From Acidobacteriota bacterium (GTDB lineage Bacteria > Acidobacteriota > Thermoanaerobaculia > Gp7-AA8), in contig JAJPHC010000050.1 of assembly GCA_021325515.1 (NCBI GenBank), positions 1-64,000 of the forward strand: 64,000 bases of DNA, read 5' to 3'. A model generated the notes under the pieces. That model had not been told where the DNA came from, did no database searches, and saw nothing but the letters and a program-made list of their open reading frames with translations. This document shows positions 1-64,000 of this stretch, one piece after another. How positions within the stretch are numbered: the first letter of the stretch is position 1; the number at the start of each line of letters is the position of its first letter. Both the position numbers and the translations under genes were made by a program.

Positions 1-3146
<3,146 letters not shown>

Positions 3147-3276
3147 TACGTGAACTCCTTGCGTTGTGGTGTGGCTACGACAGGCAGGGCACCCGGCAGG
3201 CGACGCCCGGTGCTGATTGCGGAGGGTGGAGCCATGTGGAAAGGGCCGCTCCCCCCCTTTCCGACTCCGGGGTTTT

Positions 3277-3385
3277 TGAAAAGCGAAATGAAGAACGCAG
3301 AATAAAGAATTAAGAATTGAGGTGGCGCTGCGCGCGCTGTTCTCTTTCTAAATTCTTCATTCTGCGTTCTTCATTTCGCTTTTCA
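3277..3385. repeat. 35-nt inverted repeat in the rplL-rpoB spacer
   Basis: Arms 3277-3311 and 3351-3385 are reverse complements with one mismatch and enclose a 39-nt loop. The arms are A/G-rich and have a rough 7-nt period (units such as AGAACGC, AGAATGA, AGAATTA). The rest of the 310-nt gene-free spacer 3147-3456 holds the rpoB ribosome-binding site and a terminator-like hairpin beside rplL. Enterobacteria have an attenuator and an RNase III site at this position, so a role in processing the transcript is plausible but inferred. Confidence 0.85.
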
Positions 3386-3397
3386 GATTGTGCAAGA

Positions 3398-3439
3398 ACA
3401 ACAAAAGCAATTCCGGGCGAGGTATTTCCCCGCCCGGAA
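3398..3439 (-). terminator. attenuator-like hairpin after rplL
   Basis: On the minus strand, 17 nt after the rplL stop, a 9-bp stem (TTCCGGGCG pairing with CGCCCGGAA; arms 3431-3439 and 3411-3419) is followed by a T-rich run TTGCTTTTGTTGTT. This looks like a partial intrinsic terminator that would reduce read-through from the ribosomal genes into rpoB. Confidence 0.55.
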
Positions 3440-3456
3440 CGTGACGAACGCAGCAG

Positions 3457-3843
3457 TTACTTGATCGTGACCTTGGCGCCGGCCTCTTCGAAGACCTTCT
3501 TGATCTTCTCGGCCTCTTCCTTCGACACGTTTTCCTTGACGGTCTGCGGAGCGCCCTCGACGAGGTCCTTCGCTTCCTTCAGGCCGAGCGACGTCACTTC
3601 GCGGACTGCCTTGATGACGTTGATCTTCTTGTCGCCGACATCCGAGAGGACGACGGTGAACTCGGTCTGCGCTTCAGCAGCCGGAGCCGCAGCGGCGCCG
3701 GCGCCGGCGGCCGCGACCATCACCGGAGCGGCGGCGGCAGCGGAGACACCGAAGCGCTCTTCGAGCGCCTTGACGAGGTTCGAAAGATCGAGGACCGACA
3801 TCGTCTCGATCTGCTTCACGAAATCTTCAGTCGAAATAGCCAT
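3457..3843 (-). CDS. rplL: 50S ribosomal protein L7/L12
   Basis: Stalk protein of the large subunit that recruits translational GTPases. It has 128 residues, the usual length. The N-terminal dimerisation domain (to about residue 32) is followed by an Ala/Gly-rich hinge (about 35-58) and the globular C-terminal domain with [20 protein letters not shown], the helix that binds GTPases. It follows rplJ, which encodes its anchor on the ribosome, by 66 nt, and precedes rpoB: the conserved rplKAJL-rpoB order. Confidence 0.98.
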
Positions 3844-3909
3844 TTTGATTAGCCTCCAAAAGTTCGTTGTTTCGGTTCAATCTCTTGCGGGTGGTAGCCC
3901 GCGCCATCT

Positions 3910-4428
3910 CTATTCAGTCTTCTGTTTCGCAATCTGATCGAGGACCACCGCGAGGTTGCGGATGTTCGCCGACAGAACGGTGACGAGGCCGCGAATCGGG
4001 TGCTGCATGAGATACAGGAGCCTGGCCACGAGCTCTTCACGCGACGGGAGACTTGCGATGTTCTGAATCTCGGTCGCGGGAACGATCTGCCCGTTGAGCA
4101 ACGCGCCCTTGAATTTCACGGTCGGGACGTCTTTGGCGAACTTCGTCAGCGCCTTGGCCAGGCCTACCGCGTCGGTCCTGTTGTAGGCGACGGCGGTCAT
4201 GCCGGTGAACTGCTCCTTGATCTGAACGAGCGGCGAGTCCTTCACCGCGATCAGAGCGAGGGTGTTCTTGACGACGACGTAATCCGAACCCGACTCACGC
4301 ACCTGCTTGCGCAGTTCCGTGACCTGCGGAACGGTAATGCCCTGGAAATCGATCAGGAACGCGTTGGTCGCCTGACCGATGCCTTCGGAGAACTCGGAGA
4401 TCACTGCCGCTTTTTCTTCGCGATTCAT
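3910..4428 (-). CDS. rplJ: 50S ribosomal protein L10
   Basis: L10 binds 23S rRNA through its N-terminal domain and carries L7/L12 dimers on its C-terminal helix. It has 172 residues, typical of the family; the N-terminus has the conserved pattern of EFSEGIGQATNAFLIDFQG and then VVVKNTLALIA. The C-terminal helix with LVTVLSANIRNLAVVLDQI is the L7/L12-binding segment. The gene lies 9 nt after rplA, so the four ribosomal genes are probably one transcript. In other bacteria L10 represses its own operon by binding the leader; no leader structure was resolved here because the gap is too short. Confidence 0.98.
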   Translation of the reverse strand: MNREEKAAVISEFSEGIGQATNAFLIDFQGITVPQVTELRKQVRESGSDYVVVKNTLALIAVKDSPLVQIKEQFTGMTAVAYNRTDAVGLAKALTKFAKDVPTVKFKGALLNGQIVPATEIQNIASLPSREELVARLLYLMQHPIRGLVTVLSANIRNLAVVLDQIAKQKTE

Positions 4429-4437
4429 GTTCCCTCC

Positions 4438-5139
4438 TTACTCCGCCTTCGCCTCGGCCACTGCCGTGTCGATGGCAATCGACGGGCTCATGGTCGAAGA
4501 GATGTAGATGGTGCGGACGTACTTGCCTTTCGCCGCAGCCGGCTTTGCCTTGCGCACCGCATTGATGATGCTCGAGGCGTTGTCGCGGAGCTGGTCCGCG
4601 GTGAATGAGATCTTGCCGACCGGAACGTGGATGATCGACGTCTTGTCGACGCGGAACTCCACCTTGCCGGCCTTGATCTCCTGAAGTGCTTTTGCCACGT
4701 CGAACGTGACCGTTCCGGTCTTGGGGTTCGGCATGAGTCCACGGGGACCGAGAACTTTGCCGAGCTTTCCGACGGAACGCATCATGTCGGGCGTGGCGAT
4801 GACGGCGTCGTAGTCAGTCCAGCCACCCTGGATCTTTTCCACGATCTCGTCGCCTCCGACGAAATCAGCGCCGGCTTCTGTCGCCTCACGCTGCTTGTCG
4901 CCCTGCGCGATCACGAGTACGCGTTTCGTCTGTCCGGTGCCGTGCGGAAGCACGGTCGTGCCACGGACCATCTGATCGGCGTGCTTGGGATCGACACCGA
5001 GAAGCATCGAGAGCTCGACCGTCTCATTGAACTTCGCAAACGCAATCTGCTTGAGCAGTGCGACCGCTTCGTCCAACTGATACGGACGGGTCTCAACCTT
5101 CTCGGCCGCTGCACGATACTTCTTGCCGTGTTTGGCCAT
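4438..5139 (-). CDS. rplA: 50S ribosomal protein L1
   Basis: L1 forms the mobile L1 stalk near the E site and helps tRNA release. It has 233 residues, the normal bacterial length. Signature stretches include KYRAAAEKV at the start, the central [14 protein letters not shown] (the family's most conserved motif), and [17 protein letters not shown] near the C-terminus. It lies between rplK (126 nt upstream) and rplJ (9 nt downstream). Confidence 0.98.
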
Positions 5140-5265
5140 TTCACCTCCGTAGTGATGACGGCGGGTATTTCTACCTGCCTCCTACGTTGCTGGTTGCTCC
5201 GGCCACACGCCGGAGCGCCTTGAAAACGTGGTCGCGCGGGCTCGCGGAAACGCGGGCTCGCGGTG

Positions 5266-5688
5266 TTAGACGACTTCCAGGCCCATCGAGCGCGCCGTGC
5301 CCTCGACGGTCTTGATCGCGGCTTCGACCGATGCGGCATTGAGGTCCGGCATCTTCGTCCTGGCGATCTCCTCGACCTGCTTCTTCGTCACCTTGCCGAC
5401 CTTGTTCTTGTTGGGAACGCCCGAGCCCTTCTGGATGCCCGCGGCGCGGAGCAGAAGGATCGAAGCAGGCGGCGTCTTGGTGATGAACGTGAACGAGCGG
5501 TCGGAGTAGACGGTGATGACCACGGGAATGATCAACCCCTGCTGCCCCTGCGTACGCGCGTTGAACGTCTTGCAGAACTCCATGATGTTCACGCCGTGCT
5601 GGCCGAGGGCCGGACCGACGGGAGGAGCCGGAGTCGCGGCGCCGGCAGGGATCTGGAGCTTGATATAACCCGTTACTTTCTTAGCCAT
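5266..5688 (-). CDS. rplK: 50S ribosomal protein L11
   Basis: L11 binds the GTPase-associated region of 23S rRNA. It has 140 residues, as usual. The N-terminal domain has [20 protein letters not shown], the proline-rich helix contacted by thiopeptides. The C-terminal rRNA-binding domain includes [20 protein letters not shown]. It follows nusG after a 119-nt AT-rich spacer, in the usual nusG-rplK-rplA order. Confidence 0.98.
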
Positions 5689-5711
5689 GATTTCTTCCTA
5701 AACTCGTTAAC

Positions 5712-5803
5712 TGAAAACCAATTAAAAATTTCAAATCTCAAATTAAGAACTAAAAATCATCAGTCTTTAATTGTTAATTTTTAATTCGAAATTCTTAATT
5801 TGC
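5712..5803. repeat. AT-rich heptad-like repeat, nusG-rplK spacer
   Basis: This spacer is strongly AT-rich against GC-rich surroundings. It contains 11-bp inverted arms (AATTAAAAATT at 5720-5730, AATTTTTAATT at 5776-5786) and can be read as consecutive 7-nt units such as AAATTTC, AAATCTC, AAATTAA and, on the other side, TAATTTT, TAATTCG. It resembles the other 7-nt-period spacers in this operon. Confidence 0.6.
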
Positions 5804-5807
5804 TTTT

Positions 5808-6413
5808 CTATCTGCCCTTGGCTCCTGCCGCAGTCGTGCTTCCGCCGCCCCCGCCCTGCTCCTCGCTCGGATCGAAACGGTTGACCTGGAGGAAATCCAG
5901 CTCCACCGGAGTCGACCGGCCGAAGATCGTGACCATGACCTTGAGCGTGTTGCGGTCGAGATTCACTTCCTCGACCACGCCGGTGAAGTTCGTGAACGGC
6001 CCGTCGATGATCCGAACGTGCTCGCCGTGCTCGTACACGTGCTTCGGCTTCGGTTTTTCCTTCGTCGTCACGACCTGCGTGAGGATCTGATCGACTTCCT
6101 CCGGCGTGAGCGGTGTCGGTTTCTTGCCGGTACCGACGAAGCCGGTCACCTTCGGGGTGTTCTTGACCAGATGCCAGGCGTCATCCGACATCTCCATCTC
6201 GACGAGGATGTAGCCGGGGAAGAACTTGCGCTGCACTTCGCGCTTCTTGCCCGACTTCATCTCGACTAGCGTTTCGGTCGGGATCTTGATCTCGCCGAAC
6301 TTCCCGCGCATGCCGAGAGCATCGATGCGCTGGGTGAGGTTCTCCTTCACCCGCTCCTCGAACCCGGAGTAGGTGTGGACGATGTACCACTGCTTCTGGC
6401 CGGCTTCCACCAT
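5808..6413 (-). CDS. nusG: transcription termination/antitermination factor NusG
   Basis: NusG binds the RNA polymerase clamp, suppresses pausing and couples transcription to Rho or to the ribosome. It has 201 residues. The N-terminal NGN domain starts [16 protein letters not shown] and includes [17 protein letters not shown]; the KOW domain follows at about 130-185 ([19 protein letters not shown]). The end is Gly/Ala-rich and probably disordered. It starts 3 nt after the secE stop. Confidence 0.97.
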
Positions 6414-6416
6414 GGC

Positions 6417-6659
6417 TTAGATGCCCGCTCCGAACTTCGTGAAGAGAAAGTCGATCGCCCTGTAGAAGACGACGTCGCATCCCCAGAGGAAGACGGCGAA
6501 GATCAGCGTCGCGGCGATGACGACGACCGTCGTGCCGACGACTTCCTGGCGCCCCGGCCAAGTCACCTTCTTCATCTCCGTGGTCGTGTCGCCCCAGAAC
6601 TGCCTGACGCTTCCGACCCACTCCTTGGGTTTCGCTACGATTGCATTCTCTTCAGCCAT
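6417..6659 (-). CDS. secE: preprotein translocase subunit SecE
   Basis: Small essential subunit of the SecYEG translocon. From the ATG at 6659 it has 80 residues: a short cytoplasmic amphipathic segment containing the family motif MKKVTWPGRQEV, then one transmembrane helix (about VVGTTVVVIAATLIFAVFLW). The ATG at 6659 has GGAG a few nt upstream; an in-frame ATG at 6689 would add ten residues unlike the family. Position next to nusG and behind tRNA-Trp is the classical one. Confidence 0.95.
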   Translation of the reverse strand: MAEENAIVAKPKEWVGSVRQFWGDTTTEMKKVTWPGRQEVVGTTVVVIAATLIFAVFLWGCDVVFYRAIDFLFTKFGAGI

Positions 6660-6686
6660 GTACTCTCCGTTGAACTCGTGAAGCAA

Positions 6687-6749
6687 CAATCGACAGAGGT
6701 CAGAGGCCGCGCAGCTTTCCCGCTACCGGCCTCTGACCACTGGCGACTG
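6687..6749. repeat. 22-nt inverted repeat upstream of secE
   Basis: Arms 6687-6708 and 6728-6749 match as reverse complements at 19 of 22 positions around a 19-nt loop. On the minus strand the repeat reads as 7-nt units CAGTCGC, CAGTGGT, CAGAGGC. It lies between tRNA-Trp and secE and so could help separate the tRNA from the mRNA. Confidence 0.7.
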
Positions 6750-6759
6750 ATCTTGGTTT

Positions 6760-6835
6760 TGGCAGGCCAAGAGGGGCTCGAACCCCCAACCTGCGGTTTT
6801 GGAGACCGCTGCTCTACCAATTGAGCTATTGGCCT
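6760..6835 (-). tRNA. tRNA-Trp (anticodon CCA)
   Basis: Cloverleaf on the minus strand, 76 nt with encoded CCA. The 7-bp acceptor stem pairs AGGCCAA with TTGGCCT, the discriminator is G, the anticodon loop is CTCCAAA, and the T-loop is TTCGAGC. Its place directly before secE is typical. Confidence 0.97.
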
Positions 6836-6897
6836 GTGTCGGACATCCGCGAACCGCCGCAAATAGCTGACAAAGCTAAGCCTCGGCTCGAAATTCC

Positions 6898-7059
6898 CTA
6901 CTTGGTTTCGCGGTGCGGCGTGTGCTTCCGGTCGTGACGGCAGAACTTCTTGAGCTCCAGCTTCTCCGTCATGGTCTTCCGGTTTTTCGTCGTCGTGTAG
7001 TTGCGACGCTTGCACTCGGTGCACTGCAACGTAATGATTTCGCGTCCTGCGCGCGCCAT
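6898..7059 (-). CDS. rpmG: 50S ribosomal protein L33
   Basis: A 53-residue basic protein with the L33 pattern [20 protein letters not shown], then the conserved TTTKNRK stretch. The ATG at 7059 follows a CAGGAG Shine-Dalgarno. The first zinc pair CxxC (residues 13 and 16) is present. At the second pair there is one cysteine followed by RHD ([10 protein letters not shown]), so the usual second CxxC is not intact; zinc binding may be altered or completed by histidine or aspartate. It sits between tRNA-Trp and tRNA-Thr, as in the rpmG-secE-nusG cluster of many bacteria. Confidence 0.95.
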
Positions 7060-7084
7060 AGTGAAACTCCTGAATGTTGATCGA

Positions 7085-7159
7085 TGGAGCCCTCGACGAG
7101 ATTTGAACTCGTGACCCCGTCCTTACCAAGGACGTGCTCTACCCCTGAGCTACGAGGGC
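7085..7159 (-). tRNA. tRNA-Thr (anticodon GGT)
   Basis: Minus-strand cloverleaf of 75 nt with encoded CCA. The acceptor stem is GCCCTCG with CGAGGGC, the discriminator U, the anticodon loop TTGGTAA and the T-loop TTCAAAT. It is one of two threonine tRNAs in this array. Confidence 0.97.
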
Positions 7160-7182
7160 TTGATTGCTACGCTTCGCTTCGC

Positions 7183-7265
7183 AAATTGAAAATTGCGAAA
7201 TTGAAAATTGAAAATGGGTAACGCGCGGGGCCAGTTTTCAATTTTCAATTTTCAATTTTCAATTT
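7183..7265. repeat. inverted 7-nt tandem repeats between tRNA-Thr and tRNA-Gly
   Basis: Left arm 7183-7214 is a run of ATTGAAA-type units; right arm 7234-7265 is a run of the complementary TTTTCAA units. The two arms can form a long AT-rich hairpin with a 19-nt GC-rich loop. It lies inside the tRNA array, where tRNA precursors are cleaved. Confidence 0.85.
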
Positions 7266-7282
7266 CCGCCCGCAGGGCGGAT

Positions 7283-7357
7283 TGGAGCGGGAGACGGGAT
7301 TCGAACCCGCGACCAACAGCTTGGAAGGCTGTGACTCTACCCCTGAGTTACTCCCGC
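7283..7357 (-). tRNA. tRNA-Gly (anticodon TCC)
   Basis: Minus-strand cloverleaf of 75 nt with encoded CCA. The acceptor stem is GCGGGAG with the matching CTCCCGC, the discriminator U, the anticodon loop CTTCCAA and the T-loop TTCGAAT. Confidence 0.97.
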
Positions 7358-7361
7358 GAAA

Positions 7362-7448
7362 TGGTGGCGAGTGGAGGATTCGAACCTCCGTAGGGCAAGG
7401 CCCGGCAGATTTACAGTCTGCTGCTTTTGACCGCTCAGCCAACTCTCC
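7362..7448 (-). tRNA. tRNA-Tyr (anticodon GTA)
   Basis: Class II tRNA of 87 nt with a long variable arm and encoded CCA. The anticodon stem-loop is GCAGA-CTGTAAA-TCTGC. The acceptor strands GGAGAGT and ACTCGCC pair except for an A-G mismatch at positions 3 and 70. The gene starts only 4 nt beyond tRNA-Gly. Confidence 0.95.
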
Positions 7449-7462
7449 GCTTCATCTTCTTC

Positions 7463-7538
7463 TGGAGCTGGCGACGGGACTCGAACCCGCGACCTGCTGA
7501 TTACAAATCAGCTGCTCTACCAACTGAGCTATGCCAGC
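7463..7538 (-). tRNA. tRNA-Thr (anticodon TGT)
   Basis: Minus-strand cloverleaf of 76 nt with encoded CCA. The acceptor stem GCTGGC pairs with GCCAGC, the anticodon loop is TTTGTAA and the T-loop TTCGAGT. It is the first gene of the array, downstream of a good promoter. Confidence 0.97.
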
Positions 7539-7633
7539 ACCAAACCTTCTATCTTCACAATGTCAAAGACACATCCAGCATGAACCGACTGAGCAGAGAA
7601 CGAGCTTAGACGGTGCCGCCGAAGGGACTGCGG

Positions 7634-7662
7634 GTTATAGCAGAGAGCCCAACGACTTGCAA
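7634..7662 (-). promoter_or_regulatory. sigma70-type promoter of the tRNA/ribosomal cluster
   Basis: Reading the minus strand, TTGCAA (7662-7657), a 17-nt spacer and TATAAC (7639-7634) form a near-consensus promoter. Transcription would start about 90 nt before tRNA-Thr(TGT) and could run through the tRNAs, rpmG, secE and nusG. Confidence 0.6.
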
Positions 7663-7742
7663 GCGAGGAGTTATTCCGTCGATCCAGCCGTACACCGGCA
7701 CGCGGCATTTTCGTCCGGACGGCCCGTACAATGCCGCCGCGG

Positions 7743-8516
7743 ATGCAAATCTTCGTTCTCCTGCTGTCGCGCCTGGTCCCGATCTCCCTCGTGGCCTCGC
7801 TGGCGCTCGTTGGCAGCCGATACATTCACGACCTTCTCCTGCCGAGGGGACGGCGGCAGGCGACTCTGGCGTTCGCGGGGGTAGCGCTCATCGGCCTGAT
7901 CGCCATTGGCCCACCGACGATTCGCGCGTTTCTGATCGTCGGAGCCCTCGAGGCCAGCCAGAGGCAACAATGGCAAAAGGCAGATCGCCTGTTCACCGAG
8001 TACGACAGATGGGACGGTCGCCGGACGGACCGGACCATCCGCCGTTGGGCTTTCGTGCGCATGAATCTCGGCAGTTGGGAGGGAGCGGAAGCCATACTAG
8101 GGCTCGATGCCGCGGCCTCTCCGCAGGCCAGGGTTCTGCTCGGCATCTGCCAGTACTACCGTAACGAGGCAACAGCCGATGCGACGCTCGCCGCGATTCC
8201 GGATGTCACCGACACGCAACTGTGCATTCGCGACTACCTTCGCGGCCGAATCGCGGAACGACATGGAGACGACCGGCGCGCGATCTCGTTTTACGGACAT
8301 TCCGCCCAGCTCGACGCGAACTTCTTTCCGGCCACCTATCAGGGCATCCGCCTGTTCCTGAAGCATGGAGACATTCGCACCGCGTCCTTGATCCTCGAGC
8401 AGTTCACACGACGATATCCGCGGCAGGGTGAAGCACCCGATGTCATGACGTTGCGGGCCGCAATCGCCTCAAAGACGGTGCCGCCGGAAAAGGAGTTCGT
8501 GATTGTTTCGGACTAA
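7743..8516 (+). CDS. membrane protein with TPR-like soluble domain
   Basis: Function not recognised. About 257 residues. Two hydrophobic helices (about residues 3-25 and 42-65) are followed by a soluble helical region from about 75 to the end with degenerate TPR-like pairs, for example RRAISFYGHSAQLDANFFPA and a later HGDIRTASLILEQFTRRYP. An ATG at 7731 is also possible; 7743 is preferred because a TACAAT -10-like hexamer at 7727-7732 would place the transcript start just before it. The end overlaps the next gene by 14 nt, so the two are probably cotranscribed. Confidence 0.8.
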   Translation: MQIFVLLLSRLVPISLVASLALVGSRYIHDLLLPRGRRQATLAFAGVALIGLIAIGPPTIRAFLIVGALEASQRQQWQKADRLFTEYDRWDGRRTDRTIRRWAFVRMNLGSWEGAEAILGLDAAASPQARVLLGICQYYRNEATADATLAAIPDVTDTQLCIRDYLRGRIAERHGDDRRAISFYGHSAQLDANFFPATYQGIRLFLKHGDIRTASLILEQFTRRYPRQGEAPDVMTLRAAIASKTVPPEKEFVIVSD

Positions 8517-9435
8517 CGCCCGCGCCGAGGATGTGCTCAGCGTTACTGCAGCCATCGTGCTCGTCATGTTCCTTGGCGTAAAGGCTGCGGGGTTTCAATT
8601 GACCGAAGAGAACTACGGCGACATCGCCTTCATCCTGTCGCCCGTGGCGTTGCTCATCTTCGTCTCGTCATTCCGTTATGCATTTCGGCCGTTGGGCACG
8701 CCCGCAATCCGGGAAGTGACGAGCCGTACAGGCCGCATTCTTCGCGACTGGTCGCCATTCCTCTTCTTCTCGATGCTCTATGAGAGCTTTCAAGGCGCAA
8801 CGTGGCAGCTATTCAGCCCCGCGGACAAAGATCCGCTGCTCCTGCGCTGGGACATCCGGCTGTTTGGTCAAACGCCCTCCGTCCCTCTCGATCGCTGGAT
8901 ACGGCCGGAGCTGACTCAAGTCCTGACGATTGCTTACTTCCTTCATCTCGTTCTGCCGCCGGTGATCGCGTTGATCTGGTATCGATCCGACCTACTGGTG
9001 TTCCGTCAGTTTCTGTTGGCGATCCTCGTCTCGGCGATCATTGCTTCACAAGGCTACGTTCTCGTACCTGCAGTCGGCCCCGCGATCGCATTTCCTTCGC
9101 TCTATCGCCATACACTGACAGGGGCAACGTACGAGGCGGTCACGAGCCTGATCGATTCCGCGCGAGCACCCCGCGACGTTTTCCCCAGCCTTCACGTCGG
9201 CATCTCGTCCATCGTTCTCTGGTATGCCTGGCGGCACGGACGACCGCTGTTCATCATCACGTTGCCGCTCGTGTTTGCGAACTGGCTGTCGACTCTCTAC
9301 CTGCGTTACCACTACATGGTCGATGTGATTGCCGGCTGGCTGACTGCGGTCGCTTCGATTCTTCTTTCCACCTGGATTCTCCGGCTCGAAGCATGGCTCA
9401 AACGGGAGCCTGCATCTCCTGGCTCAGCGCACTGA
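8503..9435 (+). CDS. PAP2 / inositolphosphotransferase-like membrane protein
   Basis: Multi-spanning membrane protein of 310 residues with the C-terminal phosphatase motifs of the PAP2 superfamily. These are FPSLHVG (His about 231) and, further on, RYHYMVDV (Arg about 268, His about 270, Asp about 274), matching the SR-x5-H-x3-D pattern. The family includes lipid phosphatases and inositolphosphoryl transferases that act on lipid head groups in the membrane; the substrate here is unknown. The start is a TTG at 8503 placed 7 nt after GGAG, inside the end of the preceding gene. Its 3' end overlaps rlmB by 12 nt in convergent orientation. Confidence 0.85.
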   Translation: MFRTNARAEDVLSVTAAIVLVMFLGVKAAGFQLTEENYGDIAFILSPVALLIFVSSFRYAFRPLGTPAIREVTSRTGRILRDWSPFLFFSMLYESFQGATWQLFSPADKDPLLLRWDIRLFGQTPSVPLDRWIRPELTQVLTIAYFLHLVLPPVIALIWYRSDLLVFRQFLLAILVSAIIASQGYVLVPAVGPAIAFPSLYRHTLTGATYEAVTSLIDSARAPRDVFPSLHVGISSIVLWYAWRHGRPLFIITLPLVFANWLSTLYLRYHYMVDVIAGWLTAVASILLSTWILRLEAWLKREPASPGSAH

Positions 9436-10131
9436 CTGTCTGCGTACTTCGTAACAGAGAATCGCTGTCGCAACCGATACATTGAATGAATCGACGTGGC
9501 CGGTCATCGGAATCGTCACGACGCGGTCGCAGTGGTCGAGCACGTTGCGGCGCACACCCTTTCCTTCGTTTCCCATGACGATCGCGACCTTGCCGCTAAA
9601 ATCGATCTCGCGCGGCGCATCCCCTCCACCGGCTGCCGCATAGACCCAGAATTCGCGCTTCTGCAGGGCTTCGATCGCGCGGGCGAGGTTCGTGACCTGC
9701 GCGACCCTTACCCACTCCGACGCACCGGCAGACGCTTTGACCGCCGCGGGTGTGAGCCCGACCGCATCGTGCTCAGGAATGACCACGAGATCGACCGAAA
9801 ATCCATCCGCGACGCGGAGAATCGCGCCGAAGTTCTGCGGATCGGTGATCCCGTCGAGCAGCAGGACGAAACTCGCCTTCTCGATCTCTTCATCGAAATC
9901 GGCGTAGCCGCTCTCGGCGATGTCGGCGACGACACCGTTATGCACGCCTCGCCCAGCCAGCCGGTCGACCTGATCGTTGCCGACGAAGCGCACAGATACT
10001 TGTGCGCTCTTCGCTTCCGCGACGAGCCGCTGATGGCGGCCCGACTGCTCGCGCGCGATCGCGATGAAGTGAATGCGCTCGGGATGCGACCGAATCGCCT
10101 CGAGCACCGGATTGACGCCGTAGATGATCAC
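9424..10131 (-). CDS. rlmB: TrmH-family 23S rRNA 2'-O-methyltransferase (RlmB-like)
   Basis: SpoU/TrmH-type SAM-dependent ribose methyltransferase, probably acting on G2251 of 23S rRNA. It has 235 residues: an N-terminal L30e-like substrate-binding domain (MIIYGVNPVLEAIRS at the start) and a C-terminal SPOUT domain. The three family motifs are visible: LDGITDPQNFGAILRVA, VMGNEGKGVRR and IPMTGHVDSFNVSVATAI. Its ATG overlaps the pyrD stop (ATGA), so it is the last gene of the ispD-ispF-gltX-pyrD-rlmB set. Exact rRNA position is inferred from the family. Confidence 0.92.
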   Translation of the reverse strand: MIIYGVNPVLEAIRSHPERIHFIAIAREQSGRHQRLVAEAKSAQVSVRFVGNDQVDRLAGRGVHNGVVADIAESGYADFDEEIEKASFVLLLDGITDPQNFGAILRVADGFSVDLVVIPEHDAVGLTPAAVKASAGASEWVRVAQVTNLARAIEALQKREFWVYAAAGGGDAPREIDFSGKVAIVMGNEGKGVRRNVLDHCDRVVTIPMTGHVDSFNVSVATAILCYEVRRQSVR

Positions 10132-11081
10132 GCTTCTGCAAGTCTCCGCGGCAGGGATGGTCCCTCATACACGAAGCTGGTGTAAACCTGCACGAGATCC
10201 GCGCCGGCTTCCCGTTTCGCGCGCACGTCATCCGGAGTAAACACCCCGCCGACACCGATCAGCGGAAAGCCGGGGCCGACCCGTTCGCGCACCTGGGCCA
10301 GCACCTCGGTCGATCTCCGCATCAGCGGCCGCCCCGACAATCCCCCCGGCTCATTCGCAGCGAACGGCCGCTCGATCGTCGTGTTCGTGCAGATCATCCC
10401 TCGCGCGCGCTTCGAACAAACATCGCAGATCTCGCTGAGCATCGCCTCATCGACATCGGGCGCGATCTTCACGAGGGCGGGGCCAACCGCGCCGAGGATT
10501 TTCTCGAGATGCTCCGGCCTCTGCAGATCGCGAAGTGACGGCGTGTTCGGCGAGGAGAGATTGACGACGACGGCATCGGCATGCGGCGTCAGGATTCGCG
10601 CGCACTCGCCGTACGCGTCGGCCGCGGCGTCGAGCGGCACGTCGCGGTTCTTTCCGACATTCACCAGCGTCGGCACACGCCTGTCCCATGCCTGCAGGCG
10701 CTCCGCAACCGCGGCGGCACCATCGTTGTTGAAGCCCATGCGATTGATGATCGCCTCGTGCGCGGGATAGCGGAAGAGGCGCGGCTTCGGATTTCCGCTC
10801 TGCGGATGAAGCGTGACGGTGCCCACTTCGATGAACCCGAATCCAAGAGCTGCGAGGAACGGCATCATCGACGCGTTCTTGTCGAATCCTGCAGCGATGC
10901 CGATGCGATTGCGAAACGTCATCCCGAGAAGCTGCACGGGCTTCGCCTCCGCCTCGCACATCCACTCGAGCGCACGCATCAGCAGCGGGATCTGCTGCAG
11001 ACGCGTGATCTGCTCGACCGTCAGTTCATGCGCGCTCTCGGCATCGAGCCGGAACAGCAGATCGCGAATCAGCCGATACAT
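10128..11081 (-). CDS. pyrD: dihydroorotate dehydrogenase (quinone), class 2
   Basis: Fourth step of pyrimidine synthesis: oxidises dihydroorotate to orotate, passing electrons to membrane quinone. It has 317 residues. The N-terminal helical segment (MYRLIRDLLFRLDAESAHEL) is the membrane-association region that marks class 2. The FMN barrel has IGIAAGFDKNASMMPFLAAL, GFIEVGTVTLHPQSGNPKPR and NRMGFNNDGA, and later VVNLSSPNTPSLRDLQ with the catalytic serine region. It overlaps gltX by 13 nt at its start. Confidence 0.96.
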   Translation of the reverse strand: MYRLIRDLLFRLDAESAHELTVEQITRLQQIPLLMRALEWMCEAEAKPVQLLGMTFRNRIGIAAGFDKNASMMPFLAALGFGFIEVGTVTLHPQSGNPKPRLFRYPAHEAIINRMGFNNDGAAAVAERLQAWDRRVPTLVNVGKNRDVPLDAAADAYGECARILTPHADAVVVNLSSPNTPSLRDLQRPEHLEKILGAVGPALVKIAPDVDEAMLSEICDVCSKRARGMICTNTTIERPFAANEPGGLSGRPLMRRSTEVLAQVRERVGPGFPLIGVGGVFTPDDVRAKREAGADLVQVYTSFVYEGPSLPRRLAEA

Positions 11082-12469
11082 CGTTCCACGCGTTGCAGCG
11101 GTGAGAGGACCATGGGATCCGACTCGCTCGCATGTTGAAGCAGCGGAATCATCCGCACGAGCTCCGGTCCATGCTCGCTTCCGGTGAGTGCGAGACGCAG
11201 CGGCATGAAGAGCGCTTTCCCTTTCGCTCCCGTCGCGGTCTTCAGCCGTTCGACGAACGCCTTGTACGATCCCTCGTCGACCGGCGCGCCGTTCGCGCGG
11301 AGATCCGCGGCAATCGCCTCGCAGAACGAGCGATCGACTTCCGCCGGAGTGAACTCACGCACGAAGCGGAGTGCCTCGTGAAATTCCGTGAGGCGCGTGA
11401 CGCTCGTCTTCACGAGCTCGATCCCCTCCTCGAGCCAAGGGGCGTCGAAGAAGGGGCGAACGCGAGGCAGGAGCTCCGCCGCCGTCATGGAGTGAATGTA
11501 CTGGCCGTTGAGCCAGTCGAGCTTCTGATGGTCGAACACCGCGGGAGCCGAATTCACCCGGTCGAGCGAGAAATGCCCGATCGAGTATTCGGTCGTGAAG
11601 AGCTCACGGCCATCGGGCGCCGACCAGCCGAGAAGCGTCAAGTAGTTGACCATCGCCTCGGGAAGGAAACCATCGTCGGCGTACTGCGAAACCGAGGTCG
11701 CGCCGTGGCGCTTCGAGAGCTTGCTGCGGTCGGGGCCCAGGATCAGCGAGACGTGCGCGAACTGAGGGACGTCCCATCCCATCGCCCGGTAGATCAACAC
11801 CTGCCGATGCGTATTCGTCAGATGCTCCTCGGCTCGGATCACATGCGTGATCTCCATCTCGTGGTCGTCAGCAACCACCGAGAAGTTGTACGTCGGAAGG
11901 CCATCGGAGCGGACGAGGATGAAATCGCCGAGCGACTCCTTCTTCCACGTGACTTCCCCGCGAATGAGATCGTCGATCGTGACGTCGCCGTCGTCCGGAA
12001 CGTGAAAGCGCAGGGCGAACGGGGCCCAGCTGTTCAGCTTCGCCGAAATCTCCTGCGGCGAAAGGCGAAAACAGGTCAGGTCGTAATGAGGCGGGCGCCC
12101 CTCGGCCTCCGCCTGCTTGCGCTTCGCCTCGAGCATCTCTTCGCTGCAGAAGCATCGATAGGCGTGGCCGGAGGCGAGCAACTGCTGCGCAACCGCGCCG
12201 TAATGATCGGTTCGTTCCGACTGGCGATACGGCGTATGAGGACCCGGCTCATCAGGACCTTCGTCCCATTGCAGACCGAGCCAGCGTAGGTCCTCGAGCA
12301 CCATGGTCTCCGACTCGCGCGTCGAGCGCGCCTGATCGGTGTCTTCGACACGGATGATGAACGTGCCTCCGTGCCGGCGGGCGAAGAGCCAGTTGAAGAT
12401 CGCGGTCCGCGCACCGCCGACATGCAGGTGACCGGTGGGTGACGGCGCGAAACGTACGCGAACGCTCAC
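11069..12469 (-). CDS. gltX: glutamyl-tRNA synthetase
   Basis: Charges tRNA-Glu with glutamate. From the GTG at 12469 the protein has 466 residues, normal for the family. The class I signatures are RFAPSPTGHLHVGGAR at the N-terminus (HIGH-type) and KLSKRHGATSV (KMSKS-type). The open frame continues about 300 nt further upstream, but that part is arginine-rich antisense-like sequence within ispF; the GTG overlaps the ispF stop as TAGTG, typical of translational coupling. It could be discriminating or non-discriminating; no gatCAB genes are in the window to decide this. Confidence 0.96.
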   Translation of the reverse strand: MSVRVRFAPSPTGHLHVGGARTAIFNWLFARRHGGTFIIRVEDTDQARSTRESETMVLEDLRWLGLQWDEGPDEPGPHTPYRQSERTDHYGAVAQQLLASGHAYRCFCSEEMLEAKRKQAEAEGRPPHYDLTCFRLSPQEISAKLNSWAPFALRFHVPDDGDVTIDDLIRGEVTWKKESLGDFILVRSDGLPTYNFSVVADDHEMEITHVIRAEEHLTNTHRQVLIYRAMGWDVPQFAHVSLILGPDRSKLSKRHGATSVSQYADDGFLPEAMVNYLTLLGWSAPDGRELFTTEYSIGHFSLDRVNSAPAVFDHQKLDWLNGQYIHSMTAAELLPRVRPFFDAPWLEEGIELVKTSVTRLTEFHEALRFVREFTPAEVDRSFCEAIAADLRANGAPVDEGSYKAFVERLKTATGAKGKALFMPLRLALTGSEHGPELVRMIPLLQHASESDPMVLSPLQRVERCIG

Positions 12470-12975
12470 TACAGCGCTCCTTCGATGGGAGAACCGGCCG
12501 TGTCCGTCGCGATGGCGACGATCGCCATCGCGCAGATCCCTTCCGCGCGGCCGATGAATCCGAGGTGATCGGTGGTCGTGGCTTTCACATTGACGTGACC
12601 GGGAGGGAGGTCGAGCAGTTTCGCGATCGACGCCCGCATTGCTTCGCGGAAGGGCGCCAGCTTCGGCTTCTGCGCGATGATCGTGACATCCACGTTCGAG
12701 ATGCTGGCCTCCATGTCGCGCACGACGCGCTTTGCCTCGCGGATGAAGATCGAGGAGCTCGCCCCGGACCACTTCGGATCATCCGAGGGAAAGTACTGGC
12801 CGATGTCGCCGGCGCCGGCGGCTCCGAGAAGAGCATCGGTGATCGCGTGCAGCACCGCATCGGCATCGGAGTGCCCGGCGAGGCCTCCGCTATCGCTGAT
12901 ACGGACGCCGCCCAGGATGAGCGGCCTTGCATCGTCGAAGGGATGAACGTCAACACCTTGACCAATTCGAATCAT
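12469..12975 (-). CDS. ispF: 2-C-methyl-D-erythritol 2,4-cyclodiphosphate synthase
   Basis: Fifth enzyme of the MEP isoprenoid pathway; cyclises CDP-ME 2-phosphate with release of CMP. It has 168 residues from the ATG at 12975. Metal ligands are in GQGVDVHPF (Asp and His) and AGHSDADAVLHAITDALLG (His). The end has KATTTDHLGFIGRAEGI. The ATG overlaps the ispD stop (ATGA), so the two are translationally coupled. Confidence 0.97.
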   Translation of the reverse strand: MIRIGQGVDVHPFDDARPLILGGVRISDSGGLAGHSDADAVLHAITDALLGAAGAGDIGQYFPSDDPKWSGASSSIFIREAKRVVRDMEASISNVDVTIIAQKPKLAPFREAMRASIAKLLDLPPGHVNVKATTTDHLGFIGRAEGICAMAIVAIATDTAGSPIEGAL

Positions 12976-13637
12976 GACCACCTCGCGCCCGCGAGCTCGA
13001 GATCCTCGGGCCGCGTGATCTTGAAATTTCCCGGATCGCCGGCAACCACGCGCACGGTGAAGCCATAGCGCGCGGCGAGTCCCGCCTCGTCGGTTCCCTG
13101 GATCCCTTCCGCCGCCGCGCGGTCGAGGACCTCGCGCAGAAGCTGAGGACGGAAGCACTGCGGTGTCTGCGCGGCGACGAGATCGCGGCGGTCAAGCGTC
13201 GCGGCGATCGTCCCGTTGCTCACTCCATGGATGGTGTCGGTCACCGGAATCGCCGGCAGCGCCGCGCCGTCGACGCGCGCGGCCTCGACCGCGGCGCGGA
13301 ACGACTCATCGGTGAAGAAAGGACGGACGGAATCATGCACCGCGACGACATCGAACTCCGATCCTTCGATCGCGAGAAGCGCGCGCCGCACGGATTCCTG
13401 CCGCGTCTCACCGCCGGCCACGACCTGCAGGCGATCGCCGCTCAACTCCTGCTGCATGCGCGCAAGCCAGTCATCGGCCACTGCGACGATCACGCGGCCC
13501 ACGGAATCGTCGGCGAGAAAGCGATCAACGACGCGCTGCAGAATCGTGCGCCCGCCAAACGTCCGGTATTGCTTGGGGATGTCGCCGCCGATTCGCGTGC
13601 CGGAACCTGCGGCGGGGATGATGACGAGAATCGACAT
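12972..13637 (-). CDS. ispD: 2-C-methyl-D-erythritol 4-phosphate cytidylyltransferase
   Basis: Third MEP-pathway enzyme: makes CDP-methylerythritol from CTP and MEP. It has 221 residues. The nucleotide-binding start is IIPAAGSGTRIGGDIPKQY, and the central conserved VVAVHDSVRPFF and AAQTPQCFR follow. IspD and IspF are separate proteins here, although in some bacteria they are fused. Confidence 0.97.
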   Translation of the reverse strand: MSILVIIPAAGSGTRIGGDIPKQYRTFGGRTILQRVVDRFLADDSVGRVIVAVADDWLARMQQELSGDRLQVVAGGETRQESVRRALLAIEGSEFDVVAVHDSVRPFFTDESFRAAVEAARVDGAALPAIPVTDTIHGVSNGTIAATLDRRDLVAAQTPQCFRPQLLREVLDRAAAEGIQGTDEAGLAARYGFTVRVVAGDPGNFKITRPEDLELAGARWS

Positions 13638-13641
13638 AACA

Positions 13642-13720
13642 AGTACGGAGTGCTGAGTCCTGAATCCTGAGCTCGCACGCCGGCCTCAAACTCAGCGCTC
13701 GGCACTCGGCACTCAGAACT
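13642..13720. repeat. imperfect 30-nt inverted repeat with 7-nt period
   Basis: Arms 13642-13671 and 13691-13720 match at 22 of 30 positions as reverse complements. The right arm on the minus strand contains GAGTGCC twice in tandem and a diverged third unit. It fills the spacer between frr and ispD. Composition is ordinary GC, unlike the AT-rich relatives, but the 7-nt period is the same. Confidence 0.65.
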
Positions 13721-13722
13721 GA

Positions 13723-14280
13723 TTACACGGCCATGATGTCCTGCTCTTTGTGCTTGAGGATGTTGCCGACTTCGTCGATGTGCTTGTCGGTCATCTTCTG
13801 GATCTCGTCGATCGCGCGCTTCTCGTCGTCCTCCGAGATCTCGTGGCCCTTGAGCATTTTCTTGAGACGATCGTTGCCGTCACGGCGCACCTGGCGAATC
13901 GCGGTGCGCGACTCTTCCGCGAGGTGATGCGCCTTCTTGACGAGCTCCTTGCGGCGCTCTTCGGTCAACTGCGGAACCGGGATACGCACGACCTTGCCGT
14001 CGTTCGCAGGATTGAGACCGAGGTCGGCGTTGCGGATCGCTTTCTCGATCGCGTTCACCATCGACTTATCCCACGGCTCGGCGACGATCAGCGAAGCCTC
14101 CGGAACTTTGATGCTCGCAACCTGTGCGATCGGCGTCGGCGTTCCGTAATAGTCGACCATCACCGGATCGAGCATCGCGGCGTTCGCGCGCCCGGTCCGC
14201 AGAGATTTGAATTCGCGATGCAACGCGTCGATGGCGCCGTGCATCCTGTGCTGCATGTCTTTCAGTACGTCGTTGATCAT
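13723..14280 (-). CDS. frr: ribosome recycling factor
   Basis: With EF-G, splits post-termination ribosomes. It has 185 residues, the standard size. Conserved stretches include [21 protein letters not shown], the domain II segment around [17 protein letters not shown], and the C-terminal helical part with [13 protein letters not shown]. The ATG overlaps the pyrH stop (ATGA), the usual pyrH-frr arrangement. Confidence 0.97.
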
Positions 14281-15008
14281 TTCACTCCCCCGGGCTCATC
14301 GGTGACGATCGAGCCAATGTCCTCTCCGACGAGAGCTCGTTTGATGTTGCCCTTCTCACGCAGGGAAAAAATATAGATCGGAATGTGGCTGTTGCGCGCG
14401 AGATCGATCGCGGCGGCGTCCATGACCTCGAGGCGATCGGCGAGAACTCTCTGATACGTAGCGCGCTCGATCCTCTTCGCGTCGGGGTCCTTGTGCGGAT
14501 CGGATGTGTAGATGCCGTCGACTTTCGTCGCTTTGAAAATGATCTCGCACTTGAGCTCACTCGCGCGAAGCGCGGCGGCGGAATCGGTCGTGAAGAATGG
14601 ATTGCCGGTTCCCGCGGCGCAGATCACGATGCGCTTCTTCTCGAGATGGCGGATTGCGCGGCGGCGGATGAACGGCTCCGCGAATTCGGACATCGTGATC
14701 GCTGACGTGACGCGGGTGTGCGCGCCGCGCTTCTCCAGCGCATCCTGCAACGCGATCGCGTTGATGACGGTCGCCAGCATTCCCATGTGATCGCCGGCGA
14801 CGCGATCGATGCCCTGCGTCGCGCCGCTCACTCCGCGAAAGATGTTGCCGCCGCCGATCACGATGGCGATCTCGACGTTCATGTCGCGGACTTCGGCGAC
14901 TTCGTCCGCGATCCGCGCCAGCGTACCGGGATCGATGCCGTACTGCCTGTCGCCCATGAGCGCTTCGCCGGAGAGTTTGAGCAGAATTCGACTGTAGCGA
15001 GGCTGCAT
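14277..15008 (-). CDS. pyrH: uridylate kinase
   Basis: Phosphorylates UMP to UDP using ATP. It has 243 residues from the ATG at 15008 and belongs to the amino-acid-kinase fold: [13 protein letters not shown] at the N-terminus, [13 protein letters not shown] for phosphate binding, and [20 protein letters not shown] hexamer (15023-15018) ends 9 nt before the ATG and no Shine-Dalgarno is seen, so the mRNA may have almost no leader. It lies 25 nt after the tsf terminator, which supports separate initiation for pyrH-frr. Confidence 0.97.
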
Positions 15009-15032
15009 TCGAGGCGCTTTATACCACGCGGC

Positions 15033-15065
15033 AAAAAAGAAGGCCGCCGGTTTGCCGGCGGCCTT
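15033..15065 (-). terminator. intrinsic terminator after tsf
   Basis: On the minus strand an 11-bp GC-rich stem (arms 15065-15055 and 15050-15040, loop of 4 nt) is followed by TTTTTT at 15038-15033 after one C. It begins 26 nt after the tsf stop. Confidence 0.9.
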
Positions 15066-15091
15066 CACGTTCCCATCGAAACAGTTCGAGG

Positions 15092-16003
15092 TTACTTCTG
15101 GTACGACATGACCTCGGCCACGAAATCATCGCTCTTCTTCTCGATGCCTTCGCCGAGCTTGTAGCGCTCGAAGCGGGTCACGACGTATGTGCAGCCGTGC
15201 TCTTTCCCCTGCTTCGCGAGGTGCTGGCTGACCGTTGCTTTGTCGTCCTTGATGTAAGGCTGCTCGAGCAGGCAGGTCTCGCCGTAGAACTTCTCCATCT
15301 TGCCGGTCACCATCTTCTCGACGATGTTCTCCGGCTTGCCGGACTTGAGAGCGGCGTCGCGCGCGATCTCGCGCTCGGTGTCGAGGTCCTTCTGCGTGAC
15401 GTCCTCGCGGCGGAGGAAACGCGGCTCGGCCGCAGCGATGTGCATGGCGACATCGCGCGCAACCTCGGAGCCCTTCGTTTCGCTCGAACCGGCGACTTCC
15501 ACCAGCACGCCGATCTTGCCGCCGCCATGGACGTACGAGCCGATCGACGAGCCGGCCGGCGCGTTGAAGCGGACGAAGCGACGGATCGAGATGTTCTCCT
15601 TGATCGACGCGATCATCTCGGCCGTCTTGTGAGCGACGGTCTCGCTCGAGCCTGGCCACATCTCGGCGTTGAACGCCTCGACGGTGTTGGCGCTGCTCCT
15701 GGCGATGGCTTTCGCCACTTCTTCGGCGAAGGCGCGGAAGTTCTCGTTGCGGCCGACGAAGTCGGTTTCACAGTTGACTTCGACCATCACGCCGAGGTTG
15801 CCGTCGACGAATGTCGTGACGGTGCCTTCCGCAGTGACGCGGCCGGCCTTCTTGCCTGCTGCAGCCAGACCCTTCTTCCGAAGGATCTTCGTCGCCTCTT
15901 CGATGTTGCCCTGAGCCTCGGTGAGCGCGGCCTTGGCGTCCATCATTCCGGCGCCGGTGGCGTCGCGAAGCTGCTTGACCATCGCAGCCGTAATCTGTGT
16001 CAT
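15092..16003 (-). CDS. tsf: translation elongation factor Ts
   Basis: Nucleotide exchange factor for EF-Tu. It has 303 residues from the ATG at 16003, which follows AAGGAG. The UBA-like N-terminus reads [19 protein letters not shown] and the core has [16 protein letters not shown], the segment that contacts EF-Tu; the C-terminal part has [14 protein letters not shown]. It follows rpsB by 78 nt and ends at a strong terminator, so rpsB-tsf form one unit. Confidence 0.97.
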
Positions 16004-16081
16004 TTGTAGCTCCTTTAAACAGACAGAGGACAAGCGTTTCTCACGCCTGTCCTCCGCAATCGAATTTCAGTCGGTGCCGGA

Positions 16082-16870
<789 letters not shown>

Positions 16871-16886
16871 GTGACCTCCTTACTCC

Positions 16887-16917
16887 AAATTGAAAATTGA
16901 AAATTGAAAATTGAAAA
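16887..16917. repeat. tandem ATTGAAA heptamer array before rpsB
   Basis: About four tandem copies of a 7-nt unit (ATTGAAA on the plus strand, TTTCAAT on the minus) lie between the rpsI terminator and the rpsB ribosome-binding site. The same unit makes the inverted arms in the tRNA array at 7183-7265. The array is where the rpsB promoter would be expected. Confidence 0.85.
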
Positions 16918-16950
16918 AAAGAAGGACAGTCGCTTTCGCTTCTGTCCTTC
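16914..16950 (-). terminator. intrinsic terminator after rpsI
   Basis: On the minus strand a 9-bp stem (GAAGGACAG with CTGTCCTTC; arms 16950-16942 and 16929-16921, 12-nt loop) is followed directly by seven T residues (16920-16914). It ends the rplM-rpsI unit. Confidence 0.85.
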
Positions 16951-16985
16951 GGGTTGCAACGCTTAGAGAAACGAAAACATGGGAA

Positions 16986-17378
16986 CTAGCGCTTGGAGAA
17001 CTGGAACCGGGCGCGGGCACCGCGCTGGCCGTACTTCTTGCGCTCCTTCATGCGCGGATCGCGCGTGAGGAGTCCGGCCTTCTTGAGCCGCTTGCGCAGT
17101 TCGGTGTTGTACACCTGCAGCGCGCGCGAGATGCCGTGGCGGATTGCACCCGCCTGACCGCTCGGACCACCGCCGTCGACCGTCACCACGATGTCGAACT
17201 TGTCGTTCGTCTCCGTCAGCGACAGCGGCTGCTTGATGATCATCTTCAGCACTTCGTTTCCGAAGTAGTCATCGAGGCTGCGCTGATTCACGCGGATCGC
17301 GCCCGAGCCGGGGCGAATGTGAACGCGTGCAGTCGACGTTTTCCGTCTTCCCGTTCCGTAGTACTCAACCAATGCCAA
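16986..17378 (-). CDS. rpsI: 30S ribosomal protein S9
   Basis: S9 of the small-subunit head; its C-terminal tail reaches the P-site tRNA. It has 130 residues with [19 protein letters not shown] at the start, [18 protein letters not shown] in the middle and the basic ending [17 protein letters not shown], whose final SKR is the tRNA-contacting tail. It follows rplM by 17 nt. Confidence 0.98.
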
Positions 17379-17395
17379 GACAGTCCTCCTGATGA

Positions 17396-17827
17396 CTACG
17401 CCAGTTTCAGCGCTTCAGGCTTCTGCGCTTCATGAGGATGCGCAGTGCCGCGATAAACCTTGAGCTTCTTCAGCATCTTTCTGCCGATGCGATTCTTCGG
17501 CAGCATGCCCCACACCGCTTCCTCGATCATGTGCTCCGGCTTCTCGGCGCGGACGAATCGGGCTTCGGTGGACTTGAGGCCGCCGGGGTAGAGCGAGTGA
17601 CGGCGGTAGATCTTGTCCGTCTCCTTCTTACCGGTCAGGCGAACCTTTTCGGCGTTGATCACGATGACGTGATCACCGGTGTCGAGGAACGGCGTGTACG
17701 TCGGCTTCGACTTGCCGGAAATGATGTTCGCAATGGTCGTCGACAGACGGCCGAGGACCTGCCCTTCGGCGTCGATCACGAACCAACGCGGTTCGATGTC
17801 ACCCTTCTTCGGAAAATACGTACGCAT
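17396..17827 (-). CDS. rplM: 50S ribosomal protein L13
   Basis: Early-assembly large-subunit protein. It has 143 residues from the ATG at 17827, which has GGGAG shortly before it. Conserved parts are [17 protein letters not shown], the central [18 protein letters not shown] and [21 protein letters not shown] promoter about 100 nt upstream drives rplM-rpsI; in other bacteria L13 represses its own operon through the leader, and a hairpin-capable leader is present here. Confidence 0.97.
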
Positions 17828-17928
17828 GACTCTCCCTGACGACGACAACCTTGATTGCATCTTCGAGCGATTCAGCGGCTGCTCGACCACTCAAAGACGA
17901 CACACCTTCCCTTGAGGAAAGGGGGAAA

Positions 17929-17957
17929 ACGGTAACACCGGCAACAGAGGGTGTCAA
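17929..17957 (-). promoter_or_regulatory. sigma70-type promoter of rplM-rpsI
   Basis: On the minus strand TTGACA (17957-17952), exactly 17 nt, then TACCGT (17934-17929). Transcription would give a leader of about 95 nt that contains a possible stem at about 17905-17925 (CCTTTCC against GGGAAGG). Confidence 0.6.
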
Positions 17958-17993
17958 GAGAATCATTCCCGAAACACCCACCCGGCGAAGGAG

Positions 17994-19406
17994 TTACCTC
18001 CGCCGGACCGGGGTCAACGAAGCAGGACCGCCCGGAATTCCGCGGCGGCGAAAAAGTACCGAGGCTCCATCATCACACACGCGGCTCCACGACGCCGCGT
18101 TCTCGAGCTGACGCGCCACACCCTCGGAACGGCTGACGAGCACGGTATCGATACGCCACTCGTCGAAGCGCTGCAGCGCCTGGCCGTTCTCCGCGAGAAC
18201 ATATCCGAAAAAGAGTCTCTGCCCTGAACAACGGCCATCGATGAATGGAGCGAGGTTCCGAGTCCAGATCAGCCAGCCGCCCCACGACAGGCGATTGAAG
18301 AGGCGATCGGATCGGGTGATCTGCGCATCGCAACCCTGCGGGTATCGCATCGGCTCGATTCGTTCGCGCGGCAGAGCGACCGCTACGATGACGAGCGCAA
18401 GGGCCAGGTGTGCGACCGCCGGCACGCGCGAGACCGGAATCCGAAGACGCGGCAGCGCCGTCAGGGCCAGCGGAATCGCGATCCATCCGAGATACTCGGA
18501 AAAACGGATCGCCGTCAGCGAGAGCAGTGCGCAGCCGAAGAGCGGCGCCAGTCTCGAGAGTGGAATCTCCTTCAGGCGGATGATGGCGATCAGAATCACG
18601 ATCGCCGCGATCGCCGCGATCCAGACCGGCGGCGCCATCCACTCATCGAGCAGCTCGCGATAGAGCGGATTGCGCGCGATCGCGAACTGCTGCTCGTAAA
18701 CGCGGATGCCATACGGATTGATCAGAGTCGCAAGCGCGGATGCAGCCGTCACGGCGAGCATGCGCCCGCCGCGCAACGCTCCGCGCGCCGAGTGCTTCCA
18801 GCGAGGAAGCAGCGGATCGACGACGCACGCGAGCGTGATCGCCGCCAGAATGACGAGTCCGAAGAAGAAGCCCGGATGAGTATTCGCCCAGAGGAGGAAG
18901 AGCAGCGGAAGCGTCCAAACCCGATCGACGCCGCTGCGTGCGCGCTCAATGATGATCATCATCACCAGCAGCGCCGCGAGTGTCGCTGCCGACGGACGAA
19001 TCTCCCACCAGTGATGCGACACGGCGATGGCGCCTGCCATGGCTGGAAGAAACAGCCGCGGCATCCGCATCGCGCGCAGCCACGTGCGCATGAGGAGCGC
19101 CAGTCCGCAGAAGATCAGCGCACGCGTGATGATCAGCGCCGCATTGCCGCCGAGCTTCCACACACCGTACAGGATGAGCTGCGCGAGCCACTCGTTGTCG
19201 ACCCATGCGCCGAGGAAATGAGTCCAGGAGAAGAGATCGTCGCGGGGAACCGCGTGATGAAACGAGATCCAGCGTCCGGTTGCGAGATGCCACCAGAGAT
19301 CGTTGTTGTGGAGCGGAAATGACGCGAGCAGCGCGACGGCGATCGGAATCAGATCGGAGATGGTGAATCGAAACCTCGCGCGCATCCGAACGGCGATTGT
19401 AGACAC
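17994..19406 (-). CDS. multi-spanning membrane protein, glycosyltransferase-like
   Basis: A 470-residue protein with about ten hydrophobic helices and a soluble C-terminal part of about 110 residues. Near the N-terminus after the first helix it has NNDLWWHLATGRW, a loop motif common in acidobacterial and other membrane proteins related to GT39/GT83-type transferases; aspartate in the first loop is the catalytic residue in those enzymes. A later loop has ANTHPGFFFG. The substrate is unknown and enzymatic activity is inference. It is divergent from folD with only 12 nt between start codons. Confidence 0.7.
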   Translation of the reverse strand: MSTIAVRMRARFRFTISDLIPIAVALLASFPLHNNDLWWHLATGRWISFHHAVPRDDLFSWTHFLGAWVDNEWLAQLILYGVWKLGGNAALIITRALIFCGLALLMRTWLRAMRMPRLFLPAMAGAIAVSHHWWEIRPSAATLAALLVMMIIIERARSGVDRVWTLPLLFLLWANTHPGFFFGLVILAAITLACVVDPLLPRWKHSARGALRGGRMLAVTAASALATLINPYGIRVYEQQFAIARNPLYRELLDEWMAPPVWIAAIAAIVILIAIIRLKEIPLSRLAPLFGCALLSLTAIRFSEYLGWIAIPLALTALPRLRIPVSRVPAVAHLALALVIVAVALPRERIEPMRYPQGCDAQITRSDRLFNRLSWGGWLIWTRNLAPFIDGRCSGQRLFFGYVLAENGQALQRFDEWRIDTVLVSRSEGVARQLENAASWSRVCDDGASVLFRRRGIPGGPASLTPVRRR

Positions 19407-19418
19407 CGCCGGATCGAA

Positions 19419-20338
<920 letters not shown>

Positions 20339-20342
<4 letters not shown>

Positions 20343-20962
20343 TTCTCAACGTTGGACTCACCGGCGGCATTGCGAGCGGCAAATCAACGGTCGCGCGCAT
20401 GTTTGCGGAGCTCGGCTGCGTCGTGCTCGACGCCGATGCGCTCGTCGCGGATCTCTACCGGCCGGGCCGCGCTGGTCATCAGGCGCTCGTCGCCGCGTAT
20501 GGCCCTGACATTCTGCAATCCGGCGGCGAGGTGGACCGGCAGAAACTCGCCGGCATCGCATTCGCCAACGAAGCATCCGCGAAGAAGCTGAACGCTCTCA
20601 TTCATCCGCTCGTGATTGCCGAAGAAGCACGCCTCGCCGGCGCGGCGGAGAGAACGAGTGAGGAAGTGATCTACGTCGTCGAGGCCACGCTTCTCCTCGA
20701 AGCAGGAGGCAGGCAGCGTTACGACAGGATCGTCGTCGTCGATGTCGATCCTGCGATTCAGATCGAGCGTGGCATCGGGCGCGGGATGTTGAAAGACGAC
20801 ATCGAACGGCGCATGCGTCACCAGCTTTCCCGCGAGGAGCGGCTGCGCGCGGCGGATTATGTGATCGCGAATCGCGGTGATCTCGAGGAGTTGCGCGCCG
20901 AAGTACGGCGCGTGCATGACGCGCTGAAAAGGGATCTCGCGAACAAAAAAGCGGCGGGCTGA
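20339..20962 (+). CDS. coaE: dephospho-CoA kinase
   Basis: Last step of coenzyme A synthesis: phosphorylates the 3'-OH of dephospho-CoA. It has 207 residues. The P-loop is GLTGGIASGKST at the N-terminus, followed by DADALVADLYRPG with the catalytic aspartate, and the lid RMRHQLSREER. It starts with GTG overlapping the folD stop (GTGA). Its stop codon lies in the loop of the following hairpin. Confidence 0.96.
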
Positions 20963-20973
20963 TCGCCCGCCGC
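20945..20973 (-). terminator. hairpin with T-run, ends the lipoprotein transcript
   Basis: A 9-bp stem (GCGGCGGGC and GCCCGCCGC; 20951-20959 and 20965-20973) has a run of six A on its plus-strand left side, so on the minus strand it is an intrinsic terminator for the lipoprotein gene ending at 21000. The coaE stop lies in the loop, so it also marks the end of folD-coaE. Confidence 0.75.
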
Positions 20974-20999
20974 TCCGAATCATCGTCACACCAGAGGAT

Positions 21000-21362
21000 T
21001 TAGTGCTTCTTCGTGGTGTGCTTGGTCTCGGTCTTCGTGGTCGTCGTTGTTGTCTTGCCGGTGGTTCCGGTCGTGTCGGTGGTGCCGGTCATCCCGGTCA
21101 TACCAGTCATTCCCGTCATGCCGGTTGCGCCGGTCGAGGCCATCGTGCCCGAAGTGTCGGTGCTGCTCGTCGTCGTCATCGTGCTCGAGGTGTCGGTCGA
21201 CATCGTGCCGCTGGTGCCGGTCATCGAGGTGTCCGTGGACGAAGAGGACGAGGCGGACGTATCCGTCACAGTGGTCTCGCTCGTGGTGGTTTCTTCCTTC
21301 TTGCACGAGAAGGCAAACAGCAGGGCAACAATGGCCAGAAGGGCCAGAAACGATTTTTTCAT
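21000..21362 (-). CDS. threonine/serine-rich lipoprotein
   Basis: Function unknown; 120 residues. The ATG at 21362 is preferred because GGAG lies 5 nt upstream; an adjacent ATG at 21365 is too close to it. The signal sequence ends at a lipobox-like FAFSC, predicting a lipidated Cys about residue 20, followed by KKEE. The mature part is almost only Thr, Ser, Gly, Met and Asp, with [14 protein letters not shown] repeated, and a basic end. It is a tandem paralogue of the gene at 21623. Confidence 0.75.
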   Translation of the reverse strand: MKKSFLALLAIVALLFAFSCKKEETTTSETTVTDTSASSSSSTDTSMTGTSGTMSTDTSSTMTTTSSTDTSGTMASTGATGMTGMTGMTGMTGTTDTTGTTGKTTTTTTKTETKHTTKKH

Positions 21363-21570
21363 CATGTCTCCTCTTTGATGAGTTTGTGTGTGTTCTGTTG
21401 TTTCAATTCGCGTGTCCGTTCGCCTCTGGCTGCCTGCCCTCACCTCCTTCCCCATTGGATGTCGACCCAATCGGGGAGAAAACTTCTCGATGTTTTGGGT
21501 GTGGGCGCGTTCACGCGGAGGCGGAGAAGCACGACCCCGACAGAAGGGAGAGCACAACGGGTGCCAAGAC

Positions 21571-21608
21571 AAAAAAAAACGCCCCGCCGAAGCGGGGCGT
21601 TTTTTCAT
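21571..21608. terminator. bidirectional intrinsic terminator between the two lipoproteins
   Basis: A 9-bp GC-rich stem (ACGCCCCGC with GCGGGGCGT; 21579-21587 and 21592-21600) is flanked by nine A on the left and six T on the right, so it can act in both directions. Its natural job is to end the transcript of the lipoprotein gene at 21623, which shows that the two paralogues are transcribed separately. Confidence 0.9.
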
Positions 21609-21622
21609 TTCAGGGTTGCAGC

Positions 21623-21949
21623 TTACGGCTTCTTGGTTTCGGTCTTCGTGGTGCTCGTGCTCACGGTCGTACCCGTGGCAGCGGCGGCGCCCGTGGCACC
21701 CGTCGCGCCCGTCGTACCCGTCATGCCGGTCATACCGGTGGCGCCCGTGGCGGCCTCGGTGCCCGTCATCGTGCCGGTCGTGCCAGTGGCGGCGGTGTCA
21801 GCCACCGTGGCGGTCGTCGCGGTGGTCGCGGTCGTTGCCGACGTGTCGGTCGCGGCCGTGTCGCTCGTGGCCTCTTCCTTCTTGCAGCTGACAGCGAACA
21901 TCGAAACGATCACGAGGGCGATGAGGGTCAGAATAAGGGACTTCTTCAT
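21623..21949 (-). CDS. threonine/alanine-rich lipoprotein, paralogue
   Basis: Function unknown; 108 residues. Hydrophobic signal sequence ([20 protein letters not shown]) ends at a lipobox-like FAVSC with Cys about residue 22, again followed by KKEE. The rest is built from Thr, Ala, Gly and Met with [18 protein letters not shown]-type repeats, and the end is KTETKKP, close to KTETKHTTKKH of the paralogue. An AAGGAG site lies before the ATG. Such composition suggests an extended, glycosylatable linker-like surface protein; this is inference. Confidence 0.75.
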
Positions 21950-22163
21950 TTCTTGAATTCTCCTTCAATGTTTTCAGATCACTTGATCTGATTCTGGTAT
22001 TCGAATTGGATAAACGGGACCAGTACGAGTCCTGTCCGGGTGCCGTGATCACCTCTCTTTGCAGATGCGTTTCGAAACCTGGCGGTACTCGATTGGATTC
22101 GTTGACTGGTACACAACTACAGTGCCCGGACGAGTCCGGCTCACCGGGCGGTATATAGTAAGC

Positions 22164-22955
22164 ATGCGCATGGCATTGTCAAGTGCAGGGACTCAAATCG
22201 ACGAAACGGCAGCCACTTCGCACACCGTCCGGTCATTCGACGGAACGCACATCGCGTACGACCTCTACGAGGCTCCCTCGCGCACGACAGCCGTAATCGT
22301 CCCCGGCTTCTGGCGTTTCCGCCGCCATCCTTCGATGGTCAATCTCGCCGCCTGGCTTCAGAACGACGGGTATCGCACCGCCGTCATCGACCCCCGCGGG
22401 CATGGCGACAGCGAAGGGACCTACGGATTCAACCTGCACGAGCACCACGACGTCACTGCGGTCATCCAGGATCTGCGTCGGAACACGGATACCGAGTCGA
22501 TCACGCTCCTCGGGTTGTCGTATGGAGGCGCGATCGCAATCACGACTGCGGCGCGCGACGAGGTTCCGCTCTCCTCGCTCATTCTGATCTCGCCCGTGGC
22601 GGACTTCAGCATGATCATTCCGCGGATCAATCCCTTCACGATCCACCGGCACATCGCCGTATCGCAGGCGCTTCATCGCCCGCGGTTCGACTGGCGTCTG
22701 ATGCGCAGTCCGAAACTCAGCGCACTCGAGGATGTCGCGCGCGTCAGCGCACCGCTCTGCCTCATTCATGTGAAGAACGACTGGCTCATCGGGCACACGC
22801 ATTCGACCGCACTCTTCGACCGTGCAAACGAGCCGAAGGAACTGCACCTCATCGACATTCCCGGCAACTACCACGCGGATCGCATCTTCTATGTCGCCGG
22901 CAATGAGATCGAACCGATCATGCGGCGCTTTCTCGGAACCTTCTCGCCGAGATAA
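22164..22955 (+). CDS. alpha/beta hydrolase
   Basis: Serine hydrolase of the alpha/beta fold, about 263 residues; substrate unknown. The nucleophile elbow is LLGLSYGGAI (Ser in GLSYG), the acid is probably the Asp in HVKNDWLIG, and the base the His in GNYHADR. An early HGDSEGTYGF follows the strand with VIDPRGHG. The frame is open from 22059, but the upstream residues are unlike the family; a TATATAGT sequence ends just before the ATG at 22164, suggesting a very short leader. An ATG at 22170 is an alternative. Confidence 0.85.
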   Translation: MRMALSSAGTQIDETAATSHTVRSFDGTHIAYDLYEAPSRTTAVIVPGFWRFRRHPSMVNLAAWLQNDGYRTAVIDPRGHGDSEGTYGFNLHEHHDVTAVIQDLRRNTDTESITLLGLSYGGAIAITTAARDEVPLSSLILISPVADFSMIIPRINPFTIHRHIAVSQALHRPRFDWRLMRSPKLSALEDVARVSAPLCLIHVKNDWLIGHTHSTALFDRANEPKELHLIDIPGNYHADRIFYVAGNEIEPIMRRFLGTFSPR

Positions 22956-22986
22956 AAAAAGGCCGCGCAAGTTCACGCGCGGCCTT
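22954..22986 (-). terminator. intrinsic terminator after the small proline-rich gene
   Basis: An 8-bp stem (GGCCGCGC with GCGCGGCC; 22961-22968 and 22977-22984) has seven A on its plus-strand left flank, so it works on the minus strand, ending transcripts from 23018. It also follows the hydrolase stop directly. Confidence 0.8.
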
Positions 22987-23017
22987 CGCTCGAAGTCAGA
23001 TGATGTTGTTTCGAAGC

Positions 23018-23188
23018 TCAGGGGAGCGGGAGTGGCGGCACATACGACGGTTTTCTGACCGGCACGTGCACGATCTCGATCACCTGCAGTTCAGGCACGA
23101 ACTCATCCAGGGGCGGACGCGGTGTCGTTTCGGGTTTGCGTTCCGTTCCACCCTCTTCGATCCACTCTTCTCCGTCATAGACCCACAT
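23018..23188 (-). CDS. small acidic, proline-rich protein of unknown function
   Basis: A 56-residue reading frame beginning MWVYDGEEWIEEGG and ending in a proline-rich tail (PSYVPPLPLP). It has AAAGGA 7 nt before the ATG at 23188 and an intrinsic terminator 32 nt after its stop on the same strand, which together support a real gene. No family is recognised. The acidic N-terminus and Pro-rich end suggest a small soluble binding protein, but no function can be given. Confidence 0.55.
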   Translation of the reverse strand: MWVYDGEEWIEEGGTERKPETTPRPPLDEFVPELQVIEIVHVPVRKPSYVPPLPLP

Positions 23189-23328
23189 GCGAGCGTCCTT
23201 TCCACTGCTCACCGGGCTTGCCCGGCTTGTGGGTGATACGTATCAAGCGCTTTGCCAGTTGCCCGGCTCTGGCGTCAAAACGCGAAACCGCTGCGCATGA
23301 AGGGGTTATCAGACGAACCCAGCATTGG

Positions 23329-23913
23329 TCACTCGGCGAGGTGTCCATTTCTTGATGCAAGGTGTCCGAGATGACGAGCAAGTTTTCGATAGGCATCGCC
23401 GCGATGAGAGACCGCATCCTTCTCCTCGTCGCTCATTTCGGCAAACGTCCTCGAGGATGAGGCAGGCCTGAACCACGCGTCCCATCCGAAGTTCTGATTG
23501 CCGCGCGGCTCGACGAGCACTTCGCCGCGGCATTCGCCCGTGAATACATGCCCCTGCTCGCCGTCCCAGTAGGCGACACAGCACTGCGCGCGGGCCGCGC
23601 GGTTGTTCAGCGCGTATGCGATTGCTGCGAGACCTTTCCCTCCGGCTGCTTCGAGCAGCCACTTCACGAACGGGCCGGGAAAGTTTCCGAGCTCATCGAA
23701 ACCGAGGGAGACATCTTCGACGATGAGCCGGGCGTGGCCTTTGGTGCGGGCAACCTCGAGTTTGTAGCGCGTGACTTCCTCGACGGTTGCCGCCTGAATC
23801 TCAGGGAGCGAGATGGCGACGCGCAGCAGCGGAATTCCGAGGATGCGCTCAGCCTCGATCCCCTTGTTGGGATTCGACGAGACGAGAATCAGCTTCTCAG
23901 CGGAGCTGCTCAC
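23329..23913 (-). CDS. non-canonical purine NTP pyrophosphatase (RdgB/HAM1 family)
   Basis: House-cleaning enzyme that hydrolyses dITP, ITP and XTP to monophosphates. It has 194 residues. The family's motifs are visible: SSNPNKGIEAERIL at the N-terminus, EDVSLGFDELGNFPGPFVKW for metal and base binding, FGWDAWFRP and the C-terminal SHRGDAYRKL. The sequence of the GPFVKWLL segment is nearer to eukaryotic-type ITPases than to E. coli RdgB. It lies immediately downstream of the anti-sigma gene. Confidence 0.9.
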   Translation of the reverse strand: MSSSAEKLILVSSNPNKGIEAERILGIPLLRVAISLPEIQAATVEEVTRYKLEVARTKGHARLIVEDVSLGFDELGNFPGPFVKWLLEAAGGKGLAAIAYALNNRAARAQCCVAYWDGEQGHVFTGECRGEVLVEPRGNQNFGWDAWFRPASSSRTFAEMSDEEKDAVSHRGDAYRKLARHLGHLASRNGHLAE

Positions 23914-23925
23914 GAGCGGCGCATT

Positions 23926-24153
23926 CTACGACAGCGCGCGCAGCGTCCGGGAGAGTCGCGTCTTCAGATGCTCCGGAGCGGGTTGCGGCGCCAGACGCCT
24001 GAGCACGAACCTGCGAAGGCGAAGCTGAATCTGTGTCTTGGTGTCGCAGTCGGCGCAGATGCTGAGGTGTGTCTTGAAATCGAGCTGCCGTTTCTCGCCG
24101 AGCGAACCGTCGAAGAAGAGGTAAACCGTGCGTCGAACCTCGCTACAGAGCAT
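23926..24153 (-). CDS. ZAS-domain anti-sigma factor
   Basis: A 75-residue protein that probably binds and holds the ECF sigma factor encoded just upstream. Cys3, His29, Cys33 and Cys36 fit the ZAS pattern C-x25-H-x3-C-x2-C exactly (HLSICADC), the zinc site found in RsrA and ChrR. The rest is basic. The ATG at 24153 follows AGGAAGGA; longer reading upstream runs through the terminator region and is not protein-like. In redox-sensing relatives the same cysteines form disulfides that release the sigma factor; whether that applies here is inference. Confidence 0.8.
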   Translation of the reverse strand: MLCSEVRRTVYLFFDGSLGEKRQLDFKTHLSICADCDTKTQIQLRLRRFVLRRLAPQPAPEHLKTRLSRTLRALS

Positions 24154-24270
24154 CCCTGCGTTCCTTCCTCGCGATGAGGTGACGACTCTCATTCGTTGTG
24201 AACGACCGGTAACGAACGTGCATTTCCGAATTGCAATCGAGCCGCCAGAAAATTTTGGATCGCAGGTAGC

Positions 24271-24301
24271 AAAAAAAAGAGGCCGCCATTCCGGCGGCCT
24301 C
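24271..24301 (-). terminator. intrinsic terminator between sigma and anti-sigma genes
   Basis: A 9-bp stem (GAGGCCGCC with GGCGGCCTC; 24279-24287 and 24293-24301) followed on the minus strand by a run of eight T (24278-24271). It lies 25 nt after the sigma factor stop and before the anti-sigma start at 24153. Confidence 0.88.
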
Positions 24302-24325
24302 ATTGATTTCATGATCTCGCTTCGT

Positions 24326-25105
24326 TCATTCGACGAAGTGCTGCTCGGTTTCCTCTTCTTCGTCTTCGATCTCGAAGTCCTCGAAGTCGTCCTCGTCGTC
24401 GGCGAAGAGCGTTTCCTCTTCGTTCTCCTCCGGCTCGGTGGCCTCGGTCTCCTCCGCTTCGTCGTCCTTCTTCTTCCGCGGCTTCGCCTCGTCCTTGCGC
24501 GAGCGCATCTTCGCCGGCTCTTCACCGGTGCGGATGTAGCCATACTTGCGCGCGTACTCGAGGAGCGTGCGCTCGAGCATCTTGCGGCCGCGATAGAGAC
24601 GCGACATCACGGTTCCCACCGGGCAGTCGAGAATCTCGGCGATCTCCTTATACGAGAAGCCTTCGATGTCCGCGAGCAGCACGACCATCTTGTAGTCGTG
24701 CGGCAGCGAGTCGAGCGCCCGCTTCACGTCCTCATCCATCATGTCCTGGAAGATCTCGCTCTCCGGATCCTTGATCAGATCCGGCGCGTTCTTCTGGATG
24801 ACGCGCTCGTACGACTCTTCGATCTCCGAGAAGTCGATTTTGTGAGGGGTGAGCTTCTTCTTCCGGTAGTTGTTGATGAACGTGTTCTTCATGATCTTGA
24901 AGAGCCACGCCTTGAAGTTCGTTCCCTCTTCGAACTTGTCGTAGTACTTGTACGCCTTGAGATACGTCTCCTGAACGAGGTCCTCCGCGTCTTCGGAGTT
25001 CCGCGTCATGCGATAGGCGGTGTTGTAGAGCGAGTCGACGTAAGGCATTGCTGCCTTCTCGAAGTCCCACCCCTGTTCGTGCTCGTACGCTTCGGCACTC
25101 TTCAT
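24326..25105 (-). CDS. ECF RNA polymerase sigma factor with acidic tail
   Basis: Group IV sigma factor of the RpoE class, 259 residues. Region 2 spans about 20-90 ([21 protein letters not shown], then [20 protein letters not shown]) and region 4 about 130-185 ([20 protein letters not shown], with the [12 protein letters not shown] recognition helix). The last 60 residues are extra: a basic patch, then a very Glu/Asp-rich stretch. It is followed by a terminator and a ZAS anti-sigma gene. The start ATG has GGGAGAG upstream. The 358-nt region upstream probably holds an autoregulated promoter. Confidence 0.95.
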
Positions 25106-25463
25106 GGTCTCTCCCGTTGATCTACAAAAACTTCATACTCCGTGCCGCAATGCTGATTAGATGCGCCACGGGGCCGGAACGTTACCGGCCGTCTCTGCCG
25201 CGACCGGGACACAAACTCCCAAGTCATTGCTGCAGAATTGTTTAACCCAACCAACCCCTGCCGCTTCTCAGCCTGCGGCGCCGCGGACAAACTGTCGCCC
25301 GATGCGTCACCAGCACCGGACACGTCCGTCCTCGATTGGGGTTGATCTCACATGAAAGCTACGGTCAGATGGAGGGAACTGCGGAAACTTTTGTGAACAA
25401 ACCGTAAACAGCCCGAATTCCCGCGGAGAAGATAGCACCAATCTGGTGCGAAATGCAAGCGTT
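25106..25463 (-). promoter_or_regulatory. 358-nt gene-free control region of the sigma factor
   Basis: No credible gene. On the minus strand GGTAACGTT (25186-25178), 16 nt, then TCTAA (25161-25157) resembles an ECF-type promoter (AAC-containing -35 and TCTAA -10), which would make the sigma factor autoregulated. Farther upstream is a perfect 6-3-6 palindrome GCACCA-ATC-TGGTGC at 25435-25449, a possible operator or the end of the DnaJ-domain transcript. Confidence 0.35.
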
Positions 25464-26201
25464 TTATTCCCGATACATCGATAAGAGGCTCTCGTACGCC
25501 TTCGTAATCTCGATGAATCGCGCTGCCGCCCCTGCCTGCGCCTCGGGCGGCTGGTCATAATACCGGTCCGGATGATGTTGCGCCACCAGACGCCGGTACG
25601 CAGCGATGATCACCTGCCGCGATGCCGGCATCGTCTCGATTCCCAGAACACGCAGCAATTCCTCTGCACCGCGTTCATCGCGGCCGAAGAGCGTAAGCCT
25701 CCCGCCGGCGCGATCGGCTTCGCGCGGACGCCCTTCCTTCGCATGATCGACGTACTCGAATCCGTATTGCTCTCGCAGCTTCGCCAGCGCATCGGTCTGA
25801 AACCCGAGCCCGAAACTCAGATCGAGCAGCGCAGCGTACTGGCGCAGCGGCACCGGCGTGCCGCGCATCGCAATCAGCCTGACCGCAGTCTCCAGCAGAT
25901 GCTCTCGCTCGCTGCGCGGCGCCGCTCGTGCGAACGCCTCGCTCCAATTCGCGACGTCGATGCCGCTCGTCACCTGAGCGACGAGACCCGCATGTCGCCG
26001 GATCTCGCGTAGTGCAGCGTCGGAAGACATCCCTCCCGCAACGAGGATCTGAAAGAGAATCGACGCAGCGACGCCATTCCTGTCCTGCGCCGGCGCTTCG
26101 CTCTCTTCTTTCCGGCGTGTTGCGATCCCGATCGCCACCATCACGGCGATCGCGAAACCGCAGCCGGCGGCGATCATGAAGATGACGGCGATGAGCTCCA
26201 C
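25464..26201 (-). CDS. membrane-anchored DnaJ-domain protein (DjlA-like)
   Basis: Probable DnaK co-chaperone, 245 residues. An N-terminal transmembrane helix (about 3-27) is followed by a helical TerB-like middle region (about 45-160), and the J domain is at the C-terminus with YRRLVAQHHPDRYYD, containing the HPD tripeptide that stimulates DnaK. This order (membrane, TerB-like, J) is that of DjlA, although the middle domain is only weakly recognisable. The start is GTG at 26201, six nt from the start codon of the divergent thioesterase gene. Confidence 0.8.
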   Translation of the reverse strand: MELIAVIFMIAAGCGFAIAVMVAIGIATRRKEESEAPAQDRNGVAASILFQILVAGGMSSDAALREIRRHAGLVAQVTSGIDVANWSEAFARAAPRSEREHLLETAVRLIAMRGTPVPLRQYAALLDLSFGLGFQTDALAKLREQYGFEYVDHAKEGRPREADRAGGRLTLFGRDERGAEELLRVLGIETMPASRQVIIAAYRRLVAQHHPDRYYDQPPEAQAGAAARFIEITKAYESLLSMYRE

Positions 26202-26207
26202 GTCGTA

Positions 26208-26633
26208 ATGTTACGCAACGTGCAAACCCAATCGGATCTGATCCAGGTGATCGAGCGGCGATTCGGCGACCATCCCGTCCGCCGCTTCCTCGACTTCCAG
26301 TTCGTCGAGCTGGTCATCGACCGCTGCGTGATGACACTCGCATTCAAACCTGAATTCGACAACTCGACGGGCGCAGTTCATGGCGGGATTCTCGCCATGC
26401 TCGCCGACACCGCCGTCGCCTGCGCGCTTTCGACGAACTTCGGCGGCGAGATGAATTTCGCCACGTCGAACCTCAACATCCACTTTCTGCGAAGAGCCAG
26501 CACCGCCGTCACGGCAACGGCGACGATCATCAAGAAAGGGACGAAGGTCTGCGTCGGTTCGGTCGAGCTGCACGATGCCGACGGACGCCAGGTCGCCACC
26601 GCGATCTGCGACTTCGTCCTCCTCCACGCCTGA
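26208..26633 (+). CDS. PaaI-family hotdog thioesterase
   Basis: Hotdog-fold acyl-CoA thioesterase of 141 residues. The core motif FDNSTGAVHGGILAMLADTA fits the PaaI/YbgC-like pattern (HGG followed by an acidic residue on the long helix). The substrate is unknown; relatives hydrolyse phenylacetyl-CoA or other aryl and medium-chain thioesters. The stop overlaps the start of the next gene (TGATG). The ATG at 26208 sits in a palindrome CGTAA-TG-TTACG and has no Shine-Dalgarno, so it may be translated from a leaderless mRNA. Confidence 0.87.
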   Translation: MLRNVQTQSDLIQVIERRFGDHPVRRFLDFQFVELVIDRCVMTLAFKPEFDNSTGAVHGGILAMLADTAVACALSTNFGGEMNFATSNLNIHFLRRASTAVTATATIIKKGTKVCVGSVELHDADGRQVATAICDFVLLHA

Positions 26634-27349
26634 TGCGATTCTTCTTCGGCTACGGGTTCATCCTTCAGATCGCGGCGATCGTGCACTGGGCGCGCAAACG
26701 TCCCGACACATTCTGGATCTGGATCATCATCATCGGCGGGCCGATCGGCGCGATCGCCTACTTCGTCGTGGAGGGAGACCTCTCGGGGATCGGGCAAACG
26801 CTGAAACGGCCGTCGCGCAGAAAACGCATCGCGACGCTGCGCGTGCTCGTTCGCGACAATCCATCCGCCGGAAACTACGAGGATCTCGGCGAGCTGCTCC
26901 TGGAAGAGCGCAGGTACGCCGAGGCGCGCGATGCGTTCGATCACGCACTCGCCTCGCGCACCGATTCCATCCATCCGTTCTACTTCCGCGGCATCGCCGC
27001 CTTCGAGCTCGGCGATACCGATGCAGCCATTCGGGATTTTCAGCGCGTCGTCGACGCCGATCCCAGACACGATTACTCACGCGCGATGTGTCTGCTCGCA
27101 CGAGCCCACGCGCGTGCCGGCCACACGGCGGAGGCAGCGGCGCTGTTCGACAAGCTCGTCGCGTCGTCGACGGCATCCGAGTCGCTCTGCGGCGCGGCGG
27201 AGTTCTATCTCGAGCAGGGCCGGAGGGCGGAGGCGAAAGAGCTCGTCGAGTCGATTCTCGCCAGGCGGCTGACGATGCCCGCGTTTCAGAAGCGGAGAGA
27301 CAGGCAGTGGCTCAGGAAAGCGAAGCAGTTGCAGCGGAAGATGGCGTGA
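26633..27349 (+). CDS. small membrane protein with TPR repeats
   Basis: A 238-residue protein. Two hydrophobic helices at the N-terminus (about 1-20 and 26-47, including WIWIIIIGGPIGAIAYFVVEG) precede a cytoplasmic or periplasmic TPR domain with at least three repeats from about 80 to 215 (units like YEDLGELLLEERRYAEARDA and FYFRGIAAFELGDTDAAI). TPRs mediate protein interaction; partner unknown. It is cotranscribed with the thioesterase and its 3' end overlaps the convergent DUF1802 gene by 38 nt. Confidence 0.82.
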   Translation: MRFFFGYGFILQIAAIVHWARKRPDTFWIWIIIIGGPIGAIAYFVVEGDLSGIGQTLKRPSRRKRIATLRVLVRDNPSAGNYEDLGELLLEERRYAEARDAFDHALASRTDSIHPFYFRGIAAFELGDTDAAIRDFQRVVDADPRHDYSRAMCLLARAHARAGHTAEAAALFDKLVASSTASESLCGAAEFYLEQGRRAEAKELVESILARRLTMPAFQKRRDRQWLRKAKQLQRKMA

Positions 27350-27857
27350 GCAGCGCGTCGATCTCCGCGATGCGTTCGTTCAACTGAAGCTCGGACATCG
27401 CCGGCGTCGACTTGTTGATATCGATCTCCTCGTCGATGCTCACCCAGCTGCGGCATCCGAGGTATTCGCTCTTCACGGAAATCGTGACGGCGTGCGCAAG
27501 AGTATGCGTCCGCACCGCGATGACATACAAAGCCTGATCAGGCCGGAAGCGATATCGCGCATCGAGAGTCTCACGCGGCATCACGACGTGCGGCTCGAGC
27601 CGGTACAGCAACTCCTGCTCGCTGATCTTCCACGTCTTCACGACCTCGGCCCAATGTCCGATCGTGACTTCCGCCGGCTCAACGGCCTCCGCCTGATGAA
27701 AGAACGTCGGGTAGAGATAAAAAGAATCGGCTTCCACTCCGAACTTCGGGTCGGCGATTCCACCCTTGCGAATCAGCACGATCTGTTCGGCGCGCGCGAG
27801 TGCGTCGATGACGGTGGCCCATTCCTTCAGCGCGGTGTGGTTAGGAATCTTGTTCAT
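27312..27857 (-). CDS. DUF1802 family protein
   Basis: Uncharacterised family, 181 residues from the ATG at 27857. The family-typical start ALKEWATVIDALARAEQIVL and KGGIADPKFGVEADSFYLYP with the following FFHQAEAV are recognisable. The fold and activity of DUF1802 are not established. It overlaps the end of queD by 17 nt, and the pair may be translationally coupled. Its 3' end overlaps the convergent TPR gene. A longer reading frame upstream is an arginine/serine-rich shadow of queD. Confidence 0.85.
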   Translation of the reverse strand: MNKIPNHTALKEWATVIDALARAEQIVLIRKGGIADPKFGVEADSFYLYPTFFHQAEAVEPAEVTIGHWAEVVKTWKISEQELLYRLEPHVVMPRETLDARYRFRPDQALYVIAVRTHTLAHAVTISVKSEYLGCRSWVSIDEEIDINKSTPAMSELQLNERIAEIDALLTPSSAATASLS

Positions 27858-28224
27858 AACGGACGGAGTTGACCGGCCCCTCCCAGATCGTGACTGCCTT
27901 GACGATTGCATTCTCATCGTCGATGGCGCTCTGCAGCTCGCGCGCGAACCATTCGGCAATGTTCTCCGCCGAGGGATTGATACGATCGAATGGCGGCACA
28001 TCGTTGATGCAGCCGTAGTCGAGCTTCTTCGCCAGCACCTCGAGCTTGCGCTTCGCGCTGACGAAATCGACGGCGATCGCATCCTGGTCCACGCCGCCGC
28101 CGCGGGCGATCAGGTCGGCCTCGACTTTGTACGAATGGCCGTGGAGCGGCTCGGAGATTCCGCGATACTCGCGGAGGAAGTGCGCGGCTTCGAATCGCGC
28201 CTCGACGCGAACGGTGAACGTCAT
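27841..28224 (-). CDS. 6-pyruvoyl-tetrahydropterin synthase/QueD family, PTPS-III-like
   Basis: Converts dihydroneopterin triphosphate; 127 residues. Zinc ligands are His in RFEAAHFL and the two His of LHGHSY. In QueD the nucleophilic Cys lies four residues before HGH; here that position is Ser with Glu next to it (SEPLHGH). PTPS-III enzymes, which have Glu in place of the cysteine, make 6-hydroxymethyldihydropterin and can replace FolB in folate synthesis. A PTPS-III role is therefore more likely than queuosine synthesis, but this is inference. Its start overlaps the preceding small gene (ATGA). Confidence 0.8.
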   Translation of the reverse strand: MTFTVRVEARFEAAHFLREYRGISEPLHGHSYKVEADLIARGGGVDQDAIAVDFVSAKRKLEVLAKKLDYGCINDVPPFDRINPSAENIAEWFARELQSAIDDENAIVKAVTIWEGPVNSVRYEQDS

Positions 28225-28412
28225 TTCTGCTCCGGGAAGATGCGCCGGATCATCTGCTCGCTCATCCCCAGCTCGCGCAGCTCGTCGGGACTCGACTGGC
28301 TGCGCAGCAACTCCTCCGCGCGGGAGTCGTCCCAGCAGTCCTGCGGGCTGCTGCCTTCCGCCAGCTCGATCAAGGTGCGCAGCGTGGCGAGGCGGCGCTC
28401 TTCCGTAGTCAT
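28221..28412 (-). CDS. small helical protein of unknown function
   Basis: A 63-residue, acidic, helical protein (MTTEERRLATLRTLIELAEG at the start) overlapping the queD start by 4 nt (ATGA), which supports it as a real coupled gene. A TACACT -10-like hexamer ends 9 nt before the ATG with no Shine-Dalgarno, so it may be leaderless. No family is recognised. The reading frame is open far upstream, but that part is the antisense of the zinc-ribbon gene. Confidence 0.6.
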   Translation of the reverse strand: MTTEERRLATLRTLIELAEGSSPQDCWDDSRAEELLRSQSSPDELRELGMSEQMIRRIFPEQK

Positions 28413-28445
28413 CGGGCCGGAAGTGTACAATGCGCGCCGATTTCG

Positions 28446-29018
28446 ATGCCGCTGCCGAAAAGTGTCCTCTGCTCCTCCTGCAGGAAGACGTATCCCGAAG
28501 GGTGGAAACGCTGCCCTTATTGCGGGCACGACGAACTGCGCTCGAAACAGGAGTCGCAGTCGCGCAAGTTCATGGCGCGAAAAGTCCAGGAGTTCGAGCA
28601 GCGAGTCGGCAAGAAGCGCCGCGATGAAGAGCGCCGCAGCGGCGCGCAGCGCCCGGGCCGCGGAGAACAACGGCCGGGACGCGATCAGCGGCAGCCTCGG
28701 AAGCCGCAACAGCAACAGCCACAGCAGCAGCGTCAACCCCAGCCGCCGCAGCAAGCAGCCCAGCCACAAGGAGAACGCGCTCCCGGCCGCAACCGCCGGC
28801 GGCGCCGTCGCGGTGGCGGTGGCGGTGGCGAACGGCCGGCGCAGCCGCAGGGACAGCAGCAGCAACGACAGCAATCGCAGCCCGCGCCTCAACCCGCGCC
28901 ACAAGCCAAAGCTGGAGAACCGCGTCCCGCAGGCGAAGGAAAGCGAAAGCGTTTCCGCCGTCGCCGTCGCGGCGGCAGTGGCAGCGGCTCCTCCACCCCG
29001 CCACCCCCCACCACTTAA
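28446..29018 (+). CDS. zinc-ribbon protein with Arg/Gln/Pro-rich tail
   Basis: A 190-residue protein. The N-terminal 25 residues form a zinc ribbon with two CxxC pairs (VLCSSCRKTYPEGWKRCPYC). A short charged helix follows (about 35-65), and the remaining 120 residues are low complexity with Arg, Gln, Pro and Gly, including a run of six Arg then six Gly. That composition is typical of RNA- or nucleic-acid-binding disordered tails. The TAA stop is part of the palindromic element that begins at 29015. Function unknown; codon use is that of the surroundings. Confidence 0.75.
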   Translation: MPLPKSVLCSSCRKTYPEGWKRCPYCGHDELRSKQESQSRKFMARKVQEFEQRVGKKRRDEERRSGAQRPGRGEQRPGRDQRQPRKPQQQQPQQQRQPQPPQQAAQPQGERAPGRNRRRRRRGGGGGGERPAQPQGQQQQRQQSQPAPQPAPQAKAGEPRPAGEGKRKRFRRRRRGGSGSGSSTPPPPTT

Positions 29019-29119
29019 GTTGGTTTTCGGGGGCCACACCTGGAAAATCAACTTAACGGACGTGTCTCTCGGCTGAGTTAAGTTGATTTTCCAGGTGTGA
29101 CCCCCGAAAACCAACTTAA
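29015..29119. repeat. 105-nt palindromic dispersed element, copy 1
   Basis: Two 42-nt arms (29015-29056 and 29078-29119) are reverse complements with one mismatch around a 21-nt spacer. Each arm is itself bounded by TTAAGTTG and CAACTTAA. A near-identical copy of the same total length is at 47047-47151. The element lies between convergent genes, and its ends provide the TAA stop of both (29016-29018 plus strand, 29118-29116 minus strand). Confidence 0.9.
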
Positions 29120-29625
29120 CGGGGGAGGATGTGGTCCAGGCCTTCGAAGCGGAGCTGGTCGCCGTTTGCGATGTGATGCCTGGCGGCGACTCCTGCGGCG
29201 AGCTCGAGAACGGATCGCGCCTGGACTCCCGGCGGATAGCTCGGACATGGATCCGCCTTGCACGGCGGGACATCGTGCTCGACGTGCACGACACGGTGCG
29301 CGTCATCGATCCAGATCATGTCGAGCGGAATGATCGTGTTCTTCATCCAGAACGCGTAGTCGCCCGGCTGCGCAAAGAGGAAGATCATTCCGCGGTTCTC
29401 GTCGAGATGATCGCGAAACATCAGCCCCTGCGCGCGCATGTCGTCATCCGCCGCGACTTCGACGATCACCGGAAAGCCATCCGCGAGAACGATCTTCGGC
29501 GCGGGAGTGCCAGGCTGTTTCGCCGGCACCGCGGTCTTCTGCGGACTGCACTGAAATGCGGCGAGAAGAACCACGACAGCCGCCAGGGAACTAATCCGCT
29601 TCAACCACGTCCTCCTGCTTCGCAT
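29116..29625 (-). CDS. DUF192 family lipoprotein
   Basis: A 169-residue protein. The N-terminus has a basic start and a hydrophobic helix ending at LLAAFQC, a lipobox-like site, so it is probably lipid-anchored in the periplasm. The DUF192 core has the family features MRAQGLMFRDHLDENRGM and FWMKNTIIPLDMIWID. The family is small and widespread and its function is unknown. The ATG lies within the last 35 nt of the PilR-like gene, so it is translated from the same transcript. Its TAA stop comes from the palindromic element. Confidence 0.88.
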   Translation of the reverse strand: MRSRRTWLKRISSLAAVVVLLAAFQCSPQKTAVPAKQPGTPAPKIVLADGFPVIVEVAADDDMRAQGLMFRDHLDENRGMIFLFAQPGDYAFWMKNTIIPLDMIWIDDAHRVVHVEHDVPPCKADPCPSYPPGVQARSVLELAAGVAARHHIANGDQLRFEGLDHILPR

Positions 29626-30988
29626 CGCGCGGGATGAGATCGTACTTCTTCGCGTAGTAGCGAAACGACCGGAACGACATCTTCAGGAGCTCCGCTGCCT
29701 GCGTCTGCACTCCACCCGTCCTCTCGAGCGCCTTCAGCATGAAGATCTTTCCGATCGCCTCGAGATGATCCTGCAGCGACAGACCTTCCGGCGGAAGATC
29801 GAACGTCACGTCAGGAATCGTTCCGCCGAGGAGGACATGCTCGGGCAGCGATTTCGTCGTCAGGACATCGCTCGCTTCGAGCGCAATCATCCGCTCCACG
29901 ACATTCTCGAGCTCGCGCACATTGCCGGGCCAGTGATATTTCTCGATCCCGCGCATCGCATCCGCCGAGATCTTCTTGTGCGGGATCTGAATGCTGTTGC
30001 AGAACTTCGCGATGAAGTGCTCGACGAGGAGTGGAATGTCCTCGCGCCGCTGGCGCAACGGCGGCAGCGTGATGGGGATGACATTGATGCGGTAGAACAG
30101 ATCCTCGCGGAACGATCCCTTCTGAATCGATTCGGCGAGATCGCGATTCGTCGCCGCAATCACACGCACATCCACGGTCGTCTCCACGTTGGATCCAACC
30201 CGCCGCACGACGCGATCCTGCAGCACGCGCAGCAACTTGATCTGCATCGCCGTCGACGTCTCGCCGATCTCGTCGAGAAAGATCGTTCCCCGGTCGGCCT
30301 CATGAAAGAGCCCGCGCTTTTCGCGGATCGCACCGGTGAATGCACCTCGCTCATGGCCGAAGAGCTCGGACTCCAGCAGCGTCTCCGGCAGCGCTCCGCA
30401 GTTGATCGAGACGAACTTCCCGCGCCGGCCCGAGTTGTAGTGAATGGCGCGGGCAATCAACTCCTTGCCCGTGCCTGACTCCCCCGAGATGAGCACGGTC
30501 GACATCGTCTTCGCGATCCGCTGCACGATCCCGAAGATCTCCTGCATCTTCTGGCTCTTCCCGATGATGTTGGAGAACGTGAAGCGCTCCTCGAGCGCGG
30601 TGCGAAGGTGGAGGTTCTCGTCTTCGAGCACCTTCCGTTCGGACGCCTTGCGGACGATGATCTTCAGCTCTTCGACATCGAACGGCTTCGCGATGTAGTC
30701 CACCGCGCCGGCCTTCAACGCCTCGACCGCCGACTTCGTCGATGTGTAGGCGGTGATCATGATGAAAGCGATCGATGGATACTGCGCCTTCACTTCCTTC
30801 AGGTAATCGATGCCTGTGCCGTCGGGCAGCATCAGATCGCAGAGCACGACATCGGGCTCTTTCCGTGCGACGGCGGCGCGTCCTTCGGCAACCGAAGCTG
30901 CCGATTCGACACTCCATCCTTCCTCCTCGAAGACGATGGTCAGGAAGTCGCGAAGAGATGCCTCGTCATCGACGATGAGAAGATCCAC
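29591..30988 (-). CDS. sigma54-dependent response regulator, PilR-like
   Basis: NtrC-family activator, 465 residues. A receiver domain (about 1-115) has LLIVDDEASLRDFL, phospho-acceptor Asp51 in VVLCDLMLPDG, and AKPFD with the conserved Lys. The AAA+ domain (about 135-370) has ISGESGTGKE (Walker A) and HERGAFTGA, the loop that contacts sigma54. A Fis-type HTH (about 430-455) includes AAELLKMSFRSFRYYAKKY, as in PilR. No partner kinase is in the window. The GTG at 30988 lies 7 nt after a TATAAT sequence with no Shine-Dalgarno; the helicase stop is 8 nt upstream. Confidence 0.92.
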   Translation of the reverse strand: MDLLIVDDEASLRDFLTIVFEEEGWSVESAASVAEGRAAVARKEPDVVLCDLMLPDGTGIDYLKEVKAQYPSIAFIMITAYTSTKSAVEALKAGAVDYIAKPFDVEELKIIVRKASERKVLEDENLHLRTALEERFTFSNIIGKSQKMQEIFGIVQRIAKTMSTVLISGESGTGKELIARAIHYNSGRRGKFVSINCGALPETLLESELFGHERGAFTGAIREKRGLFHEADRGTIFLDEIGETSTAMQIKLLRVLQDRVVRRVGSNVETTVDVRVIAATNRDLAESIQKGSFREDLFYRINVIPITLPPLRQRREDIPLLVEHFIAKFCNSIQIPHKKISADAMRGIEKYHWPGNVRELENVVERMIALEASDVLTTKSLPEHVLLGGTIPDVTFDLPPEGLSLQDHLEAIGKIFMLKALERTGGVQTQAAELLKMSFRSFRYYAKKYDLIPRDAKQEDVVEAD

Positions 30989-30995
30989 GCAGCGA

Positions 30996-32516
30996 TTATA
31001 TTTCGCGGCCGCGCAGCAGACGTTCCAGCCCGGCGCAATGACGCCGCTCCAGCCATTCGGGAACATCGGCACCATCCGCGATCAGCGCGACTACTGCGGC
31101 GCCGTGCGTCACGCGAGGGCGGAGCGTCGTCGCCGTCCCCTCCCGCTCGTCACCCCTGCGCAGAATGCGCTTCCGCACGCGGTTCTTGCGGGCGATGACG
31201 CTCATGATCCCCCGGCTCTCCGGAACGAAATAGAGGGCGCGCACCTTCTCGCGCTGCTGACCGATGCGATGCGCACGTCCATTCCGCTGATCGAGCTTCA
31301 CCGGACTCCATGGCAGGTCGTAGTGCACGACGACCGCCGCCCGCTGCAGATTGAGACCTTCACTCGCGAGATCCGTCGCAACGAGCCGGTCGCACCGGCC
31401 CCTCCGGAATGCATCGATCGCACTCCGGCCATCGCGTGATGTCGCAACGCCGCACTTCAGATACGCAGCGAGGTCACGCGCGGTCGCCGCCGACTGCGTG
31501 AAGATCAGCGTAGGCTCATCGGTCAGCACGCCGGCCAGCAGATCGCGTTTCGTGCAGGGCGATCGCTCGACGGCACTCCGCAACTCGCCGAGGCGGATCA
31601 TCTCCTCGCGGATGATCGCGACATCGACACCCTCACGCGGCGCGAAGAGGTCCCAGAAGAGAATCTGCTGAAAGACTTCGGCGTCCTCCTGAGCACCGAA
31701 CGCCAGCCGGTAATCGCGCTTGCTCATCGCGCGTCCGCTTTCCAACACCCGTTCATAGAACCTGCGCTGGCGCCGCAGCGATTCGAGAAGCGCGGCCTCG
31801 CTCGACTCGAGTCTGCGCCACAGAAAACGCCGCAGCAGTTCCGTCGCGCCGGCCAGCGGAAACTGCAGCGCATCGATGCCGTCGATTTCCGGCAACGCAT
31901 GCCTGACGATGGTCCGTTCGAGATCGCCGAACGCCAGCTCGCCCGGCAGCACACTCCGGTCGCGGCGGATCACGAGCTCACGGACGATCGTCTCGATCTG
32001 TCCATACGCACTCGAAGCGAATGCGAGATCGATCGACGGAACGCCGCAATCGCTCAGAAGATCGTCGCGCGCGATCAGCGCGATCAGCGCCTCGAGATCG
32101 GCGGCGGAATTACAGACCGGCGTTGCCGAGACGAGCAGCAGCGACGCCGCCGCCGTTCGTCTCGCGAGCGCGTCATAGCGAAGCGTCGCCGGATTGCGAA
32201 ACGCATGCGCCTCATCGACGATCACCAGCGACGCCCGCGCCGGCTCCGCACGACGCAGCCCGTCGTGCGTGAGAATCTGCACCCGCGCGCAGCCGAATGC
32301 CGCCAGCGTCTCCCGCCACTGCGCGACGAGCGACGCAGGCACGATCAACTCGACCTCGCCGCGCCACTCCGACGCAATCGCAGCCGCGACGAAAGACTTC
32401 CCCAACCCGACCTCGTCGGCGAGCAGCACGCCGCCGCGATTCGCGATGATCTCGCGAGCGCGGCTCACGGCTTCGCGCTGGTGCGGCGAGAGCTGCGGCG
32501 AACCGGAGATCAGCAC
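30996..32516 (-). CDS. SNF2-type DEAD/DEAH helicase-like ATPase
   Basis: Superfamily 2 ATPase, 506 residues, about half the size of common SNF2 proteins. Motifs in order: ADEVGLGKSFVAAAI (Walker A), VIVDEAHAFRN (Walker B, DEAH), LLVSATPVCNS (motif III), DRLVATDLASEGLNLQ and the C-terminal RNGRAHRIGQQ arginine-finger motif, as in RapA-like translocases. A central insertion of about 130 residues separates the two RecA lobes. It is encoded directly after, and overlaps by 7 nt, the DNA methyltransferase gene, with a GTG start. No nuclease motif is seen. It probably translocates along DNA as the effector of the pair. Confidence 0.88.
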   Translation of the reverse strand: MLISGSPQLSPHQREAVSRAREIIANRGGVLLADEVGLGKSFVAAAIASEWRGEVELIVPASLVAQWRETLAAFGCARVQILTHDGLRRAEPARASLVIVDEAHAFRNPATLRYDALARRTAAASLLLVSATPVCNSAADLEALIALIARDDLLSDCGVPSIDLAFASSAYGQIETIVRELVIRRDRSVLPGELAFGDLERTIVRHALPEIDGIDALQFPLAGATELLRRFLWRRLESSEAALLESLRRQRRFYERVLESGRAMSKRDYRLAFGAQEDAEVFQQILFWDLFAPREGVDVAIIREEMIRLGELRSAVERSPCTKRDLLAGVLTDEPTLIFTQSAATARDLAAYLKCGVATSRDGRSAIDAFRRGRCDRLVATDLASEGLNLQRAAVVVHYDLPWSPVKLDQRNGRAHRIGQQREKVRALYFVPESRGIMSVIARKNRVRKRILRRGDEREGTATTLRPRVTHGAAVVALIADGADVPEWLERRHCAGLERLLRGREI

Positions 32517-35500
32517 TCATTTCGCTCCAGCCGGCGATCGACGAAGCGCCGCAGCACATCCAGCTCGTTCCCGTTCACGCCGTAAAGCGCAGCAACGATC
32601 GCGTCGACTTCGTGATGCGCATGTCTCGCCGCCCTCGCCAGCCTCGACCACTCCTCGGTATCCACCGCGATGCGCGGCATCGGAATCCTCGCAACGGTCC
32701 TGCCGAAATAGCGGAAGTGCGCACCCTTCGCACGCTCGGCGATCCCGAGGAGCAGCGCGTCGGCGATCGTCGAATTGAGCAGCGCCGCGATCGCGTGCGC
32801 TTCGCTGAGCGACGCCGCATCGACCGTGTAGAGCGTCTGATTGGGCACGAGCGGAATCGCGCGGCCGTCGATGCTCACCGCGTCGGGCAGCACCGCAGCT
32901 GCCATTCCGCGCGACAGGTCCTTCCAGACGACTTTGATGCCGGTGTGTTCCGGCCGCACATACGCGAGCTGCAGAAACGGTGCGTCGAGTCCCCGCACGC
33001 GCGCATGCTCGGCGAGCCACTTCGGCGGAGTCCTCCATCCCTGCGGCGGCGGCCACAGCATCCATACGGAATCGCTCGCCGTCCATCGCCGCACGTCGCG
33101 CCCACGTACACAACGCGCGACCGCATGGAGCGGAATCTCGACTCCATCCGCGGTCACGAGCCTGCCCTGCACCATGCGCTCGACATCGAGGAAGAAGATG
33201 TCGTTCGCACCCGTCTTCACGCCCATCAGCGGCATCCGGCCGAACACTTCGCTGAACGGAGCATGCTGCTCGCGCAGGCGCCGCAGAATCGCCGCAGCCT
33301 CCGGAGGAACGAGCGCCCACTCGGAGGATGAATCGCCGACAGGAAGATCGCACTGCTTGCGGGAGAACGTCTCGCCATCCGAAGTGATGTGCACTCCATT
33401 CGGAGCACGCAGCGGCCGGACGGTGATGCCGAGGGGAAAGGTGTCGGCGTCGAACCAGCGGCCGCCGCTCCAGTCTTCGAGCGCGACGATCGTCGCACGC
33501 TCCCACACATGACGGCGCAGCGAGGCCGCGTAGGAGGAGTTGAGAATCTTCGCCGGCATCAGCATCGAGACCACGCCATCGCACGCGGCGAGCGACATGG
33601 CGCGCTCGAAGAAGGCGACGGAGAGATCGGGTTGATGAAACGCAGCGCCGTTGCCGCGACGGAAGAGCGCGTACCGCTCGCTGTACATCCGCTTCGCGGA
33701 CGGTTCGATGCGGCTGTTGCGCACCCACGGCGGATTTCCGATGACGATCGAAAAGCGCCCCGCGGCCATCACCGGAGCGAAATGGACGTCGAAGGAAAAG
33801 AAATTGAGCTCACCTTCGTCGACGCGGTCGGCGGCGAGACGGCAATTCTCGATCCGCTCGCGCAGCTCGCGGGAGCGCTCGGCGTGCGGCGTCGACGACG
33901 CTCCGAACAGATCGCGGCCGGGAGACGTCAGGTGCTGCAGCTCGCGCTCGTCCGCGTCGATCGCTTTCAGCAGCAACTCCGTCGCGAGCTTGCGGTCGTT
34001 GTCGCGAACGAGCCGCGCGAGCGCCGGACGCTCGTGCTGCGCCGCCGTCCTGTATCGCGCGAGCAGATCAGCCTGAGCCTGGATTGCATAACGCCACTCG
34101 CGGTAGATCGCGCCGCGCGCGTCGCCGAGAAAGTCCGTCGGACTGAGAAGCGAGTTGCCCTGCAGGATGTTGCGATCGAGATTCGGCAGCGGCGCGACAT
34201 CCTCGATCGCGCATTCCGTCGTCGAGACGATCGACAACCAGAGCCGCAGCTCGCACAGCCGGACCGCCTCCGGCTTCAGATCGACACCGAACAGCGAACG
34301 CTCCACGACCCGGCGCCGAAGATCGCGCGGCACCTCCTCACCCGCGAGCTCCGACAATTCGTGCGTGAGGCGCTCGACGGCACCGAGGGCCGAGAGGAGA
34401 AAGGCGCCGGAGCCGCAGGCGGGATCGAGCACGGAGATCGTCTCGAGCTTTCGCAATGCCGCTTGCGGATCGCGCAGATTGCCGGTCCATTCGCGCACGG
34501 CACGCTCGGTGAGCGAGTCGACGATGGGGCGCGGCGTATAGAAACTGCCGCTGGCCACCCGCTCGTCGCCTTCCATCAGCGACTCGAAGACACGACCCAG
34601 CATCTCCGGATCGACGTGCGCACCCGCTTCATCGCGCTCGTCGACGGAGAAATCGAATCGCTCGAACACGTCGACGACGATGCGCCAGAGGAGCTCGTCG
34701 GGTAAGGTCAGCGCCGGATGGCGCCGCTCGAATGCCGACGGCTCGAACAACCCGCCGTTGAGATACGGAATGCGGCCGAGCCTGCGCGCAACGCGATCGC
34801 GATTCGCATGCGGAGTGTTGAGGCAGCCGAAGAACAGCGGCGCAAGCACCTTCGCATAGCAGTCGCGCGTGGAGAGGCGGTCGAAGAGGAATCGCCGCTC
34901 CTCGTTGAGCCAGCCCTTCTCCTGGATGAAGGAGAGAAACAGCAGGCGCGAGAGAATCAGGAGCGCCTGGGAGTCGCGCGCTTCCCGCGGCTCCTCGGGC
35001 ACGAGGGCGCCGGCGACATCCTCGACCGCATCGCGAAAGCGTTCGAAGAAGCGGCGGGAGATGCTCTCGCGATCGAGGGCGAGATCGAACACGCGGGGTA
35101 CGTCCTCGCTCGCGGCGAGGAGGTTGAGGCGGTCGAGGGCATGAGCCGACGGGCGCGCGAGATCGACGTCCAGCCGACGCAGGGAGCGGCCGGCGAGATC
35201 ATAAATAGCGATACTTTCATCAGCACATTTAATCAGCGCTGATTTTGTCAGCACATTGTATTCCCGATAACTGCGTAGGAATGAGGCGATCGATTCCTCT
35301 TCCGCCGCCGAGTCCAGCACGAAGAGATCGAACCGCCGCGACCGCGCCGCAAGATGCAGCTCCGAGCCGCCGTTCCATTCGAGCCGGATGCCGGCCCGCC
35401 GCCACTCGTCCGGATCGATGCGCACCGGCGCGACGGGATAGCCGAGCTGGCGGAAGAGGGTGAACACCCCTTCGGCGCCGCGGAGATTTCGAAGCTGCGC

Positions 35501-35518
35501 CGCGGTGATCATGACCAC
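32510..35518 (-). CDS. Eco57I/TaqI-like N6-adenine DNA methyltransferase
   Basis: A 1,002-residue enzyme that probably methylates adenine in a specific DNA sequence. Motif I is VLDPACGSGAFLLSALG (about residue 365) and the catalytic motif IV is IGNPPW (about 595). A region about 755-800 with MGVKTGANDIFFLD matches the TaqI-like C-terminal specificity domain, so target recognition is built in. The first 200 residues resemble no clear nuclease; no PD-ExK motif was found, so a type IIG enzyme is not established. The gene overlaps the helicase gene by 7 nt. Confidence 0.9.
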   Translation of the reverse strand: MVMITAAQLRNLRGAEGVFTLFRQLGYPVAPVRIDPDEWRRAGIRLEWNGGSELHLAARSRRFDLFVLDSAAEEESIASFLRSYREYNVLTKSALIKCADESIAIYDLAGRSLRRLDVDLARPSAHALDRLNLLAASEDVPRVFDLALDRESISRRFFERFRDAVEDVAGALVPEEPREARDSQALLILSRLLFLSFIQEKGWLNEERRFLFDRLSTRDCYAKVLAPLFFGCLNTPHANRDRVARRLGRIPYLNGGLFEPSAFERRHPALTLPDELLWRIVVDVFERFDFSVDERDEAGAHVDPEMLGRVFESLMEGDERVASGSFYTPRPIVDSLTERAVREWTGNLRDPQAALRKLETISVLDPACGSGAFLLSALGAVERLTHELSELAGEEVPRDLRRRVVERSLFGVDLKPEAVRLCELRLWLSIVSTTECAIEDVAPLPNLDRNILQGNSLLSPTDFLGDARGAIYREWRYAIQAQADLLARYRTAAQHERPALARLVRDNDRKLATELLLKAIDADERELQHLTSPGRDLFGASSTPHAERSRELRERIENCRLAADRVDEGELNFFSFDVHFAPVMAAGRFSIVIGNPPWVRNSRIEPSAKRMYSERYALFRRGNGAAFHQPDLSVAFFERAMSLAACDGVVSMLMPAKILNSSYAASLRRHVWERATIVALEDWSGGRWFDADTFPLGITVRPLRAPNGVHITSDGETFSRKQCDLPVGDSSSEWALVPPEAAAILRRLREQHAPFSEVFGRMPLMGVKTGANDIFFLDVERMVQGRLVTADGVEIPLHAVARCVRGRDVRRWTASDSVWMLWPPPQGWRTPPKWLAEHARVRGLDAPFLQLAYVRPEHTGIKVVWKDLSRGMAAAVLPDAVSIDGRAIPLVPNQTLYTVDAASLSEAHAIAALLNSTIADALLLGIAERAKGAHFRYFGRTVARIPMPRIAVDTEEWSRLARAARHAHHEVDAIVAALYGVNGNELDVLRRFVDRRLERNEC

Positions 35519-35580
35519 ACCTCGATCCGCGGCCCGGAGCCCGCGCGCCGGCGCAGCCTCATTGATACACTCGCGCCGCG

Positions 35581-37257
35581 ATGCCGATTCGCTGGGCGTA
35601 TCTGAAGCGCGTTCTGGCCGGGGCGATCTTCGGCCTCTACATGGCCCATCTGCTTTTCTTTCTGAATCCGCAGGTGGACATCACGCCCGGCCGCCTGGCG
35701 ACGGTCACCATCATCTACGGCCTCATCTGCGGCCTGCTCTTCGGTTCTGCGCTGTGGGGACTTCGCGCGTTGCGCGTTCGGATCTTCGGCAGGCGAGACG
35801 GCGAGATGTACCGCGCGCACGGCTTCGGCTTCGTCGTTCTCGCCGCGTTCATTTCGTCCTTCATCTACTGGACGCATCTCGTCCCGGTGCGCATCTACCT
35901 GCCAATCGGCGCGGTGCGGATTCTCAACAAGGCGACGAACCTCATCACGCTGACGGCGTTCATCCTGCTCGCGCTGTGGATCGTGGAGCGCACGGCCGAC
36001 CGGCGCACGTCGCGTCTGATCTTTCTCGCCGGCTTCATCGTCATCGCGGTCTCGTCGTTCTTTCTCTACCAGCGGCGCGACAGCTACCGCACGGAGAAGC
36101 GGACGGCGGTCGTGGCCAACATCGGCGAGGTCGCCGGCCAGCGTCCGGTCATCCTCGTCGCGATCCGAAATCTTCCCTACGACTGGCTGATCACGATCGA
36201 CGGCGAGGGCGCGCTGCCGTTCTTCGCCCAGGCGCGCAGCCGCGCGTACTTCACGCGCCTCGAGCCCTTCTCGACGACGTCGCCGAAGTCGCTCTGGGCT
36301 TCGCTCGCGACCGGCAAGCTTCCCTACCGGCATGGCGTGACGGGACGCTTCTCGTATCGCACTCCGCTCAACGGACCCGATCCGCAGGATCGCTTTCTGC
36401 TGCTGCCGAACGGAGTCGGTTTCCGGCTGTGGGGTCTGATCCCACCCGTGCAGCGCATCTCCGCGGCGCTGCCGGCCGGCGATGCGCTGCCCATCTGGAC
36501 GATGTTCGAGCGCCTCTCGTTTCACTCCGCGGTCATCGGATGGCCCGCGGCCGGCGCGACGGGCGCTTCGTACGTCGTGACGGATCGCACCATCGATGCG
36601 GCGAACGCTCCCGATCCGCCGGGCTTCGGCGCGCTGGCCGCGCGCTTCAACGGAACGGGGCGCGCGCGCGAGGCAATCATCAACGCGCTGCGGCATGACC
36701 TCATGGCGACGAACGACGCGCGTGCCGCGATCGCGTCGCACCGCTTCAATCTCAATGTCATCGCGCTGCAGGGCTTCGCCGATGCACAACGGGCGCTGCA
36801 CGTCGGCACGAACGATCTCCCGCCCAAGAGCTCCACACGCGGAGAAGCCGTCCGCGCCTACGCCGAGCATCTCGATCATCTCCTCGGCGATCTCGCGCGC
36901 GACTTCCCCGATCACCTGCTCGTCGTCGTCTCGCCCTCCGGCCCGGTTCCGCCGCCATCGACCGCCGTCGCGTGGGCAGTGATTCGCGACCTGCTCTTCT
37001 CCGATGATCCCGGCGCGGACGATGGCTTCGTCGCGATCGCCGGCCCCGATGTCGTCCACAAGGAGAATCCCTCGTCCGCATACGCGGTCGACGTCGTGCC
37101 GACGGTTCTCTACTCCGCGGGAATGCCCGTGGGGCGCGACATGGATGGCCGGGTTCTCATCGACGCCTTCAGCGAGGACTTCATCCATCGAAGTACGCTG
37201 TCGGTCATTCAGACGTACGAGGCGCGCGAGATCATCACCAGGCGCAGCGGTTCGTAG
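35581..37257 (+). CDS. membrane-anchored alkaline phosphatase-superfamily protein, probably inactive
   Basis: A 558-residue protein with about five transmembrane helices (residues 1-165) and an extracytoplasmic domain of the alkaline phosphatase/type I phosphodiesterase superfamily. The Thr/Ser region is kept (FSTTSPKSLWASLATGKLPY and HGVTG), as is the end AVDVVPTVLYSAGMPVGRDM. But the first metal site, usually DG, reads AIRNLPYDW, and the usual SDHG reads VVSPSGPVPPP. So it probably lacks metal-dependent catalysis. A TACACT -10-like hexamer (35566-35571) ends 9 nt before the ATG. Confidence 0.75.
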   Translation: MPIRWAYLKRVLAGAIFGLYMAHLLFFLNPQVDITPGRLATVTIIYGLICGLLFGSALWGLRALRVRIFGRRDGEMYRAHGFGFVVLAAFISSFIYWTHLVPVRIYLPIGAVRILNKATNLITLTAFILLALWIVERTADRRTSRLIFLAGFIVIAVSSFFLYQRRDSYRTEKRTAVVANIGEVAGQRPVILVAIRNLPYDWLITIDGEGALPFFAQARSRAYFTRLEPFSTTSPKSLWASLATGKLPYRHGVTGRFSYRTPLNGPDPQDRFLLLPNGVGFRLWGLIPPVQRISAALPAGDALPIWTMFERLSFHSAVIGWPAAGATGASYVVTDRTIDAANAPDPPGFGALAARFNGTGRAREAIINALRHDLMATNDARAAIASHRFNLNVIALQGFADAQRALHVGTNDLPPKSSTRGEAVRAYAEHLDHLLGDLARDFPDHLLVVVSPSGPVPPPSTAVAWAVIRDLLFSDDPGADDGFVAIAGPDVVHKENPSSAYAVDVVPTVLYSAGMPVGRDMDGRVLIDAFSEDFIHRSTLSVIQTYEAREIITRRSGS

Positions 37258-37262
37258 AGAGC

Positions 37263-37856
37263 TCATCGCTCCTCCCATCTGAGCCGCACATCATCCCAGC
37301 GCAGCACGCGAATCCGTCCCGAGGCGCCGAGGACGCGCACGCAATAGATCCCGCCGCCTCCGTCGGTGAGATAGATCGAGCCCGGGGTGCAGCTCCCGGT
37401 TGGGGAGCAGGAACAGAGTTGCGAGCGGTTGAACTGCACCGCGGAGGACGAGGGCGTCAGCTTGTCGCCGTCCGGATCGCGAATGACCATGCCGGGAACG
37501 CTGATGGAAGCGCTCCCACGGTCAGTCATCAGCACCGGGCGCGGCGCAAAGACCTGAGCGTCGGCGCCTGAGGCGATGTCTTCATTGCGAAGTCCGTTGC
37601 CGTTGCTGTCGTCATAACCGGCGTAGCGCCATTCGGAGTCTGTTTTCGTGAATCGGATTCCGGAGTTGAATCCCCGGGCGATCGCGCGCATGCGCGCTCG
37701 ATGGAAGATGCCGCGGATCTCGGCGGCTGCCGCCTTGACGGCGATGCGGCGCCTCATCGAGTTGAAGGCCGGCATCGTCACGCCGACGGCCATTCCGATG
37801 ATCGCGACGACGATGAGCATTTCGGAGATGGAGTACCCACGCTGCATTCGGAACAT
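37263..37856 (-). CDS. type II secretion/type IV pilus pseudopilin (GspH/FimT-like)
   Basis: A 197-residue pseudopilin. The class III signal is short, MFRMQRG, followed by YSISEMLIVVAIIGMAVGV, with Gly before the cleavage site and Glu at +5 as required by PilD. The soluble domain (about 40-197) contains the GspH-like region and a Cys-rich loop (QLCSCSPTGSC). The ATG at 37856 has AAGGAG 6 nt upstream. No other pilus genes are near except a PilR-like regulator 6 kb away, so it is an orphan here. It follows the HhH protein by 86 nt. Confidence 0.85.
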   Translation of the reverse strand: MFRMQRGYSISEMLIVVAIIGMAVGVTMPAFNSMRRRIAVKAAAAEIRGIFHRARMRAIARGFNSGIRFTKTDSEWRYAGYDDSNGNGLRNEDIASGADAQVFAPRPVLMTDRGSASISVPGMVIRDPDGDKLTPSSSAVQFNRSQLCSCSPTGSCTPGSIYLTDGGGGIYCVRVLGASGRIRVLRWDDVRLRWEER

Positions 37857-37887
37857 GCAGAGCTCCTTTCTTGACTTGTGAGGGAGG

Positions 37888-37916
37888 GGGCCGCGCGCTC
37901 GATCCGCGCGCGGCCC
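37888..37916. terminator. GC-rich hairpin between HhH protein and pseudopilin
   Basis: An 11-bp stem (GGGCCGCGCGC with GCGCGCGGCCC; 37888-37898 and 37906-37916) with a 7-nt loop, without a T-run. It could be a weak terminator, an RNA-stabilising hairpin after the HhH gene, or both. Confidence 0.45.
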
Positions 37917-37942
37917 GTTGGAAGGAGTGGTGGCGGGACGGC

Positions 37943-38323
37943 TTACTTCGATGCCGTGGCGTTCGAGGACTTGGACTTTCTGCTGCTGCGCGCCTTCTGC
38001 GGACCGCGCACCTTTTCCGACAGCGTCGTCTTACCGTCGGTCGTCAGGTAAGGACGAAGGCGTTCGAAACTTTTTTCTCCGAAGCCTTTGACTTCCATCA
38101 GATCGGTCGTGCGCGCGAAGTTGCCGTGCGCCTTGCGGTAGTCGACGATGCGCTGCGCGGCCTTCGCGCCGACGTGCGGCAGAAGCGCGAGCTGCGTGGC
38201 ATCCGCGGTGTTGATGTTGACGACGCCGGCAGGCGCTGCCGGAGTGCCCGGCGTCTGCGCGAAGGCAGACATGCTGAGCGTGACGAGAATGACCAGGGCC
38301 AGGATGATGGGGGATTTCCGCAT
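37943..38323 (-). CDS. secreted helix-hairpin-helix (ComEA-like) protein
   Basis: A 126-residue protein with a cleavable signal peptide (MRKSPIILALVILVTLSMSA, then FAQ) and a ComEA-type double HhH domain (about 33-95). The domain has VVNINTADATQLALLPHVG and the second hairpin VKGFGEKSFERLRPYL. It probably binds DNA outside the inner membrane, as ComEA does in DNA uptake. The C-terminal 30 residues are Lys/Ser/Arg-rich. The pseudopilin follows, so the two could belong to a DNA-uptake apparatus; a ComEC channel is not in the window. Confidence 0.85.
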   Translation of the reverse strand: MRKSPIILALVILVTLSMSAFAQTPGTPAAPAGVVNINTADATQLALLPHVGAKAAQRIVDYRKAHGNFARTTDLMEVKGFGEKSFERLRPYLTTDGKTTLSEKVRGPQKARSSRKSKSSNATASK

Positions 38324-38654
38324 GGGTCTTAGTTCTCCTTTTCTTTCTTTTTGTTTTTTGTTCCCTGGGATGAGTTGTTTGGCTTCTCCACTTGTGCTGC
38401 TTTTGATTTCTTTTCCCTTCGCGCTCTCTTCAGCACCACCTCCTTTCGCCGGCTATGAATCGCAAGCGGGCCGCCACGCTGGCAGCCAATGGAAGTGATT
38501 GAAAAAGCAGTTACTTGCGCGAAAGTGAGCGTTTCGCGAATGTCAAGAAAGATTGACAGGAGAGGTGGGATGCTCGATTTCTTGACAAAAAAAACGCAGG
38601 CCGCGCGGCCTGCGTTTTCATGAACGATGTGCGGACGGGGCGTCCGCACTCCAT
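38324..38654. other. 331-nt gene-free region with a palindrome and terminator
   Basis: No credible gene. It holds a CT/T-rich stretch (38337-38360), a perfect palindrome CGCGAAA-N7-TTTCGCG (38518-38538) that lies 2 nt from a TTGACA hexamer on the minus strand (38546-38541), and the terminator of the peptidase gene. The palindrome is placed where an operator for the HhH/pseudopilin genes could be, but no matching -10 box was found. Confidence 0.6.
38587..38618 (-). terminator. intrinsic terminator after the peptidase gene
   Basis: A 9-bp stem (ACGCAGGCC with GGCCTGCGT; 38594-38602 and 38607-38615) with a 4-nt loop and eight T on the minus strand after the stem. Confidence 0.9.
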
Positions 38655-40784
38655 TTATTCGTTGCCGGGCTTCAGTCCTCGTTCGATCAGCAGCGGCTCG
38701 ACGATCGGATCGCGGCCGCGGAAGTTGCGGTACATCGCTGCGACGTCTTCGCTGCCGCCGCGCGAGAGGATCATGTCGCGGAAACGCTGGCCGTTCTCAC
38801 GCGTCATGCCGCCATGCTCCTTGAACCAGTAGTACGCATCATCATCGATCAACTCGCTCCACGTGTACGAGTAGTAACCCGCGGAGTAGCTGTTGTCCCA
38901 GATGTGCGAGAAGTACGTCGTGTGATAGCGCGGCGGGACTTCGTGCATCGCCACCTTGAAACGCTCCAGCGCCGCAGCTTCGAACTTGTTCACATCCTCC
39001 AGCGGCGCGGGTGCCGTCATGTCGTGCCACGCGAGATCGAGCAGCGACGCCGCGAGAATCTCCGTCGTGTCGTAGCCCTGATTGAAGGTGCGCGACTTGC
39101 GGATCTTCTCCACGAGCTCCTTCGGCATCGGCTCGCCCGTCTTGTAGTGCTTCGCGTAATTCGCCAGCACTGACGGCTCGAGCGCCCAATGCTCGTTGAA
39201 CTGCGACGGGAACTCGACGAAGTCGCGCGGCGTGTTCGTGTTCGCCACGAGCGGGTACTTCGTCTTCGAGAACATGCCGTGCAGCGCGTGACCGAACTCG
39301 TGGAAGAGCGTCGACACGTCGTCATAGCTGATGAGTGCCGGCTGCCCGGGGGCGGGCTTCGTGAAGTTCGTCACGTTGAACACGACCGGCTTCGTTCCGG
39401 CCAGGGCGTTCTGATCGACGAAGTTGTCCATCCACGCGCCGCCGTTCTTGTTCGAGCGCGCGAAGTAATCGCCATAGAAGAGCGCCAGCGGCTTGCCGTT
39501 GTAGTCGTAGACCTCCCAGACGCGGACGTCCGGGTTGTAAACAGGAAGGTCGTGGCGCTCCTTGAACGTGATTCCGTACAGCTTGTTCGCAGCGAAGAAG
39601 ACGCCGTCGTTGATCACGCGGTTCAGCTCGAAGTAGGGCTTCACCTGCGACTCGTCGAGGTCGTACTCCGCCTTGCGGACTTTCTCCGCGTAGTACTCCC
39701 AGTCCCACGGCTCGAGCTTGAATCCGCCATTCTCCGCGTCGATCACTTTCTGGATCTTCGCCGCCTCATCGCGCGCGCGAGCCGTCGCTGCGGGAACGAG
39801 ATCGGTGAGCAGCTTGAACGCGTTCTCCGGTGTCTTCGCCATCACGTCGGAGAGCACATAGGCGTCCCACGACGGATAGCCGAGGAGCTTCGCCTTTTCT
39901 GCACGAAGCTGGGCGAGACGGGCAACGGTGGCCGTCGTGTCGTTCGGACCGCCATGATTGCCGCGCTGCACGGACGCCTTGAAGAGGCGCTCGCGCACCG
40001 AGCGATTCTGCAGTGAGCTGAGGAGCGGCTGCTGCGTCGTGTTCTGCAGCGCGAGCACCCACTTGCCGTCAAGCTTGCGATCCTTCGCCTCCTGCGCCGC
40101 GGCAGCGATGTCGCTGTCGCTCAGGCCGGCCAGTTCCGCCCGGTCGCTGATGACGATCGCCGACTCCGTCGTGTCGGCGAGCAGCTTCTTTCGAAACTCC
40201 GTCCGCAGCGTCGATTCTTCTTCATTGAGCTTGCGCAGCTTCGCCTTGTCCGCATCATTCAGTTCCGCACCGGCGCGGACGAAGTCGCGGTAGTAGCGCT
40301 CGACGAGAAACTTCTGCTGCGCATCGAGCCCGGAGGCATCGCGCTTCGCGTAGATCGACTTCACGCGGGCGAAGAGCTTCGGGTTCATGTAAATCGAGTC
40401 GTTGTGGGCCGAGAGTTTCGGCGCCATCTCCGCATCGATTTTCTGCAGTGCCGGATTCGTATTCGATCCGGTCAGAGCGTCGAACACGCGGCGGACGCGT
40501 GTGAGCAGCGCACCGGAACGCTCCATTGCCTCGATCGTGTTGGCGAACGACGGTGCCGCCGGGTTCTTCGCGATCCTGTCGATCTCCGCGAGACGCTGCT
40601 TCATTCCCGCTTCGAGCGCCGGCTTGAAATCGCTGTCCCTGATCTTGTCGAACGGTGGCGCCTGGAACGGCAACGGGCTCGGAGAAAAGAACGGATTCTT
40701 CCGGGCGCTCTTCGCCGTGGCAGCCTGTGCCGTCGCGCAAACGATCAGACACAGCACGAGCATGGATAGGTAGTTTCGTTTCAT
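38655..40784 (-). CDS. exported M3-family metallopeptidase (Dcp-like)
   Basis: Zinc metallopeptidase of 709 residues, like peptidyl-dipeptidase Dcp, which removes C-terminal dipeptides. It has a signal peptide (MKRNYLSMLVLCLIVCATAQ, then AAT), so it acts in the periplasm, unlike cytoplasmic Dcp. The active site is STLFHEFGHALHG (HEFGH) near residue 490 and the third ligand Glu lies about 25 residues later. N-terminal helical region and C-terminal tail (DAYYWFKEHGGMTRENG) are those of the family. It is divergent from the Asp-box protein across only 56 nt and ends at a terminator. Confidence 0.93.
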   Translation of the reverse strand: MKRNYLSMLVLCLIVCATAQAATAKSARKNPFFSPSPLPFQAPPFDKIRDSDFKPALEAGMKQRLAEIDRIAKNPAAPSFANTIEAMERSGALLTRVRRVFDALTGSNTNPALQKIDAEMAPKLSAHNDSIYMNPKLFARVKSIYAKRDASGLDAQQKFLVERYYRDFVRAGAELNDADKAKLRKLNEEESTLRTEFRKKLLADTTESAIVISDRAELAGLSDSDIAAAAQEAKDRKLDGKWVLALQNTTQQPLLSSLQNRSVRERLFKASVQRGNHGGPNDTTATVARLAQLRAEKAKLLGYPSWDAYVLSDVMAKTPENAFKLLTDLVPAATARARDEAAKIQKVIDAENGGFKLEPWDWEYYAEKVRKAEYDLDESQVKPYFELNRVINDGVFFAANKLYGITFKERHDLPVYNPDVRVWEVYDYNGKPLALFYGDYFARSNKNGGAWMDNFVDQNALAGTKPVVFNVTNFTKPAPGQPALISYDDVSTLFHEFGHALHGMFSKTKYPLVANTNTPRDFVEFPSQFNEHWALEPSVLANYAKHYKTGEPMPKELVEKIRKSRTFNQGYDTTEILAASLLDLAWHDMTAPAPLEDVNKFEAAALERFKVAMHEVPPRYHTTYFSHIWDNSYSAGYYSYTWSELIDDDAYYWFKEHGGMTRENGQRFRDMILSRGGSEDVAAMYRNFRGRDPIVEPLLIERGLKPGNE

Positions 40785-40840
40785 AACTCTGGTTAAATGC
40801 TTCCCTTCGATTTGGAATGCCGGGATGAGGTGACAAACTG

Positions 40841-43756
40841 GTGATATCTGCCATCATCGCAGCAACGCTCTCCTTTGCAGCAGTTGTCACACCGACGGAT
40901 CTTCAGTGGCGCATGATCGGCCCGTTCCGCGGGGGCCGCGCCCTCGCGGTGAGCGGCGTGCCGGGCCAGCCGGAGCGCTTCTACTTCGGCAGCGTCAACG
41001 GCGGCGTCTGGGAAACGAATGACGCGGGCCGCACGTGGCAGCCGGTCTTCGACTCGCAGCCGATCGGTTCCATCGGTGCGCTCGCGGTGTCGGAATCCGA
41101 TCCGAACCTGATCTACGCCGGAAGCGGCGAGGCCGACATGCGGTCCGACATCTCGCAGGGCAACGGCGTCTACAAGTCCGCAGACGGCGGCAGGACGTGG
41201 TCTCACATCGGTCTCGACGACTCGCAGCAGATCGGACGCATCGTGATCGACCCTTCGAATCCCGATCGCGTGTTCGTCGCCGCACTCGGGCACCCATACG
41301 CTGCGAACCAGGAGCGCGGCCTGTTTCGCTCACTCGACGGCGGGAAGACCTGGCAACGAGTCCTGAGCCGCAACGAAGATGACACGGGCGCGATCGACGT
41401 CGCGTTCGAGCCTGGAAATCCGCGCGTGCTCTATGCGGCGTTGTGGCGCACACGGCGCACACCATGGAGCGTCTATCCGCCATCGAACGGTCCGGGTGGT
41501 GGCCTCTTCAAGTCGACCGACGGCGGCGATCACTGGACCGAGCTCACGGGACTCCCGAAGAATCCCGGGCGGATCGGCATCGCGGTCGCGCCTTCACGGC
41601 CGAGCCGCGTCTACGCGATCGTCGATGCGCCGGATGCAGGCGGCCTGTATCGCTCCGACGACGCCGGCGCGACCTGGACGCTCACCGGCAAGGATGAACG
41701 GATCTGGAGCCGCGGCTGGTACTTCGGCGGCATCACCGTCGAGCCGAAGAACGCGGACGTCGTCTACTCATGCAACGTCAATCTCTATCGCTCGGACGAC
41801 GCGGGAAAGACATGGATCGTCGCGAAAGGCGCGCCGGGAGGCGACGACTATCACCAGCTCTGGATCGATCCCTCCAACCCGCAGCGGCGCATCCTCGGCG
41901 TCGATCAGGGCGCGGTCGTCTCAACCAACGGCGGCACCACGTGGAGCTCCTGGTACAACCAGCCGACGGGGCAGTTCTATCACGTCAGTACCGACAATCG
42001 ATTCCCCTACTTCGTCTACGGCGCGCAACAGGATTCCGGCGCAGCAGGAGTGCCGAGCCGCACGAGCACAGTCGACGGGATCAGCATCACGAGCTTCCGC
42101 GAAATCACGGCGGGCGGCGAGAGCGACAACATCGCACCGGATCCGAATGACCCCGACATCCTCTACGGCGGCCGCGTTTCGAAGCTCGATCTGCGGACGA
42201 TGCAGACGCGCGACATCGATCCGACACTCGCACACTTCGACATCGATCGCCGCACGTGGACGCTGCCTCTCGTTTTCTCGCGGCGTAATCCGAAAGTCCT
42301 CTACTTCGCGAATCAGCGCATGTTCCGCACCGAAGACGGCGGCGAGCACTGGAGCGTCATCAGCGAAGATCTGACGCGCGAGAATCCCGGCACACCGGCG
42401 AATCTCGATCCCGCAACCGCCGCGCTGAAAGCTGGCACCGGCCCGCGCCTCGGCGTGATCTACGCGATCGCGCCGTCGCGAGTCGCAGAGCACGACCTCT
42501 GGGCCGGAACCGATGATGGATTGATCTGGCGCACGCGCGACGAGGGAGCGCACTGGACGAACATCACGCCTCCCTCGCTCACGCCATGGTCGAAGATCGG
42601 CATCATCGAGACCTCGCACTTCGATGCGGAGACGGCGTACGCCGCCGTCGATCGCCATCGCCTCGACGATTTCAAACCGTACGTCTACCGCACGCACGAC
42701 GGCGGCAGGAGCTGGCAACTCGTCGCAAACGGCCTGCAGATCACGGTGAACGTCGTTCGCGAAGATCCGGTTCGCAAGGGATTGCTCTACGCCGGCACCG
42801 AGCGCGGCGTCGCCGTCTCGTTCGATGACGGCGAGCATTGGGAGCCGCTGCAACTGAATCTTCCCGTCACGTCCGTGCGCGACATCGAAGTGCACGGCGA
42901 CGATCTCGTGATCGCCACGCATGGGCGCGCGTTCTGGATCCTCGACAACGTCACGCCTCTTCGCCAGGAGGTCCGCTCGAAGCCTTTCCTCTTCAAACCG
43001 GCAACCGCAGTGCGATTCCGCGCGGCCGGCTTCACCGGCACGCCGATGCCGAAGGATGAGGCGCTGGCCTCGAATCCGCCCGCCGGCGCTGCGATCGACT
43101 ACGTGATCGATGCCGCGAAGCTCGTGACGCTCGACATCTTCGACGACCATGGCCAGCTCGTTCGCCGCTACAGCAGCGCCGAGACTCCGCCCGCGCCGAA
43201 GCAGGAGACGCTGACCACGGCGCCCGAATGGTTCGATCACCAGACGCCGCTGGCCGCAACTCCCGGGCTTCACCGCTTCTACTGGCGGTTACACTATCCG
43301 GCATCCAACTCCAGGGAGCCGTACTCGCGAGGTGTGTGGGCACCACCCGGCCACTACAAGCTCGTGCTGACGGTTGACGGAAACGCGATGACGGAATCAC
43401 TGACAGTCGTGGCCGACCCGCGGATCGCGCCCTACGACTACGCCGCGCAGTTCACTCTGGCGCGCGAGGTCGAGCAGGCGCGCGCGCAGATCGCCGCGGC
43501 GCGGACCGAGCTCGCAGACCTTGCGAAGACGAATGCGCGGGCCGCGGCGCTGGTCGATGCGGCGCCGGGCGGTGCATGGTGGCTGCCTCCGTCGTCGACG
43601 CGTTCTCTGCGCTATCTCGATCAGGCCCTGCAGAAGCTGCTGAGCGCCGTCGATGACGCCGATGCTCCTCCTTCCGCGGATGCAATGAAAAGTTGGGCCA
43701 AGCTCGAGCCGGCAGTCGAAGACGCACTTCGCGCGTGGAAGGAACTGAAACGATGA
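40841..43756 (+). CDS. secreted Asp-box (BNR/sortilin-like) beta-propeller protein
   Basis: A 971-residue exported protein from a GTG start with GAGGTG upstream. At least eleven Asp boxes (pattern S/T-x-D-x-G-x-T-W) are visible, for example TNDAGRTW, SADGGRTW, SLDGGKTW and THDGGRSW, spread over about residues 60-660, which makes one or two seven- to ten-bladed propellers of the sortilin/glycosidase type. A helical C-terminal part (about 860-965) follows. Such proteins are annotated as glycosyl hydrolases, but Asp boxes lie on the propeller surface and do not show enzymatic function. It overlaps the MFS gene (ATGA). Confidence 0.88.
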   Translation: MISAIIAATLSFAAVVTPTDLQWRMIGPFRGGRALAVSGVPGQPERFYFGSVNGGVWETNDAGRTWQPVFDSQPIGSIGALAVSESDPNLIYAGSGEADMRSDISQGNGVYKSADGGRTWSHIGLDDSQQIGRIVIDPSNPDRVFVAALGHPYAANQERGLFRSLDGGKTWQRVLSRNEDDTGAIDVAFEPGNPRVLYAALWRTRRTPWSVYPPSNGPGGGLFKSTDGGDHWTELTGLPKNPGRIGIAVAPSRPSRVYAIVDAPDAGGLYRSDDAGATWTLTGKDERIWSRGWYFGGITVEPKNADVVYSCNVNLYRSDDAGKTWIVAKGAPGGDDYHQLWIDPSNPQRRILGVDQGAVVSTNGGTTWSSWYNQPTGQFYHVSTDNRFPYFVYGAQQDSGAAGVPSRTSTVDGISITSFREITAGGESDNIAPDPNDPDILYGGRVSKLDLRTMQTRDIDPTLAHFDIDRRTWTLPLVFSRRNPKVLYFANQRMFRTEDGGEHWSVISEDLTRENPGTPANLDPATAALKAGTGPRLGVIYAIAPSRVAEHDLWAGTDDGLIWRTRDEGAHWTNITPPSLTPWSKIGIIETSHFDAETAYAAVDRHRLDDFKPYVYRTHDGGRSWQLVANGLQITVNVVREDPVRKGLLYAGTERGVAVSFDDGEHWEPLQLNLPVTSVRDIEVHGDDLVIATHGRAFWILDNVTPLRQEVRSKPFLFKPATAVRFRAAGFTGTPMPKDEALASNPPAGAAIDYVIDAAKLVTLDIFDDHGQLVRRYSSAETPPAPKQETLTTAPEWFDHQTPLAATPGLHRFYWRLHYPASNSREPYSRGVWAPPGHYKLVLTVDGNAMTESLTVVADPRIAPYDYAAQFTLAREVEQARAQIAAARTELADLAKTNARAAALVDAAPGGAWWLPPSSTRSLRYLDQALQKLLSAVDDADAPPSADAMKSWAKLEPAVEDALRAWKELKR

Positions 43757-45093
43757 ACGACTATCCCATCCGGCGCATCATCTTCGCCTCGGGCCTCGGC
43801 ACGATGATCGAGTGGTACGACTTCTACATCTTCGGAAGTCTGGCCGTCGTCATGTCGAAGATGATGTTCCCGGCCAGCACGAACGCGGCGGCCATGATCA
43901 AGACGTGGGCCGTCTTTGCGACCGGCTTCATCGTGCGGCCCTTCGGTGCGATCGTGTTCGGACGCGTCGGGGATCTCGTCGGAAGGAAATACGCGTTTCT
44001 CGTCACGCTGACGATCATGGGGCTTTCCACGTTCCTGATCGGGACACTGCCGACGTACGCGACGATCGGCGTCCTCGCGCCGATCCTCCTCCTTGCGCTG
44101 CGTCTGCTGCAGGGGCTTGCGCTCGGCGGTGAGTACGGCGGCGCCGCGGTGTACGTCGCGGAGCATGTGCCGGACAACAAGCGCGGCTATTACACGAGCT
44201 TCATCCAGATCACGGCGACGCTCGGCCTCTTCGTCTCGCTCGGCGTCGTGCTCGCGGTGAAGAAGTCGATGTCCGAGGCGGCGTTCAACCAGTGGGGATG
44301 GCGCGTGCCGTTTCTGCTGTCGCTGATTCTCGTCGCGATCTCGTTCTACATCCGCTCGCAGATGAAGGAGTCGCCGCTCTTCACAGCGATCAAGTCGCAG
44401 GGCAGGAGCTCGCTCGCACCGCTGCGCGAGAGCTTCGGCAACTGGGCCAATTTCAAAATCGTGCTCCTCGTACTGCTGGGTGCAACGGCTGGTCAGGGTG
44501 TTGTCTGGTACACGGGGCAGTTCTACGCGCTCTCCTTCCTGCAGACTACGATGAAGATCGACCTCACGACGGCCAGCATCATCGTCGCGGCCGCGCTCCT
44601 GCTCGGGATGCCCTTCTTCGTCGTCTTCGGCGCGCTGTCCGATCGCATCGGGCGGCTGAAGATCATGATGGCCGGCAACCTCGTCGCCGCGCTCACCTAC
44701 ATCCCGATCTATCACCTCATGAAGTCGTACGGCGACCCGAAGCATCCGAATGTTCCGATGCTGGTCCTGCTGGTCTTCGTCCAGGTGCTCTACGTCACGA
44801 TGGTCTACGGCCCGATCGCGGCATTTCTCATCGAAGCGTTCCCGGCGCGCATCCGCTACACGTCATTCTCGCTTCCCTACCATCTCGGCAACGGCTGGTT
44901 CGGCGGGACGCTGCCGCTGATCGCCGGCCTCATGGTCGAACGGACGGGAAATATCTACTCGGGACTCTACTGGTCGATCGGCGTTGCGCTGATGACCTTC
45001 ATCGTCGGCTCGGTCGCTCTCAGCGAGAGCCATCGCACCCGAATCTGGGACGAGGCGCAGGAGGCAGTTCCGATCCCCGTTCGCAGTGAATAG
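43753..45093 (+). CDS. MFS transporter, metabolite:H+ symporter type
   Basis: A 446-residue 12-helix transporter of the ProP/ShiA/KgtP family (metabolite:H+ symporters). It has the family start IEWYDFYIFGSLAVVMSKMM and motif A GDLVGRKYAF between helices 2 and 3, and in the middle a LGGEYGGAAVYVAEHVPDN motif. Substrates in this family include organic acids, betaine and shikimate; the substrate here is unknown. The ATG at 43753 overlaps the stop of the Asp-box gene by 4 nt, so the two are cotranscribed. Confidence 0.9.
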   Translation: MNDYPIRRIIFASGLGTMIEWYDFYIFGSLAVVMSKMMFPASTNAAAMIKTWAVFATGFIVRPFGAIVFGRVGDLVGRKYAFLVTLTIMGLSTFLIGTLPTYATIGVLAPILLLALRLLQGLALGGEYGGAAVYVAEHVPDNKRGYYTSFIQITATLGLFVSLGVVLAVKKSMSEAAFNQWGWRVPFLLSLILVAISFYIRSQMKESPLFTAIKSQGRSSLAPLRESFGNWANFKIVLLVLLGATAGQGVVWYTGQFYALSFLQTTMKIDLTTASIIVAAALLLGMPFFVVFGALSDRIGRLKIMMAGNLVAALTYIPIYHLMKSYGDPKHPNVPMLVLLVFVQVLYVTMVYGPIAAFLIEAFPARIRYTSFSLPYHLGNGWFGGTLPLIAGLMVERTGNIYSGLYWSIGVALMTFIVGSVALSESHRTRIWDEAQEAVPIPVRSE

Positions 45094-45123
45094 TCCACCT
45101 GCTATACTCGGTCGAGGCGCCTG

Positions 45124-46170
45124 ATGAAGGAAAAGCGTGAGATCTATCGCTTCCTCCACGTCACACCACGCCGCATCTTCGAACAGCTCGACCAGTACGT
45201 CATCGGTCAGAAGCACGCCAAAGAAGTCCTGGCCATCGCGGCGTACAACCATCTCAAGCGCATCGAGTACCTGAAATTCGGCGGCGAAGTCTCCATTCGC
45301 AAGTCGAACATCCTGATGATGGGGCCCTCCGGCTGCGGAAAGACGTACCTTGCGCGCACGCTGGCCCGGATCCTCGACGTGCCGTTCGCCTACAACGATG
45401 CGACCGCATTCACCGAGGCGGGGTATTACGGCGAAGACGTCGAGGTGGCGATCGGACGGCTGCTGTACGCGACGAATCAGAACGTCAGCTCGGCGGAGAA
45501 CGGCATCGTCTTCATCGACGAGATCGACAAGATCGCGCGGCGCTCCGGCGGCGCACGCACCGGCGCCGGTGCGCGCGACATCGGCGGAGAAGGAGTGCAG
45601 CAGGCGCTCCTCAAGATTCTCGAAGGCGAGAAGATCTTCGTACCGCTCAATGTTACGGCGCATTGGAACAAGTACGACTACGTCGAGATCGACATCTCGA
45701 ACATCCTCTTCATCTGTGCCGGCTCGTTCTCGGATATGAACGAGCAGCCGGATGGGAATCCGATCGGCTTCTTCAACGAAGGAACGCAGGGACCGCACGA
45801 GGTCTCGACCGAAGATCTGACGCGCTACGGATTCCTGCCCGAGCTACTCGGGAGACTGCCGGTGCGTGTCCAGCTCGATGCGCTGACGGCCAACGATCTC
45901 GTGACGATTCTCACGCAGCCGCGGGAAGCGATGGTCCCCGAGTACCAGCGCCTCTGCGCGCTCGATCAGATTCAGCTCGACTTCTCGCAGGAGGCACTGC
46001 TCGAGATCGCGAATGCGGCGCTGCGGCAGAAGCTGGGGGCGCGTGCGCTGCGTGCGATTCTGGAGAAGGTGCTGCATCCCATTCTGTTCGTGGCGCCGGA
46101 ACGCGCCGGCGAGCGGATCGTCATCGAACCTCACGATGTCCATCGGGCGCTCAGCGCGGTGGTCCAGTAA
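45124..46170 (+). CDS. ClpX-like AAA+ ATPase lacking the zinc domain
   Basis: A 348-residue ClpX homologue that starts at the AAA+ module. Walker A is [17 protein letters not shown], Walker [11 protein letters not shown], and the region with PELLGRLPV and [10 protein letters not shown] is kept. Three differences from ClpX: the N-terminal zinc-binding domain is absent; the pore loop GYVG reads GYYG ([10 protein letters not shown]); and the RKH loop region is replaced (TAHWNKYDY). The IGF loop that docks ClpP is present as NPIGFF. It may be a ClpP partner for special substrates or act alone. A TATACT -10-like box lies at 45103-45108 and GAGG precedes the ATG. Confidence 0.9.
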
Positions 46171-46181
46171 ACTTGCGCACC

Positions 46182-47042
46182 GTGCAATCGATCGGCATCT
46201 CTGCCAAGCACTCATCGCCCGAGGCGCTGGCGTTTGCGGCGCAGGTGGGGAACGATCTGCGCAGGCGGGGACTGCGGATCTGCTACGACGAGAAGACGGC
46301 CGGCGCGCTCGGCGACCTGCATCCCTGTTTTTCGAAGGCGGCCATTGGTCAACACGTTGACCTCCTGGTGACATTCGGCGGCGACGGGACGCTGCTCGCC
46401 ATCGCCCGACATGCACCGGAAAACGTCCCCGTCCTCGGCGTCAACATGGGAACCCTCGGATTTCTCACCGAGATTCGGGTCGAGGAGTTCCCCGGCGTCC
46501 TCGATCGTGTGCTGAACGGCGACTTCCGCCTGGAGCCGCGCGTCACGTTCGACGTCAGCGTCAACGGGCCGGGGCGCGACGATCGCACCTTCCGCGTACT
46601 GAACGATGCCGCGATCAACAAGAGCGCGCTCGCGCGCATCATCGAGATCAAGCTCAACGTGTCCGGACTTTTCGTGACGACGTTCCGCGCAGACGGCCTC
46701 GTCGTCGGCACACCGACGGGCTCGACGGCGTACAACCTGTCAGCCGGCGGCCCGATCATCTATCCGACGATGGAGGCGGTGGTCATCACGCCGATCTGTC
46801 CGCACATGCTGACGAACCGGCCAATCGTCCTCCCCGACACGCTCGACGTCGAGATCAGCATCGAGAGCCGCAGCGTCTCGCAGGAGATCTACCTCACCCT
46901 CGACGGCCAGGAAGGATTTCCGATCAGCGACGACGATCACGTCTGCGTCCGCAAGTCGCAGCACCACGTGATGATGGTCCAATCCCCCGACAAGAACTAC
47001 TTCGACGTCCTCCGCACCAAACTCAAATGGGGCGAAACCTGA
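46182..47042 (+). CDS. nadK: NAD kinase
   Basis: Phosphorylates NAD to NADP. It has 286 residues from the GTG at 46182; a TTG at 46173 is also possible and no Shine-Dalgarno decides. Family motifs: FGGDGTLLAIAR with the catalytic Asp, the glycine-rich VNMGTLGFL, and the later GTPTGSTAYNLSAGGPII for nucleotide binding. The upstream part of the open frame overlaps the ClpX-like gene and is not part of the protein. The next feature is the palindromic element, 4 nt after the stop. Confidence 0.93.
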   Translation: MQSIGISAKHSSPEALAFAAQVGNDLRRRGLRICYDEKTAGALGDLHPCFSKAAIGQHVDLLVTFGGDGTLLAIARHAPENVPVLGVNMGTLGFLTEIRVEEFPGVLDRVLNGDFRLEPRVTFDVSVNGPGRDDRTFRVLNDAAINKSALARIIEIKLNVSGLFVTTFRADGLVVGTPTGSTAYNLSAGGPIIYPTMEAVVITPICPHMLTNRPIVLPDTLDVEISIESRSVSQEIYLTLDGQEGFPISDDDHVCVRKSQHHVMMVQSPDKNYFDVLRTKLKWGET

Positions 47043-47046
47043 AGCG

Positions 47047-47151
47047 TTAAGTTGGTTTTCGGGGGTCACACCTGGAAAATCAACTTAACGGGTGCCAGAC
47101 CTCGCCGAGTTAAGTTGATTTTCCAGGTGTGACCCCCGAAACCCAACTTAA
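47047..47151. repeat. 105-nt palindromic dispersed element, copy 2
   Basis: Arms 47047-47088 and 47110-47151 are reverse complements with one mismatch around a 21-nt spacer, and match copy 1 (29015-29119) in length, arm order and nearly all arm positions; the spacers are more different but both end GAG. It lies between nadK and the convergent transglycosylase gene, whose TAA stop (47150-47148) is inside its right end. Confidence 0.92.
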
Positions 47152-47798
47152 GTGTGGAGGAGGCGGGCGTAGCGGGCTCGGACGTTTTGCACGTAGGCCT
47201 GCGTCTCGGGGAATGGGGGGACGCCGTTGTAGCGCTGCACGGCGCCGGGGCCTGCGTTGTACGCGGCGAGGGTCAGATCGAGGTCGCCGTGAAATGTGTC
47301 GAGCAAAGTGCGCAGGTACCGGGCGGCTCCGAAGACGTTCTCTCTCGGATCGAAGATGTTGCTGATCCCGAGGAATCGAGCGGTCGCAGGCATGAGCTGC
47401 ATCAGGCCGCAAGCGCCCGCCGGCGACACCGCATTGGGATTCATCGCCGACTCCCGTCCCGCCACTGCGACCAGCAGCCGCGGATCGACACCATGCGTCT
47501 GCGCAGCGTCGCGGAAGACGGGCGCATACGCCTCCGGCGCGGCGACGCTCGCATTCGAATCGAACACGGCGTTCCCGAACGGCCGATACGCGAGCGCCCG
47601 GCTGCTGCGCAGCGTGACGAGCGCCTCGCGAATCTCGCCGAAGAAGCGATACGCCGTGATCGAACGGCTGTCATTCGTGATCACGACCCGCCCCGGCTTG
47701 CGAATGTGCGCACGCGGCACATCAGCAGCACTGAAACTCAAATCGCCGGCAAACAGGGGAAGAGAAACGAGCGTTACGGCGACGAGAGTTGTCTTCAT
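47148..47798 (-). CDS. lytic transglycosylase (SLT family)
   Basis: Cleaves peptidoglycan between MurNAc and GlcNAc. It has 216 residues from the ATG at 47798, with a signal peptide (MKTTLVAVTLVSLPLFAG). The SLT domain (about 105-215) has the catalytic Glu in VAGRESAMNPNAVSPAGA and the following CGLMQLMPATARFLG, then LTLAAYNAGPGAVQRYNG, as in Slt70/MltE relatives. The stop codon is provided by the palindromic element. Its start is 60 nt from the divergent amidohydrolase gene. Confidence 0.93.
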   Translation of the reverse strand: MKTTLVAVTLVSLPLFAGDLSFSAADVPRAHIRKPGRVVITNDSRSITAYRFFGEIREALVTLRSSRALAYRPFGNAVFDSNASVAAPEAYAPVFRDAAQTHGVDPRLLVAVAGRESAMNPNAVSPAGACGLMQLMPATARFLGISNIFDPRENVFGAARYLRTLLDTFHGDLDLTLAAYNAGPGAVQRYNGVPPFPETQAYVQNVRARYARLLHT

Positions 47799-47857
47799 GG
47801 CGGTGTTGGGGCAACGCCGCTCATCGCCTCTGAATTTCAACAGAGTACGATGTTGCA

Positions 47858-49528
47858 ATGAAGCTCATCCGCACCGTCATCGCGATATCGTTGCTCGCGC
47901 TTGGTTGTTCACTCCATGTTCCTCATCGAAGACAGACGCCAGTGACAAACGAACTCATCATCAGCGGCGGCATCGTGGTCGCCGGATCGAGCCAGAGCCC
48001 GCTAACGGATCACGCGATCTACATCGGCGACGGCATCGTGCAGGAAGTTGGTCCCGCGGACGCGATGCGCGCGAAGCATCCGAGCGCGCGTGTCATCGAT
48101 GCGAAAGGGATGACGGTTCTTCCCGGCCTGATCGATGCCCACGCGCATCTCTACGGCCTCGGCCTCAAGCTCGACATTGCCGACCTTACCGGCACGACGT
48201 CGATGGACGAGGTCGTCGCGCGGGTGAAACAGCGCGCCGAGCAGACACCTCCCGGCGACTGGGTGCAGGGCCGCGGATGGGATCAGAATCACTGGCCGGA
48301 GAAACAGTTCCCCACCGCCGCACAGATCGATGCCGTGATCTCCGACAGGCCCGTCTGGCTGAAACGCGTCGACGGCCACGCAGGTGTCGCGAACTCCGCG
48401 GCGATGCGCGCCGCCGGCATCACGGCCGCGACGCAGGACCCGTCGGGCGGCCGCATCATCCGGGATCCGAACGGCAATCCGACCGGCACGTTCGTCGATG
48501 AAGCCCAGCAACTGATCGAGTCGAAGATCCCCGAGGTGTCGTTCGCACTGCGCAAGCAGCGCGTGCAGCGCGCCGCGCAAACCATCGCGGCAAACGGCCT
48601 CACCGAAATTCACGATGCAGGTGCGGACGCAGCCACGATCCGCGCGGTGCAGGAACTGATCGACGAGAAGCAGTTCCCGATTCGCGTCTACACGATGGTG
48701 AGCGATGAACCGCACCTGCTCGACGAGTGGTTCGCCCGCAAGCCGCTCATCGACTACGGCGGCCGTCTCACCGTGCGCTCCATCAAGGTCTACGCCGATG
48801 GCGCACTCGGCAGCCGCGGCGCGGCATTGCTCGCTCCCTACGACGATGATCCGAACAATCGCGGCCTCATCCTCGCGGACACGAATCACATCGCCGATGT
48901 CGCGAAGCGTGCGATCGCCGCGGGATATCAGGTCAACACGCACGCGATCGGCGACCGCGGCGTTCGCGATGTCATCGATGGATACGAACAGGCCGGCGTC
49001 TCGCCCGACAAGCGATTCCGCATCGAGCACTTCCAGGTCGTCGCGCCCTCCGACTTCGCGCGCGTTGCTCGCGATGGAATCATCGCCTCCATGCAGCCGA
49101 CGCACGCGACGAGCGACATGGGCTGGGCCGAGGCCCGCGTAGGACACGAGCGAATTCGTGGAGCGTATGCCTGGCGCACCGTTCTGCGAACCGGTGGACG
49201 GCTCGCATTCGGCTCCGACTTCCCCGTCGAAGATGTGAATCCCTGGTTCGGCGTCTACTCCGCCGTCACGCGGCAGGACCACAGCGGAAATCCGCCGGAC
49301 GGCTGGTATCCGGAGCAACGCCTCACGCTGCCGGAAGCGATTCGCGGATTCACGATGGACGCGGCGTTCGCAGCGTTCGAAGAGACGAGCCGTGGAACGA
49401 TCGAACGCGGCAAGCTCGCCGACTTCACCATCTTGGATGGTGATCTCTACGCGATGCCGGCGTCTTCGCTATGGAAGACGAACGTGCGCTACACGATCGT
49501 CGGGGGTGAGGTCGTGTACTCGCACTGA
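47858..49528 (+). CDS. amidohydrolase family lipoprotein (YtcJ-like)
   Basis: Metal-dependent hydrolase of the amidohydrolase-3 (YtcJ/NfdA) type, 556 residues. The N-terminal lipobox LLALGC suggests an outer or inner membrane anchor. The barrel has LPGLIDAHAHLYGLGL (metal ligands HAH), DGALGSRGA, THAIGDRGVRDVIDG, EHFQVVAP and FGSDFPVED (Asp). Substrates of this family are N-substituted formamides or acyl compounds; it is not known here. TACGAT (47846-47851) ends 6 nt before the ATG, a likely -10 for a leaderless transcript. Confidence 0.9.
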   Translation: MKLIRTVIAISLLALGCSLHVPHRRQTPVTNELIISGGIVVAGSSQSPLTDHAIYIGDGIVQEVGPADAMRAKHPSARVIDAKGMTVLPGLIDAHAHLYGLGLKLDIADLTGTTSMDEVVARVKQRAEQTPPGDWVQGRGWDQNHWPEKQFPTAAQIDAVISDRPVWLKRVDGHAGVANSAAMRAAGITAATQDPSGGRIIRDPNGNPTGTFVDEAQQLIESKIPEVSFALRKQRVQRAAQTIAANGLTEIHDAGADAATIRAVQELIDEKQFPIRVYTMVSDEPHLLDEWFARKPLIDYGGRLTVRSIKVYADGALGSRGAALLAPYDDDPNNRGLILADTNHIADVAKRAIAAGYQVNTHAIGDRGVRDVIDGYEQAGVSPDKRFRIEHFQVVAPSDFARVARDGIIASMQPTHATSDMGWAEARVGHERIRGAYAWRTVLRTGGRLAFGSDFPVEDVNPWFGVYSAVTRQDHSGNPPDGWYPEQRLTLPEAIRGFTMDAAFAAFEETSRGTIERGKLADFTILDGDLYAMPASSLWKTNVRYTIVGGEVVYSH

Positions 49529-49536
49529 CCGCCGGC

Positions 49537-50454
49537 TCAGACTTCGAAATCTTCGAAGTGCGTCAACGCGCGGAACTCGCGGTAGCGATGCTGCACCTCG
49601 GCCAGCGTCACTTCGCGCAGCCGGTCGAGAGAGAACTTCTCGACGGTGAACGAGGCGAGCACGCTGCCGAAGACGATTGCGCGGCGGAACTCCCGATCGT
49701 GCAGCTCGCTGCGTGACGCGAGGTATCCGAGGAAGCCGCCGGCGAAGGTGTCGCCGGCGCCGGTGGGGTCGAACACGTTCTCCAGCGGAAAGGCCGGCGC
49801 CGCAAACGCAGAGTCTTTCGTGATCATCAGCACACCGTACTCGCCGCGCTTGATGACGATCGCGCGAGGTCCGAGCGCGAGAATGCCCCGCGCCGCCTTG
49901 ACGAGATTCGACTCGCTCATGAACTGCCGCACTTCCGCTTCGTTGATGATCACGAGGTCGACCTCGCGAATCACACGCTCGAGCTCCGCGCGCTTCGTCT
50001 CGATCCAGAGATTCATCGTGTCGAGCGCCACGATGCGCGGCCGCTTCGCCTGCTTCAGCACGTCGTACTGCAACTCGGGATAGATGTTTGCAAGAAAGAG
50101 GACATCCGGCTCGCGCTGCGCTTCGGAGAGCTTCGGCTGAAAACCGGCGAACGCGTTGAGCTGCGTGTCGCGCGTCTTCGCGACGTTCAGATCGAATCCA
50201 TATTCGCCGCTCCAGAAGAACGTCTTCTCGCCCTTCACGCGCTGCAGGCCGTCGAGATTGATGCGGCGGCCCTTGAAGATCGAGGCTTCCTCTTCGGTGA
50301 AGTCATCACCGACGACACCCACCAGCGCGACATCCGTGAAAAAGGACGCGGCGACGGAGAAATACGTCCCCGATCCGCCAATGCACTTGTCGACCTTGCC
50401 GAACGGCGTCTGAATCGCGTCAAACGCAACCGTACCCACGACGGTGATGCCCAT
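49537..50454 (-). CDS. PfkB-family carbohydrate/nucleoside kinase
   Basis: Ribokinase-fold kinase of 305 residues. N-terminal GGSGTYFSVAASFFT and the catalytic signature NVFDPTGAGDTFAGGFLGYL (with the base Asp) place it in PfkB. The substrate is not known. It is 13 nt after the methylthioadenosine phosphorylase gene, which suggests a purine or pentose related substrate, for example adenosine or a methylthioribose derivative; this is inference from context only. Confidence 0.88.
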   Translation of the reverse strand: MGITVVGTVAFDAIQTPFGKVDKCIGGSGTYFSVAASFFTDVALVGVVGDDFTEEEASIFKGRRINLDGLQRVKGEKTFFWSGEYGFDLNVAKTRDTQLNAFAGFQPKLSEAQREPDVLFLANIYPELQYDVLKQAKRPRIVALDTMNLWIETKRAELERVIREVDLVIINEAEVRQFMSESNLVKAARGILALGPRAIVIKRGEYGVLMITKDSAFAAPAFPLENVFDPTGAGDTFAGGFLGYLASRSELHDREFRRAIVFGSVLASFTVEKFSLDRLREVTLAEVQHRYREFRALTHFEDFEV

Positions 50455-50467
50455 GTAGTTGCTCTCC

Positions 50468-51334
50468 CTATTTCACGTAGCGGCCAATGATCGGCGCCAG
50501 ATCGCTTTTCACGTTGTCCGGAATCTTCGAAGGGTCGGTGACGATCGCATACTGCAGCGCGTTGGCGCAACCGCAGTCGCGGGTCCGCCGTGCGACCTGC
50601 GGGACCGTCGCGCGCAGGATCTTCTGCGCCATCTCGGCGTTCGCGCGCAGCACGGCGAGAATCGCCTCGACCGTCACATCCTCTTCCGCCTCGTGCCAGC
50701 AGTCGTAATCGGTGACGAGCGCCATCGTCGCATAGCAGATCTCCGCCTCGCGCGCGAGCTTCGCCTCCTGCAGATTCGTCATGCCGATGACGTCCACGCC
50801 CCAGGTGCGATAGAGCTTCGACTCCGCGCGCGTGGAGAACTGCGGGCCTTCCATGCAGACGTACGTGCCGCCGAGGAACGCGGTCGCGCCGGCATTCTTC
50901 GCCGACGCGTACATCGCATCGGAGATCGCCGTGCAGATCGGATCGGCGAACGCGACATGCCCCACGATCCCGTTGCCGAAGAACGTATCGGGACGATGTC
51001 TCGTGCGATCGATGAACTGATCGGGAAAGACGATGTCCGTCGGCTTGTACGCTTCCTTCATCGATCCGACGGCGCTCGCCGACAGGATCGTGCCGACGCC
51101 CAGCGTCTTCATCGCATAGATGTTCGCGCGGTAATTGAGCTCCGAGGGCAGCAGCCGGTGTCCGCGACCATGCCGCGACAGAAACGCCACGCCGATTCCA
51201 TCGAGCTCTCCGATCATCAACGCATCGGACGGATCGCCGAAGGGAGTGCGGATGAACTTCTCTTCCGTCAGCCTCAGGCCTTCCATTTCGTAGAGGCCGG
51301 AGCCGCCGATGATTCCGATCTTCACATCAGCCAT
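50468..51334 (-). CDS. mtnP: S-methyl-5'-thioadenosine phosphorylase
   Basis: Cleaves methylthioadenosine, a by-product of polyamine and other SAM reactions, to adenine and methylthioribose-1-phosphate. It has 288 residues from the ATG at 51334 (GGAG upstream). The family's IGIIGGSGLYEMEG, LSRHGRGHRLLPSELNYRAN and YVCMEGPQFSTRAESKLYR are present. It overlaps the Gfo/Idh gene by 8 nt and precedes the PfkB kinase. Confidence 0.92.
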   Translation of the reverse strand: MADVKIGIIGGSGLYEMEGLRLTEEKFIRTPFGDPSDALMIGELDGIGVAFLSRHGRGHRLLPSELNYRANIYAMKTLGVGTILSASAVGSMKEAYKPTDIVFPDQFIDRTRHRPDTFFGNGIVGHVAFADPICTAISDAMYASAKNAGATAFLGGTYVCMEGPQFSTRAESKLYRTWGVDVIGMTNLQEAKLAREAEICYATMALVTDYDCWHEAEEDVTVEAILAVLRANAEMAQKILRATVPQVARRTRDCGCANALQYAIVTDPSKIPDNVKSDLAPIIGRYVK

Positions 51335-52256
51335 TTCGATATTTCTCCACGGCGGTATCGATCGCTGCCGCGACGCGCACGGCGAGATCGACCGCTTCGA
51401 GGCCATCCTCTCCGGAGACGACCGGCCGCTTTCGCTCGCGCACACACTCGAGGAACGATTCGAGCTCCGCGCGCAGCGGCTCCTTCTTCTCGACGGTGAT
51501 GTCGAGCGGCTCGATCGCTTTTCCCGAGAGCCGGTAACCCTTCACTTCCTGTTCGCGCGTATCGACGGAGATGTAGGAATCGCTGCCGAAGAAGCGGATC
51601 TTGCGCACGCGATCCTGCGAAACGCGGCTCGCGGTGAGATTCGCCACCGCACCATTCGCAAGCTCGAGCCGCACGTTCGTGATGTCGACCTTGTCCGTCA
51701 GCACTGGAATGCCGACGGCGCGAATGTCGACGACCGGCTGCCTGAGCAACGACAGAACGAGATTCAGGTCGTGGATCATCAGATCGAGCAGCACGTCGAC
51801 ATCGAGCGAGCGCGGGACGAAGACTCCGAGTCGCTCGGCGACGATGTAGCCGACCTTGTGCAGCAGCGGCACCGCGGCCATGATCGCCGGGTTGTAGCGC
51901 TCCACGTGGCCGACCTGAATGATGCGGCCGCGCTCTTTTGCGATCTCGATCAGCTTGCGTGCTTCGTCCGCCGACGCCGTGATCGGCTTCTCGATCATCA
52001 CATCGATGCCCGACTCGAGAAGCTGCCGCGCAATCTCGAAGTGAGTCGTCGTCGGTGTGGCCACCACCGCGCAGTCGATGTCCTTCGCGAGCGCCGCAAC
52101 CGACTCATAGCGCTTCAGCTTCAGGTTCTGCTCGACCTCGGCCGCGATCGCGTCGTTCATCTCGACGAAGCCCGCGGCCTGCGCCTCCGGCATCTCCGTC
52201 AGGATGCGCGCGTGCAGACGTCCGAGGTAGCCAGTGCCAATGACCCCGGTGCGCAT
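51327..52256 (-). CDS. Gfo/Idh/MocA family oxidoreductase (GnnA-like)
   Basis: NAD(P)-dependent sugar dehydrogenase, 309 residues. N-terminal Rossmann fold starts MRTGVIGTGYLGRLHARIL, followed by the catalytic-lysine motif EKPIT and GHVERYNPAI. It begins within the lpxA stop codon (TGATG), so it is coupled to lipid A genes. GnnA, which oxidises the 3-position of UDP-GlcNAc before amination, is a Gfo/Idh protein found next to lpxA in several bacteria; the aminotransferase GnnB is not adjacent here, so GnnA function is only a possibility. Confidence 0.87.
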   Translation of the reverse strand: MRTGVIGTGYLGRLHARILTEMPEAQAAGFVEMNDAIAAEVEQNLKLKRYESVAALAKDIDCAVVATPTTTHFEIARQLLESGIDVMIEKPITASADEARKLIEIAKERGRIIQVGHVERYNPAIMAAVPLLHKVGYIVAERLGVFVPRSLDVDVLLDLMIHDLNLVLSLLRQPVVDIRAVGIPVLTDKVDITNVRLELANGAVANLTASRVSQDRVRKIRFFGSDSYISVDTREQEVKGYRLSGKAIEPLDITVEKKEPLRAELESFLECVRERKRPVVSGEDGLEAVDLAVRVAAAIDTAVEKYRNG

Positions 52257-53035
52257 CAGCGGATGAATCCCCTCTTCGCGCCGCGTACGAACTCGGCCAT
52301 GTACTGCGCTTCCGCCGAGTATCCGAGCTCCGACTCGATGCGCATCAGCGCGTCTTCGAGACGCAGCTTCGAACGGACGAGGATGCGATACGCGCGCTGC
52401 AGCGCTTCGATCGTTTCCTTCTGAAAGCCCTTCCGCTCGAGACCGATGTGGTTGATGCCGTAGCTCTTCGCCGGACGGCTGCCGACGGTTTTCACATAGG
52501 GGAGCACGTCCTGCGTGCAGATCGTGGCCCCGCCGATGAACGCGTGATCGCCGACCCGGCAGAACTGATGGACCGCGCTGAAGGCGCCGACGGTTGCGTA
52601 GTCGCCGACTTCGACATGTCCCGCGAGCGTCGCGTTGTTCGCGAAGATCGTATTGTCGCCGACGTGACAGTCATGCGCGACGTGGCTGTACGCCATGAAG
52701 AAATTGCTGGAGCCGATCGTGGTGATGCCGCCGCCGCCGACGGTTCCGCGGTTCAGCGTGACGAACTCCCGGAACACGTTGTCGTTGCCGATGACGAGCT
52801 CCGTCCGCTCGCCCTTGAACTTGAGATCCTGCGGCTCGGTGCCGACCGACGCCTGGCCGAAGAAGCGATTGCGCTCGCCGATCGTCACCGGGCCTTCGAT
52901 CCGCATGAAGGGACCGATCACCGTCCCCGCGCCGATCGTGACGTTCGGGCCGACGATGGACCAGGCGCCGATCACGACATCGGATGCGATCGCGGCTTCG
53001 CTGCTGACGATGGCTGTTGGATCGATCTGCGCCAT
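52256..53035 (-). CDS. lpxA: UDP-N-acetylglucosamine acyltransferase
   Basis: First enzyme of lipid A synthesis, transferring an (R)-3-hydroxyacyl chain from ACP to the 3-position of UDP-GlcNAc. It has 259 residues from the ATG at 53035. The left-handed beta-helix is formed by hexapeptide repeats (PTAIVSSEAAIASDVVIGAW and onward); the catalytic His is in YSHVAHDCHVGDN. A C-terminal helical part has LRLEDALMRIESELG. It follows fabZ by 2 nt. Confidence 0.96.
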   Translation of the reverse strand: MAQIDPTAIVSSEAAIASDVVIGAWSIVGPNVTIGAGTVIGPFMRIEGPVTIGERNRFFGQASVGTEPQDLKFKGERTELVIGNDNVFREFVTLNRGTVGGGGITTIGSSNFFMAYSHVAHDCHVGDNTIFANNATLAGHVEVGDYATVGAFSAVHQFCRVGDHAFIGGATICTQDVLPYVKTVGSRPAKSYGINHIGLERKGFQKETIEALQRAYRILVRSKLRLEDALMRIESELGYSAEAQYMAEFVRGAKRGFIR

Positions 53036-53037
53036 GA

Positions 53038-53472
53038 TCACTCCGGCCTGTCCGTCATCACGCTGAGCAGCTCTGCTTCCGCGACGACGTTGCCGTTGAC
53101 GCGCGCGATGCCTTTGACCTTCGCCGTCGACGAACGGCGCTGCAGCACTTCGCACTCCATGATGAGCTGATCGCCGGGAACCACCGGCCTGCGGAAGCGC
53201 GCCTTGTCGACACCGCCGAACATGAAGAGCTTCTTGTCCCGGTCGGGAAGATCGCGCAGGAAGATGATCGCGCTGCACTGCGCCATCGCTTCGATGATGA
53301 GCACGCCGGGCATGACCGGCGCGCCGGGGAAGTGCCCGGGAAAGAACGGCTCGTTGGCCGTCACGTTCTTGAGTCCGACGATCCGCTTTTCCTCGATCTC
53401 GAGGATGCGGTCGACGAGCAGCATCGGATAGCGATGCGGCAACAGCTTGATGATTTCCTGAATCGTCAACAT
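53038..53472 (-). CDS. fabZ: 3-hydroxyacyl-ACP dehydratase FabZ
   Basis: Dehydrates 3-hydroxyacyl-ACP in fatty acid elongation and competes with LpxA/LpxD for substrate. It has 144 residues: LLPHRYPMLLVDRI at the start, the active-site His in FFPGHFPGAPVMPGVLIIEA and Glu in the same helix. Lying between lpxD and lpxA is the conserved arrangement. Confidence 0.97.
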   Translation of the reverse strand: MLTIQEIIKLLPHRYPMLLVDRILEIEEKRIVGLKNVTANEPFFPGHFPGAPVMPGVLIIEAMAQCSAIIFLRDLPDRDKKLFMFGGVDKARFRRPVVPGDQLIMECEVLQRRSSTAKVKGIARVNGNVVAEAELLSVMTDRPE

Positions 53473-53480
53473 ACGTACCT

Positions 53481-54461
53481 TTAAGACGTCTTTCTCTTCG
53501 TCATTCTTCTGAGCACGGCCTCGCGCCGCGCAAACTCACGGAACGGAACCGCGGGACTCCCCATCACCTTCGTGTTGGCCGGCACATCCTCGAGCACCGC
53601 GCTCTTGGCTGCGACCTGAACACCGCTGCCGATCCGGAGATGCCCGGCGAAACCCGACTGTCCGGCGACGACGACGTAGTCGCCGAGCTCCGTCGAGCCG
53701 GCGATGCCGACCTGCGACACGAGCAGGCAGTGCTTCCCAATCCGGACGTTGTGGCCGATCTGGACGAGGTTGTCGATCTTCGTTCCCTCGCCGATCACGG
53801 TCTCGCCGAGCGCGGCGCGGTCGATCGTCGTTCCGGAACCGATCTCCACGTCATTCTCGATGCGCACCGTGCCGATCTGCGGGATCTTGTGATGGCGCCC
53901 GCCGTGCGTGGCGAAGCCGTAGCCGTCGGAGCCGATCACGCAGCCGCTGTGGATGATGCAGCGGTCGCCGATCTTCGAGGCGTAGTAGATCGACACCTGC
54001 GGATAGACGATGCAGTCGCTGCCGATCGAGGAGCCATTCTCGATCGTGACATTGGGATAGATGATCGTCCGGTCGCCGATCGCGACATCATCGCCGATCG
54101 AGGCGAAGGCGCCGATCGCGACGCCGTCACCGAGACGGACGTTCTTCCCGATCGACGACTGCGGCGAGATCCCGGATGGAGCCGGCCGGCTCGCGAACCA
54201 TTTCGCCACCACACGCGCCAGGGAGAAGTAGGGATCGTCGACGCGAATGAATCGGGGATCGTCGCCTTCCTGCGCGCGCGCGACGAGAATCGCGCCGGCC
54301 CCTGTTTCCGCGAGCATGCCGGCGTATTTCGGATTGGAGAGAAAGCTGAGCCGGTCGCCTGCGGCCGCGGAAAGCGGAGCCACTCCGGCGATCATCAGAT
54401 CCGCCGGTCCGGCGTAGCTTCCCTCGACAAACTGGACGATTTCCCCAACCTTGACAGACAT
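53481..54461 (-). CDS. lpxD: UDP-3-O-acylglucosamine N-acyltransferase
   Basis: Third lipid A enzyme: adds the second hydroxyacyl chain to the 2-amino group. It has 326 residues from the ATG at 54461. An N-terminal uridine-binding domain (about 1-100) has [17 protein letters not shown]; the beta-helix follows with [18 protein letters not shown]-type hexapeptides and the catalytic His in [12 protein letters not shown]. It is 8 nt upstream of fabZ. Upstream reading in frame is an arginine-rich palindrome region. Confidence 0.96.
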
Positions 54462-54491
54462 GGCCGCGGCATTGTAGCTGAGCAGGGTGCA

Positions 54492-54540
54492 CGACAGGCG
54501 CCCCGCCTGTCGCCGCCTGGACAGGCAGGGGCGCCTGTCG
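54492..54540. repeat. palindromic REP-like element upstream of lpxD
   Basis: Arms 54492-54511 and 54520-54540 are reverse complements except for one inserted base, with an 8-nt spacer. Each arm can also fold on itself (GACAGGC with GCCTGTC around a GC-rich loop). It lies between the ompH terminator and the lpxD start. Confidence 0.75.
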
Positions 54541-54552
54541 TACACCGCAAAG

Positions 54553-54580
54553 AAAAAGCCTCCTGCGAGAGGAGGCTTTT
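54553..54580 (-). terminator. intrinsic terminator after ompH
   Basis: An 11-bp stem (AAAAGCCTCCT with AGGAGGCTTTT; 54554-54564 and 54570-54580, 5-nt loop) with T-run TTTTT on the minus strand. It ends bamA-ompH transcription before lpxD. Confidence 0.85.
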
Positions 54581-54603
54581 GAATGGTTCGATGGCGAGGC
54601 TAT

Positions 54604-55143
54604 TTACTTCTTGGCCGGCGCCGGGGTCTCGGGATTCGCGGCGTTGAAGCGCGTGATCACGCTGTCCGTGATGTCGATCGCGTCCGACGCGTAGACCAGG
54701 CCTGACTCGAACTTGTTGAAGATGGCAGCGAGGCCCATCTCCTTTCCGATCTGGTCGATGACCGGCTTGATCTTGTTCTCGAGCTCCATGAGGGCCTTGT
54801 CGCGAGCCTCTCCGACTTCACGATCGGCGTCCTGCGCATAGCGCTGCATCGCGATCTTCTTGTCCGAGAGCTGCTTCTGCATATCGGTCAGCTTGTCTTC
54901 GCTGAGCGAGAGCTTCTTGTTGTTGATGTCCGCTTCGAGCGCATTGATCTCGTCGTCCATCTTCTTCGCCCGCGCGATGCGGTCGTCCTGCATCTTCTTC
55001 AACTTCTCGTACGCCTGCTTTCCGGGCGCCGAGCTCTGAAGGACCTTCTGCACGTCGATCACCGCAACGCGCGACGGCGCGCTCTGCGCGAACATCGGGG
55101 CCGCCAGCGCGGCGACCGCCATCGAAATCAACACCTTCTTCAT
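54604..55143 (-). CDS. OmpH/Skp-family periplasmic chaperone
   Basis: A 179-residue periplasmic protein that in the Skp family holds unfolded outer-membrane proteins for BamA. It has a signal peptide (MKKVLISMAVAALAAPMFAQ), then a small beta part (RVAVIDVQKVLQSS) and a long coiled coil (about 40-125) with heptads of Lys/Glu (KLKKMQDDRIARAKKMDDEI). The start has AAGGAG 5 nt upstream. It follows bamA by 43 nt, the usual bamA-skp-lpxD-fabZ-lpxA order. Confidence 0.93.
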   Translation of the reverse strand: MKKVLISMAVAALAAPMFAQSAPSRVAVIDVQKVLQSSAPGKQAYEKLKKMQDDRIARAKKMDDEINALEADINNKKLSLSEDKLTDMQKQLSDKKIAMQRYAQDADREVGEARDKALMELENKIKPVIDQIGKEMGLAAIFNKFESGLVYASDAIDITDSVITRFNAANPETPAPAKK

Positions 55144-55186
55144 GAACTCTCCTTTGATCTTGGACACCGATAGAATCGGAGCCTGT

Positions 55187-57685
55187 TTAGTACGTATTCC
55201 CAATCGTGAACTGGAAGCCTTCGAAGTTGTCGCCCGGCTTCTTGTTCGGATTGATCGCATAGATGAACCGCAGCGGGAACTGGAACACCGGCAGGAACAC
55301 CCGGAGCTCGGCTCCCGTCGAATAGCGCATCTTCGTGAAGTCCCACTTCTCGCCGTAGTTGTAGGCGTAGCCCGTATCGGCGAAGAGCACGAGGCGCAGC
55401 GGATCGTTCACGCGGAAGATGTACTCGAAGTTGTAGACGTTGTACTTGTAGCCGCCGACGCTGCTGGAGAGACCGTTGATCGTCTCCTTCGGGCCGAGGT
55501 CGCCGAGACGGAAGCCGCGGACGGAGTACTCACCGCCGACGAGGAAACGCTCCGACTGCGGCACGCAGAGGCGCTCCTTCGTCTCAGCCTGCTGGGTGTA
55601 CGTCGTCGCACAGTTCTTGTCGAGCGGCTTGATGTATCCCCCCTCGGCATTGAAGCTGACGGACGTCTTGCGCGACAGGCGGAAGAACTTCGTCATCGTC
55701 ACCGTCGGCTTGAAGATATGAATCGTGCCGCCCAGCGGACCGCCGGCGAAGGCCGTCGTCATCTGCAGCTTCATGCCGCGCGTCGCGTCGTAGGGATTGT
55801 CGCGCGAGTCGAACGAATACGAGGGACCGATCGAGGACGTCGTGAAGCGGAAGTCGGCCACGTCGGTCAGCGGGATGTTGCCGTTGTCGTCGGGCTTCTC
55901 GGTCGATTCGTAGTGCTGTTTCGAACGCTCGAGGCCGTAGACGACGCTGATGCTGTCGAAGCGGTGGAGGCGATACCCGTAGGCGATCGTCCCTCCCTTG
56001 CCGCGGTCTTCGAAGCCGACCGACAGCGGATATTTCGTGTTGCGGTTGAAAATCGAGATGCCGAAGCTGTTCGGCGTATCCATGAACCAGGGATCGGAGT
56101 AGGAGAAGCTGAAGAGATTCGTCCGGCTGCCTTTCTGGAACGACATGCCGAGCGTTTCCCCTTCGCCGAGGAAGTTGCGCGTCGAGAACTGCGACTGGAT
56201 GAAGAAGCCGCCGCCCTCCGAGTAGCCGCCGCCGAACTGAACGTCGTTCTTCCCCTCTTCGTTGCCCTTGACCGTGATGTCGACGGTCTTGCTCTCCTGA
56301 TTCACTTTGAACTCAGGGTTCTCCGTGACCTTGAAGTAGCCGAGCTGTCCGAGCTTGTAGAGGCTCTGCTTGAAGGTCTCCATGTCCATGATCGAGCCTT
56401 CATCGATGAAGATCTCGCGGCGGAGCACCTTGTCCTTCGTCGTGGTGTTGCCCGAAAACTCGAGGCGGCCGAGATGGAACTGGTCGCCTTCGTACACCGT
56501 CATGTTCACATCCATGACGTGTCCGTCCCGTTCGACGTAATCGGGATTGACGTAGGCGTAGATGAAGCCGCGCGAGCGATACGCGTCGCCGAACGCATCG
56601 GCGCGCGCCTGAATCGGCTTGCGGCGAATCGTCTGCCCCTTCTTGATCGGCCAGTCGCCGATGATCTGCTCGTTCGTGAAGACTTTGTTTCCGCTGACGG
56701 AAACATCGCCCATCTTGTAGATCGAGCCTTCCTTCACCGGGATGATCAGCTTGACGCGCGGCTTCTTGCCCTTGATCTGAACCACTTTCGGCTCCCCGAA
56801 GGAGACGCCGTAGTAGCCGTAGTCCTGATAGAAATTCTTCAGGTTCTCGAGATCTTCGTCGAGCTTCGAAGGGATGTAGAGATCCTTCTTGCGGATCCAG
56901 GTGATGATGTTGTGCGACTTCACTTCCTTCATCGCCATCTGCAGGCGGCGATTCGAGAAGTGGGTGTTGCCGGTGAACTGAATCGAGGCGACCTTGGCCT
57001 TGATGCCTTCGTTGATGTTGAAGACGACGCGCTTGTCGCCGCTCGATCCGAGATCCTCGATCGCAGGCTCGACCGTCACGCCCTCGTAGCCGTTCTCCGT
57101 GTAGGCCTTGCGAATGGACTCCGCGGCCCGGCGGATGAGCGTCTGCTCGATCGTGTTGCCGACGTGAAGATCGATCTTGTCCTTGTCGAGCTGCTCGGTG
57201 ATCTTGTTCGTGGCGAGATCTTTGTTACCGCGATACTCGACGGAGCCGATGCGCGGCCGCTCCTTGACGATCGCGCGGACGATGACGCCGCCCTGCTCGC
57301 CCTTCTCGGCCTCGATGCGGATGTCGTCGAAGAGGCCCGTCTGCCAGAGGTTCAGGAAGTTGCGCTGGACCAGTTCGGGGTTGTAGGGCTCACCCGGCAG
57401 AATGCCGAGGTAGACACGAATCGTGTCGCTGGCAACCGAAGAGTTGCCTACGGCTTCGAAGCGCTTCACCTTCAGCCCCGCAAGTTCGCCGGCGCTCTTC
57501 GAGATGGGCGCCACCGCCGACGGCTTCGTCAACGGAGCATCCGTGATACGGCCGCCACCGGATGGGGTGTCGATGATCGATCCCGGCTTCGGACGCTGCG
57601 GCGGTTTGGGCTCCGACGTCTGCGCCTGCAGGGCAGTAGTGGCGGCCAGCAAGACCGCGAGCGAAGTGGATAGCGTTCGATTCAT
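55187..57685 (-). CDS. bamA: outer membrane protein assembly factor BamA
   Basis: Core of the machine that inserts beta-barrel proteins in the outer membrane. It has 832 residues. An N-terminal signal peptide (MNRTLSTSLAVLLAATTALQ, then AQ) and Pro-rich linker precede five POTRA domains (about 80-440) and a 16-strand barrel (about 470-832). The barrel has LVGGEYSVRGFRLGD, whose VRGF motif contacts the substrate path, and ends in a C-terminal aromatic (NTY). It starts a locus with ompH, lpxD, fabZ and lpxA. Confidence 0.96.
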   Translation of the reverse strand: MNRTLSTSLAVLLAATTALQAQTSEPKPPQRPKPGSIIDTPSGGGRITDAPLTKPSAVAPISKSAGELAGLKVKRFEAVGNSSVASDTIRVYLGILPGEPYNPELVQRNFLNLWQTGLFDDIRIEAEKGEQGGVIVRAIVKERPRIGSVEYRGNKDLATNKITEQLDKDKIDLHVGNTIEQTLIRRAAESIRKAYTENGYEGVTVEPAIEDLGSSGDKRVVFNINEGIKAKVASIQFTGNTHFSNRRLQMAMKEVKSHNIITWIRKKDLYIPSKLDEDLENLKNFYQDYGYYGVSFGEPKVVQIKGKKPRVKLIIPVKEGSIYKMGDVSVSGNKVFTNEQIIGDWPIKKGQTIRRKPIQARADAFGDAYRSRGFIYAYVNPDYVERDGHVMDVNMTVYEGDQFHLGRLEFSGNTTTKDKVLRREIFIDEGSIMDMETFKQSLYKLGQLGYFKVTENPEFKVNQESKTVDITVKGNEEGKNDVQFGGGYSEGGGFFIQSQFSTRNFLGEGETLGMSFQKGSRTNLFSFSYSDPWFMDTPNSFGISIFNRNTKYPLSVGFEDRGKGGTIAYGYRLHRFDSISVVYGLERSKQHYESTEKPDDNGNIPLTDVADFRFTTSSIGPSYSFDSRDNPYDATRGMKLQMTTAFAGGPLGGTIHIFKPTVTMTKFFRLSRKTSVSFNAEGGYIKPLDKNCATTYTQQAETKERLCVPQSERFLVGGEYSVRGFRLGDLGPKETINGLSSSVGGYKYNVYNFEYIFRVNDPLRLVLFADTGYAYNYGEKWDFTKMRYSTGAELRVFLPVFQFPLRFIYAINPNKKPGDNFEGFQFTIGNTY

Positions 57686-57825
57686 AAAATGTGGTGGTTA
57701 TGAAAACCCTTGGACTGTGTGACGACCGAAGCCGGGTGGAGGTCACGCGCGGGGCAGAACAGCCCGAAAGCGCGGCGCATTCTACCGCAGGGGGCTCGGT
57801 TTGCGTGGGTTAGCCACGAGAGGCA

Positions 57826-58206
57826 TCAGCCATACGTAGCCAAACCGTTGCCGAACGACCAGTTCTCCTTCGTCACCTCGACGAGTGAGATCAATACATC
57901 ATCGGGCCTCACTGCGAGCGCACGCCCGAGACGTGCGACGATATCGGCATAAAGAGCCTTCTTGATCTCCAGCGTGCGGCCGTGATTCAGCGTGATCTCG
58001 ATGATGATCAGATCGGCCGAGCGGCTGACGCCGGCGTAGGAGGGATGAGCGATGAGCGCATCCTCGTCGAGCTGCTGGAGAATCTGAAAGCGGTCATCCG
58101 CCGGCACATTCGCCTGCGAAGTGAGCGCTTCATGCACGCAGTCCGCTGCCGTGCGGAGATATTCGGGTGATTTGCCGCGGCGCATCCACAATTTTACGAG
58201 AGGCAT
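57826..58206 (-). CDS. tautomerase-superfamily protein
   Basis: A 126-residue protein of the 4-oxalocrotonate tautomerase/MIF-like superfamily. After removal of Met the N-terminal residue is Pro (MPLVKLWMRRGK), the general base in this family; the central SADLIIIEITLNHGR and later VRPDDVLISLVEV fit the tautomerase-2 type. The substrate is unknown. Its start codon is 2 nt from that of the divergent metallophosphoesterase gene, so the promoters of both must lie within each other's coding sequence or overlap there. Confidence 0.85.
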   Translation of the reverse strand: MPLVKLWMRRGKSPEYLRTAADCVHEALTSQANVPADDRFQILQQLDEDALIAHPSYAGVSRSADLIIIEITLNHGRTLEIKKALYADIVARLGRALAVRPDDVLISLVEVTKENWSFGNGLATYG

Positions 58207-58208
58207 GA

Positions 58209-59078
58209 GTGCGACATTCTAAACGTGCTTTCGCCGTCGCGGCGCTGTTCTGTTCGCTCGCGGCGGCCGCGCAGCCCGTAGCGAAACTGGCGCCGCGCAA
58301 CGGCGTGGTCCGGCTCGCCGTCGTGGGAGACGCCGGTGACGGCACGATCCGCGTTGCACGTGGTCTCGCGCGCGTCCATGCGGAACATCCGCTCGACGGC
58401 GTTCTGCTGCCCGGCGACAACCTCTATCCCTGCGGTGCGAAATCGGCGGACGATCCTGTCTGGCAGCGTCTTCAGCCCCTCTTCGATCTCGCTCTTCCGA
58501 TGTTTCCCATCCTCGGCAATCACGACTGGTGCGGGAATCCCGACGCGGAGCTCGCGTACAGCGCGCGCCTCGGCCTCTGGCGATTTCCTGCGCGCGAATA
58601 CATGGTGGAGAGCGGCGTGGCGGACATCGCGATGATCGACACGACACCTTATGTACGGGGAAAAGGAAAGGCGCCGGATCTCGTGTCGATGTTCGCGGGC
58701 TCCAGGGCACGATGGCGCATCGTGACCGGGCATCACACGATCGTCTCTTCGGGCTTTCACGGCTACTTCCCGAGGCGCGAGCACCGGAGAATGCTCGCGC
58801 TGCTGGCGCCGATGCGCGCGGCCGGCGTCGATCTCTATGTGTGCGGCCACGATCATCATCTCGAACTGGTCGGAGGGAATCCCCGCATGCTGATCAGCGG
58901 TGCGTCGTCGGACCCGATCGCGCCGCTCGCACTGCATCCCAACACGTTGTTTCCCGCTGATGCGCAAAAACGCGGAGGCTTCGCCGTGCTCGAAATCAGT
59001 GCGTCGAAACTGAGCGTGACGTTTTACGATCTCGAAGGGAAGCGGCTCGCGGCGCCGCTGGAATGGACGAAGAAATGA
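58209..59078 (+). CDS. exported metallophosphoesterase
   Basis: Calcineurin-like phosphoesterase of 289 residues, similar to purple acid phosphatase type exported enzymes. A signal peptide (about 1-21, ending AAAAQ) is followed by the five metal motifs in order: VVGDAGDG, LPGDNLY, LGNHDW, VTGHHTIV and CGHDHHLE. The start is GTG at 58209. The substrate is unknown; a phosphomonoester or nucleotide is likely. Its stop overlaps the next small gene. Confidence 0.9.
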   Translation: MRHSKRAFAVAALFCSLAAAAQPVAKLAPRNGVVRLAVVGDAGDGTIRVARGLARVHAEHPLDGVLLPGDNLYPCGAKSADDPVWQRLQPLFDLALPMFPILGNHDWCGNPDAELAYSARLGLWRFPAREYMVESGVADIAMIDTTPYVRGKGKAPDLVSMFAGSRARWRIVTGHHTIVSSGFHGYFPRREHRRMLALLAPMRAAGVDLYVCGHDHHLELVGGNPRMLISGASSDPIAPLALHPNTLFPADAQKRGGFAVLEISASKLSVTFYDLEGKRLAAPLEWTKK

Positions 59079-59266
59079 TCTGGCTCACGATCGCAGCCTC
59101 CGTCATCGGCGCAGCAGCGCTCTACATCGCAAAGCGGCCCGTCGCGGAAATCGAAGCAGGTGTGATGGGCGGAAGAGTCGGCCCGGGCTGCGTCGTCGCG
59201 CAGGCGGCGATGCTCCTGTTGTTCGCGGTGGTGCTGTTCGTGTTCCGGAAGGCGCTGACGTTCTGA
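59063..59266 (+). CDS. small two-helix membrane protein
   Basis: Function unknown; 67 residues from the ATG at 59063, or 63 from an in-frame ATG at 59075 that overlaps the stop of the metallophosphoesterase (ATGA) and is the more likely start. Two hydrophobic segments (IWLTIAASVIGAAALYIA and AAMLLLFAVVLFVFRKAL) flank a short Gly-rich loop. It is probably cotranscribed with the phosphoesterase. The stop is just before the lexA operator. Confidence 0.65.
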   Translation: MDEEMIWLTIAASVIGAAALYIAKRPVAEIEAGVMGGRVGPGCVVAQAAMLLLFAVVLFVFRKALTF

Positions 59267-59268
59267 AG

Positions 59269-59292
59269 GCGTAAGTTTCGCCGCACTTACGC
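59269..59292. promoter_or_regulatory. predicted LexA operator
   Basis: A perfect inverted repeat GCGTAAGT-N8-ACTTACGC, directly adjacent to the -35 hexamer of the lexA promoter. A repressor bound here would cover the -35, as expected for lexA autoregulation. The half site differs from the E. coli (CTGT-N8-ACAG) and Gram-positive types, but the N8 spacing is like E. coli. Confidence 0.7.
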
Positions 59293-59321
59293 TTGACTTT
59301 CGCCTTGTTACCGCCTACATT
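59293..59321 (+). promoter_or_regulatory. lexA promoter, apparently leaderless
   Basis: TTGACT (59293-59298), exactly 17 nt, TACATT (59316-59321). Transcription would begin at about 59328-59329, which is the A of the lexA ATG, so the mRNA probably has no 5' leader; no Shine-Dalgarno is present. Confidence 0.75.
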
Positions 59322-59328
59322 GCTGGGC

Positions 59329-59958
59329 ATGAAGTATCTGACGGAACGGCAACGCGACATTCTGAACTTCATCCGCACCTTCCAGAAGGAGCGCGGCGTT
59401 GCTCCGACGCACCGTGAGATCTGCGATCAATTTGGCTTCTCGTCGTATGGAACCGTCTACAAGCACCTCTCGCTGCTCGAGAAAAAGGGGCTGATTCGCC
59501 GCGACTGGAATCAGAAGCGCGGCGTCGAGCTCGTCGACAGTGAGGAGACGCCGAAGCCCGCATCGCCGCCGCAGGCGTCGAATGTCCGCGAGTTGCCTCT
59601 GTTCGGCTACATCGCGGCAGGCCGTCCCCTCGATGTCGACGTCTCGGACGAGACGATCACGGTCCCTGAACATCTGACCACGCGCGGCGAGAACTATGTG
59701 CTGAAGGTGCGTGGCGATTCGATGGTCGACGACGGAATCCTCGACGGCGATCTCGTGATCATCGCCCGCCGCGAGCGTGCCGACAACGGAGAGATGGTCG
59801 TCGCCAACGTGAATGGCGAAGTGACTTTGAAGCGCATTTATCAGGAAGGAGAACGCGTCCGCCTGCAGCCGGCGAACTCGATGATGAGCCCGATCTTTGC
59901 CTCTGCCCGTGACGTCGCGGTGCAGGGCGTGGTCGTCGGACTGATGCGACGCTTCTGA
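59329..59958 (+). CDS. lexA: SOS repressor LexA
   Basis: Represses DNA-damage genes and self-cleaves when bound to RecA filaments. It has 209 residues from the ATG at 59329. A winged-helix DNA-binding domain (about 1-65, with FGFSSYGTVYKHLSLLEKKG) is followed by a linker and the S24 peptidase domain. The cleavage site is Ala97-Gly98 in FGYIAAGRP; the catalytic dyad is Ser131 (GDSMVDD) and Lys168 (VTLKRI). The frame is open from 59293 but that part is the promoter. A palindrome next to the -35 suggests autoregulation. It is followed by an XRE regulator 16 nt downstream. Confidence 0.96.
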   Translation: MKYLTERQRDILNFIRTFQKERGVAPTHREICDQFGFSSYGTVYKHLSLLEKKGLIRRDWNQKRGVELVDSEETPKPASPPQASNVRELPLFGYIAAGRPLDVDVSDETITVPEHLTTRGENYVLKVRGDSMVDDGILDGDLVIIARRERADNGEMVVANVNGEVTLKRIYQEGERVRLQPANSMMSPIFASARDVAVQGVVVGLMRRF

Positions 59959-59974
59959 AAGTGAGGAAAGCACG

Positions 59975-60397
59975 ATGGATCTCGTTCTGAAACTTCGCGA
60001 AATCCGCCGGATGCGGGGCCTGAGTCAGAAAGACGTGGCGCGCATCTCCGGCATCGGCGAGAAGACGATCAGCTCGTTCGAGACAGGTGAGCGAATCGAC
60101 TCCCTGAAGCTTGCACAGCTCAAGCGTCTCCTCAAGGCATACGGCATCACCGAAGCCGAATTCTTCAGCGGCACCGTCGATCGTCAGATCGCGCCGTGGG
60201 AGATGAACGAAGACGACTTCGCCACGACGCGGCTGCTCGACGAGCTGCACAGCCTCCCGAAACATGTGCAGCGCCTGGTCATCGCCAAGATGCAGGTGAT
60301 GCTGGAGACCGCAAGCGATCTCCAGAAAGTCCGCGACAAGCGTCCTCTCTATGTCCAGAAGGATCCGGAGTGGCGCTCGCTCACCTCGCGTAACTGA
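59975..60397 (+). CDS. XRE-family HTH transcriptional regulator
   Basis: A 140-residue regulator with a HTH_3 domain at the N-terminus (LREIRRMRGLSQKDVARISG, then IGEKTISSFETGER) and a helical C-terminal part of unknown role. GAGGAAAG lies before the ATG. It is 16 nt after lexA and probably cotranscribed, so it may be an SOS-controlled regulator. The stop abuts that of the convergent sulfatase-like gene. Confidence 0.9.
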   Translation: MDLVLKLREIRRMRGLSQKDVARISGIGEKTISSFETGERIDSLKLAQLKRLLKAYGITEAEFFSGTVDRQIAPWEMNEDDFATTRLLDELHSLPKHVQRLVIAKMQVMLETASDLQKVRDKRPLYVQKDPEWRSLTSRN

Positions 60398-62521
60398 TTA
60401 CTTCGCCGACTCCGCGCGTTTGCGCCACATCGCAGACGCGCGTGAGTCGTGCACGGCATCAGCCGTCCGCGCAGCAAACAGATACGTGCGGCGGTTCGGG
60501 TTCACGGCCGCCATCAGCTCCAGCGTCTGATTCGCCTCCGCCGGCTTCCCCGTCAGCAGATAGACGACATAGAGACTCGCGTATGTCTGCCGGTCCTGCG
60601 GAAACAGCGCGATCTCTTTCTGGAACGCGGCGATCGCTTCATCGAACCGCTGCAGGCGCGCATACGCATCACCGCGCACGAAATTCAGAGTCTCGACATT
60701 GCCGAGATGGCGCTCTGCAGCTTCGCGCTCGACCTGATCGGCGATTTCCAGCGCGCGCTGCGGATGATTCTGCTCTCCTTCGAGTTGCCCGAGGATGACC
60801 AGCGCCGGGATGTGCGCAAACTCGTCCTTCTCCGCGAGGCGCGCCTCTTCCATCGCCTTCGCGTAGTCCTTCTTCGCATGCGCAATGCGCGCGAGGAGCA
60901 CGTGCGCGGAACCGAAGTTGACCTTCTCGCCGAGACGCGCATGCTTCTCCGCTTCATCGAGCCGGTCGAGCTTGAGCAGCAGCGCGCCGAGCCGCAGACC
61001 GAACTCGCCTGCAAGATCCGGCGAGATCATGATCGCTTTCCGGCACGCCTCGGCGGCCTCTTCATAACGGCCGGTGGTCTCGAGCTCCTGACTCAACTGC
61101 TGCCAGGCATCCGTGAGATGAGGATTCTCTTCCGTGATCCGGCGGAACGCCGCAATCGACTCCTCGTGCTTTCCTTCCGAGGCAAGCTTCGTCGCCTCGA
61201 TCATCTGTGTGATCTCGCCGATGCGGTCCTTCGGATCAGGCAGCGGACCGCTCGATTTCCCCGCCGCGGAGCCGAGATAGCCAAGTGCCGCGAGATTCTT
61301 CGCATCTTCGGGATCCATCTGCGAGGGGAGCGTGATCTCGCTCCCATACTTCGTCAGCTCGTCGCGCATCGACGCGTATGTGCGCCGCTCGTCCGCGATG
61401 ATGTTGGCCTTCTCCCCCGGATCGCGCGCCATGTCGTACAGCTCCGGCTTCGGCGCTTCGATGAGGTGATACTGATTGCCTTCGAGCGATCGGAGCTCGC
61501 TCCAGCCGAGGTGAATGCGCGGATACAAAGTCTCGCTGTAGACGCGGCGCTGCATGTCGGCGGCCGTGTGCTGCAACAACGACTTGCCCTGAAGATTGGC
61601 CGGCTTCGGTGCGCCGGTGAGATCGGCGATCGTCGGGAAGATGTCGATCAGGCTCACCGGAGCCTCGTCCGTCTCCCCTCCCCGATCGCCTTTCGGAAGC
61701 TTCACCATGAGCGGCACATGGATCGCCTCGCGATAGAGAAAGATCCCATGCTCCGGCTCTCCATGTTCGGAGAGACCTTCGCCGTGATCCGACATCAATA
61801 CGATGATCGCCTTGTCGTAGATGCCTTTCGATTTCAGGTCGGCGATGAAGTCGCCGACGACCTGATCCGCCGTGGCGATCTCGCCGTCGTACGGAAGCGC
61901 ATAACGGGAGCGAAACGGCTCGGGCGGCTCGTACGGCGAATGCGGTTCGAACAGATGGAGAAAAAAGAAGAACGGCTTCTCCTGGTTCTCGCCGATCCAG
62001 CGCTTGGCGATGGCTTCGGTGTCGGCTCCGGGTCGTTGCAGCGTGCCGATCGGCATGTTCGCTTTCGTGACGACTCCGTCATCGAAGAAATCGAATGACG
62101 ATGCGAGTCCGGCATTCCCGCGCAGCACATACGCGGAGACGGCACCTCCGCAAGCGTAGCCCTTGCTCTTGAGCGCCTTCGGAATCGTCGGCAGTGCCGG
62201 ATCGAGCCGATAGCCGATGTTGTTTCGCACCTGGTTCTGCGGCGGCAGCAGACCGGTCAGCATCGCGGTGTGCGAAGGGAGCGTCAGCGGCACTGCCGAA
62301 AACGCATTCGTGAAAAGGATCGAATCCTTGCGCAGCGCATCGAGTGCCGGAGTATCGACCTTCTTGTAGCCGAACATCGGCAGATGGTCCGCACGCAGCG
62401 TGTCGATCGAGATGATGATCACCGGTGCGCCCGGATAGTGCGTCGCGGTCACGCGCCGGTGGCAGGCCGCCATCATCGTGATGAGCAGGATAAGAAGTGA
62501 AATTCGTGTCGTCGGTTTCAT
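60398..62521 (-). CDS. sulfatase-like hydrolase with C-terminal TPR domain, lipoprotein
   Basis: A 707-residue protein from the ATG at 62521 (ATGA overlap with the upstream paralogue). Signal and lipobox TMMAAC predict a lipoprotein. The alkaline phosphatase-superfamily domain (about 35-420) has IIISIDTLRADHLPM with a metal-binding Asp and IVLMSDHGEGLSEHG. The nucleophile site reads LTLPSHTAML: Thr in place of the Cys/Ser that gives formylglycine in sulfatases, so a phosphatase, phosphodiesterase or transferase activity is more likely than sulfatase. TPR repeats fill about 430-700. Confidence 0.88.
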   Translation of the reverse strand: MKPTTRISLLILLITMMAACHRRVTATHYPGAPVIIISIDTLRADHLPMFGYKKVDTPALDALRKDSILFTNAFSAVPLTLPSHTAMLTGLLPPQNQVRNNIGYRLDPALPTIPKALKSKGYACGGAVSAYVLRGNAGLASSFDFFDDGVVTKANMPIGTLQRPGADTEAIAKRWIGENQEKPFFFFLHLFEPHSPYEPPEPFRSRYALPYDGEIATADQVVGDFIADLKSKGIYDKAIIVLMSDHGEGLSEHGEPEHGIFLYREAIHVPLMVKLPKGDRGGETDEAPVSLIDIFPTIADLTGAPKPANLQGKSLLQHTAADMQRRVYSETLYPRIHLGWSELRSLEGNQYHLIEAPKPELYDMARDPGEKANIIADERRTYASMRDELTKYGSEITLPSQMDPEDAKNLAALGYLGSAAGKSSGPLPDPKDRIGEITQMIEATKLASEGKHEESIAAFRRITEENPHLTDAWQQLSQELETTGRYEEAAEACRKAIMISPDLAGEFGLRLGALLLKLDRLDEAEKHARLGEKVNFGSAHVLLARIAHAKKDYAKAMEEARLAEKDEFAHIPALVILGQLEGEQNHPQRALEIADQVEREAAERHLGNVETLNFVRGDAYARLQRFDEAIAAFQKEIALFPQDRQTYASLYVVYLLTGKPAEANQTLELMAAVNPNRRTYLFAARTADAVHDSRASAMWRKRAESAK

Positions 62522-64000
62522 CGTGGAGCGGAAGCGGCGCGCGCCCTCCATTGTGAGGCGAGCGCCGGCTGATGGAAGTGGTCGAACAGCTCGGCAGCGA
62601 GATCGTAACTCGTCCGCGACGGAATCGCGGCAACGAGCTGCTGCATCACTTCCTGCGCAGCATCGACTTTTCCCTGAAGGACGAGAATCGCCGCAAGGTC
62701 TCCGTAGGCGCGTGGATCGTGCGGATACCTCCGAATCTCTTCGCGCAGCGACGTCTCGGCCTCGGCGGTGCGTCCGCTATGCACGTACGCGCCGGCGAGA
62801 TCTGCTTCGAATCCGCGCGGTGGCTCGGCCGCACTTGCATCCATGGCGCGTTTTGCGTTCTCCAGAATCGCCACCGCATCCGCCGCACGCCCACGCCGCA
62901 CGAGCGATTCCGACATCAGCATCGCCGCCTGCGGTGCGAAGTGGGGATCGCTCGAGGCCGCGCGCGCCTCGCGCTCCGCGGTGGCGTCATCACGCTGCGC
63001 AAACGCGATGCGGCCCAGCAGCAGATGCGCTGCACCGGGACTGCGCTCCAGCGCCAGCGCTGCGTGGCTGCGTGCTTCGCCGTAACGGCCGAGATTCAGA
63101 TAGACCGAGGCAAGCGAGAGCGCCACGACTTCGCTCATCGCAGGATTCCTGGCGAGCACCTGTTTGTACGTATCCGCCGCTTCCGCGTACCGGCCTGCCG
63201 ATTCGTAAGCCCCGCCGAGTTGAACCAGCGCGTCGGTGAAATTCGGATTGCGCGCAAGAATCGCTCGCAGCTTCGCAATCGCCGCTTCGTTCTCTCCCTC
63301 GGTGAGTTGCTGCGACGCCTGCTGGAGCATCGTCAGCTCGCCGATGTGCTCCTTCGGATCGAGCAGGGGACCTGAAGGCGAAGTCTGCGCCGTCAGATAG
63401 CCGAGCGCAGCGAGCTTCTTCGCTTCCTCCGGATCGACCTGCGACGGCGCCTGCAGCGCGCGTGGAAAGCGGTCGATCGCAGCGCGGAACGATGCGTACT
63501 CGCGCCGCTCCTCGTTCGCGATGTTCTTCGTCTCCGCCGGATCGCGCCGGAGGTCGTACAACTCGGGATGCGGCGCGTCGATGAAGTGATGGTTCGCCCC
63601 GGCCAGAGAACGAAGATCGCTCCAGCCGAGGTGCAGGCGCGGATACATCGTTTCGCTGAAGATCCTTCGATCGGGAAGAGACGCCGCGGCGAACAGCGAT
63701 GCGCCTTTCAGTGCTGCCGGGACCTTACCGATCGTGAGCCGGAGAATCGTCGGCATCACGTCGATCAATCCGACAGGAGCATCGACCGTGGCGTTGGCTG
63801 CCGTGTTCTTCGGCAGCTTCACGATCAGAGGCACGTGGAGCGATTCGCGGTAGAGAAGGATGCCGTGCTCTTTCTCACCATGATCACCGAGGCCTTCGCC
63901 ATGATCGGACAGCAGCACGATGATCGCGCGATCGTAGATTCCTGATTTCTTCAGTGCCGTGATGAAGTCGCCGGTGATCGCGTCCGCTGTCGCGATCTCG
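62518..64000 (-). CDS. sulfatase-like/TPR protein, 5' part beyond window
   Basis: Paralogue of the gene at 60398, about 494 residues visible, the N-terminus cut by the right edge. The visible superfamily part begins EIATADAITGDFITALKKSG and includes VLLSDHGEGLGDHGEKEHG (metal ligands Asp and His) and EELYDL-like AAPHPELYDLRRDP; TPR repeats follow from about the middle to the end. The stop overlaps the start of its paralogue. The nucleophile region is outside the window and cannot be judged. Tandem duplication with similar arrangement suggests related roles on different substrates. Confidence 0.88.
   Translation of the reverse strand, partial: EIATADAITGDFITALKKSGIYDRAIIVLLSDHGEGLGDHGEKEHGILLYRESLHVPLIVKLPKNTAANATVDAPVGLIDVMPTILRLTIGKVPAALKGASLFAAASLPDRRIFSETMYPRLHLGWSDLRSLAGANHHFIDAPHPELYDLRRDPAETKNIANEERREYASFRAAIDRFPRALQAPSQVDPEEAKKLAALGYLTAQTSPSGPLLDPKEHIGELTMLQQASQQLTEGENEAAIAKLRAILARNPNFTDALVQLGGAYESAGRYAEAADTYKQVLARNPAMSEVVALSLASVYLNLGRYGEARSHAALALERSPGAAHLLLGRIAFAQRDDATAEREARAASSDPHFAPQAAMLMSESLVRRGRAADAVAILENAKRAMDASAAEPPRGFEADLAGAYVHSGRTAEAETSLREEIRRYPHDPRAYGDLAAILVLQGKVDAAQEVMQQLVAAIPSRTSYDLAAELFDHFHQPALASQWRARAASAPR

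Follow-up and report, generated by a model that had tools for sequence, protein, structure and literature searches.

In the window, by which we mean the whole 64-kb stretch of DNA analyzed here, we found that an ECF sigma factor gene of the SigR/SigH-like type and the adjacent gene for a ZAS anti-sigma factor are separated by a strong intrinsic terminator, with a candidate SigH-type promoter lying between this terminator and the anti-sigma gene. The usual view is that a fixed ratio of sigma to anti-sigma requires the two genes to be cotranscribed. A second promoter appears to be the best account of a terminator between the two genes and, as an overall explanation drawn from sequence comparison, we consider it likely that the pair is split by the terminator and that the anti-sigma gene is induced by its own sigma factor. 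Two architectures stand side by side in related genomes and the sigma gene carries a codon-level footprint of the promoter, which together open to experiment the question of how a stress sigma factor is held off by an inhibitor that is self-induced and uncoupled from it. The literature matches listed (open-licence papers) include no study of such a pair, or of a terminator between its genes, in Acidobacteriota.

The sigma/anti-sigma locus and its terminator

The locus comprises the following features, given in the direction of transcription:

25464-26201, minus strand: gene for a J-domain protein, upstream neighbor of the sigma gene
24326-25105, minus strand: SigR/SigH-like ECF sigma gene, 259 aa, with Pfam Sigma70_r2 and Sigma70_r4_2
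24464-24517, minus strand: basic linker of the sigma tail (residues 197-214), from sequence composition
24329-24463, minus strand: acidic tail of sigma, predicted to be disordered (residues 215-259), from composition and AlphaFold2
24301-24271, minus strand: intrinsic terminator with a 10-pair stem and eight T (hairpin 24301-24279), from folding and a window scan
24201-24227, minus strand: candidate SigH-type promoter of the anti-sigma gene, GGAAA-N19-GTT (alternatively GAAAT-N18-GTT), off consensus in the window
23926-24153, minus strand: RsrA-like ZAS anti-sigma gene, 75 aa, zf-HC2, predicted to bind zinc
23329-23913, minus strand: rdgB/Ham1 NTP pyrophosphatase gene, starting 12 nt past the anti-sigma gene
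22958-22987, minus strand: second strong terminator, from the strict window scan

The sigma factor contains ECF regions 2 and 4 and has SigH as its closest relative among solved structures, as is expected of a SigR/SigH factor. Its best NCBIfam model is TIGR02947 (actinobacterial SigH/SigR; E 1.7e-62), with 210.6 bits against a cut-off of 251.55 that is not reached, and its best PDB match, Mycobacterium tuberculosis SigH (E 8.3e-50), stops at query residue 195, before the acidic tail. The only NCBIfam model matching the anti-sigma protein is TIGR03988 (RsrA), also under its cut-off (51.0 of 62.5 bits), and RsrA is the top, though insignificant, PDB match (E 0.18). Its zinc ligands C3, H29, C33, and C36 have the same spacing as Cys11-His37-Cys41-Cys44, the RsrA ligands as described in PMC4960319, and HxxxCxxC is kept in the anti-sigma protein of all 18 genomes that carry the pair. 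The zf-HC2 match and this zinc motif confirm the initial annotation of the neighbor as a ZAS anti-sigma gene. Given the model, structure, and zinc-ligand matches together with scores under the cut-offs, we liken the pair to SigH-RshA and do not file it as an equivalog.

Nineteen genomes from the window's family and its sister family, the window's own included, were searched, and the sigma gene was found in 18 of them (17 + 1); the remaining genome, G006, holds only a weak paralog. Sigma loci from other families of the class were compared as well. These genomes and loci are related and some loci are near copies of one another, and the counts given here are not independent. Close relatives of the sigma factor with a named source belong to Acidobacteriota / Thermoanaerobaculia. 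The sigma and ZAS genes are neighbors in 18/18 genomes, and rdgB adjoins the anti-sigma gene in just as many, probably sharing one transcript with it that perhaps ends at the terminator at 22958-22987. A 64-residue Pro/Glu-rich ORF (23018-23212, minus strand), which follows rdgB and precedes the terminator at 22987, is possibly part of the same transcript. Farther along (21000-21956, minus strand) are two low-complexity, lipoprotein-like ORFs rich in Thr, Ser, and Ala with MTG repeats. We rejected a 205-aa ORF (23926-24543) as a distinct gene and read it as a mere in-frame upstream extension of the anti-sigma gene. Rfam gave no match at E 0.1 across 23000-26300.

The strong terminator that had been noted between the two genes holds up well. 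The hairpin has a minimum free energy of -20.6 kcal/mol (z -3.95), which none of 200 shuffles equaled, and it is one of only four sites in the 64-kb window passing a strict rule (at least 9 pairs, at least 6 G-C, and 6 of 8 T), compared with none in 20 simulated first-order Markov windows. A lax rule returns 4 sites in 3 kb versus 3.0 expected. Across the 18 genomes, the gap between the genes takes two forms. It is long (129-301 nt) in ten, the window's included, all of which have a strong hairpin of -19 to -32 kcal/mol beginning 11-27 nt past the sigma stop codon, followed directly in seven of the ten by a stretch with 5 or more T in 8; T tracts are poorer in L017 and L020, and in L026 the predicted stem absorbs the T run. 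In the other eight genomes the gap is short (21-54 nt), the best hairpin reaches -2 to -12 kcal/mol, and a comparable strong hairpin is present in none. The gap of L016 was measured to an upstream GTG, and a later ATG would give about 189 nt. A separate, stricter terminator scan flagged 5/18 genomes. In a poorly resolved tree of sigma DNA, which covers 16 of these genomes and omits two with truncated sequences, the two gap forms require five parsimony changes, at least two of them on well-supported branches.

A candidate SigH-type promoter and its wider distribution

Between the end of the sigma gene and the start of the anti-sigma gene, GGAAT-N18-GTT occurs in 16/18 genomes and its N19 form in one more, with other spacings in at most 3. 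At loci of other families where a ZAS gene adjoins the sigma gene, GGAAT-N18-GTT is present in 13 of 15 (other spacings at most 2), and one further locus of the 15 has it when a longer stretch is scanned. The second promoter that the initial annotation had offered as one explanation for the terminator is thus well supported by conservation. The window copy, read as 24227-24201, sits 47 nt ahead of the anti-sigma start codon, beyond the hairpin. When the window gap is shuffled, 96 of 5000 shuffles contain GGAAN-N17-19-GTT, and 23 of 5000 contain it 39-61 nt ahead of the start codon. Taken by itself, the window copy could be a chance match; the case for the promoter rests on the relatives. It is likewise in the relatives that GGAAT/C-N18-19-GTT, the form expected of SigR/SigH before anti-sigma and stress genes, is found, the window copy being off consensus.

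The Corynebacterium glutamicum SigH consensus is described as GGAAT-N18-19-GTT with a -35 of GGAAN accepted, the rshA promoter of that species reads GGAAG-N18-GTT, and GGAAT-N18-GTT is reported ahead of rshA in 63 Corynebacterium species (PMC10012870). For M. tuberculosis SigH, changes at -35 positions 2 and 5 are described as tolerated (PMC4803200), and the off-consensus -35 of the window would fit this tolerance. Taken together, the motif comparisons make it very probable that the sigma factor induces the gene of its own anti-sigma factor, as is known in Corynebacterium.

The position of the motif differs between the two gap forms. In all eight short-gap genomes, the -35 GGAAT lies within the sigma gene, whose final codons GAG GAA TTC supply it. 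In all ten long-gap genomes, the codon preceding TTC is CAG, AAG, CGG, or CAC (CAC in the window), and the motif is located downstream of the hairpin. We tentatively suggest a history, plausible but short of probable, in which the ancestral anti-sigma promoter lay inside the sigma 3' end, with its -35 in the EEF codons of the tail, and was relocated, probably on more than one occasion, to the far side of a terminator that had newly arisen. A partly coupled pair would thereby have become two units, with the inhibitor made only while sigma is active and sigma itself driven from upstream by a promoter of sigma54-like or another type; the tree is poorly resolved on the direction of change.

The same motif extends to stress genes elsewhere. 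Upstream of clpB, GGAAT-N18-GTT is found in 13 of 21 genes (other spacings at most 2), including 12 of 14 from the window's family, and is absent from the other 2 of these, from the sister family, and from 5 of 6 others. One dnaK copy has it in 9/19 upstream regions and with N19 in 3/19 (other spacings at most 2; absent in 7/19), and none of the 11 upstream regions of a second dnaK-type copy has it. The thioredoxin system, with trxB as test gene, is expected in a SigR/SigH regulon; the motif was found in 0/17 trxB upstream regions, so that control of thioredoxin reductase through it is not supported by these sequences. These counts cover 21 of 22 clpB loci (one cut at its start was omitted), all 30 dnaK loci (19 + 11), and 17 of 24 trxB loci; distances were measured from where the profile match begins rather than from the start codon, and contig-end loci (e.g., L232 and L241) were counted as they came, with misplaced upstream windows.

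In the window's own genome the motif also precedes clpX. From the motif before clpB, one dnaK copy, and clpX, we read the sigma factor as probably running a chaperone/protease response. Genome-wide enrichment of the motif was suggested by a reversed-pattern control (12 versus 53 sites), but a spacing control undid it, with 53 N18 sites versus about 88 per spacing for N20-29 (878 over ten spacings, reading-frame effects included). By a crude ORF rule, 28 of the 53 sites are intergenic, and for 18 of these an ORF begins no more than 300 nt away. The sites upstream of rpsL, rplM, ychF, signal peptidase and PrsA-like isomerase genes, and also clpX, may be due to chance. An ORF near a motif site that had been taken for rnpA has no NCBIfam match.

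Upstream region and acidic tail of the sigma gene

Three conserved sequences precede the sigma gene:

25396-25421, minus strand: SigH-type motif GGAAT-N18-GTT, ending about 290 nt ahead of the sigma start codon
25157-25185, minus strand: conserved element GTAAC-N17-CATCTAA, earlier predicted to be a promoter
25132-25147, minus strand: CGGCACG-N4 element, a degenerate sigma54 -24/-12-like sequence with CGGCACG in 18/18 genomes

The SigH-type motif has the N18 spacing in 14/18 genomes and N19 in 3/18, and L024 reads GAAAT-N18-GTT. Its presence in 14/18 makes self-feedback possible, and the sigma factor may act on its own gene through a long leader. The evidence is weaker here than for the anti-sigma promoter, since this upstream stretch is conserved throughout and contains several GTT, with other spacings reaching 7/18, and since the motif rarely precedes the sigma genes of other families (N18 in 1/51, N19 in 2/51).

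The initial annotation had placed an autoregulated promoter at 25157-25186. An element does exist there and is conserved (exact in 13/18 genomes at the sigma locus), yet GTAAC-N16/17-CATCTAA is not SigH-type and has one exact site in its own genome, the locus itself, so that we rejected it as the autoregulated promoter; the SigH-type motif sits instead at 25421-25396. Over 40 genomes, the own one included, 14 have a match to the pattern, with 19 matches in all, 13 of them at the sigma locus by position. A relaxed form gives 4 sites in the own genome, compared with 41 for the reversed pattern. The element could be a promoter of some other sigma factor.

The own genome encodes rpoN and contains no exact site for the canonical sigma54 pattern TGGCACG-N4-TTGCW. 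Compared with the sigma54 consensus, the -12 of the CGGCACG-N4 element reads GA, not GC, which leaves sigma54 control of the window copy as only a possibility. In six other groups, GGCA-N8-GC (GG-N10-GC) lies upstream of the orthologous sigma gene at 17 of 19 loci, eleven of the 19 being from one family; in five further groups GG-N10-GC is found at 0/29. Sigma54-like elements precede the ECF sigma gene at L030, L033, L037, L061, L032, L034, L028, and L029. A sigma54-to-SigH cascade is possible in part of the class, judging from these sequences.

Also upstream, at 25318-25333 (minus strand), a Shine-Dalgarno-like GAGGAC and a GTG/ATG TCC start form a near-palindrome, GGACNNNNGTGTCC, whose GTG/ATG lies 185-222 nt before sigma in 18/18 genomes. 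It could be either a leader peptide or an operator. Against a leader peptide, frames and stops vary among genomes, although the Shine-Dalgarno sequence and GTG/ATG are conserved.

At the other end of the gene, the Glu/Asp-rich C-terminal extension that had been described is confirmed and is conserved across the window's family, with an acidic part of about 45 residues, not 60. Of the 45 residues from 215 to 259, 60% are Asp or Glu and none is Lys or Arg, and AlphaFold2 pLDDT stays below 50 across residues 202-259. The tail is present in 18/18 genomes holding the sigma gene in the window's family and sister family and was not seen in the sigma genes compared from other families. Counted from residue 197, it measures 59-63 aa with a net charge of -15 to -22 in all 18, whereas its mean pairwise identity is 0.62 versus a core median of 0.97 (core from 16 genomes). 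The constant EEF near the tail end of short-gap genomes can be explained by a DNA-level constraint from the -35 element. A search of open-licence papers found none on acidic tails of ECF sigma factors.

Alternative readings, proposed mechanism, and known systems

A terminator between the two genes could also leave the pair still largely cotranscribed, the hairpin being a leaky attenuator that keeps anti-sigma below sigma while an internal promoter adds to it. The model for this is C. glutamicum, for which bicistronic and separate rshA messages are described as coexisting (PMC3489674). The eight genomes with short gaps and the poor or paired T tracts of L017, L020, and L026, three of the ten hairpins, are in keeping with such leakiness; the window hairpin, however, is among the four strong terminators of the window and its eight consecutive T suggest efficient termination, and we regard this reading as somewhat unlikely. 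We give less credit still to the acidic tail as a built-in second inhibitor, one that would occupy basic surfaces of sigma in competition with DNA or core RNA polymerase, so that the ratio to anti-sigma would matter less. Tail length and net charge are held despite low sequence identity, and ECF41 factors are described as having inhibitory C-terminal extensions (PMC8999054). Against this, the tail lacks a confident AlphaFold2 fold, the same promoter precedes the ZAS gene in other families whose sigma factor has no tail, and the -35 element can account for the constant EEF end in short-gap genomes. We think such a role unlikely.

It is very improbable, in our judgment, that the ZAS neighbor is not the cognate inhibitor and that the terminator merely separates two unrelated units. 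The anti-sigma gene does accompany rdgB throughout, and in families f5, f7, and f9 no ZAS gene was found by a motif rule within 1.2 kb downstream of the orthologous sigma gene (e.g., L036, L037, and L083). However, sigma and ZAS genes are adjacent in every genome that has the pair, SigH and RsrA are the NCBIfam models that the two proteins match best, and the ZAS gene has a SigH-type promoter.

Under the preferred reading of a terminator-split pair with a self-induced anti-sigma gene, sigma and anti-sigma would form separate transcription units. Sigma would be made from upstream promoters, its message stopping at 24271, and anti-sigma and rdgB would be made chiefly by RNA polymerase carrying this sigma factor, from 24227-24201. 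Stress, thiol oxidation or heat by analogy, would free sigma, which would turn on chaperone and protease genes (clpB, dnaK, and perhaps clpX) together with its own inhibitor, so that the response shuts down. The terminator would shield the level of the inhibitor from other sigma transcripts.

Among known systems, ECF270 is described in a review as an Acidobacteria group with a soluble ZAS partner (PMC8999054); the pair here shares the phylum and the type of partner, a likeness by description only. M. tuberculosis SigH, from a different host phylum, is the best PDB match of the sigma factor, and its promoters are given as GGAAYR-N17-18-GTT, with dnaK among its targets and a SigH promoter at clpB (PMC4803200). 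Streptomyces coelicolor SigR-RsrA supplies the type of the best-matching sigma and anti-sigma models and an identical zinc ligand spacing; both proteins here, in contrast, fall under the curated cut-offs and trxB lacks the motif. An unstable isoform, SigR', is described for S. coelicolor SigR (PMC4921905). The C. glutamicum SigH-RshA pair shares an ECF sigma factor with a soluble zinc anti-sigma, a SigH-type promoter for the anti-sigma gene, and clpB and dnaK tied to the regulon (PMC3489674, PMC10012870). In that species, a SigH-controlled promoter serves rshA alone in addition to the bicistronic message, and a figure legend mentions a terminator symbol (PMC3489674). It differs in that the pair is also cotranscribed there (PMC3489674) and that SigH targets thioredoxin-system genes (trxB1; PMC10012870), while trxB here is without the motif. 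Thus, a SigH-driven anti-sigma promoter is already known from Corynebacterium, and the novelty here lies in the host group and in the terminator and relocated promoter, which, as we infer, make the locus a split variant of the SigH-RshA arrangement.

Follow-up and report, generated by a model that had tools for sequence, protein, structure and literature searches.

A gene for a ClpX-like unfoldase that lacks the zinc domain and has nadK as a neighbour raises the question of whether it is simply the ClpX of its lineage, or an additional unfoldase which delivers a different set of proteins to ClpP, as an earlier note on this DNA had proposed. The features considered here, most of them within the 64,000-nucleotide stretch of DNA that was analysed (the window), are collected in Table 1. 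Motif counts in the text use E. coli ClpX numbering and compare the 12 intact orthologues with 46 other ClpX rows of the alignment.

Table 1. Features of the ClpX paralogue, its neighbours and the canonical clpX locus. Residue numbers are those of the paralogue; positions refer to the window unless a locus is named.
Feature	Position	Strand	Basis
ClpX paralogue without zinc domain, 348 aa	45124..46170	+	ORF with ATG start; NCBIfam ClpX models; predicted fold
Short N-terminus, 14 aa, replacing the ~60-aa zinc domain and linker of canonical ClpX	45124..45165	+	Alignment to own and E. coli ClpX; conserved in orthologues
Walker A region, residues 63-74	45310..45345	+	Alignment
Pore-1 loop GYYG, residues 100-103	45421..45432	+	Invariant among 12 intact orthologues
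Walker B VFIDEI, residues 129-134	45508..45525	+	Alignment
Pore-2 loop, altered, 3 aa longer, residues 141-155	45544..45588	+	Alignment
T-A-H-W at the RKH loop position, residues 178-181	45655..45666	+	AHW/SHW in 12/12 orthologues
Shortened IGF loop region with PIGFF, residues 207-228	45742..45807	+	Alignment lengths; partly low model confidence
nadK (NAD kinase), start TTG 46173 or GTG 46182	46173..47042	+	Pfam NAD_kinase; synteny; junction sequence
MFS transporter, upstream of the paralogue	43693..45093	+	Pfam Sugar_tr/MFS_1
clpP, canonical locus	L002: 4347-4934		
clpX, canonical locus, followed by lon	L002: 5042-6292		

The second, canonical clpX with clpP that the earlier note had advised looking for was found on contig 51, in the order tig-clpP-clpX-lon. 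Its product (G000:C51) carries both CxxC pairs together with GYVG, RKH and MGF, and is 64.9% identical to E. coli ClpX (b0438); the corresponding values for the headless protein are 42.0% against this ClpX of its own genome and 43.8% against that of E. coli. Since a canonical zinc-domain ClpX is present, the window gene is a paralogue, as the note had supposed, and the proposal that it is the only ClpX of its clade is rejected. The housekeeping role is covered by the canonical protein.

The absence of the N-terminal adaptor-binding domain, also claimed in the note, is genuine. A scan of the 5.38-Mb genome for PF06689, the zinc domain of ClpX, gave a single hit, which belongs to the canonical protein and not to the paralogue. 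All orthologues of the paralogue share an MKEKR or MREKR start. Upstream of this start the reading frame meets a stop after 10 open codons in the window and at once in one relative (L098), so the missing domain is real and not an annotation error; a mis-called start concealing a zinc domain is ruled out by the scan, the conserved start and the closed frame together.

What remains of the protein is recognizably ClpX. It matches NCBIfam NF003745 (ClpX) with 390 bits, above the cut-off of 359, and TIGR00382 with 349.8 bits, below the cut-off of 370.75. The AAA+ core is complete in the 12 intact orthologues, with Walker A, Walker B, sensor 1, the R307 finger and R370 of sensor 2. An AlphaFold2 model (mean pLDDT 80, pTM 0.80) finds its best PDB matches in ClpX chains of ClpXP complexes, with TM-scores of up to 0.82; model confidence is low at four functional loops, residues 100-103, 141-153, 178-182 and 208-223. 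The paralogue is a real, conserved and family-restricted variant of the ClpX-type unfoldase. The same genome encodes a third ClpX/HslU-like AAA+ protein, also of 348 aa, whose gene immediately precedes an ftsY-like gene (L011:5151-6197, that is G000:C50:96150-97196); it reads AEEHQGYGKAV at the pore-1 position, has no IGF, is about 32% identical to ClpX and scores 136 and 100 bits, far below the cut-offs of the ClpX models.

In E. coli ClpXP the substrate is touched by the pore-1 loop (Tyr153/Val154), the pore-2 loop (Val202) and the RKH loops, and the RKH loops alter specificity (PMC7112951). The paralogue possesses neither GYVG nor RKH in any of the 12 intact orthologues. Positions 150-155 read EAGYYG in all 12, including the GYYG that the note had stated for the window protein, whereas the other ClpX rows have EAGYVG (43/46) or EAGYIG (3/46); the aromatic tyrosine of pore-1 is thus retained. 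The note's replacement of the RKH loop by another sequence, T-A-H-W in the window, proved equally general: positions 228-230 are AHW in 10 orthologues and SHW in two, against RKH in 41 of the 46 other rows. Strict conservation of the altered loops across orthologues is what one would expect if the choice of substrate had changed. Another reading makes the paralogue a redundant back-up, taking over the same clients as canonical ClpX under stress. There is a precedent in Myxococcus xanthus, where ClpX2 and ClpX3 are described as partly interchangeable and normal growth at high temperature depends on ClpX3, its deletion giving weaker growth there (PMC11423568). Here, however, the protein departs from canonical ClpX in each of the three substrate loops and in the adaptor domain, and identity to the genome's own ClpX is only 42%, so that we regard a back-up as very improbable.

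Whether the substrates would be passed to ClpP turns on the IGF loop. In E. coli, Ile268, Phe270 and Val274 pack into the ClpP clefts, and changes in the length of the loop lower the affinity of ClpX for ClpP (PMC7112951). Positions 268-270 of the paralogue are IGF in 10 of 12 orthologues, AGF in one and VGF in one, which makes (I/V)GF 11/12 and GF 12/12. The segment equivalent to E. coli 249-306 measures 43-44 aa in the paralogues versus 51-58 aa in other ClpX; the loop itself is some 12 aa shorter than in canonical ClpX, its flanks are variable, and in the alignment no residue of the region matches Val274. A GFF form does occur in other ClpX, as the VGFF loop of the Campylobacter coli protein illustrates. 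The claim that the docking tripeptide is kept therefore holds for 10 of the 12 orthologues, within a loop that falls some 12 aa short of the usual length, and with isoleucine replaced by alanine or valine in the other two. Because the loop is short and the isoleucine not strictly conserved, docking on ClpP appears plausible rather than firm. The broader claim, that the paralogue feeds other proteins to ClpP, is supported only in part: its substrate loops are different and fixed, while its IGF loop is short and its isoleucine variable.

As to the peptidase, a Pfam search points to a single true ClpP in the genome. A second, dedicated ClpP was considered and rejected, the only other match being weak (23 bits over 76 positions, in a 333-aa frame). 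HslV was likewise rejected as a partner. The conserved C-terminal tail of HslU, which activates HslV, is not found in the paralogue: the HslU of this genome ends LSRYVL, and the ends of the paralogues vary. An HslV partner is unlikely without this tail. Alignment to the genome's own HslU also revealed no I-domain insertion in the paralogue.

An IGF loop that is so much shorter, is flanked by variable sequence and lets its isoleucine give way to alanine or valine, next to a pore and ATPase core that are nearly invariant, would also be in keeping with a ClpX-type remodeller which works alone, without ClpP, disassembling or activating particular complexes and possibly tied to NADP metabolism through nadK, to which its gene is tightly and conservedly spaced. 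On the other side stands the retention of GF in 12/12 and IGF in 10/12 orthologues inside a loop that is otherwise variable; because GF is invariant there, docking would seem still to be under selection. We consider the stand-alone remodeller possible, yet doubtful.

The neighbours are an MFS transporter and nadK, not clpP, just as the note had it (Pfam). In the window nadK starts 2-11 bp past the stop codon of the paralogue, and it lies downstream on the same strand in the 12 intact loci and also in a truncated one (G016). The gap is usually within ~30 bp, reaching ~100 bp in two loci. The upstream MFS gene is not conserved, several relatives carrying a divergent asparagine-synthase-like gene in its place. 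Further upstream in the window (40841-43756) is a 971-aa protein in which beta-propeller repeats of the DDGG/SxDGGxTW type (BNR-like) are numerous. One might go further and suggest a family-specific unfoldase freed from both adaptors and ClpP, dedicated to remodelling NAD kinase or an NADP-linked enzyme encoded adjacent to it; this we think improbable.

The paralogue is present in 13 of the 18 genomes of the family, intact in 12 and truncated in one; the eleven other intact orthologues share 83-89% identity with the protein of the window. It was found in none of the class's 131 other genomes, and among 396 sampled genomes of the phylum it occurs in this family only. Other weak matches in the phylum sample resemble canonical ClpX in the length of their open frames (400-432 aa) and are 45-50% identical. 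None rose above threshold in 398 Pseudomonadota and 294 Planctomycetota genomes, samples that contain no positive control. The relatives listed by a contig scan, whose patterns included a general Walker B motif, all have 42-48% identity, and most are canonical or Lachnospiraceae ClpX. Another genome of the phylum (G181) has two different ClpX proteins, L124 and L128, encoded by open frames of 400-415 aa; the latter belongs with L122 and L123 to a clade that stands apart on a long stem and has an IGF region of 51 aa.

Within the family the gene has been lost at least once. In G017, a congener of two carriers, the asparagine-synthase-like gene lies directly upstream of nadK and the paralogue is absent, a clean loss; genus g4 likewise has nadK without the paralogue. 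The gene is therefore dispensable and, being absent or broken in some family members, has a conditional role. The truncated copy (G016:C436, L147) ends after the IGF loop with SIGITDH and a stop just before nadK, through deletion or an assembly artefact. Such losses might be taken to mean that the paralogue is a slowly decaying or marginal extra copy, kept in some species and of no particular importance. We hold this to be unlikely: the active-site and pore residues are invariant, 12 copies are intact, the dN/dS of ~0.13 denotes purifying selection, and the paralogue is better conserved within the family than its neighbour nadK (65-71% identity to the nadK of the window). Over 55 species pairs its mean identity is 85.1% (median dN 0.104, dS 0.82), against 94.5% (0.043 and 0.73) for canonical ClpX in the same comparison. 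The paralogue thus changes faster than canonical ClpX yet is constrained.

The paralogues make up a single clade in a maximum-likelihood tree, on a stem of 2.48 changes per column, versus 2.07 for HslU. The topology test speaks against a recent duplication of the family's ClpX (p-AU 0.015 for grouping the two), but it does not reject a grouping with the ClpX of the class (p 0.19) or HslU (p 0.38). With so long a stem, the tree does not separate an old duplication from a transfer. A phage or plasmid origin was considered and set aside: the full-length phage and plasmid matches listed reach at most ~47% identity, like ordinary ClpX, with one further phage record in the 60-80% band lying outside that listing. 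A search of viral contigs with the family alignment brought up no relative.

Taken as a whole, we give somewhat better than an even chance to an ATP-driven ring unfoldase that handles different substrates and most likely docks on ClpP. The protein would form a ring-shaped hexamer and unfold proteins using ATP. Lacking the adaptor-binding zinc domain, it would pick its substrates directly through an altered entrance, in which a tryptophan-containing AHW loop takes the place of RKH, and would grip them with a bulkier Tyr-Tyr pore-1. As entrance and grip are changed and the zinc domain is gone, the usual ssrA-tagged and adaptor-delivered clients would presumably be ignored, and a small, different set handled instead. 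It would most likely dock, through its short IGF loop and perhaps more weakly than canonical ClpX, on the only ClpP of the genome, and is probably expressed together with nadK. The intact ATPase and ring motifs, the fixed loops, purifying selection, the predicted fold and the canonical ClpX alongside argue for this account; the short IGF region with no match to Val274, the one AGF orthologue and the absence or breakage of the gene in some members argue against it.

Divergent ClpX paralogues are natural experiments in substrate choice and in the minimum length of an IGF loop for docking on ClpP. The present one offers a clean comparison pair, being a headless ClpX with fixed GYYG and AHW that is intact in 12 species and accompanied, in the genome of the window, by a canonical ClpX and only one ClpP. 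Its link to nadK hints at where a substrate might be sought.

With canonical ClpX, both that of E. coli and that of its own genome, the paralogue shares the AAA+ core, Walker A and B, the sensors, the arginine finger, an insertion of the size of the RKH loop and an IGF loop; it differs in having no zinc domain, in GYYG and AHW, in a pore-2 loop longer by 3 aa, in an IGF loop shorter by about 12 aa, and in an identity of 42-44%. Like HslU it has no zinc domain, and the two are 41% identical over shared positions. Unlike HslU it has neither the I-domain insertion nor the C-terminal tail, and it carries a ClpX-type loop at the RKH position as well as the IGF loop.

An extra headless ClpX lacking RKH is already known from M. 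xanthus. ClpX3 (MXAN_2743), as presented in the relevant part of PMC11423568, has no N-domain and no RKH, is 43.5% identical to E. coli ClpX (43.8% here), is encoded away from clpP, coexists with a canonical ClpX in tig-clpP-clpX and can be deleted. It is the closest described counterpart, sharing with our protein the missing N-domain and RKH, the similar identity and its status as an addition to a canonical tig-clpP-clpX; this comparison is by description and not by sequence, and a link to nadK is not mentioned for ClpX3 in that part of the paper. Several Lachnospiraceae loci, among them L013, L016, L017, L019, L024, L036, L045, L051 and L063, encode a second ClpX (open frames of ~480-600 aa) with a long, lysine-rich linker after the CxxC pairs. 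RKH is missing from it in the rows checked, and a ClpX of canonical length was also present in 4/4 genomes checked. The resemblance to our paralogue lies in being the second ClpX of a genome and in lacking the RKH motif (for example L036 and L045); the Lachnospiraceae protein differs in keeping the CxxC pairs, in its long linker (open frames of 516-591 aa) and in a GYIG pore. As far as checked, the GYYG pore, the AHW loop, the strongly shortened IGF loop and the nadK link are apparently undescribed for the paralogues of M. xanthus, in the part of the account cited, and of Lachnospiraceae. Since both of these paralogues exist, a ClpX paralogue with altered entrance loops would seem to be a recurring theme.
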